IMG/VR virus record: IMGVR_UViG_3300037585_000242
Coordinates: 1-29,542 of that record
Source of the DNA: a virus
DNA length: 29,542 bases
Direction: 5' to 3' (one strand)
In this document: one piece after another, positions 1-29,542 of the stretch
Layout: each line of letters opens with the position of its first letter
Position numbering within the stretch: position 1 is the first letter of the stretch
Made by a program: the position numbers and the translations under genes
Notes under the pieces: model-generated
The model's database searches: none
What the model was told of the DNA's origin: nothing
Seen by the model: only the letters and a program-made list of their open reading frames with translations

Positions 1-1
1 A

Positions 2-73
2 GCTTTACAGAGTAACTCAACACTAAACGCAGACAACATGACGACAGGTACGCTTTCAGGCGGCACTTACTAA
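2..73 (+). CDS. C-terminal end of a small fibre-like virion protein (5' partial)
   Basis: The first 72 nt translate without a stop to a 23-residue tail ending MTTGTLSGGTY and then TAA. The small protein encoded at 8023-8256 ends in almost the same way (LATGTINGGTY), so this is probably the end of a related gene whose body lies left of the window. Proteins ending this way are common next to phage tail genes. Its stop is 12 nt before the start of the S74 tail fibre, consistent with one operon. Function is inferred only from this tail similarity and from position. Confidence 0.6.
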   Translation, partial: ALQSNSTLNADNMTTGTLSGGTY

Positions 74-85
74 AGGAATTAAACA

Positions 86-2065
86 ATGGCTACAACAATT
101 GTAACTAAATATGGGTCAGACGCACCAACAGCCTCCGACATAGTAAGAGGTGAGCTGGCAGTAGACACAGAAAACGGAAGGCTGTACACAGAGAACAGCA
201 GTGCGGATGTTGTTGAACTAGGTTCTAACCCAAGTGGTAACATAACTTTTGGAGACAACGGTAAAGCCATCTTCGGCGCAGGCAGTGATTTACAGATTTA
301 TCATAATGGTGGCGACAGTCTAATTGCTGACACAGGCACAGGTGATTTATACATACGCGGTTCTAACAACATCTTTCTTCAAAAAGGCGATGGGTCTGAA
401 ACATTTATTTCTACTGCTGATGATGGTGCCGTCACACTTCATTACGACAACGCAGCCAAACTAGCCACAACCTCCACAGGAATTTCGGTCACGGGAAACA
501 TAGCAAATGCTTCTGGTGATATGACACTAGACGTTGCTGGAGAAATCATTCTTGATGCTGACACTCAAGGTTCTGGTAATGGTGTTTTACTGAAAGACGA
601 TGGGACGCACTACGGGTCATTTTTTAGAAGTAGCAGTAATTTTCATATTAAGGCTGAAGCTTCAGACCAAGACATGATATTCATGGGTAATGACGGTGGC
701 TCAGAAATTACAGCCTTGACCTTAGATATGAGTGCGGCAGGTGCGGCTACGTTTAATGCGGGTGCTACAATTAAAACTACTTCAAATGAAGAAGATGCCC
801 TTTTAATTAAACAAAGCGATGGAACAGATGTTGGTTCATTACGCATCAATAATGGGTCTTTTCTTCTGAAAGGTAAAAGTGCATCTCAGCCTGTGCAAAT
901 ACAATCTCATGATGGTAACGAAGATATTGAAATCGACCCAGACGGTTTTATTAAGTTTGAAACAGCAGGTTCAGAACGCCTCCGCATAGACGCATCAGGC
1001 AAAGTGGGTATTGGCTTAACCAACCCGTCTGCTTTTATTCATGTAACAGGGTCGGAATCTAGTCAATACTCAGGCTCATTTAATAATACCTCAAGTCAAG
1101 GCTGGGGATTACTTGTGAAAGGCGGTGCTGATGGCGATGATTATTCTTTGCGAGTTCAAAACAAAGATGCTGCTGATTTACTTGTAGTAAAAAGCAATGG
1201 CAACGTGGGCATCGGTGTCGGTAACTCGAAAGAAGCGATGATTCAGTCTACAAACAGTGGGCGAGTTGCAAGTAACCCTGCATACAGTTTTAAGGGTGAT
1301 TTAGATACTGGAATGTTTAATCCGCAAACTGATAACACTGTTGCTTTTGCAACTGGCGGCACAGAGGCCGCTAGGTTCGACAGCAGCCAGAATTTCTTGG
1401 TGGGTCAGACTACCAACGCAGAAACAGGCACAGGTATTGGTTTCGTTCCAGACGGCACTAGCCACATGTATTCTGCAAGCACTGATGCTTTGATGCTTGG
1501 TCGTGGTGGCTCAGACGGCGACATTCTGAGCTTCAACAAGTCAGGCACAGCCGTAGGTAGTATTGGCGTACAAATAGGTAATCGTTTTGTAATTCACGGG
1601 TCAAGCGGCTCAACAGGAGCAGGATGGTACTTTGGTTCACAGGTTTTATTACCATTAAATCACACAGGAACATTAGCAGACAATGTTATTGATTTAGGTC
1701 AAAGTAGTTACCGCTTTGACGATATTTACGCCACCAACGGCACTATCCAGACCTCTGACCGCAACGAGAAGCAGGACATTGCAGAACTATCCGAAGCAGA
1801 GCAGAGGGTGGCTGTAGCTGCCAAAGGTTTATTACGCAAGTTCCGCTGGAAGTCTTCAGTAGCAGAAAAAGGTGACGAAGCTCGCACACACTTTGGAATC
1901 ATCGCGCAAGACCTACAGGCTGCTTTCGCTGCTGAGGGCTTAGACGCAGGTGACTACGCAATGTTTATCAGCACTACTTGGACTGACGAAGAAACTAACG
2001 AAGAAAGAACTAGGATGGGTGTTCGTTACAGTGAACTACTTGCCTTCATAATCTCAGCAATTTAA
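86..2065 (+). CDS. Tail fibre/spike with C-terminal S74 intramolecular chaperone
   Basis: A 659-residue protein with a long beta-rich body of the repeated phage-fibre type. It contains IYHNGGDS near the N-terminus, SERLRIDASGKVGIG and later GTEAARFDSSQNFLVG. The last ~105 residues are a Peptidase_S74 domain beginning TSDRNEKQDI. Ser557 and Lys562 have the Ser-x4-Lys spacing of the catalytic dyad of endosialidase-type chaperones, so the domain should help trimerise the fibre and then cut itself off at Ser557. It probably forms the receptor-binding fibre or spike. The start ATG follows a GGA-containing ribosome site. The next gene lies 15 nt downstream. The S74 call is strong; the receptor is unknown. 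Confidence 0.9.
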   Translation: MATTIVTKYGSDAPTASDIVRGELAVDTENGRLYTENSSADVVELGSNPSGNITFGDNGKAIFGAGSDLQIYHNGGDSLIADTGTGDLYIRGSNNIFLQKGDGSETFISTADDGAVTLHYDNAAKLATTSTGISVTGNIANASGDMTLDVAGEIILDADTQGSGNGVLLKDDGTHYGSFFRSSSNFHIKAEASDQDMIFMGNDGGSEITALTLDMSAAGAATFNAGATIKTTSNEEDALLIKQSDGTDVGSLRINNGSFLLKGKSASQPVQIQSHDGNEDIEIDPDGFIKFETAGSERLRIDASGKVGIGLTNPSAFIHVTGSESSQYSGSFNNTSSQGWGLLVKGGADGDDYSLRVQNKDAADLLVVKSNGNVGIGVGNSKEAMIQSTNSGRVASNPAYSFKGDLDTGMFNPQTDNTVAFATGGTEAARFDSSQNFLVGQTTNAETGTGIGFVPDGTSHMYSASTDALMLGRGGSDGDILSFNKSGTAVGSIGVQIGNRFVIHGSSGSTGAGWYFGSQVLLPLNHTGTLADNVIDLGQSSYRFDDIYATNGTIQTSDRNEKQDIAELSEAEQRVAVAAKGLLRKFRWKSSVAEKGDEARTHFGIIAQDLQAAFAAEGLDAGDYAMFISTTWTDEETNEERTRMGVRYSELLAFIISAI

Positions 2066-2080
2066 TTAGAGGAATAACAA

Positions 2081-2419
2081 ATGACAACATTTACTTGGGT
2101 AATCCCAACAACTGAATATGACTTGAAACCAGCAGACATGGATGGAGCGATTATCGTCGCACATTGGCGTTGTAATGCTGAACAAGTAGAAGGCACTGGC
2201 GATGATGCAGTGACTCACCGCAGTTCAAGCTACGGTACTTGCGGATTCACACCTGACCCCTCGTCTTCAGACTACACCAGTTTTGCAGACGTGACTGAAG
2301 CACAAGTGCTGGGTTGGTGCTACGAAAACGGCGTAGACAAAGATGCTGTTGAAGCAAATTTGCAAATTGCGATTGATAACTTGGTCAACCCAACGCAGGC
2401 AACAGGAGTCCCTTGGTAA
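2081..2419 (+). CDS. Small conserved phage protein (DUF7936-like), tail-fibre neighbour
   Basis: A 112-residue protein starting MTTFTWVIPTTEYDL and ending ATGVPW. The pattern (TFTW start, AHWR strand, SSYGT-GF segment, ATGVPW end) matches a small family commonly found beside phage tail-fibre and holin genes, which I recall as DUF7936. No enzyme motif is visible. Its function is unknown; a structural accessory of the tail is plausible. The start has a GAGGA ribosome site 8 nt upstream. The stop TAA overlaps the next ATG (TAATG), so it is coupled to the holin gene. Confidence 0.7.
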   Translation: MTTFTWVIPTTEYDLKPADMDGAIIVAHWRCNAEQVEGTGDDAVTHRSSSYGTCGFTPDPSSSDYTSFADVTEAQVLGWCYENGVDKDAVEANLQIAIDNLVNPTQATGVPW

Positions 2420-2586
2420 TGGAAGAACAAGCTAAAGTAGCAGTAGACGTAGCAGCAGTGACAACTACAGTGTCAACCCTCATGGGATGGCTACCTGCTG
2501 TGGCTGCTGCTTTAAGCATTGTATGGACTGTCATTAGGATAGCTGAGACTGACACTGTTAAAGGCTGGTTCAGTAACAGAGATTAA
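2419..2586 (+). CDS. Class II-type holin, T7 gp17.5-like
   Basis: A 55-residue protein starting MEEQAKVAVDVAAVTTTV. A single hydrophobic segment, GWLPAVAAALSIVWTVIRI (about residues 23-41), is followed by a polar tail ending FSNRD. Both the pattern and the position directly after the tail-fibre genes resemble the small holins of T7-like phages. Such a holin would form inner-membrane lesions at the end of infection. The start overlaps the previous stop by one base (TAATG). The stop is 2 nt before the next small membrane protein. The holin call is by sequence pattern and position. Confidence 0.75.
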   Translation: MEEQAKVAVDVAAVTTTVSTLMGWLPAVAAALSIVWTVIRIAETDTVKGWFSNRD

Positions 2587-2588
2587 CA

Positions 2589-2741
2589 ATGGAATACGTT
2601 GACTTAATTGGTTCCATCTGGCCTATCTTTGTAGGCTTTGTTGTCCTTGTGTTAACACTAGGTAAACTCATGTCCCGTATGGACGTGGTGGAAGAGAAAG
2701 TTAAAACCTTGTTTGACTTGTGGAATAAAAAGAATGATTGA
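2589..2741 (+). CDS. 50-residue single-pass membrane protein in the lysis cassette
   Basis: This reads MEYVDLIGSIWPIFVGF, then more hydrophobic residues to about residue 29, then a charged tail DVVEEKVKTLFDLWNKKND. There is one predicted membrane span with a short N-terminus and a basic/acidic cytoplasm-like tail. It starts 2 nt after the holin stop and ends 8 nt inside the next gene, so it belongs to the lysis cassette. It could be an antiholin, a second holin or a spanin component, and the sequence does not decide between these. I do not recognise a named family. Confidence 0.65.
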   Translation: MEYVDLIGSIWPIFVGFVVLVLTLGKLMSRMDVVEEKVKTLFDLWNKKND

Positions 2742-3126
2742 TAAGCTCATAGGACCTGTCACAAGCTTGCTGGACAAGTTTATACCTGATGCTGATACTA
2801 AGGTCAAGCTAGCGCATGAAGTCGCTACAATGGCTCAGAATCATGCTCAGGAGCTTGCTAAAGGTCAGCTTGAGGTCAACAGAGTAGAAGCAGCACACAA
2901 GTCTCTATTTGTGGCAGGATGGAGACCCTTCATTGGTTGGACCTGTGGCTTAGGTATGTTTGGTAACTTTATCACCATCCCGTTTAGCAACTTTGTTCTG
3001 GCTTTGTTTGAGTACGACATCGTAATACCTCTAGTGCCTTTAGAAACCATGATGCCTGTGCTAATGGGTATGCTTGGGTTAGGCGCTATGAGGACCTACG
3101 AGAAGAAAGCGGGGGTGTCTAAGTAA
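2734..3126 (+). CDS. GTA_holin_3TM-type holin
   Basis: A 130-residue protein using the ATG at 2734 (MIDKLIGPVTSLLDKF). The longer reading frame upstream has no good start. An N-terminal amphipathic region is followed by KSLFVAGWRPFIGW, several hydrophobic segments and the conserved end MLGLGAMRTYEKK. This is the pattern of the holin family first described for gene transfer agents (GTA_holin_3TM). It would act in the inner membrane during lysis or particle release. It overlaps the preceding membrane protein by 8 nt. Its TAA overlaps the next ATG (TAATG), which suggests translational coupling into the structural genes. Confidence 0.82.
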   Translation: MIDKLIGPVTSLLDKFIPDADTKVKLAHEVATMAQNHAQELAKGQLEVNRVEAAHKSLFVAGWRPFIGWTCGLGMFGNFITIPFSNFVLALFEYDIVIPLVPLETMMPVLMGMLGLGAMRTYEKKAGVSK

Positions 3127-5846
3127 TGTCACAAATATCGTTCCAAGAGTATAGACCCTCTAGTAGTCCTGACGGTAGAGTATCCTCATGGTTTGATGAT
3201 ATCAGGGTTGTAACTCCTGAAGACATCTTTAAGATTCTACAGCATTACTACGGAAACGACCCTACTGGGCAAGGACGTTATGATGATGAATACTATGATA
3301 TGTTGCCTCAAGAGATGCAGTGGCTTATTGAGGACAAGGAAACATTTCGAGAGCTTGCCAAGCGTTACTTAAAAGGTGATGCAACTTATGAGGAGCTAAA
3401 AGAGTTTGAGCTATCAGATTACGGGTCTGCTGGTACTCTGTTTGTAGAGTTCTACAATGAGATAATGGAGCTTTCAAAGTCTCTTGAAGAGCCTGAAGAA
3501 GTAGCTGAAGAAGTAGCTGAGGAAGAAGCTGAGGAAGAAGCTGAGGAAGAAGCTGAAGAAGAAGCTGAGGAAGAAGCTGAGGAAGAAGCTGAGGAAGAAG
3601 CTGAGGAAGAAGCTGAAGAAGAAGCTGAAGAAGTAGACGAAGAAGATGTTGTAGATATACTGGAAGACCAACCAGACGTTGCTGATGAGTTAGAAGCTGA
3701 CGCTGCTGAAGAAGAAGCTGAAGAAGAAACTCCTGCAGTTGACCCTGTAGTACCACCTGCAGTTGACCCTGTAGTACCACCTGCAGTTGACCCTGTAGTT
3801 AATCCTACTACGATGGACATCATTAACATGTCTGTCGGACTAATGGACATCGACTTAGCTTATGATTTAGACGGAGACGGTGAGATAACGTCCAATGATG
3901 CTTTACTTTTTGAGCAAGACCCTGAAGGTATGGAGGCTCAGGTAGAGTCAAACAGGGAAGCTATTGATGCTGCAGAATTACAAAATGGCAATGGAGATTT
4001 GCTAGACGGAGACGACTTTGAAGACTTTGAAGACTTTGGAGACGACGACACTGGTGGTTCAATTTTCCTAGACGTGCTTCAAGAAGTAGACTTTTCATTA
4101 GGTAAAGACATAGAGTTGCCAGACGGCACTGTCATAAACAACCAAACTCACAAACAGATAGGAACTCCGGGTTGGGCTGGAGGTATTAACGTAGCTCCTA
4201 TAGAAGTAGTTGAACCGCCTGATTCAGGCTCTGGTGGAAACCAAGAAGGAGGCTCTGGTGGAAACCAAGAAGGAGGCTCTGGTGGAAACCAAGAAGGAGG
4301 CTCTGGTGGAAACCAAGAAGGAGGCTCTGGTGGAAACCAAGAAGGAGGCTCTGGTGGAAACCAAGAAGGAGGCTCTGGTGGAAACCAAGAAGGAGGCTCT
4401 GGTGGAAACCAAGAAGGAGGCTCTGGTGGAAACCAAGAAGGAGGCTCTGGTGGAAACCAAGAAGCAGGCCTAGGCACCGAAATTGGTGATACTATAACGG
4501 ACAGTAGAGGTATTATTTGGACAAACACAGGGAACAATCCTTTTACCCCTGCAAACTTTATCATTTGGAGGGCTGGGAACCCAGACCAAGCTTTAATTGA
4601 TGAATATGAGCAACAAACTGGTCTAACATACAAAGATGGTGATACAATCAGCATTAGGGTAGGTCCCGGTCAAGACCCTGTTACTATAATAGAATCTGGT
4701 AATACAACACCTCCAGAAGTAACACCTCCGGTAGTAACACCTCCGGTAGTAACACCTCCTAATATTTCAGATTTGCTTGAAGGTGACCTTAGTTGGTTAA
4801 ATGACGTAATTAACTTCCCACCTAATAACACTACAGTACCTCCAGAGAACACTACAGTACCTCCAGATGACACTGTAGTACCTCCAGTAGTTACTACTCC
4901 AGTAGAACTCCCAGATGACTTTAGTTTAGATACTGGAGAAGTCTTTGATTTTCCAGATGACACTGTAGTACCTCCAGTAGTTACTACTCCAGTAGTTACT
5001 ACTCCAGATGACTTTAGTTTAGATACTGGAGAAGTCTTTGATTTTCCAGATGACACTGTAGTACCTCCAGTAGTAGCACCACCGACTACTACAGCACCTC
5101 CGGTAGTAGCACCTCCGGTAGTAGCACCTCCGACTGGTCTTTTTACAATCCCCGGAGAACCTTCAGAGGCTGAAATTTTAGAACTTTTAGAAAACCCTGT
5201 AGTCACTACGCCACCTCCAGTAGTCACTGCGCCACCTCCAGTAGTCACTACGCCACCTCCTACAGACTCCGGGGTTGTTTTCAACAATGGAGAACCTGTT
5301 GAGACTCCAGTAGTTACTACAGCACCTCCGACTACTACAGCACCTCCTACAAACGAAGGTAAAGAAGAAGGTACAGGAGAAGGTACTGGAGAAGGTACAG
5401 GAGAAGGTACTGGAGAAGGTACAGGAGAAGGTACAGGAGAAGGTACTGGAGAAGGTACAGGAGAAGGTACTGGAGAAGGTACTGGAGAAGGTACAGGAGA
5501 AGGTACAGGAGAAGGTACTGGAGAAGGTACAGGAGAAGGTACTGGAGAAGGTACTGGAGAAGGTACTGGAGAAGGTACTGGAGAAGGTACCGGAGATGGT
5601 GATGGTGATGGTGAAGGTACCGGAGATGGTGATGGTGAAGGAGATGGTGATGGAGATGGTGAAGGCACAGGAATGATGGCTCCTTCTGGCGGTGGTGGCT
5701 TTGGCGGCTTGAGACCAAGTCAAGGATACATGGGTGGTATTAACTACCAGTTGCCGCAGTTTGTAGGAGTACAGTACCAACCTAAAAATTATAATGTTGA
5801 GTTGGACCGTATTATCAACGAAAGTTTGTTTAAAGGAATGATTTAA
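3126..5846 (+). CDS. Giant tandem-repeat virion-associated protein
   Basis: A 906-residue, strongly acidic and mostly low-complexity protein. Residues 1-120 look folded. Next come 11 Ala-Glu-rich tetrapeptide repeats (127-170) and three PAVDPVVP units (203-226). A Ca2+-type EF-hand-like loop follows (D247, D249, D251, G252, I254, D258). Then come an Asp/Phe-rich acidic patch, ten GSGGNQEG octapeptides (368-447), a Pro/Val/Thr-rich tract with a 31-residue duplication (about 520-745) and 18 GTGE tetrapeptides (749-820). A Gly/Asp stretch precedes a folded-looking C-terminus, which starts [11 protein letters not shown] and ends [10 protein letters not shown]. It sits between the lysis genes and the tail adaptor with TAATG overlaps on both sides. 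A virion protein with a flexible spacer is likely; the function is unknown. The C-terminal anchor resembles proteins I recall from related marine phages. Confidence 0.8.
3504..3635 (+). repeat. 12-bp tandem repeat encoding AEEE/AEEV, 11 units
   Basis: Eleven in-frame units of the form GCT-GA(A/G)-GAA-GAA encode Ala-Glu-Glu-Glu, with GTA (Val) in the fourth codon of the first and last unit. The second-codon pattern is GAA, then GAG x3, GAA, GAG x4, GAA, GAA, so blocks of units look duplicated. Confidence 0.95.
3732..3803 (+). repeat. 24-bp tandem repeat encoding PAVDPVVP, 3 units
   Basis: Three nearly identical in-frame 24-bp units encode PAVDPVV followed by P or N. They lie within the repeat protein, between the Glu-rich tract and the EF-hand-like loop. 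Confidence 0.9.
4227..4466 (+). repeat. 24-bp tandem repeat encoding GSGGNQEG, 10 units
   Basis: Ten units of 24 bp, essentially identical at the nucleotide level. The last unit ends GAAGCA instead of GAAGGA, so its final residue is Ala. This near-perfect identity points to recent expansion by slippage or unequal recombination. Confidence 0.97.
4911..5074 (+). repeat. 93-bp direct repeat (31 residues) in the Pro/Val-rich tract
   Basis: Copies begin at 4911 and 5004. The first 71 bp are identical (4911-4981 and 5004-5074), starting CCAGATGACTTTAG. They encode [16 protein letters not shown] followed by TVVPPVV. A shorter related piece lies just upstream from 4864. Confidence 0.9.
5370..5585 (+). 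repeat. 12-bp tandem repeat encoding GTGE, 18 units
   Basis: Eighteen in-frame units GGT-ACN-GGA-GAA encode Gly-Thr-Gly-Glu. The Thr codon varies only between ACA and ACT. A nineteenth unit with ACC (GTGD) opens a Gly/Asp-rich stretch to about 5672. Confidence 0.97.
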
Positions 5847-6493
5847 TGACTTACAAAGACTTAGTCAATAACGTGCTTAGGAGACTCAGGGAGATAGAAG
5901 TAACCTCTGTGCAAACTAATTCCTACAGCAAACTCATAGGTGACCTTGTGAATGACGCAAAGGACCTTGTGGAGAACTCATGGGACTGGTCTGCACTTAG
6001 GACTACCCTTACGATTACTACTACGGCTGACGTATTCAACTACTCTTTAACTGGTAGCCAGAACAACATCAAGGAACTAAACGTGTTGAACGACACGTCT
6101 AACTCTGTGATGCAGTACCAGACCAACAACTGGTTTGACTCACAGTTCCTTTTGTCAGCACCAGAGACAGGGTCACCCCAGTACTACACGTACAACGGTG
6201 TTGACTCAGACGGTGACACATTGATTGATGTCTACCCAAAGCCTGACGGAGTTTACTCCTTACGCTTTAACTGTGCGTTACGTAACCCTGACTTGAGTGC
6301 TGACACAGACACACTTAAGATACCAGCGATGCCAGTGGTACACCTTGCGGTAGCTCTTGCTTCCCGTGAACGTGGTGAGACTGGTGGTACTGCTACTCAG
6401 GAATACTTTGCTATGGCTAACAAGTACCTGTCAGATGCTATTGCACAGGACGCTGGTAGACACCCAGAAGAAACTATCTTCTATACGCCTTAA
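5846..6493 (+). CDS. Head-to-tail adaptor / tail tubular protein A-like
   Basis: A 215-residue protein starting [16 protein letters not shown]. It has an early helical region with LVNDAKDLVENSWDWSAL, then beta-rich segments including LIDVYPKPDGVYSLRF, and a helical end with AVALASRERGETGGT. This is the layout of T7 gp11/P22 gp4-type adaptors, which sit under the portal and connect head to tail. The call is supported by its place directly before the tail-hub protein. Its ATG overlaps the stop of the repeat protein (TAATG). No enzymatic motif is seen. Confidence 0.75.
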   Translation: MTYKDLVNNVLRRLREIEVTSVQTNSYSKLIGDLVNDAKDLVENSWDWSALRTTLTITTTADVFNYSLTGSQNNIKELNVLNDTSNSVMQYQTNNWFDSQFLLSAPETGSPQYYTYNGVDSDGDTLIDVYPKPDGVYSLRFNCALRNPDLSADTDTLKIPAMPVVHLAVALASRERGETGGTATQEYFAMANKYLSDAIAQDAGRHPEETIFYTP

Positions 6494-6502
6494 GGTAATT
6501 AT

Positions 6503-8026
6503 ATGGCACAAGAACTCAAAAGTATTAATCTTGTAGCTCCGGGCTTCAAGGGTATTAACACTGAGGACTCACCACTGTCTCAGGACCCTTCCTTTGCTGA
6601 AACTGCTGACAACGCAGTAATTGACAAAAGAGGTCGTATAGCAGCACGTAAGGGCCACAGCGTTACGACGACTAATAAGACGCAGCTAGGTAGTGACTTC
6701 CTGAGTGCTATAAAAGAGTTCAGAGACGACGCAGGTAACACTAAGGTCTTCTCTGTAGGTAACAACAAGATACTCAGTGGTACAACCACGTTGGCAGATG
6801 AGACTCCCGGCAGCTACACAATCAGTGCTGACGACTGGAAGATGGTCAACTTTAATGACAGCATCTACTTCTTTCAACGAGCACATGAACCTCTTGTGTA
6901 TGACAACTCAGGTGCTGCTGTTATTAAACTTAGTACAGTCTCAGGAGCATCAGGTCTTGTTTCAGCGATGTACGGCAATGAAGTCTTAGCAGCCTACGGT
7001 AGACTCTGGACTGCTGACTTCGCTACAGACAAATCAACTATTTATTGGTCTGACCTTTTGACAGGACATAAGTGGTCCGGTGGTTCCTCTGGCTCCATTG
7101 ACATAGCTAAAGTATGGCCTGACGGTTATGACGAAATTGTTGCACTAGCTGCACATAACAATCTTCTGATTATCTTTGGTAAGCGTAGTATCGTAGTTTA
7201 CTCAGGTGCTGATGACCCTGCTAATATGACTTTGTCCGACACTGTTTCCGGCATTGGCTGCGTAGGTAGAGACACGGTACAGTACACTGGTTCAGACGTA
7301 ATCTTTCTTTCCCAGACTGGCTTAAAAAGCTTCGGAAGAACGATACAAGAAAAATCTATGCCAATAAGTAGTTTGTCCGGTACAATTACCACGGACATCG
7401 TACAGCTAATTAATGAAGCAAATGAAGTTTACAAGTCTGTGTATTACCCAGAAGCAAACTTCTACTTACTCACTTTTACAAACCAAAACATGACTTATTG
7501 TTTTGACATTAGAGGCACTCTGGAAAACGGGTCATACAGAGTTACACGCTGGCCTGGAACTAGTTTTACTTGCTATGAACGCAAGGACAATGGAGACTTG
7601 CTCGTAGGTAGCGCACAGGGCATAGGGCAGTACACAGGCTTTCAGGACAACGGTAGTTCCTACAGCTTCAAGTACTTCAGCCCTGAGTTATCCTTTGGTG
7701 ACCCCTCTAAACTCAAGTTCCTCAAGAAGATTAGACCGACGGTAGTAGGTGGTAGTGGTCTTGATGTACTACTAAAGTGGGACTACGACTTTGGTTCTTC
7801 CTACAACACAAGCGTCATTACGCTGAGGGACCAAGCAAAAGCAGAGTTTGGTTTAGACGAATACACCGTGGGTCAGTATTCAGACGGTATCCTGACATCT
7901 AAAGACGCTGTAAACACTAACGGCAGTGGAGGAACATTGAGCATTGGTATGGAAACAAGTATCAACGGCAACGAACTGTCAATCCAAGAAATCAATGTAC
8001 TTGCACTAGTAGGTAAAACAATATGA
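6503..8026 (+). CDS. Tail hub / DNA-stabilisation protein (P22 gp10- or T7 gp12-like)
   Basis: A 507-residue protein starting MAQELKSINLVAPGFKGINT. The opening APGFKGINTEDSP followed by DNAVIDKRGRIAARKG is typical of podophage beta-propeller tail hubs, which close the portal channel and hold packaged DNA. Repeated beta blades follow, for example AYGRLWTADF and YWSDLLTGHKWSGG. It follows the adaptor by 9 nt with an AAGGT ribosome site. The stop TGA overlaps the next start (ATGA). The fold class is likely; the exact equivalence to gp10 or gp12 is not resolved. Confidence 0.78.
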   Translation: MAQELKSINLVAPGFKGINTEDSPLSQDPSFAETADNAVIDKRGRIAARKGHSVTTTNKTQLGSDFLSAIKEFRDDAGNTKVFSVGNNKILSGTTTLADETPGSYTISADDWKMVNFNDSIYFFQRAHEPLVYDNSGAAVIKLSTVSGASGLVSAMYGNEVLAAYGRLWTADFATDKSTIYWSDLLTGHKWSGGSSGSIDIAKVWPDGYDEIVALAAHNNLLIIFGKRSIVVYSGADDPANMTLSDTVSGIGCVGRDTVQYTGSDVIFLSQTGLKSFGRTIQEKSMPISSLSGTITTDIVQLINEANEVYKSVYYPEANFYLLTFTNQNMTYCFDIRGTLENGSYRVTRWPGTSFTCYERKDNGDLLVGSAQGIGQYTGFQDNGSSYSFKYFSPELSFGDPSKLKFLKKIRPTVVGGSGLDVLLKWDYDFGSSYNTSVITLRDQAKAEFGLDEYTVGQYSDGILTSKDAVNTNGSGGTLSIGMETSINGNELSIQEINVLALVGKTI

Positions 8027-8256
8027 GTAATTATACTAAAGTAACGGACTTTGCTGCAAAGGATACTTTGTCTGCAGGTGACCCTAACAAGGTTGTCAAA
8101 GGCACTGAGTTTGAAACTGAGTTTGACAACATTGCAACTGCAGTAGCAACAAAAGCAGACACTGCTGGACCTACGTTCACAGGCACTGTAACAATACCTG
8201 CGCTGACCTTTACAGGTACTCTAGCTACAGGGACTATTAACGGAGGAACGTACTAA
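8023..8256 (+). CDS. Small fibre-like virion protein
   Basis: A 77-residue protein starting MSNYTKVTDFAAKDTLSAGD. Its N-terminal half (KVVKGTEFETEFDNIATAVA) resembles the opening of many phage tail-fibre proteins. The end is Thr/Gly-rich and finishes TINGGTY. It looks like a fibre N-terminal segment standing alone as its own gene. The gene cut by the left edge of the window has the same type of ending, so the two may be paralogues. It overlaps the tail-hub gene by ATGA and the next gene by TAATG. A minor tail component is the best guess. Confidence 0.7.
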   Translation: MSNYTKVTDFAAKDTLSAGDPNKVVKGTEFETEFDNIATAVATKADTAGPTFTGTVTIPALTFTGTLATGTINGGTY

Positions 8257-9338
8257 TGGCTGCTTTTAATCTTGGGGAGTTTTTAACGGGTTTATTAGGA
8301 GGAGGAGCGGACGCAGAAGGGGTAAACTCTGCCTTTAATAGAGCTGCTTCTTTAGGCTTAGGTGCTACGGGTTTAGCTTTTGCTAAAGATGCCTATGACG
8401 ACATAGGGAAGCTTGGTCGTGAGGCTTATGAAGGTCTATCAGGAGAAGAAGGGTTAGCCCAAGAACTCCGTGGTATGTTGGAGTTTCAGCCTTACACTGT
8501 GACTTCTTCTACTGGTGGTCAGTTTGGTATGATGCAGGACCCTGCTACGGGTCAGATGTCTTACCAACTAGCTGCTTCTCCTGAAGAACAAGCTTATCAA
8601 CAGGCTTTGTTTGGTGGAGCAGGACAACTAGCTCAACAGGCAGCCTCTCCTTATGACCCTAGGTACGAAGAACTAGCTAATCAAGCTTATGGTGGTGTTG
8701 GCGCTTTAATGACCAACGCTCAACAGGCAGCTATAGATGCCGGGACAATGGACAGGGCAGCTAGAGAGGAACAAGTCTACGGTCAGCTTAGGTCTCTACA
8801 GTCCCCTGAAGAAGAACGACAGCGTCTAGCTTTAGAACAACGTATGGCGGCGCAGGGACGCACAGGTGTACGTACAGCACAGTTTGGTGGAACTCCTGAA
8901 CAACTTGCGATGGCTAAGGCACAATCAGAAGCTCAGAATCAAGCGTCGCTTATGGCTATGCAGCAGTCAGGTGCTGAACAAAAGCAGGCTCTTGAGAGAG
9001 CAGCTAATTTACAAGGGCTTGCTTCCGGTATGTTTGGCATGGGTACACAGGCTAGAGCAACTCCTAGAGAACTACAAAGAGCAGACTTGGCTAACATGGC
9101 TGGAATGATGTCCGCTGGTTACGTACCACAGGCACAGTTGCTTAATGCGTTGCAACCCGGAATGGCTGCTTCAGAACGTCGAAGACAAGCTATGTCGGAA
9201 CAAGCAGGAGCCTACGGTCAGACCTATGCTTCAGGCTTAGAAGCACTGCTACAGTCTGGTTTAGGACAAGCTAGTTTAGCTGGTGGCTTTGGTAGTAGCC
9301 TTGCGAATACAGCACTTGGTGGCTTGTTTAGTAAATAA
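8256..9338 (+). CDS. Putative internal virion protein, Gln/Ala-rich
   Basis: A 360-residue protein, Gln-, Ala- and Gly-rich and mostly helical, with hydrophobic ends (FNLGEFLTGLLGGG at the start, GGFGSSLANTALGGLF at the end). No enzyme motif is seen. In podophages this position, after the tail hub and before the largest structural genes, is usually held by small internal (ejection) proteins such as T7 gp14. The start overlaps the previous stop by one base and has GGAGG about 9 nt upstream. The role is inferred from composition and position. Confidence 0.6.
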   Translation: MAAFNLGEFLTGLLGGGADAEGVNSAFNRAASLGLGATGLAFAKDAYDDIGKLGREAYEGLSGEEGLAQELRGMLEFQPYTVTSSTGGQFGMMQDPATGQMSYQLAASPEEQAYQQALFGGAGQLAQQAASPYDPRYEELANQAYGGVGALMTNAQQAAIDAGTMDRAAREEQVYGQLRSLQSPEEERQRLALEQRMAAQGRTGVRTAQFGGTPEQLAMAKAQSEAQNQASLMAMQQSGAEQKQALERAANLQGLASGMFGMGTQARATPRELQRADLANMAGMMSAGYVPQAQLLNALQPGMAASERRRQAMSEQAGAYGQTYASGLEALLQSGLGQASLAGGFGSSLANTALGGLFSK

Positions 9339-9350
9339 GGAGAACATGTA

Positions 9351-10628
9351 ATGGCTCAATTTTCACAAGGATTTCTGTCTAGCTTAGGCAGACCAGAGAT
9401 GTCACAAAGCTTGTTTGGCTTAGGTGCTGCCATTGGTGGTGTTCCGGGGCAGATGAAGCAGAGGAAGAAGGAACAAGCGTTTAACCAGTTGATGCAACAA
9501 GCGCAGCAAGCAATGGCTTCTGGAGACGCTGCTGCTTTGTCTAATATTAGTCAACAGTTGGCTGCTTCCGGCTACCAGAGAGAATCACAGCAGTTGTCTC
9601 AGGCTTCCAGAGAGGCTTCGCAGAAAGCCCAGAGAGTTTCAGCAGGTCAGCAGTTATTAAGCGGTGTTCCTTCAACAATGAGAAAAGGAGCAGAAACATT
9701 TGCCCAACAAGGTCTCGTTGAACAAGCCTTAGAAGCACAGGGTTTGGCTCAAGCTAGGCAAATAGAAAAAGGGAAACAAGCTTTAGCAACTTTCGCGTCT
9801 GCTAGAGGCATGCAGATGAGTGACCCAAAAGCTCGTGAAGGTTTTTTTAGGATTGCTAAAACCTATGAAGTTCCTCTTGACCAAGCTTATGCAATATATG
9901 AAAACTTTACTACTGGTGGCAGAGGTAAGACAACTAGAGGTGCTGAAACAACTGTCAGAGATGAGTCTGGAAACTTGTTTACGCGTACCGTTGAATATAA
10001 TGAACAAGGCAAGCCCAAAGTAGTTCTCACTCCTTATAAGGAAGGTTCTACTCTTGTCTCACCAACAACCGGAGGAGGTTTTTTCGACAAACCGGGGAAC
10101 GTAGGCGAAACAGAGTTTAGAAAATCACAAGTAGAAGCTACTATTCAACTTCCTGCTTTACGACGGTCTGCAAAAAACATAAGAGAATCTATTGATTTAC
10201 TAGAGTCTGGAGACGTTAAAACAGGTGGTTTTGTCCGAAGAATGTCTAGAGGTTTGACTAATTTCTTAGGTAAAACACCTAAAGACATTGGCGAGTTCGA
10301 GGCTCGACTTGGAGACATTGTTTTAGCCCGTTTAAAGGCATTTACGGGAGCTATTGCTAACGCAGAGCGTGAGTTCTTAATTGAACAAATAGGAAGTTAC
10401 CAAGCTAGTGGTGAGAGTAACTTAGGTAGATTGAAATTCTTGTTAGAACAGGCAGAAGACTTGATTCAAGACGGTATAACATTAGGAACTGCTAAGGACT
10501 TTTCCTCGTACCAACAGTCTTTAATGCAGCCAGACCTTAATTTTATTCCTAAAGCAGAAAGACAAGAAGCTATGGAGGCTTTCCAGAGAGGCGAAGTAAC
10601 TGTCCAAGAGTTGAGAGGTATGTACTAA
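9351..10628 (+). CDS. Putative internal virion / ejection protein
   Basis: A 425-residue protein starting MAQFSQGFLSSLGRPEM. A short hydrophobic stretch (FGLGAAIGGVPG) precedes a long Gln/Ala/Ser-rich helical region (about residues 35-130). The later part is helical with more charge and ends QELRGMY. No catalytic motif is recognised. It lies in the block of large structural genes between the tail hub and the end of the plus arm, where ejected proteins are expected. The AAGGAG ribosome site lies 8 nt upstream. The gene abuts the next one with no gap. Confidence 0.55.
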   Translation: MAQFSQGFLSSLGRPEMSQSLFGLGAAIGGVPGQMKQRKKEQAFNQLMQQAQQAMASGDAAALSNISQQLAASGYQRESQQLSQASREASQKAQRVSAGQQLLSGVPSTMRKGAETFAQQGLVEQALEAQGLAQARQIEKGKQALATFASARGMQMSDPKAREGFFRIAKTYEVPLDQAYAIYENFTTGGRGKTTRGAETTVRDESGNLFTRTVEYNEQGKPKVVLTPYKEGSTLVSPTTGGGFFDKPGNVGETEFRKSQVEATIQLPALRRSAKNIRESIDLLESGDVKTGGFVRRMSRGLTNFLGKTPKDIGEFEARLGDIVLARLKAFTGAIANAEREFLIEQIGSYQASGESNLGRLKFLLEQAEDLIQDGITLGTAKDFSSYQQSLMQPDLNFIPKAERQEAMEAFQRGEVTVQELRGMY

Positions 10629-12614
10629 ATGGCTACTTTTGAAGAACGACTAGCGTTGTACAGAGAGAAGCAGCAGGAAGAAGAAGAAACTAGCACTCTC
10701 TCTACTTTTCAACAAAGACTTCAACAACACAGGGCACTGAACCCATCTCTTGGTGAGCCTGAAACAGAAGAACCTGTAGGTCCTACATGGCTCCAAAAAA
10801 ACTTGGACCTTCCTGCAGGAGTAGCTGGTGGTTTAGCTGGCGCTGGCGCTGGTTTTATGGTTGGAGGACCTCCCGGCGCTGTTGTTGGTGGGATTGCTGG
10901 AGGTGCCCTTGGAACAGGAGCAGGAACCTTAGTTTCTGAAACTCAGTTCAAAGGAGCTGAAGATATCGATGCTTATTCCAAAGCCGTTGAGAACGCTTTG
11001 TGGTCTATGGGTTTTGATATAGCTACTTTAGGCATAGCTTCTAAAGTAAAACCTGTGTACTACGCTGCTAAACACAAGTTAGGTTTTAGTGCTGAACAAA
11101 CCGCTAAAGAAATTGTAGAGGGCGCTTATGGTGCTGGTAGTAAAGAGTCTCTTCGAGCTTCTCAGGCTATCCTAAACGAAGGTGGAGCTACTTTACTACC
11201 TTCTCAAGTCCGTGGTAAAGGCTTAGACGACTTTAGAGAACGTGTGGCTTCTGCTGGTTTAATCTCCAGACAGACTATGGAAGATAACTTGAAGGCTGTG
11301 AACGATGTTGTACAGTCTGAGTTGACTACTTTAATCAACAAGAACGCTCCGGGCATGGAGGCAGACCCTTACGCAATGGGAGAAGCTTTTCATACTCTAA
11401 TTAGAGCAGGAGAAGACGCAGTACAGCAAACATACGTTAAAGGTCTTGATGAAATAAAAGGACAACTTGGTACAGCTATTGGACAAAGGGTCAACGCCTC
11501 TGAAATACTAGCTCCTCTTAATAAGTACATAAGAAATAAAAAGGGTGAGGCAGTAGACGAGTTAACTCCTGAGTCTATCTCGTTTATCAATGAACAACTA
11601 CTACGGCTTAAAAACTTACCCGCCGGGACTTTCCCTGTAAACGAGCTAATCACTTTAGACAAGTCTTTTACTCAACGAGTTACGGCTAAGTTTGGTCCCG
11701 AAGGTGCTGAAAGAAACGCTGTTGTTCAAGCAGAGTTGTCCAACGTTGCTTCGGAAATGCGTAACGCAATATACAACGCTATGAAAACAGCTAATCCAGA
11801 CGCAGCAGAGGCTTATAAAGCACTGAAGGGTTCTTATGGTGAAGGGATAAACGCCCTGTTCCCTAAGATTAACAAGACGTTTATACGCGCCGCTAATCAA
11901 GGAAGCTACTTAGGTTTAGGGAATCTGGCTGCTAAAGCTACTAACTTAAATCAAATAGAAGCTCTAAGAGGCAGTCTTAAGAAAGCTTATCTAGAGGCTT
12001 CTAAGGATTCTAAAGTTGCTTTACCTTTTGAGTCAGTAGCAGAGGTAGACGAGTTGTTCAAAAGAGGTTTCTTGTCTTCAAGGATTTCTTCTGTTTTTAA
12101 CGAGAAGTTTTTAATCACTGACCTGAAGTCTTTAGCTAACAAGATGGAAATACCCGCAGAAAGTAAGAAGTACAAGTACATTCTAGGGAAGGACTATCCT
12201 CGTTTTAAACAAGCCATGAACATTGTTTTAGAAGCCTCTGACTCAGCCTCTGGAGACTTTGGTGTTCTTATGTTACGTAGTGCAGAAGCAGGCGGCATAC
12301 GAGGTATCGCAGGTCAGCTTGCTTCAGCAGCCACTGCAGGAGGAGCAGCTGCGGCAGGTTTTGTGTCTGCTGCCCCTGTTTTGCTGGGTGGTGCAGCAGC
12401 TTTGTTCATACCCCACGTGTTTTCTAAGATTGTCACTAATCCGTCCTATGTGAACAGGTTGATTGCACTGAATGGTAAAAATGTTGGTGGTGTAGAAGCA
12501 GCTTCGGTTGCAGCACAGCTACTAGTTGCTGATGTTTTTTACTCGATGGCAGACGAAGAAAAGAACGAAATGATTAATTACTTGTCCGAAGTAGCAAAAC
12601 AAGGAATGGAATAG
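10629..12614 (+). CDS. Putative DNA-ejection protein with two glycine-zipper membrane segments
   Basis: A 661-residue protein with a charged Gln/Glu-rich N-terminus (1-50). Residues 62-101 form a Gly/Ala-rich membrane segment (PAGVAGGLAGAGAGFMVGG and on). A long helical middle follows, then a second Ala/Gly-rich hydrophobic region at about 555-597 (AGGAAAAGFVSAAPVLLGG and on). Glycine-zipper segments of this type are found in proteins that insert into host membranes. In a podophage this suggests part of the trans-envelope channel for DNA entry. The start ATG directly follows the previous stop. No lytic transglycosylase motif was found. Confidence 0.6.
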   Translation: MATFEERLALYREKQQEEEETSTLSTFQQRLQQHRALNPSLGEPETEEPVGPTWLQKNLDLPAGVAGGLAGAGAGFMVGGPPGAVVGGIAGGALGTGAGTLVSETQFKGAEDIDAYSKAVENALWSMGFDIATLGIASKVKPVYYAAKHKLGFSAEQTAKEIVEGAYGAGSKESLRASQAILNEGGATLLPSQVRGKGLDDFRERVASAGLISRQTMEDNLKAVNDVVQSELTTLINKNAPGMEADPYAMGEAFHTLIRAGEDAVQQTYVKGLDEIKGQLGTAIGQRVNASEILAPLNKYIRNKKGEAVDELTPESISFINEQLLRLKNLPAGTFPVNELITLDKSFTQRVTAKFGPEGAERNAVVQAELSNVASEMRNAIYNAMKTANPDAAEAYKALKGSYGEGINALFPKINKTFIRAANQGSYLGLGNLAAKATNLNQIEALRGSLKKAYLEASKDSKVALPFESVAEVDELFKRGFLSSRISSVFNEKFLITDLKSLANKMEIPAESKKYKYILGKDYPRFKQAMNIVLEASDSASGDFGVLMLRSAEAGGIRGIAGQLASAATAGGAAAAGFVSAAPVLLGGAAALFIPHVFSKIVTNPSYVNRLIALNGKNVGGVEAASVAAQLLVADVFYSMADEEKNEMINYLSEVAKQGME

Positions 12615-12615
12615 T

Positions 12616-14304
12616 ATGGCTTTATTTCAAGACATAAAAAGAAACTTTCAAACTGCTGTCGAAAGGCAAGAACAAGAAGGACAGATGTACGACAGAGGAG
12701 AAATAAATCCTCTTCAGTATGGTCTAAGAACTGCTGGTAATACTGTTGACGCTACTTTGGGAAACGTCGTGGGCACAGCTACTGACTACTTGATTCCTGA
12801 CGGAGTTGAGAAAGCCGTCGGCAACACGATTATGAACATGCCTAGTGAGTTTCTCCAAGACCACATAAAGATGGGCAATTGGCTCGCCCAACGTTACCCA
12901 GAACAAGCAAGAGATGCGTCTGCTGGTGTATCTGTAGCCGAAGCTATTCCTTTTGTAAAAGGTATTACAACAGCAGCAAAAGCAGGGAGACGTGTAGACG
13001 AACTTACTGGAGCAGACTCTGGGAAAGGGATGTTACTTGGTTCTGCCAATAATGTAATTCCGGGCTACTACGGCCCTGATAAAGTAGCCTCAGTTGCAGC
13101 TTGGGTCCCTAACCAAATAGTAGGAACTGTGAGAGACATGGCTTCTCCTTCTTCTAGGGCTAAATACAGAGAACAAGGAGTAACTACTTCTTCTCAACAA
13201 ATAATGAAAAGAGCTAGGGAAGGAGCGAGTAGTAAACTTGAGACGTTAATCTATAATTTACCCTTTTTCAAATCGTTGAAAGCAGGTAAAAACATAGAAA
13301 AAGGGACTGCAAGAGCGGTAGCTCAGGGTCAGTACTTAGGAAGAATACACGAGCAGGCTGGTAGAGTAGGCAGGAGGCTAGCAGGTTTAGAAGAGGTAAT
13401 GAGAAGGTCTGACGTTGCGGAAGTAGTGGACTATTACCCCGGAGCTTATGCTGATTCAGTTAGAAATAATAGACTGAAGCCTTACCCAAAAGACTCAGCA
13501 GGTCAGAGAAAGAAGATGCCTCTTAAAATGTCTAATGAAGATTTAGACTTCATTGAAGACCATTTTAGCACAGTGTGGACAGAGCCTTCGCAGAAAATGG
13601 GAGGAGGCCCAGAAGTTTCTTTTAAGGACGCAGAAACCCCAATACTGGCTATTAAAAACCCCGGTGATGGTGGTTCTACTACCGGAAGACATCACATGGA
13701 TGTGTTACACCACGCTCCTTTTGTTAGCAAAGCAAAGAAGATTTTTGAAGGCAGAAACAATGTTTCTCCTGATGAATTGTTTTCTCTGTTAAACGCGGAA
13801 GCAGCAGTATCACAAGGTTTAAAAGAAGATAGGTTAAAGTTTTCTGTCAAAGGACAAGCAGCAGATGGAGGAGTCTGGATAACTGGGTCTCGTCCGGGTT
13901 CTGCCATAACGGAAGGTGGTATTAACTACCTAGTCAAAGTAACAACAGACGGTAAACTAATAGGCGTTATGTCAGACGAGCATAACTTGTTTGAAGGAAT
14001 AGCAGGTAAGATACAGGAGAAAACCAGAGGACTGGTTCCTACACTTAGGGTAATGAAACACCTTATTCCCAACAGGTTGATTGCGGTTACTCCTCCTATG
14101 GTCAAAGACCTTAAAGGCGGGAAGTACGACCACCCTGTGGGTAAAAGTGACGGCAGAGGTTATGGAGAAGTAGTGGACGAGATTATAGACTTCAAGCCTA
14201 GCGACGCAGTACTAAAAGCGGAACAACAAAGACAGCGAGGTATGTTAACCACCGCTGCCTCTGCCGCTATAATGGGACAAACACAAGGAGAGGAAGGGCG
14301 CTAG
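12616..14304 (+). CDS. Last gene of the structural arm, putative ejection protein
   Basis: A 562-residue protein with an N-terminal helical region (1-110) and a middle with basic patches. A distinct domain from about residue 300 to 475 contains GRHHMDVLHHAPFVSK (His-rich, about 356-371). The same domain contains GGVWITGSRPGSAITEGG and LIGVMSDEHNLFEG. The C-terminal tail ends ASAAIMGQTQGEEGR. I recognise the pattern from the large last structural gene of related phages but not a named function. It starts 1 nt after the preceding stop and ends 9 nt before the stop of the convergent nrdJ gene. A virion protein delivered with the DNA is the likely role. Confidence 0.55.
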   Translation: MALFQDIKRNFQTAVERQEQEGQMYDRGEINPLQYGLRTAGNTVDATLGNVVGTATDYLIPDGVEKAVGNTIMNMPSEFLQDHIKMGNWLAQRYPEQARDASAGVSVAEAIPFVKGITTAAKAGRRVDELTGADSGKGMLLGSANNVIPGYYGPDKVASVAAWVPNQIVGTVRDMASPSSRAKYREQGVTTSSQQIMKRAREGASSKLETLIYNLPFFKSLKAGKNIEKGTARAVAQGQYLGRIHEQAGRVGRRLAGLEEVMRRSDVAEVVDYYPGAYADSVRNNRLKPYPKDSAGQRKKMPLKMSNEDLDFIEDHFSTVWTEPSQKMGGGPEVSFKDAETPILAIKNPGDGGSTTGRHHMDVLHHAPFVSKAKKIFEGRNNVSPDELFSLLNAEAAVSQGLKEDRLKFSVKGQAADGGVWITGSRPGSAITEGGINYLVKVTTDGKLIGVMSDEHNLFEGIAGKIQEKTRGLVPTLRVMKHLIPNRLIAVTPPMVKDLKGGKYDHPVGKSDGRGYGEVVDEIIDFKPSDAVLKAEQQRQRGMLTTAASAAIMGQTQGEEGR

Positions 14305-14309
14305 GCCCT
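14295..14309. terminator. Short hairpin between convergent gene ends
   Basis: AGGGC-GCTAG-GCCCT forms a 5-bp GC-rich stem with a 5-nt loop over the stop codon of the plus-strand gene. It lies between the converging arms, where terminators are expected. There is no clear U-run on either side, so termination is only possible, not shown. Confidence 0.3.
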
Positions 14310-14313
14310 AACT

Positions 14314-16185
14314 CTAGATTTCACAACTGTTACCAACACAGGCCAACTGTTGTGACCCTTCAGTCATGTCTGTTTCCTCAACGATGTCCCACTCGATAAT
14401 CTTAGGAAACTCCTTGACTAGCTGTTGGTACGTCTTTGAGTCCACAGGTTCATAGGGTGCCTGCTGGTACGTATGTTCTGAGTAAGGTAGAAAGCTAATG
14501 CCACTAACCTTGTCGAACTTATTGTACAGCCACTGCCCTACCTCCAGGAATTCATCGTCTCTGTAGTAGCAAGTCATGGAAGGCTTGTGTTCACACCAGT
14601 AGTCCTGATATATCTCCCACAGACACAACTGCTCCATAGCTCCCATATCAGTCGCTACTACAGCCTGCTTAGGAGACTTGATGGGGAACGAGAAGACCTT
14701 AGTAGTAGGAGAAGTAACGTCCATCTCCACAGGGACTCCTGCAGCCTCTAGGACAGCACAGAGTGGGTCTCGTGCATCTGCCCTTACTCTTCGTATGTAC
14801 TGCTCCGCGTATCTAGGATGGATGCCTGATGCGCTATCCACCAACTGAGACACAGTACCGGAAGGCTTAACAGCAGTAATGGCAGTGCTAGTATTGATGC
14901 CAAGACGTTTAGCCCAAGTACGGTTAGTCTTAATAGCTTCCTCTTTAAGCTCCGTGAGCCACTGCTTAAGTTCTTCACGACTCTTCCTCCCTGACATAAC
15001 TGGATGGTCCATGATGCCAGTGAGTGACACTCCTAGCAACGCCTCTTCCTGCGTATTGTCCTTCCATATCTTACGCAAGTACCTGAAGTCAGTCAGGGTA
15101 GCCTGTAGCGTCCCTAGGACAGCAGCAGACCTAACCTTGATACGTAGGGTGTCCAGTGTGTCCTCAGCCCTCACGACTACCTCAGACAAGTTACAGAACT
15201 GGTAGGGTCTGAGTATAATCTCTGAGCATGGGTTTGTACCAAAGTCAAAGCTTGCGTCTCTACGTCCGTTCTTCTCTGCCTGACGCTGACTAGCGACACG
15301 ACTAAAGACACCTCTCTCGCCCGACCGTGACTCATACAGAGACTTCCACTCGTTCAGGAAAGCTTCAAAGTCAGGCTTCTCTGTGTAACAAGCTGAGTTA
15401 TTAGCCAAGCCACGCTGAGGATTATCTACCCACCACTGCCCTGATTTAGCTCGTCGTATTCTGTCGTCGGTAAGATTACTGAGACTGATGAGGGCGCTGC
15501 GTCTGACTCCCCCAACGACAACGACTTGTGCAATCTTACAACAGAGGTCGTGACATTCGACGGAACTGAGTCGTCGTCCAGCAGATGCTCGAAAGACTTC
15601 CACGGTGAATTGGAAGAGGTCAACAAGAGGCTCTGGACCAGACGCTCTACCTCCGAAGGTCTTAAGGGCTGACCCTGCAGGTCTAACTCCAGAAACGTCC
15701 CACTTGGGTACTTGACCACTAAAGAGCATCGCGATAAGTTCCCGGTAAGATTTAGCCCATCCAATTTTGCTGTCAGCGACGTGTATAACTGTATCTGTGT
15801 CATGGAATTTCTCTGCAACCTCTGGTAGTTTAGTGATGTACTGGCGTTCCACACTGAAGCCAACTCCTGTGCCACACATGAGGACGTACATCATCTCATC
15901 GAAAGCTTTAGGGTGGTCTATAGGTAGGTAGGAGCAGTTAAACCCAGCGACATTGTCCCTAGCCAGAGCCTCACCTGCAGTCATCAGTGCCCTCATGCTG
16001 GGCATTACGTCTAAATCATGCACAGGGTCAAAGAGTTCCTTAGCTTCCTTCTTGGACAACTTCTCCTTACTGACCCAGAAGTCCAAATAACGGTTCACAG
16101 TTTCTTCCCACGTCTCCCTACGCTGTTCTTCAGGCAGGTAACGGGCGTACCTTGATTTATGTATGTATTCTTGATATGCGTCCAT
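14314..16185 (-). CDS. nrdJ: Adenosylcobalamin-dependent ribonucleoside-triphosphate reductase (class II)
   Basis: A 623-residue monomeric B12-dependent RNR. It converts ribonucleoside triphosphates to dNTPs for phage DNA synthesis. All five functional cysteines of the Lactobacillus enzyme have counterparts. C84 is in FNCSY. C320, the thiyl site in NPCSE, sits with N318 and E322. C331 has the same 11-residue spacing from C320. C616 and C621 are the C-terminal shuttle pair in ACVGNSCEI. It is about 115 residues shorter than the 739-residue Lactobacillus protein, with losses spread over several segments. The start ATG overlaps the upstream stop (TAATG). It is the last gene of the minus-strand replication arm. 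Confidence 0.96.
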   Translation of the reverse strand: MDAYQEYIHKSRYARYLPEEQRRETWEETVNRYLDFWVSKEKLSKKEAKELFDPVHDLDVMPSMRALMTAGEALARDNVAGFNCSYLPIDHPKAFDEMMYVLMCGTGVGFSVERQYITKLPEVAEKFHDTDTVIHVADSKIGWAKSYRELIAMLFSGQVPKWDVSGVRPAGSALKTFGGRASGPEPLVDLFQFTVEVFRASAGRRLSSVECHDLCCKIAQVVVVGGVRRSALISLSNLTDDRIRRAKSGQWWVDNPQRGLANNSACYTEKPDFEAFLNEWKSLYESRSGERGVFSRVASQRQAEKNGRRDASFDFGTNPCSEIILRPYQFCNLSEVVVRAEDTLDTLRIKVRSAAVLGTLQATLTDFRYLRKIWKDNTQEEALLGVSLTGIMDHPVMSGRKSREELKQWLTELKEEAIKTNRTWAKRLGINTSTAITAVKPSGTVSQLVDSASGIHPRYAEQYIRRVRADARDPLCAVLEAAGVPVEMDVTSPTTKVFSFPIKSPKQAVVATDMGAMEQLCLWEIYQDYWCEHKPSMTCYYRDDEFLEVGQWLYNKFDKVSGISFLPYSEHTYQQAPYEPVDSKTYQQLVKEFPKIIEWDIVEETDMTEGSQQLACVGNSCEI

Positions 16186-16421
16186 TATAGTTCGTATTCT
16201 CCTCCGGTTATTAGTGACATCTTCAGTTGGTCCAACAGGAAGTAAAGCCCTGTTGTGTCCATGTTCGTAGAGACAAGGATGAAGTCCTCTGACTTAACAA
16301 CACAGAAAGCCTCGTCGTAGCTTTCCAAGTCTTCCTTAGCGACGATAGCGTCAAACACCATAGGCACAGTGAGTTCGTCTGTTTTGTTCTTCTGGTCGAA
16401 ACCTCCTTCAATCACTTTCAT
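16185..16421 (-). CDS. Hypothetical 78-residue protein upstream of nrdJ
   Basis: The start is placed at the ATG giving MKVIEGGFDQKNKTDEL. It overlaps the previous stop (ATGA) and has AGGAGG 7 nt upstream; a longer reading starting 14 codons earlier lacks this. A central segment, DEAFCVVKSEDFILVSTNMD, is followed by a helix FLLDQLKMSLI. This pattern (MKVIEGG start, YFLLDQLKM end) recurs in small early proteins of related phages, but no function is known. It is coupled on both sides, to the DUF3310 gene and to nrdJ, and so is probably co-expressed with nucleotide metabolism. Confidence 0.7.
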   Translation of the reverse strand: MKVIEGGFDQKNKTDELTVPMVFDAIVAKEDLESYDEAFCVVKSEDFILVSTNMDTTGLYFLLDQLKMSLITGGEYEL

Positions 16422-16666
16422 TCTACAGCCTCCTGTTCCTCGACCATCTTGTTCAAGTACCACTGTGCTTTCTTCAGGTCCTGTAGACCATTCTTGAAAC
16501 GCCAGCGGTGCAGATACTTCAGGACATTGCCCTCGCAGTAGTCAACAATGCCGTCACCCAGTTGCTGCTTAATGTAGTCAATGGCCTCCATGCCTCCCTG
16601 ATTGTAGTGAGGTGGTCTATGAACCAGAGCGTCCCACTCTTTTTCCGTTGCTAAATCAATACTCAT
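16418..16666 (-). CDS. DUF3310 protein (T7 gp1.7-type nucleotide kinase domain)
   Basis: An 82-residue protein with the start at MSIDLATEKEW, preceded by GAGGAG about 7 nt upstream. An ATG six codons earlier is possible. It contains RPPHYNQGGMEAIDYI, then EGNVLKYLHRWRFKNG and LKKAQWYLNKMV, the DUF3310 signature. In T7 gp1.7 this domain is part of a nucleotide kinase. Here it stands alone between small unknown genes and nrdJ, fitting dNTP supply. Enzyme activity is not shown by the sequence alone. Confidence 0.8.
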   Translation of the reverse strand: MSIDLATEKEWDALVHRPPHYNQGGMEAIDYIKQQLGDGIVDYCEGNVLKYLHRWRFKNGLQDLKKAQWYLNKMVEEQEAVE

Positions 16667-16841
16667 CTTCGTTCTCCTCTTCATCCTCTAGCTCTTCCGC
16701 GAATACCTCTAGTTTGTTTATCAGCTTGTCTTCAAACCTGTCCAGAAGCTCTTCGGAAGTTATCTCTAGTGCTTCCAGAAAGTCTTCAGGGTCGTAGTTG
16801 CGAAGTAGAAGTTCCTTAATTTCCTCCATTGTTAGAGACAT
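16656..16841 (-). CDS. Small acidic hypothetical protein
   Basis: A 61-residue, strongly acidic helical protein (MSLTMEEIKELLLRNYDPED at the start, a run of Glu/Asp at the end). Phrases such as LLLRNYDPEDFLEAL and LLDRFEDKLI recur in early genes of T7-like phages, without known function. The start overlaps the end of the endonuclease I gene by 26 nt and has GGAG upstream. Its acidic tail overlaps the start region of the DUF3310 gene. Confidence 0.7.
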   Translation of the reverse strand: MSLTMEEIKELLLRNYDPEDFLEALEITSEELLDRFEDKLINKLEVFAEELEDEEENEDEY

Positions 16842-17205
16842 CGTCCATCAACTCCTGTAGCGTATCTAATGTGTACCATTCAAGACCTTGTTTCTCACAC
16901 CATTGAGACATAGTAATCTTACCTCCCTTCCTTACTTTTTTATTAGGATTCATAAGAACAAACACAAGGCTCTGGTAGTCCTCAAGACTGTCTCTGATGC
17001 TAGTGTACTTCTTAGTGTCTCCTTCCCTAAAGAAACCTTTGCACTCAACCAACGTGTTGCTGGGGACGTGTACAAAGTCCGGTGTGTAGTTCCTGTGTGT
17101 TGTGTAAGGTACTGTGTAGGGTTCGTACTCAAAACCCTTCAGTACTTCCGCTGTGTGTTCCTCAAAAACACTACGAAACTTCGATTTCTTGTACCTTCGG
17201 TTCAT
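16816..17205 (-). CDS. Endonuclease I / Holliday-junction resolvase, T7 gp3-like
   Basis: A 129-residue protein of the phage endonuclease I family (T7 gp3 is 149). The active-site residues are all present: E15 in FRSVFE, D43 in YTPDF, and E54 and K56 in VECKG. The enzyme would cut branched DNA (Holliday junctions and replication forks) during phage replication and before packaging. The start ATG has AGAGG 6 nt upstream. The gene begins inside the end of the PD-(D/E)XK exonuclease gene (35-nt overlap), so the two nucleases are probably made together. Confidence 0.92.
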   Translation of the reverse strand: MNRRYKKSKFRSVFEEHTAEVLKGFEYEPYTVPYTTHRNYTPDFVHVPSNTLVECKGFFREGDTKKYTSIRDSLEDYQSLVFVLMNPNKKVRKGGKITMSQWCEKQGLEWYTLDTLQELMDDVSNNGGN

Positions 17206-18037
17206 TGAATACCTCTGTTAAATAACGTGGACCTGCTGAATACGCGAACCCTCTTAAGGAAGGCCAACATTCCTTTTTGTATGAGCAGTAGGAGCATCCT
17301 ATAGCGAGTTTCTGGTTGCCACTCTTGCCATCTGCGATAGTTTCGTAGCATACCTCTGGTGGCTCCTCCTGCTCTACCATCTTTTTTATCTGGTTGATTC
17401 TTTCTCCTATGTCATAAGAGATAAGGTCGTACACAGGTGCCTGCGTGTCCTCAGAGTCATACAGTAGATAAGTCAGATGACCATTCTGTTTGTCCATTGC
17501 CAGCCAGCCAAACTTAGTTTCACCTTCTGAGTGAGCGTAGCCTTTAATCTGTCCTATGTACCCAAAAGGGTCGTCGTAGGCAAGTGTCCCTTCCTTGAAC
17601 TTCTTGAAGCCGTAGGTGGAAGTAGACTTCACGTCAGTCACAACCCCGTCTATCCTGCAGTCCATAGAACCTTTGATGCCGTTGACCTCACACTTCTTCT
17701 GCTCATCTGTCACTTGGTGACCAGCAGCTCTTGTGAGGAACAGTAGCAGTTCTTCAATCAGATGCCCATAGAGAAACTTGACGTAGGTATTGGGAGTCAA
17801 GTCTTCGCCTTTGTCAACGTCGTTGTACACATTCCATAGGAAACGTTCTTCACGTCCTATGTTGGACATACGTAGTTTACGTGAGTCGTCCCTGACCTCT
17901 GTAAACTCCTTACGCATGAGGTCCTTGACGTTCTCACCAAACTGCTCAATGCAGCTCTCGATGTCTACTCCTTCTGCTACGTCTTTAGACTCCACAAGTT
18001 TGTAGATGTCACTCACTAAGTTGTAAGTATTTTTCAT
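17171..18037 (-). CDS. PD-(D/E)XK exonuclease, Cas4/RecB-like, with C-terminal Cys cluster
   Basis: A 288-residue protein with a RecB-type nuclease core. This comprises GHLIEE (H92, E95), GSMDCRIDGVVTDVKS with D130, D135 and K137, and Q163 in YIGQIKGYA. The C-terminus has C248-x2-C251-x5-C257 (CSYCSYKKEC), as in Cas4/AddB-like nucleases that hold an iron-sulfur cluster. A fourth cysteine could be C29 or C116. It probably resects DNA ends in recombination and host DNA breakdown, as T7 gp6 does by a different fold. The start overlaps the upstream GIY-YIG gene by ATGA. Confidence 0.87.
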   Translation of the reverse strand: MKNTYNLVSDIYKLVESKDVAEGVDIESCIEQFGENVKDLMRKEFTEVRDDSRKLRMSNIGREERFLWNVYNDVDKGEDLTPNTYVKFLYGHLIEELLLFLTRAAGHQVTDEQKKCEVNGIKGSMDCRIDGVVTDVKSTSTYGFKKFKEGTLAYDDPFGYIGQIKGYAHSEGETKFGWLAMDKQNGHLTYLLYDSEDTQAPVYDLISYDIGERINQIKKMVEQEEPPEVCYETIADGKSGNQKLAIGCSYCSYKKECWPSLRGFAYSAGPRYLTEVFNEPKVQEIEVS

Positions 18038-18501
18038 TTGTACTCTTCCGCTGTACTAGAGACGACAACTCTGGCCTGCTCCGGTGTGCATTTGAACCAC
18101 TCGCCCTTACGTTCATAGGACTTCTGTAGCTCTGTGTGTGCCTGTGATTCTGCCTTCCGACGATTGTTCACGTCATACTTATATTGTAACACATAGTCCC
18201 TAAAGGGGGAAGAAGTTTGGTAGCTATTCAAGCGGTCCTCAGCGTCTATAGCCATGCCTATCTTGACCCAGTCAGGGAAGTTAGGATTAGTTATAGCGTA
18301 CACCTGACCCTCGACACTGCTGTCGTACTTCTCTAGGCTGCTGAAGGCTGCTTGTTCAAAGTTCTTGTAGCGTCCGGGTTTGTGCAAAGGGTGTGTCTTA
18401 GGTACGTGCTTATTATTAACATACATCCTAAGCTTGTTTTCTTTGCGTTTAGTTTCAGGGTCACGGTCTTTGTACTTCCCGTTTTCTTTAGTATAAATCA
18501 T
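18034..18501 (-). CDS. T5orf172/MUG113-type GIY-YIG nuclease-domain protein
   Basis: A 155-residue protein. The N-terminal 60 residues are basic. The C-terminal part has the T5orf172 form of the GIY-YIG fold: GQVYAITN (67-69 as the first strand), WVKIGMA (79-83), R90 in AEDRLNSYQ, E118 and GEWF (133-136). It could be a nicking or structure-specific nuclease in replication, or a former homing nuclease. The AAGGAG ribosome site lies 7 nt before the ATG. It follows the polymerase by 11 nt and overlaps the exonuclease start by ATGA, so it looks like a settled operon member. Confidence 0.82.
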   Translation of the reverse strand: MIYTKENGKYKDRDPETKRKENKLRMYVNNKHVPKTHPLHKPGRYKNFEQAAFSSLEKYDSSVEGQVYAITNPNFPDWVKIGMAIDAEDRLNSYQTSSPFRDYVLQYKYDVNNRRKAESQAHTELQKSYERKGEWFKCTPEQARVVVSSTAEEYK

Positions 18502-18512
18502 ATTGCTTCTCC

Positions 18513-20144
18513 TTAGTGGGTCTCAGCCCATGTTGTGCCTACTTTGTATTCACCGTCCAAAGGGCATCTCAAGTTAAACTCAATACCTGCAGCCTTGAGA
18601 CACTCTACTGCTAACCAACCAAACTTCTCTGCGTCTTTCTCTGCAACTTCTGTCTGAACTTCATCATGGATATTGCCTATAATCTTGTAGTCCAAGTCCC
18701 AGCGAGTTGCGTAGTCGTCCAGTATCACCAGAGCTTTCTTCATCACGATTGCTCCTGCTGCTTGTAACAACGTGTTCAACGCTGAGTGTTCCGACCTAAC
18801 TAGGAGTCTCCTTCCGTCGAGTCCTGTGAGGTAACCTCTTGCTGCCGCATTTGAAACTCTGTCCTTAAGAGCTGCGAATGCTGGTAGATTACTGAGGAAA
18901 GATTCTCTAAGGTTTTTGCCTGTTCTTCTACCTCCTCCAGCCACTGTTCCAAGTTTAGCATCTCCTGCGCCGTATAGTAGGGCATAGATAAAAGTCTTTG
19001 CCTGATTTCTTGATTCAAGTCCTGCAAGTTTCTGATTAGCCGTGTGTACGTCTCCGTTGATAATCTCATTGGTATAGTCCTCGTCCTTCATGTAGTGAGC
19101 CAACATACGCAACTCAAGACCACTGGCATCAAAACCTACTAGCTTCTTACCTTCAGGCACAGTCCAACAGGAACGACACTCGTGTCCATACGGGCTGTGG
19201 CTTGCAGGTACTTGAGCCATGTTGGGTGACTGATGCGTCATGCGTCCTGTGACTGCACCGTTGCTGATAACACGTCCATGTACCCTACCGTCTTCCTTCA
19301 CATGCTGTAGCCATGAGTTGACCTGTGCGTATCTTTTTTGTAGCATCAAGTACTCACTGACGACCTTTGCTTCCGGTAGATTGATGGTGTCAAGAACTGC
19401 TTCATCGACTATTGGGTTACCCTTCTCCGTGACTTTGTCAAAGCGTACCCCAAGTCCCGCAAGTCTCTTCGCAATCTGCTGCCTAGAACCCACATTAAAG
19501 ACTTCAACCTTGTCCTTAAGTTTCTTCCCTGTCTTCTCTGACCATCTTTCATGGACAATGGGTGGGAACTTCTTCTGCAACTCTTCTTCAATGTCATTCA
19601 TTCTCTCCTTAAATGTGGAACACAGGTCTCTAGCCAAAGACTGGTCCAGAACCCAACCGTTTTCCTCTTGCTGCTGCACTGCTACTTGCACTTTATGCTC
19701 TAGCTCAATGCTGACAGGTGAGAAACAAGCCATCTCCTGTACCAACTTCTGGTGTACTGCTTCTGTTACGTTCACGTCCTGTATGCAGTAGTCAATCATC
19801 TCCTGTGACAACTGAGACCAGTCACTGTGGTCACCTTTTGGGAAGCCTAAGTCATTGCCCCAGTTTCTGAGGGAGTGTCCACCTGACTTACTTGGCTCAC
19901 ACAGACGTGATAAAACCAAAGTGTCTAGGACCCTCCCTGGAGCCACTGTGATGCCCCAGAGACGTTCTAGGACAGGGACATCGTAACCTATTAGGTTGTG
20001 ACCAACGACGCTCTGAGAGCCTCTGAGGGCTTCTGAGAGGCTTTCTGGGTCCTTGTGTACCAGAGTTACGTCATTCTCCTTGGTAACAACGCACCAGATG
20101 GTGTCGGGAGTCAGGCCATTGGCTTCTAGGTCGAGATAAATCAA
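18513..20144 (-). CDS. T7-type family A DNA polymerase with 3'-5' exonuclease
   Basis: A 543-residue replicative polymerase. Exonuclease residues are D5 and E7 (YLDLEANG), D55 (GYDVPVL) and Y119/D123. Polymerase motif A is FDASGLELR (D339), motif B is RNQAKTFIYALLYGAGD (R379, K383, Y387) and motif C is IHDEV (D494). Y387 matches Tyr526 of T7 and Phe762 of E. coli Pol I. It is about 160 residues shorter than T7 polymerase (704), so the thioredoxin-binding insertion of the thumb is probably absent. The start is TTG, overlapping the primase-helicase stop as TTGA, with GGAG 7 nt upstream. No ATG lies nearby in frame. Confidence 0.96.
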   Translation of the reverse strand: MIYLDLEANGLTPDTIWCVVTKENDVTLVHKDPESLSEALRGSQSVVGHNLIGYDVPVLERLWGITVAPGRVLDTLVLSRLCEPSKSGGHSLRNWGNDLGFPKGDHSDWSQLSQEMIDYCIQDVNVTEAVHQKLVQEMACFSPVSIELEHKVQVAVQQQEENGWVLDQSLARDLCSTFKERMNDIEEELQKKFPPIVHERWSEKTGKKLKDKVEVFNVGSRQQIAKRLAGLGVRFDKVTEKGNPIVDEAVLDTINLPEAKVVSEYLMLQKRYAQVNSWLQHVKEDGRVHGRVISNGAVTGRMTHQSPNMAQVPASHSPYGHECRSCWTVPEGKKLVGFDASGLELRMLAHYMKDEDYTNEIINGDVHTANQKLAGLESRNQAKTFIYALLYGAGDAKLGTVAGGGRRTGKNLRESFLSNLPAFAALKDRVSNAAARGYLTGLDGRRLLVRSEHSALNTLLQAAGAIVMKKALVILDDYATRWDLDYKIIGNIHDEVQTEVAEKDAEKFGWLAVECLKAAGIEFNLRCPLDGEYKVGTTWAETH

Positions 20145-21751
20145 AAGTCATCTCCTACATGTGGGTTAGCGACTTCACTTAACCTACCTGTTGTGCGGTC
20201 ATAAGCAAGGAAACAAGCAGGACCAGTTTCACCAGTGTAACGGTTCTTAAGCACCCTGACAGTCGTGGTGTTCCTGATTTCTTCGTTTTCATGCTGCTGG
20301 TCTCGTTCCATACCTATGACAATGTCCGACAACTGTGCTATTGCCTGTGACCCTCTGAGTTCACCCAAGGATATCTGGGCACCGTCTTCATGGGCTTTAC
20401 CCTGTGACCGACGTAGGTGTGACACGAGGAACAAGCAGATGCCTGTCTCAGCCACGAGTGCCCTGAGCTTAGTCATGATTTCATCAATGGCTTTACGCTC
20501 GTCACCGTTTTCCTGACTTGACACAACGATACTGAGGTGGTCTAGGATTACGAACTTGCAGTCCAGAGCCTTCGCCATGTAACGTACACGTGCTAGCAGG
20601 TTGTCCGCAGAAGTAGAACCCCAGTGGTCGAACAGGTAGTAACGTCCAGTGCCCAGTGTTGACTCCCAGAAGGGTCTCAGGTCTTCGACTGAGGTGTCTT
20701 CCTCTAGGTGCAGAGGTCTGTTCGCGGCCACTGACATGATGCCCAGTGTAGTACGCGAGAGGTCCTCTTCCAGAGCTAGGACACCAATGTTACCGTCGCA
20801 ACGCTTGAGTAAGTCGTATTCAATCTCACGTATGAACTGAGACTTACCCATGCCGGAACCACTGGTGATGGTCACGAGTTCGTAGGGTCTGTGTCCTCTG
20901 GTGATGGTGTTGAGTCCGTCCCAAGGGTAGGGCACTGACTTAACGTTCCTCTTCTCAACCAAGTTTTCCCAAGTGTCAGTACCTGCGACGATACCGTCAG
21001 GTCTGTACGTCTTGGCGTTCCACCATGCTTGCGTAAAGTCCTTGACTCTGTTAGCCACAAGCATGTCACTAGCGTCCTTCACGGGTAGCTTAACGATTTT
21101 GAGCTTGTTTGGGCTGAAGAGGTCCTTGACTGCGTCTACTGCTGCTTCTCCTGCTTTGTCGTTGTCGAAGCACAGGACCACAGTACCGTAGGACTCAAGC
21201 CACTCTAGCTGCTGCTTGACTTCCTTTGCTGCACTGGAAGCACCGGAGCGTAGGGACACTACGTCCCACTGTTTACCTGACATCTCGTAGACGGCCATTG
21301 CGTCTAGCTCCCCTTCACAAAGGGTGATGTACTTATTTGTTTTGCACTGGTGTTGTCCAAAGAATCCAACTCCGGTTGTGTCACCGCTCGTGTGGAAGTT
21401 CTTTGTCTTCACCTCGCGTACTTTTGCAGACGCAACTTCATTTGTGCTGAGGTTGTAGTAAGGGTAGTGGTGTCTGATGATTTCACCCGTAGTCGAGTAC
21501 TCCACAGTGACACCGTAGCGTTGACAAGTTCCCTGCGACAGTCTCCTCTGGGGTATCGCTGCCACTACACCACCCATGCTCAGACGGCTAGGCTTTGTTG
21601 TTGCTTCTATTGTTAGTTCCATGTCGTCGCCGCCGTGTTTATGATAGTTACAACTGGCGCTGAAGCAGTGTGCCCCAGCGTCGTCGTAGATGGCTAGGGA
21701 GTCCGAAGAACCACACTTCGGACAACCCTCATGTCTAATGAATTTAGCCAT
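20141..21751 (-). CDS. Primase-helicase, T7 gp4-like
   Basis: A 536-residue protein from the ATG at MAKFIRHEGCPKCGSSD; an upstream GTG in frame is less likely. The zinc finger uses C10, C13, C29 and C34. A TOPRIM primase domain has E146 (CEGELDA) and D196/D198 (CFDNDKAG). The ring-helicase domain has Walker A GSGMGKS (298-304), an LEEDLSR glutamate (328/329), Walker B FVILDH (400-405) and LVSH (445). It makes primers and unwinds DNA ahead of the polymerase. It starts 4 nt after the SSB stop and is followed by the polymerase in a TTGA overlap. Confidence 0.95.
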   Translation of the reverse strand: MAKFIRHEGCPKCGSSDSLAIYDDAGAHCFSASCNYHKHGGDDMELTIEATTKPSRLSMGGVVAAIPQRRLSQGTCQRYGVTVEYSTTGEIIRHHYPYYNLSTNEVASAKVREVKTKNFHTSGDTTGVGFFGQHQCKTNKYITLCEGELDAMAVYEMSGKQWDVVSLRSGASSAAKEVKQQLEWLESYGTVVLCFDNDKAGEAAVDAVKDLFSPNKLKIVKLPVKDASDMLVANRVKDFTQAWWNAKTYRPDGIVAGTDTWENLVEKRNVKSVPYPWDGLNTITRGHRPYELVTITSGSGMGKSQFIREIEYDLLKRCDGNIGVLALEEDLSRTTLGIMSVAANRPLHLEEDTSVEDLRPFWESTLGTGRYYLFDHWGSTSADNLLARVRYMAKALDCKFVILDHLSIVVSSQENGDERKAIDEIMTKLRALVAETGICLFLVSHLRRSQGKAHEDGAQISLGELRGSQAIAQLSDIVIGMERDQQHENEEIRNTTTVRVLKNRYTGETGPACFLAYDRTTGRLSEVANPHVGDDF

Positions 21752-21755
21752 TGCC

Positions 21756-22139
21756 CTAGAAGTCCGAAGGGTCACCTTCAGTCATCTCTGCTTCCTCAAG
21801 CACCTTCACGGCTTCGAGGTAAGTAGCGACTCCATGTACAGGATGTTCCTGCCCTAGCTTGAACTTCAGGCGCACCTTAGAGTTGTAAGGGACTTCGCCG
21901 TTGTAGCGGTTGCCTTCGATGTCAAAGCGTTTGATGTCGTACTTAGACTTGAACTTCCTTTGCTTTGCGCCTAGGTAGTCCTTAATCTTCACACCCTGTG
22001 CTGCCAGTGTTGAAGCATCGTCTTCAGACAAAGTGATGGTCATTGAGAAGGCTCCAGTGTCCTGCCCGTTGTACACATCATGCTCAGTCAGTTTGCTAAA
22101 GTTTACAATGCCTTCGATAGTGGTGGCTGCTGCTGCCAT
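21756..22139 (-). CDS. Single-stranded DNA-binding protein
   Basis: A 127-residue protein of the phage SSB type. It has the conserved opening IVNFSKLTEHDVYNGQDTG, a basic core KQRKFKSKYDIKRF, GQEHPVHGVATYLEAVKVL, and an acidic tail ending in Phe (EEAEMTEGDPSDF). Such tails bind polymerase and primase-helicase in T7 gp2.5. It would coat single strands at the fork. It is the first gene of the replication operon, with GGAG 9 nt upstream and a sigma70-like promoter in the preceding intergenic region. Confidence 0.85.
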   Translation of the reverse strand: MAAAATTIEGIVNFSKLTEHDVYNGQDTGAFSMTITLSEDDASTLAAQGVKIKDYLGAKQRKFKSKYDIKRFDIEGNRYNGEVPYNSKVRLKFKLGQEHPVHGVATYLEAVKVLEEAEMTEGDPSDF

Positions 22140-22209
22140 AGGAATAATCTCCGTTGTTTGCGTTTGTTTTGACTAGTGTTTAAACCTTTTTCTCACTCGC
22201 CATACTAAT

Positions 22210-22239
22210 AGTATACCACAGTTTTCTTTGCCTTGTCAC
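22210..22239 (-). promoter_or_regulatory. Sigma70-like promoter for the SSB-replication operon
   Basis: On the minus strand GTGACA (22239-22234), an 18-bp spacer and TATACT (22215-22210) match -35/-10 elements at 5 of 6 bases each. Transcription would start near 22203, leaving a leader of about 65 nt before SSB. Confidence 0.6.
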
Positions 22240-22288
22240 CTCCTTTTTAGTAAACAGGAGCAGTGGTCTGTATATACTGCCGCCCCTT

Positions 22289-22336
22289 GTAGTAACTTCT
22301 GTAGTAACTACAGTAGTAACTACAGTTGTAACTACA
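22289..22336. repeat. Four tandem 12-bp repeats with internal dyads
   Basis: The units are GTAGTAACTTCT, GTAGTAACTACA (twice) and GTTGTAACTACA. The junction sequence CTGTAGT-A-ACTACAG (22299-22313) is a perfect 7-bp dyad around one base. They lie upstream of the SSB promoter and are followed by two copies of GTTTACTTCT (from 22351 and 22364). Operator sites or origin iterons are the main possibilities. Confidence 0.85.
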
Positions 22337-22396
22337 GAAGTACTACTACTGTTTACTTCTTTAGTTTACTTCTTAAGTAGTAACCTAAGTAATACC

Positions 22397-22591
22397 TTAG
22401 TAGAGGGTATCATAATCTGTGTCCGGTGTCAAGAGGGTTCCTTTGATTTCTTCAAAGAAATTATCATCTTCTAGCTCACAAGCATGAACACTGCTCAAGC
22501 AGGTGCCGCAGAGGTCGTAGAATTCACCTCTAGCGTCCTTCCGTGTTAGTTCGTATTCTTCCAAAAGTTTGTTACAGGCTTTACAACGCAT
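22397..22591 (-). CDS. Small zinc-ribbon-like protein
   Basis: A 64-residue protein starting MRCKACNKLLEEYEL. Two Cys pairs (C3-x2-C6 and C28-x2-C31 in DLCGTCLS) suggest one zinc site. The C-terminal part is acidic. This MRCKACNKLL...LC-xx-C pattern is common in small genes of podophages, with no function assigned. The ribosome site GAGGAG lies 8 nt upstream. The 5' end overlaps the preceding membrane-protein gene by 11 nt. It is the last gene before the 22.2-22.4 kb control region. Confidence 0.75.
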   Translation of the reverse strand: MRCKACNKLLEEYELTRKDARGEFYDLCGTCLSSVHACELEDDNFFEEIKGTLLTPDTDYDTLY

Positions 22592-22769
22592 CTTTGTTTC
22601 TCCTCATGTTTTTTCTGTTTTTCAACATAGCTTTCCTGTCTTTCTCGTTTGGTAGACCAGCGTATGGGTCTGCTGCTAGTGCAATAATCCAAGAAAGTAG
22701 TATCAGGAATATGAATAGTCCTAGTGGTATCGAAAGTATTACCATTATGTGGTCAAAAACTGACTCCAT
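22581..22769 (-). CDS. Small single-pass membrane protein
   Basis: A 62-residue protein with a short N-terminus (MESVFDH), a strong hydrophobic segment at about residues 9-34 and a basic tail (EKDRKAMLKNRKNMRRNKD). The tail is probably cytoplasmic by the positive-inside rule. No family is recognised. The start has GGAG 8 nt upstream and lies just after the previous stop; the end overlaps the zinc-ribbon gene. An early protein acting at the host membrane is possible but unproven. Confidence 0.65.
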   Translation of the reverse strand: MESVFDHIMVILSIPLGLFIFLILLSWIIALAADPYAGLPNEKDRKAMLKNRKNMRRNKDAL

Positions 22770-22771
22770 TG

Positions 22772-23029
22772 TTAAATCTCCGTGTATTCAGGTGTGCCTT
22801 CGTTTGAGTAGGTGTAGTAGAACCTATCCTTGTGTAACTTGTACAGCTCTGTTGGTGCCATTCGTTTGTATTTGTCCCTCAAGAGGTCCTTGAGTACAAG
22901 CTGTACATCAGAGAAGCGGAGGCTGTACATCTCGTCCAGTGCTAGACTGTCAACCATACGTTCTACTGCTTTACTGCTAATTACTCCTTCCTCTGGACTA
23001 GTGATGTCTATGTATTCTGTGTCAACCAT
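22772..23029 (-). CDS. Hypothetical 85-residue early protein
   Basis: A protein starting MVDTEYIDITSPEEGV. Its helical middle (LALDEMYSLRFSDVQLVLKDL) is followed by a charged C-terminus with several Tyr (RFYYTYSNEG). No known motif is seen. The ribosome site AGGAG lies inside the end of thyX and the gene starts 3 nt after the thyX stop, so it is co-transcribed with thyX. Confidence 0.65.
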   Translation of the reverse strand: MVDTEYIDITSPEEGVISSKAVERMVDSLALDEMYSLRFSDVQLVLKDLLRDKYKRMAPTELYKLHKDRFYYTYSNEGTPEYTEI

Positions 23030-23032
23030 TGT

Positions 23033-23680
23033 TTACTCCTGCTGTGTTAGACATGCCCAAGAATAACTTATTTCGTCAGTGTTTGCAACTAGTTGATCAA
23101 TCTTTTGCGCCATCAATTGACATTCTAGTTGTGCGTCTCCTGAAATCCTTTGTTTTACCACTCGTGCAAATGCTGCCAGAGAACCAGTCCAGTACCACTC
23201 AGTCATCATCGATTGAGGTAGAACCATGCGTGCCTGCTCTGGCGCTACTCCAGACGCAACCATGTTCTGATAGAGCGTCTCTGCGTGTTGCATAAGGTCC
23301 CAGTACCCCACGTCCCAATGTTCACCCCGTGCACCTGTAAATGTTTCTAAAGATGAACCTTGTTTCTTGTCCTGTGCTTTCAGTCGCCATCCTTCAGGCT
23401 CGTGGAACTCAGGTCTAAGGTCCACATAGCGCCTAGAGACCTCATTCCACACTAGACCTACCTGATGCTTCACTAGTTGCCTAGCGACGAACACAGGAGC
23501 TTTGATTCTAAACTGCAGTTGCACATGAGCAAATGGAGTCCAGTGATTGTGCCTTGCTAAATACTTGATGAGCTTTTTGTCGCGTCCAGAGAACTCCTGT
23601 GACTCTGCAGCAAATGATACTCTGGCAGCATTGACAACCGTAAGGTCACTACCCATCACTTCTAACAATTCTACGTTCAT
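23033..23680 (-). CDS. thyX: Flavin-dependent thymidylate synthase
   Basis: A 215-residue ThyX. It methylates dUMP to dTMP using methylene-tetrahydrofolate and FAD. HWTPFAHVQ (46-54) and the FAD/dUMP-binding segment KHQVGLVWNEVSRRY (71-85) identify the family. In the classic motif (RHRxxSxNxxSxR) the first Arg is Lys and the second is Gln here, and one extra residue lies before NEVSRR. This variant form is one I recall from other phage ThyX proteins. It supplies thymidine alongside NrdJ. Its start overlaps the upstream membrane-protein gene by ATGA. Confidence 0.93.
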   Translation of the reverse strand: MNVELLEVMGSDLTVVNAARVSFAAESQEFSGRDKKLIKYLARHNHWTPFAHVQLQFRIKAPVFVARQLVKHQVGLVWNEVSRRYVDLRPEFHEPEGWRLKAQDKKQGSSLETFTGARGEHWDVGYWDLMQHAETLYQNMVASGVAPEQARMVLPQSMMTEWYWTGSLAAFARVVKQRISGDAQLECQLMAQKIDQLVANTDEISYSWACLTQQE

Positions 23681-23868
23681 ATCTCAAACATCCTCCCGTT
23701 AATTTCAAAATTCACAACAAAGTAGACTGAAGCAATAGCCCAAAGTATGCACACGCCCCAAAACACATACTGTACGTCCTTGTCTGTCAACTCTCTCTCT
23801 ACTAGGTCATAGTAGATTGCTTTTATTTCAAATTGTACTCGTTTGATTAGCTTTTTAATCTTGTTCAT
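23677..23868 (-). CDS. Small membrane protein upstream of thyX
   Basis: A 63-residue protein. A basic, amphipathic N-terminal half (MNKIKKLIKRVQFEIKAIYY) is followed by one transmembrane segment at about residues 33-53 (VQYVFWGVCILWAIASVYFV) and a short tail. No family is recognised. The stop overlaps the thyX start by ATGA. The start overlaps the previous gene, so it sits in a chain of coupled early genes. Confidence 0.65.
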   Translation of the reverse strand: MNKIKKLIKRVQFEIKAIYYDLVERELTDKDVQYVFWGVCILWAIASVYFVVNFEINGRMFEI

Positions 23869-24125
23869 ATGTTGACATGCTCCTCTTTTATCGTGAGTTT
23901 AACTACTACTTCGTTATCTGGGTGGTTGCTGTAGGCTTCTATCAGGTTAGCGCGTAGAGTCATTACCTCAGATAATTGTGTGCTGTCGTATTCATAGTCT
24001 TTGTACAGAGCGATGTACGCTATTGTCACTCTCTTGTCCTTTGTCGCCACGTTGTCAACCAACTTATAGTCCCAGTAGTAAGCCTCCAGAATAATATCCG
24101 CCACTTCTCTCTTCATTATAGCCAT
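23865..24125 (-). CDS. Hypothetical 86-residue early protein
   Basis: A protein starting MAIMKREVADIILEAYYWDY. Two ATGs are possible, at 24125 and at 24116. The first has GAGAGG about 7 nt upstream and is chosen. The second forms a TAATG overlap with the preceding stop. The predicted fold is mixed alpha/beta with a middle strand KRVTIAYIALYKDY. No known motif is seen. It is coupled on both sides. Confidence 0.65.
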   Translation of the reverse strand: MAIMKREVADIILEAYYWDYKLVDNVATKDKRVTIAYIALYKDYEYDSTQLSEVMTLRANLIEAYSNHPDNEVVVKLTIKEEHVNI

Positions 24126-24589
24126 TGTGGTGCCTCTCGTTTTGTCCAGTTCATTTGTATCTCACTTCTTCTCACTTTGTAGTACGCACGATATGCTTCC
24201 ACAGTGTCAAGCCCTCTGCATTCATCGTACATGCACTGAGGTGGTGCTTCAAAGGGCAGCTTTGGCAGGTCTTGTGGTACTACTTTAAGATACCGCAATT
24301 TCTCTCGCTGTGTCTTGTGAACCCTGCCGTAGCGATACGTATACTCTGCAAACAGTGCCTGCAGATGGTCTAAGCCCCACTGATACGCAACCTGAGACGA
24401 TCTCAGCCACTTTGTGCTAGGGTGGTTAGCATGGGTCGTCTTGTAGACAAAAGGCGCTTGTGGAGTCTCTAAGAGCCTGTGAGCAGTACTGAGCATTTGA
24501 CTCGTCTCAAGTATCATCTTGACTACATGTTTATCACATTGCGACTGTGCTGCTAACTGTGGGTCATCGTGTGTGTAAAATAGATTCAT
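24116..24589 (-). CDS. Conserved phage protein with DKHVVKMILE motif, function unknown
   Basis: A 157-residue protein starting MNLFYTHDDPQLAAQSQCDK. Conserved-looking elements are CDKHVVKMILETSQMLSTAH, NHPSTKWLRSS, EYTYRYGRVHKTQR and the end EAPQWL. I recognise the same pattern in many T7-like and marine phage genomes, where it stays unannotated. The clustered His, Lys, Glu and Trp residues could form a nucleic-acid or nucleotide site, but no catalytic assignment is justified. AGGAG lies 7 nt before the ATG. Confidence 0.75.
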   Translation of the reverse strand: MNLFYTHDDPQLAAQSQCDKHVVKMILETSQMLSTAHRLLETPQAPFVYKTTHANHPSTKWLRSSQVAYQWGLDHLQALFAEYTYRYGRVHKTQREKLRYLKVVPQDLPKLPFEAPPQCMYDECRGLDTVEAYRAYYKVRRSEIQMNWTKREAPQWL

Positions 24590-24603
24590 TTGTTTACTCC
24601 TGT

Positions 24604-24786
24604 TTATGATTCATAACTAAAATAGATTCTTTTGTATTCTTCGCCGCCTTCTCTCATGATACTCTCTAGATACTTCCTGTTCTCACTGCCTTTGTCATAT
24701 GCTCGTGGGTCTTCCGACCTCTCGTAGTACCAGTCGTGTTTATCACATAGTGTCTTAAACTCAATCAGTGTCAATAGTTTGTCCAT
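24604..24786 (-). CDS. Hypothetical 60-residue early protein
   Basis: A charged protein starting MDKLLTLIEFKTLCDKHDW and containing NRKYLESIMREGGEEYKRIY. It is probably all helical. Similar short proteins ending with a LES-x5-GGEEYK pattern occur in phage early regions. The start ATG directly follows the stop of the exported-protein gene, with GAGGAG 8 nt upstream. Confidence 0.65.
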   Translation of the reverse strand: MDKLLTLIEFKTLCDKHDWYYERSEDPRAYDKGSENRKYLESIMREGGEEYKRIYFSYES

Positions 24787-24963
24787 TTATTCTACTCCTC
24801 TACAATCTGGTTTAATATTGTCATAGTCTGGCATGAGTCCGGCGCAAACGTCTAGCCTGTACTGTGCTGCCTGTTTTATGTCATGGTTTAACTCGTCACT
24901 GCTTACCCATGCAAAAGCACAGGTTAGTGCAGCGGCGAGGATTATTTTTTGGTAGGTGTTCAT
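24787..24963 (-). CDS. Small exported protein with N-terminal signal sequence
   Basis: A 58-residue gene. Residues 1-7 are MNTYQKI. A hydrophobic core follows at 8-20 (ILAAALTCAFAWV), then a polar region with Cys40 and Cys54 and the end DCRGVE. This looks like a Sec signal peptide or anchor followed by a short periplasmic domain that could hold a disulfide. The C15 context (ALTC) is not a good lipobox. The start is 1 nt after the stop of the upstream gene and has GAGG near it. The stop directly abuts the next ATG, which supports a real gene in the coupled series. Confidence 0.65.
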   Translation of the reverse strand: MNTYQKIILAAALTCAFAWVSSDELNHDIKQAAQYRLDVCAGLMPDYDNIKPDCRGVE

Positions 24964-24964
24964 A

Positions 24965-25270
24965 CTATGCTGCCTCTATTGCGCTGTAAAAGAATATTGA
25001 TTGTAGCACTGTATCATCTGATAAACAAGTGGCTTTAGGAAACACACCATCAGCGTCAAGTGCATCGCTCATTCCGTACAGGTCTACTGTATAAACACCA
25101 TCTGATAGATTGTCTTCTATATGGTCTGCAATAGAGTACCGACCTGATACAAACTTAAGCCAGCCCAGTTCGTCATCTGTTAGGGCGTATTGTTCCCCGT
25201 CTTCTAACTGGTAGTGGTAGTTCTCTAGGTCGCTATCCTGTGCCCGTAGGCTTTCGCTTGTATGTGTCAT
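24965..25270 (-). CDS. Conserved acidic early protein, function unknown
   Basis: A 101-residue acidic protein starting MTHTSESLRAQDSDLENYHY. It includes LTDDELGWLKFVSGRYSIAD, the segment DGVYTVDLYGMSDALDADGV and CLSDDTVLQSIFFY. This order of segments recurs in early genes of T7-like phages, with no known role. AGAGGTA lies 7 nt before the ATG. It begins 1 nt after the stop of the Gp88-like gene. Confidence 0.72.
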   Translation of the reverse strand: MTHTSESLRAQDSDLENYHYQLEDGEQYALTDDELGWLKFVSGRYSIADHIEDNLSDGVYTVDLYGMSDALDADGVFPKATCLSDDTVLQSIFFYSAIEAA

Positions 25271-25271
25271 G

Positions 25272-25919
25272 CTATGCTACCTCTTGAAGTTTGATTAGTT
25301 TCAACATTTTCTTGCCATGCGCTGGATATGCTACCACAGAAACTTCCTGATTCCAACAAGCGCGACAAGGGCCGCATTTGCCTTCTCTGGTACTAGATTC
25401 ACAGACCGTTAGGTTACCATTGCTAGAGTCTAGAGAAGCTATGATTGTGCTTGTGTTGCGTCCTGCTACTGTCTCACCTGTCACACTGTCACTAGAGTAG
25501 CGCACTACTACGTTCTGCAGAGCTTCCATTTCAGCGAATACACCATGAAACTTAATAAACTTGTGCATGCGCGTAGGTAACCAGTGTTTTGTCCAAGGTG
25601 TGCGTTTCATTACCTGTAGAATCTTACGCGCTAGTTTGATGCTATAGACATCTCCAGAATCAAACCAACGAAAGTATCTGTCATTGTCTAGTTCTGCAAC
25701 CATATCATCAACCCATGCTTCACGCTTCCAATCTCTCTGATTGTGTTCACGTGGTTGTTTTACGTTAGGAAACCTATAGTTTCCTGTGGTCGCGTAGCAT
25801 CCTATACAGGCTGGCACTAGTGTGCCGTCTTTGCCCACACTTCCGGCACAAGTAGTCAGTGCTTGAAGTGACCATGAACGACAAGGCATTTTGCCTGCTT
25901 TTGATAGCTTGATTGTCAT
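25272..25919 (-). CDS. Gp88-family Cys-rich protein
   Basis: A 215-residue protein with an N-terminal segment MPCRSWSLQALTTCAGSVGK, then ACIGCYATTGNYRFPNV. A central FRWFDSGDVYSIKLARKI and a C-terminal C182-x2-C185-x2-C188 (KCGPCRACWN) complete the pattern. Eight cysteines in all (C13, C24, C38, C41, C173, C182, C185, C188) suggest zinc or iron-sulfur binding. The pattern fits the phage Gp88 family, whose function is unknown. It is preceded by its own promoter-like element and by AGGAG 9 nt before the ATG, so it can be expressed independently of the upstream gene. Confidence 0.78.
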   Translation of the reverse strand: MTIKLSKAGKMPCRSWSLQALTTCAGSVGKDGTLVPACIGCYATTGNYRFPNVKQPREHNQRDWKREAWVDDMVAELDNDRYFRWFDSGDVYSIKLARKILQVMKRTPWTKHWLPTRMHKFIKFHGVFAEMEALQNVVVRYSSDSVTGETVAGRNTSTIIASLDSSNGNLTVCESSTREGKCGPCRACWNQEVSVVAYPAHGKKMLKLIKLQEVA

Positions 25920-25954
25920 ATTGTGTTGCTCCTATGTTATTAGCTAATGTGCTT

Positions 25955-25982
25955 ACAATAACAGACTGTGCAGCTATTGCAA
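25955..25982 (-). promoter_or_regulatory. Early promoter element A (TTGCAA-N16-TATTGT)
   Basis: On the minus strand TTGCAA (25982-25977), 16 bp and TATTGT (25960-25955) lie upstream of the Gp88-like gene. A copy with the same spacing and almost the same spacer sequence lies upstream of the neighbouring early gene. Each hexamer matches the sigma70 consensus at 4 of 6 bases; the repetition is the stronger evidence. Confidence 0.6.
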
Positions 25983-25994
25983 GCACTTTTTTAA

Positions 25995-26276
25995 TTATCT
26001 GTACGTGATGTGATTCTTGATAGACCACTTCTCGATTACTGGTTGCCCGTATTCGTCCTCGTCCAGTACAATGTATGCAACGGTTTTCTTGACGTTAGCA
26101 TAGCGCCAGCCTGAATCCTCGAAGAAAGACGATACCCATACACGGTGAGGATAGTCAACAATTGGTAACCAGCTATCGTTAGGTGTATTAGCCTCATAGT
26201 CGAATGATGTGTCGTGTGCTTTATTCTTGAACGTACCAATGACTCTTTTGATAGCGTTAGTGGGTGCGTATGACAT
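25995..26276 (-). CDS. First gene of the leftward early arm, conserved, function unknown
   Basis: A 93-residue protein starting MSYAPTNAIKRVIGTFKNKA. It includes HDTSFDYEANTPNDSWLPIV, HRVWVSSFFEDSGWRYANVK and a C-terminus DEDEYGQPVIEKWSIKNH. These segments recur in early proteins of related phages. As the first gene of the arm it may act soon after infection. AGAGG lies 9 nt before the ATG. Its leader matches that of the following Gp88-like gene. Confidence 0.72.
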   Translation of the reverse strand: MSYAPTNAIKRVIGTFKNKAHDTSFDYEANTPNDSWLPIVDYPHRVWVSSFFEDSGWRYANVKKTVAYIVLDEDEYGQPVIEKWSIKNHITYR

Positions 26277-26311
26277 CTTGTGTTGCCTCTATTGCGTTGG
26301 TTGATGTAGTA

Positions 26312-26339
26312 ACAATAGCAGACTGTGTAGCCATTGCAA
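26312..26339 (-). promoter_or_regulatory. Early promoter element B (TTGCAA-N16-TATTGT)
   Basis: On the minus strand TTGCAA (26339-26334), 16 bp and TATTGT (26317-26312) lie upstream of the first leftward early gene. It is a near copy of element A: about 27 of 30 bases agree from 26312 to 26341. Confidence 0.6.
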
Positions 26340-26478
26340 GCGCAACGTGTGACTATTTTTTATAGTGATGAACAGACATAATAACTTGTGATGGTCTTGT
26401 GTTTATACTTGTGTTGTGCTTGTCGCTCTAGAGGTCCAACATAAGCTTACACACTTGTCAACCCCAGTTTCTACCCAT

Positions 26479-26493
26479 GCAAAACCCATGCCA
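26479..26493 (-). promoter_or_regulatory. Sigma54-like -24/-12 motif M1, leftward
   Basis: The minus strand reads TGGCATGGGTTTTGC followed by A. It fits TGGCAYG-N4-TTGCW. Predicted start is near 26468, directed toward the early genes. Confidence 0.5.
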
Positions 26494-26502
26494 CCTTAGA
26501 CA

Positions 26503-26517
26503 TGGCACAGATGTTGC
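26503..26517 (+). promoter_or_regulatory. Sigma54-like -24/-12 motif P1, rightward
   Basis: The plus strand reads TGGCACAGATGTTGC followed by T. It fits TGGCAY-N5-TTGCW. Predicted start is near 26529, inside motif M2. Confidence 0.5.
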
Positions 26518-26524
26518 TACCCAT

Positions 26525-26539
26525 GCAAAACCCGTGCCA
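26525..26539 (-). promoter_or_regulatory. Sigma54-like -24/-12 motif M2, leftward
   Basis: The minus strand reads TTGGCACGGGTTTTGCA including flanks, a full match to YTGGCACG-N4-TTGCW. It is the best of the five. Predicted start is near 26514, inside motif P1. Confidence 0.55.
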
Positions 26540-26565
26540 ACTCCAGGGTCAGCTAAAGTTGGCAC
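26534..26565. repeat. Perfect 9-bp inverted repeat, 14-nt loop
   Basis: GTGCCAACT (26534-26542) and AGTTGGCAC (26557-26565) are exact complements around a 14-nt centre. The arms contain the -24 elements of M2 and P2, so the two motifs face away from each other here. Confidence 0.9.
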
Positions 26566-26574
26566 ACTTGTTGC
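26560..26574 (+). promoter_or_regulatory. Sigma54-like -24/-12 motif P2, rightward
   Basis: The plus strand reads TTGGCACACTTGTTGCT including flanks. Predicted start is near 26586, inside motif M3. Confidence 0.5.
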
Positions 26575-26577
26575 TAC

Positions 26578-26592
26578 GCAAGAATCATGCCA
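26578..26592 (-). promoter_or_regulatory. Sigma54-like -24/-12 motif M3, leftward
   Basis: The minus strand reads TTGGCATGATTCTTGCG including flanks. It fits TGGCAYG-N4-TTGC, with G instead of A/T after TTGC. Predicted start is near 26567, inside motif P2. Confidence 0.45.
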
Positions 26593-26764
26593 ATTGTTGG
26601 ACAAATGTTGGACGGGGGGAGGGGGTTGCCTTCTGTTGTTAATTGTAGTAGCCACTGGTGCACAAAATAGGTGAAAATTAGGAATATTACCCCGTGTATT
26701 AACGACAGTAACTACTTGTTTTACCTTGTATTACTACAACTGACCACCCACAGCCATAAATAGC

Positions 26765-26793
26765 TTGACTTCTGTGAATACTTGTGTTATACT
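26765..26793 (+). promoter_or_regulatory. Sigma70-like promoter for the packaging arm
   Basis: TTGACT (26765-26770), a 17-bp spacer and TATACT (26788-26793) match the consensus hexamers at 5 of 6 bases each, with ideal spacing. Transcription would start near 26800, about 22 nt before the small terminase gene. Confidence 0.7.
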
Positions 26794-26821
26794 ATAGTTG
26801 TATTTAGGGACAATTTGTGTT

Positions 26822-27262
26822 ATGACAACTGAATCAAAGGTTGGGCCTCCAGAAATTAAAAAGAGGGGCCGTGGCAGACCCCGGAAGTCAGAAGTAGCCG
26901 CTGTAAAACCCGGTAACAAGGGTAAGGTGGGTAGACCCAAAGGTGACGCTGCTATTATAAACGAGTACAAAGCTCGTATGTTGGCTTCTCCTAAGTCAAG
27001 AAAGGTCCTAGAGACTATTTTTGATGCAGCTTTAGACCACGACCATAAGAATCAGGCTTCTGCATGGAAGCTAATCATGGACCGTATGTTGCCAGTAGGT
27101 GCTTTTGAAAGAGAAGTTGCTGCGGCCGGTGGCAAAAGTGCTATACAGATTAACATCACTGGTGTTGGTACTGTAGATGTAAACGATGCAGCCCATAGTG
27201 GTGCTGAGGTCAGTGGTGACGAAGCTTCCATAATTGAAGGAGAAGTAGTTGATCAATCTTGA
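26822..27262 (+). CDS. Putative small terminase subunit with AT-hook-like N-terminus
   Basis: A 146-residue protein from the ATG at 26822 (MTTESKVGPPEIKKRGRGRP). An in-frame TTG at 26798 lies at the predicted transcription start and is rejected. Residues 15-22 (RGRGRPRK) and 35-40 (KVGRPK) resemble AT-hooks. The middle is helical (INEYKARMLASPKSRKVLET, later KLIMDRMLPVGAFE). The C-terminus is acidic. Its position just before the M15 peptidase and large terminase supports a DNA-recognition role in packaging. The family match is by pattern and context only. The ribosome site (GGGA, 11 nt upstream) is weak. Confidence 0.6.
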   Translation: MTTESKVGPPEIKKRGRGRPRKSEVAAVKPGNKGKVGRPKGDAAIINEYKARMLASPKSRKVLETIFDAALDHDHKNQASAWKLIMDRMLPVGAFEREVAAAGGKSAIQINITGVGTVDVNDAAHSGAEVSGDEASIIEGEVVDQS

Positions 27263-27602
27263 ATTTTTTACCTTAGACGAGTTCAACTGTCAAGTCACTG
27301 GTGAGAACAAGATGGAACCAGAGTTCCTACAGAAGCTTGACCGTTTGCGTGCCGGGTGTGGGTTTCCGTTTGTCATAACGAGTGGTTATAGACACCCCAT
27401 AGAACATCCTATTGAAGCATCCAAGGAAGTTCCGGGAACCCATGCCCAAGGCATTGCTGCAGACATCCAGATAATCAGTGCTTACCAGAGGCACGTCATT
27501 GTGTCTGAGGCTCTAAAGCTAGGCTTCACGGGTATAGGCATTGACAAAACATTCGTACATGTGGACACAAGAGGTACAACTCCTGTGATGTGGTTGTACT
27601 AA
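27249..27602 (+). CDS. M15-type peptidase, probable endolysin
   Basis: A 117-residue protein of the Peptidase M15_3 type. Zinc-site residues are H65 and D72 in GTHAQGIAADI, and H104 in FVHVDTR. FVITSGYRHP and HPIEASKEVPG are the usual flanking segments. It should cut peptide cross-links in peptidoglycan, either as endolysin or for entry. The start is TTG (27249), with GGAG 6 nt upstream. The gene overlaps the end of the small terminase by 14 nt. The next gene begins 3 nt after its stop. A lysis gene next to the terminase, far from the holins, is normal for such phages. Confidence 0.88.
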   Translation: MINLEFFTLDEFNCQVTGENKMEPEFLQKLDRLRAGCGFPFVITSGYRHPIEHPIEASKEVPGTHAQGIAADIQIISAYQRHVIVSEALKLGFTGIGIDKTFVHVDTRGTTPVMWLY

Positions 27603-27605
27603 GAC

Positions 27606-28856
27606 GTGGACCTAGACATCCAGTTACTGCCGTGGCAGCAAGAGGTCTGGGCTGACGACACTAGATTCAAGATAGTCGCAGCAGGTAGACGTACAGGTAA
27701 ATCCAGACTTGCTGCTTGGCTGCTCATTGTAAACGCTCTGCAGACTGAACGTGGACAAGTGTTCTACGTAGCCCCTACACAGGGTCAGGCCAGAGACATC
27801 ATGTGGCAGACGTTGTTGGAACTAGGCAACCCTGTGATTACAGGTAGCCACATTAATAATCTACAGATTAAGTTAGTCAACGGTGCAACCATCAGTCTCA
27901 AAGGTGCCGACAGGCCAGAGACTATGCGTGGTGTGTCACTGAAGTTCTTGGTGTTGGACGAGTACGCAGACATGAAGCCTGACGTATTTGAGCAGATACT
28001 TAGACCTGCTTTGGCTGACCAAAAGGGTTGTGCAATGTTCATAGGTACGCCTATGGGTCGCAACCACTTCTATGAACTCTACAAATATGCAGACTTAGGT
28101 GACGATGAAACTTATAAAGCTTGGCACTTTACTTCCTATGATAACCCAATACTGGACCCAAATGAAATTGACACTGCAAAGAAGTCTATGTCGAGCTATG
28201 CGTTTCGTCAAGAGTTTATGGCTTCGTTTGAAGCTCGTGGGTCAGAAATGTTTAAAGAGGACTGGGTAAAGTTTGACGAAGAAGCTTGTGACGAAGGTGA
28301 CTACTACATAGCTATTGACTTAGCAGGTTTTGAAGAAGTCAACAAGAAGCGTACTAAAAATGCTAAACTTGACGAGACAGCAATAGCAGTAGTCAAAGTA
28401 AACCCCAATGGCTGGTACGTGGAAAACATCATACACGGACGTTGGACCTTAGACGAAACTGCAGCTAAAATCTTTCAGGCTGTCAGAGACTACAAACCAG
28501 TTAGCGTAGGTATTGAGAAGGGTATAGCGAAGCAGGCAGTGATGTCTCCCCTACTGGACCTACAGAGACGCTACGGGACGTTCTTCAGAGTTGAGGAGTT
28601 GACCCACGGTAACAAGAAGAAGACTGACAGGGTGATGTGGGCGTTACAGGGCAGGTTTGAGAACGGCTTTGTGACACTCAGTAGAGGAGAGTGGAACACT
28701 AGGTTCTTGGACCAACTGTTTCAATTCCCAGACCCACTAACTCACGACGACTTGGTTGACGCTTTAGCTTACGTAGACCAACTAGCAAACGTAGCCTATG
28801 ACTATGACTACGAAATTGACGACCATGAAATTTTAGACGTAGTAGCAGGATACTAA
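27606..28856 (+). CDS. Large terminase subunit
   Basis: A 416-residue packaging motor. The ATPase domain has Walker A AAGRRTGKS (K32, S33), Walker B FLVLDEYAD (D118, E119) and the coupling segment IGTPMG (146-151). The nuclease domain has D238 (YYIAIDLAG), E304 (VGIEKG) and the HDDLVDALAY segment (D382/D385). It translocates DNA into the prohead and cuts it. The start is GTG (27606), as no in-frame ATG lies nearby; the ribosome site is weak. It follows the peptidase stop by 3 nt. Confidence 0.95.
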   Translation: MDLDIQLLPWQQEVWADDTRFKIVAAGRRTGKSRLAAWLLIVNALQTERGQVFYVAPTQGQARDIMWQTLLELGNPVITGSHINNLQIKLVNGATISLKGADRPETMRGVSLKFLVLDEYADMKPDVFEQILRPALADQKGCAMFIGTPMGRNHFYELYKYADLGDDETYKAWHFTSYDNPILDPNEIDTAKKSMSSYAFRQEFMASFEARGSEMFKEDWVKFDEEACDEGDYYIAIDLAGFEEVNKKRTKNAKLDETAIAVVKVNPNGWYVENIIHGRWTLDETAAKIFQAVRDYKPVSVGIEKGIAKQAVMSPLLDLQRRYGTFFRVEELTHGNKKKTDRVMWALQGRFENGFVTLSRGEWNTRFLDQLFQFPDPLTHDDLVDALAYVDQLANVAYDYDYEIDDHEILDVVAGY

Positions 28857-28857
28857 T

Positions 28858-29394
28858 ATGGCAGAGAAACCTTTTAAAGATAAGTTTTATGGTGCTTTAC
28901 AGCAATATCAAGCTACGGAAGAAGAGTCTGCTGCTGAATTTGAAGGCAATGACTTTAGATGGGCAGAAACAAAGATGGGTGGTGACTCCCCTACAGGGAC
29001 ACCTAAAATTTACATAAACCATCAAAAATTTAAAGACAATCCTGATACTAGAGAAAACTATGTTCAAGAAATGCTGATAGGTGAAGGGTTACATCTGATA
29101 AAAGAGATAGACCCAGAAAGAGCAGAAAGACTTTATACGACCGCAGTTAACGACCCTGATGTTTTAGGTTGGTTGAAAGAATCATACCGTTATGAACAAA
29201 ACAGAGGGGAAGAACGTCCTTTTGAACAGTGGGTAAAGCACTCTAGATTAGACCAAATTATTGGCGGTTATTTATTAGGCGGTAAAAACTCATCAGTACC
29301 TACTATGCAATCGTGGCCTACAGAGCGATTACCTTACGGTACTAAATTTAAAGCAGAAGTAGAAAGTCTAAAAAAAGATTTAGGTTTGAAGTAG
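28858..29394 (+). CDS. Hypothetical protein between large terminase and portal
   Basis: A 178-residue protein starting MAEKPFKDKFYGALQQYQAT. Segments IYINHQKFKDNPDTRENYVQ, then EMLIGEGLHLIKEIDPERAE, then DPDVLGWLKESYRYEQN and HSRLDQIIGGYLLGGK give it a mostly helical layout. I recall similar proteins at this place in related marine phages but no function. The EGLHLI segment is not a convincing zincin site. The gene starts 1 nt after the terminase stop and ends 9 nt before the portal. A virion or packaging accessory role is likely. Confidence 0.7.
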   Translation: MAEKPFKDKFYGALQQYQATEEESAAEFEGNDFRWAETKMGGDSPTGTPKIYINHQKFKDNPDTRENYVQEMLIGEGLHLIKEIDPERAERLYTTAVNDPDVLGWLKESYRYEQNRGEERPFEQWVKHSRLDQIIGGYLLGGKNSSVPTMQSWPTERLPYGTKFKAEVESLKKDLGLK

Positions 29395-29403
29395 GATACT
29401 AAT

Positions 29404-29542
29404 ATGAGTGAACTTTTTGAACAAGACCCGCTGATGATAGAGGAATCTATTGAAGACTGGGTGATAACCAAGTGTGACGACTGGCGTGACCACTACGAAG
29501 CAAACTATGAATCACGCTTTGAGGAGTACTACAGACTCTGGC
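29404..29542 (+). CDS. Portal protein, N-terminal part (3' partial)
   Basis: The first 46 residues, starting MSELFEQDPLMIEESIEDW and containing WRDHYEANYESRFEEYYRLW, are present; the frame is open to the end of the window. The WR-x-HYE-x-NY-x5-EYYRLW pattern is the usual N-terminus of the portal in this phage type. The position after the large terminase fits. The portal is the DNA entry/exit ring at the head vertex. A GGA ribosome site lies 8 nt upstream. Confidence 0.85.
   Translation, partial: MSELFEQDPLMIEESIEDWVITKCDDWRDHYEANYESRFEEYYRLW

Follow-up and report, generated by a model that had tools for sequence, protein, structure and literature searches.

Clustered sigma54-type sites in the divergent gap of an uncultured marine phage and in other uncultured viruses

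The divergent gap and its five sites

The window, which here means the whole 29,542-bp stretch of DNA that was analysed, is a fragment from an uncultured marine phage. The leftward arm contains a primase-helicase, PolA, and other DNA-metabolism genes; the rightward arm contains a terS-like ORF, a peptidase/endolysin, and terL. The two arms are separated by a divergent gap of about 545 bp, which runs from the leftward gene start at 26276 to the start of the terS-like ORF at 26822. An earlier, sequence-only reading had placed a cluster of sigma54-type sites between an early arm (left) and a packaging arm (right), and the gene content of the arms agrees with this. In the window, sites of either direction face a gene across the gap. 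An ORF of 906 aa at 3126-5846 consists mostly of simple repeats. The features of the gap and its neighbours are listed below.

25995-26276, minus strand: first gene of the leftward arm, phrog_23785 (no assigned function)
26312-26339, minus strand: sigma70-like extended -10 promoter (TTGCAA...TGCTATTGT) upstream of the first leftward gene, repeated at 25955-25982
26432-26464, no strand assigned: left border of the variable array zone, GGTCCAACATAAG...CACACTTGTCAACCCC, conserved in both kinds of relatives, those with sigma54 arrays and those with DnaA-box arrays
26479-26493, minus strand (leftward): sigma54-type site M1, TGGCATGGGTTTTGC; 18.6 bits, 98th percentile of E. coli sigma54 sites
26503-26517, plus strand (rightward): sigma54-type site P1, TGGCACAGATGTTGC; 17.3 bits, 87th percentile
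26525-26539, minus strand (leftward): sigma54-type site M2, TGGCACGGGTTTTGC, full extended consensus; 20.1 bits, 100th percentile
26560-26574, plus strand (rightward): sigma54-type site P2, TGGCACACTTGTTGC; 17.4 bits, 88th percentile
26578-26592, minus strand (leftward): sigma54-type site M3, TGGCATGATTCTTGC; 17.6 bits, 89th percentile
26613-26625, plus strand: G-rich tract CGGGGGGAGGGGG, which forms the conserved right border and lies some 150 bp upstream of the sigma70 promoter
26660-26693, no strand assigned: conserved A+T-rich block CACAAAATAGGTGAAAATTAGG..., seen in the sequence and in relatives
26765-26793, plus strand: sigma70-type promoter TTGACT-N17-TATACT of the rightward arm, also in relatives
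26822-27262, plus strand: terS-like ORF that opens the rightward arm and has AT-hook-like GRGRPRK motifs
27606-28856, plus strand: terminase large subunit (terL), phrog_2, E 4.5e-44

The terS-like ORF (26822-27262) had no PHROG match, and its position suggests that it may encode the terminase small subunit. On the minus strand, the repeat TTGCAATrGCTrCACAGTCTGyTATTGT has two exact matches (25955-25982 and 26312-26339), with none expected; the two copies are probably extended -10 sigma70 promoters, each before a leftward gene. The A+T-rich block might serve as an unwinding element. The G-rich tract could be a cohesive-end, origin, or barrier element; its distance to the sigma70 promoter is 150-156 bp in 25/26 of the relatives with the tract, and 193 bp in the remaining one (L012).

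A pattern scan of both strands found five exact matches to TGGCAY-N5-TTGC at 26479-26592, and zero elsewhere in the 29,542 bp. All five had been reported by the sequence-only reading with the same coordinates and strands, and its remark that the window holds no further copy was confirmed. Its estimate of about 0.1 expected sites is close to the mean of 0.08 matches (maximum 1) in dinucleotide shuffles of the window. A weight-matrix scan, which it had proposed as a check, was run with a matrix of the 108 intergenic and intragenic-sense sigma54 motifs from an E. coli ChIP-seq study (PMC4591121, Tables 1 and 2), whose 27 antisense motifs were excluded. With this matrix, the five sites scored 17.3-20.1 bits, in the range of bound E. 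coli sites (87th-100th percentile); the next-best site of the window scored 12.4 bits (17th percentile). The best match is M2, which in its extended form (26540-26524, TTGGCACGGGTTTTGCA) has the full extended consensus, as had been claimed.

M1 and M2 lie within a 30-nt direct repeat of 90% identity. The duplication suggested earlier therefore holds for these two sites, and it accounts for only part of the array. Simple arithmetic on the sequence, with starts about 12 nt past the GC, also bears out the claim that each predicted start of the convergent pairs P1/M2 and P2/M3 falls inside the partner site. The repeat spacing in the array is 46 and 53 bp. A coding origin was rejected, because these distances are not multiples of three; the overlapping 65-aa ORFs look incidental.

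Searches by DNA and by the terS-like protein identified no cultured near relative of the window, and terL gave at best 35-40% identity. Relatives of the primase-helicase infect Pelagibacter, Roseobacter, and others, with identities of only 44-47%. Among 754 genomes sampled from two classes, terL had a single match, of 49%, in the class of an Oceanicoccus MAG, which was rejected as a host clue because it is too distant. Cultured relatives of three other array contigs were also sought, and none was found.

Conservation, recurrence, and packing of the arrays

Close relatives of the window have 7-9 sigma54-type sites each in the same divergent gap. The conservation of the GG and GC positions relative to the spacers, another check proposed by the sequence-only reading, was analysed in the relatives L006-L009, which were fetched by terminase identity and not by motif, and which have nine homologous sites each. 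Variable columns numbered 0/81 in TGGCA/TTGC, 13/36 in the N4 spacer, and 22/96 in the flanks (recognition versus N4 spacer, Fisher p 4e-8). This pattern favours sigma54 as the likely reader over a factor that reads the site along its whole length. Another figure, 0/648 variable columns, was set aside as circular because its loci had been picked by their intact sites; the 0/81 figure uses loci chosen by terL.

Arrays of near-perfect sigma54-type sites recur in many unrelated viruses, mostly in a single non-coding gap. Pattern scans of the viral collections, whose counts are lower bounds, found at least 120 face-to-face pairs and at least 120 tandem pairs; the controls gave 81 pairs for N6 spacing and 19 for the reversed pattern. 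Long open frames contained 31/212 of the real pairs (among the matches listed), versus 64/81 of the N6 pairs and 16/19 of the reversed pairs, so the controls are mostly chance pairs in coding sequence. Clusters of five or more sites were found at no fewer than 39 real loci, versus 0 for N6 and 0 for the reversed pattern. In array-bearing whole contigs (5-94 kb), the sites mostly form one cluster per contig. Among the matches listed, 195 loci have at least three strict sites; in 100 of them there is a terL that belongs to the clustered family of the window, and in 80 a terS-like homologue, lying 600 bp or less from the array in 78 of these (gene calls in the scanned loci were mechanical). Other arrays adjoin unrelated terminases or replication genes, including helicase or primase genes. 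The earlier opinion that such a use of sigma54 would be unusual for a lytic phage was too narrow, since the arrays are common in uncultured viral contigs.

Two viral contigs, L136 (2055-6025) and L294 (4706-6803), have pairs of sigma54-type sites (TGGCAY....ATTTGC) scattered over several kb, unlike the single clusters elsewhere; these may be dispersed promoters or mobile repeats. A Chitinophagales MAG contig (G050:C75:296976-363343, with locus L402) has about 30 mostly same-strand sigma54-type sites in 66 kb, and is perhaps a prophage or a dense sigma54 regulon.

Triple-tandem stretches were found at least 120 times in viral contigs versus 8 times in 257 Gb of bacterial and archaeal genomes. 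RpoN is encoded in 8/8 of the genomes with triple arrays, whose lineages include Bacteroidota, Gemmatimonadota, and Proteobacteria; this is modest evidence, because RpoN is common in bacteria and the binning of phage contigs in MAGs is uncertain. The occurrence of such genomes in several phyla is consistent with a factor that has the same consensus in different phyla. In viral contigs outside the terminase group, 488 sites were compared with the E. coli sigma54 sites at the columns that the search had left free, and the column preferences correlate (r 0.74, reached by 0.0001 of permutations; four spacer columns alone, r 0.69, 0.006). These viral sites have a pyrimidine before the site, G or A at position 7, and A/T after it, as in sigma54 sites. 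Sigma54-type recognition of the putative sites in the window is well supported, because the matrix scores, the fixed recognition bases with free spacers, and the matching column preferences all point to it.

The sites are closely packed. Among the matches listed, tandem start-to-start distances fall 213 times at 25-29 bp, 0 times at 20-24 bp, 13 times at 30-34 bp, and 54 times at 35-39 bp. The empty 20-24 bp class is not a search artefact, since the scans admitted 20-50 bp, and the 25-29 bp rule holds in the terminase group and in the remaining loci, each taken separately. Face-to-face pairs peak at 18-22 bp and back-to-back pairs at 20-25 bp. The open complex of sigma54 occupies some 55 bp of DNA, and closed complexes are much shorter; neighbours 25-29 bp apart therefore cannot fire together. 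In unrelated phages, array direction appears unrelated to gene direction: in gaps between same-direction genes, 6 arrays point with the downstream gene and 7 against it, and 6/33 arrays lie in convergent gaps, with no gene start to drive. The sequence-only reading had proposed a direction switch driven by host sigma54. Its sigma54-type recognition is well supported, but the promoter-driven switch is not, in view of this packing, these orientations, and the sigma70-like promoters that both arms possess.

Related phages have a different array at the same place. In eight loci (L015, L019, L020, L023, L027, L028, L029, and L038), the gap upstream of terS contains DnaA boxes (TGTGGATAA), 9-12 in most of them. 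The flanks on both sides of the gap are common to relatives with sigma54 arrays and relatives with DnaA arrays. DnaA boxes occur at 5.1 per kb in the gap versus 0.17 elsewhere, 30 times denser (29 loci); no DnaA box is present in the window's gap. At least three sigma54 sites are present in 17 of the 55 gaps compared among terL relatives, and at least three DnaA boxes in 12; 2 gaps have both. No p-value is claimed for these counts, because the relatives are not independent. A strict mutual exclusion of the two arrays was rejected on account of these two gaps. In L053 and L059, the gap upstream of terS has neither array and contains three copies of a third repeat type, AGAATGCCC.

A proposed capture of sigma54 and its rivals

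The region might be an array of genuine host sigma54 (RpoN) sites, which captures inactive RNA polymerase-sigma54 and works through occupancy. We prefer this reading, which is the simplest, and give it about an even chance. Host RNA polymerase-sigma54 would bind the sites as a stable inactive closed complex, several sites would be occupied simultaneously on phage DNA, and the array would capture or titrate the scarce sigma54 holoenzyme of the host. It would perhaps also insulate the two arms from each other, which would be transcribed from their own sigma70-type promoters and not from the array. Titration of sigma54 by the arrays is plausible, since the factor is scarce (roughly a hundred copies in an E. 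coli cell) and the phage genomes, once replicated, would present hundreds of sites. In vivo, sigma54 is mostly inactive holoenzyme, and sigma54 alone binds more weakly than the holoenzyme (PMC4591121). The features of the array suggest capture of host sigma54 rather than merely service as an ordinary promoter. The presence of RpoN in the host, the binding of sigma54 in vivo, and a function in capture rather than initiation are inferences. Decoy, occupancy-based regulator, and part of an origin are each possible, unproven roles of the array. A phage-encoded RpoN-like DNA-binding domain was rejected as the array reader, since Sigma54_DBD was absent from 45 array-family contigs in a search that was positive in four control genomes.

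The shared location of two host-factor arrays suits an exchangeable capture slot or an origin. It is possible, although doubtful, that in phages of this group the gap between divergent arms is an exchangeable 'host-factor slot', in which sigma54 arrays of some lineages and DnaA arrays of others capture a host transcription or replication factor during infection, and that unrelated viruses whose hosts have rpoN acquired sigma54 arrays several times.

A weaker form of the direction switch would make the region a regulatory promoter cluster, in which host sigma54 and a host enhancer-binding protein start transcription, mainly into the leftward arm, and phage gene expression is timed to the nitrogen, motility, or envelope state of the host. 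It parallels the CtrA 'lytic deferment' model, and phage CtrA-site clusters control transcription (PMC9437464). The perfect -24/-12 elements of the array suit promoters, as does the layout in the window's family: 79/79 placeable arrays are upstream of terS, 312 sites are directed away from terS versus 94 toward it, and 43/50 oriented arrays are in divergent gaps. However, both arms already have sigma70-type promoters, neighbouring sites are nearer than an open complex, and no conserved activator-site dyad was seen in the gap by eye. In unrelated phages, the two array orientations relative to the next gene are about equally frequent, and convergent gaps contain some of the arrays. A promoter cluster is considered rather unlikely. 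Sigma54 capture has difficulties as well: a pure sponge has no need of the 312 versus 94 direction bias, which shared descent could give, and even closed complexes of the full holoenzyme would be crowded at 25-29 bp.

The array might instead consist of replication-origin iterons, which bind a phage or host initiator, or at which sigma54 holoenzyme gives a primer transcript in a T7-like replicon without its own RNA polymerase. At least eight sister phages have DnaA boxes in the same gap, and a conserved A+T-rich block and G-tract lie beside the array. The cumulative GC skew has its minimum near 26 kb, though gene direction alone explains that. The T7-like primase-helicase and PolA are present with no RNA_pol match, and a search of 15 records, repeated with P-SSP7 as a working positive control, found no phage RNA polymerase. 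Against this, the sigma54-like preferences are seen again in viruses whose replication genes or terminases differ, which makes a lineage-specific initiator unlikely, and the DnaA arrays could equally be DnaA decoys. We regard an origin as improbable. The packaging (pac/cos) region, bound by the terminase small subunit, would account for the fixed G-rich tract and for the terminase genes that adjoin arrays in the window's family and in several unrelated families. But the same motif is found beside different terminase families, other arrays adjoin helicase or primase genes, and long contigs of the family run across the array instead of ending there; this explanation is very unlikely. As for chance with duplication, hairpins, or coding repeats, the M1/M2 duplication exists and the convergent pairs can form imperfect hairpins. 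This would have to explain five sites where 0.08 are expected, and the N6 and reversed controls are mostly coding and have no clusters of five or more sites. It is already contradicted by the conservation pattern, in which the recognition bases are fixed among relatives while the spacers drift, and it is barely credible. Hairpin, cruciform, or RNA structure was rejected as the feature that unites the arrays, because such hairpins cannot form in the many arrays with tandem sites only.

Comparison with known systems

Phages hijack host sigma70 and encode anti-sigma factors, and sigma54 is the factor for nitrogen, motility, and envelope-stress genes. A search of the open-access literature, which found the CtrA clusters, found no report of phage DNA arrays aimed at sigma54. 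In Salmonella, phages infect differently once RpoN is lost, for other reasons (PMC8744999). Provided that they bind sigma54, the sites would represent a new device for takeover or sensing, widespread among uncultured viruses, and a sequence signature that predicts hosts with RpoN.

The sites resemble bacterial sigma54 -24/-12 promoters (Bonocora et al. 2015, PMC4591121; consensus TGGCAC-N5-7-TTGCT, PMC12316311) in their recognition bases and N5 spacing, in the pyrimidine before and A/T after the site, and in soft spacer preferences. However, the E. coli sites of that study (PMC4591121) are spread over the chromosome, whereas a phage array brings together 3-10 sites, either face to face or at distances of 25-29 bp. 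DnaA-box clusters, either oriC-type or datA-type titration loci, are likewise host-factor arrays, and sister phages mostly have 9-12 boxes in the same gap; the factor is different, and the window's gap is without a DnaA box. The nearest precedent is the CtrA-site clusters in phages of Alphaproteobacteria ('lytic deferment', Mascolo et al. 2022, PMC9437464). In both cases, sites for a host regulator are crowded into one large intergenic gap and have evolved independently in unrelated phages; the CtrA clusters of some phages lie between divergent gene blocks, as here (PMC9437464). A high density of sites in one intergenic region, typical of CtrA clusters, was found in the window and in most array-bearing contigs. 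CtrA is a response regulator, whereas the factor here would be a sigma subunit, sigma54. The sigma54 arrays also differ in that they span several host phyla, have a fixed minimum packing, and are not gene-directed in unrelated phages.
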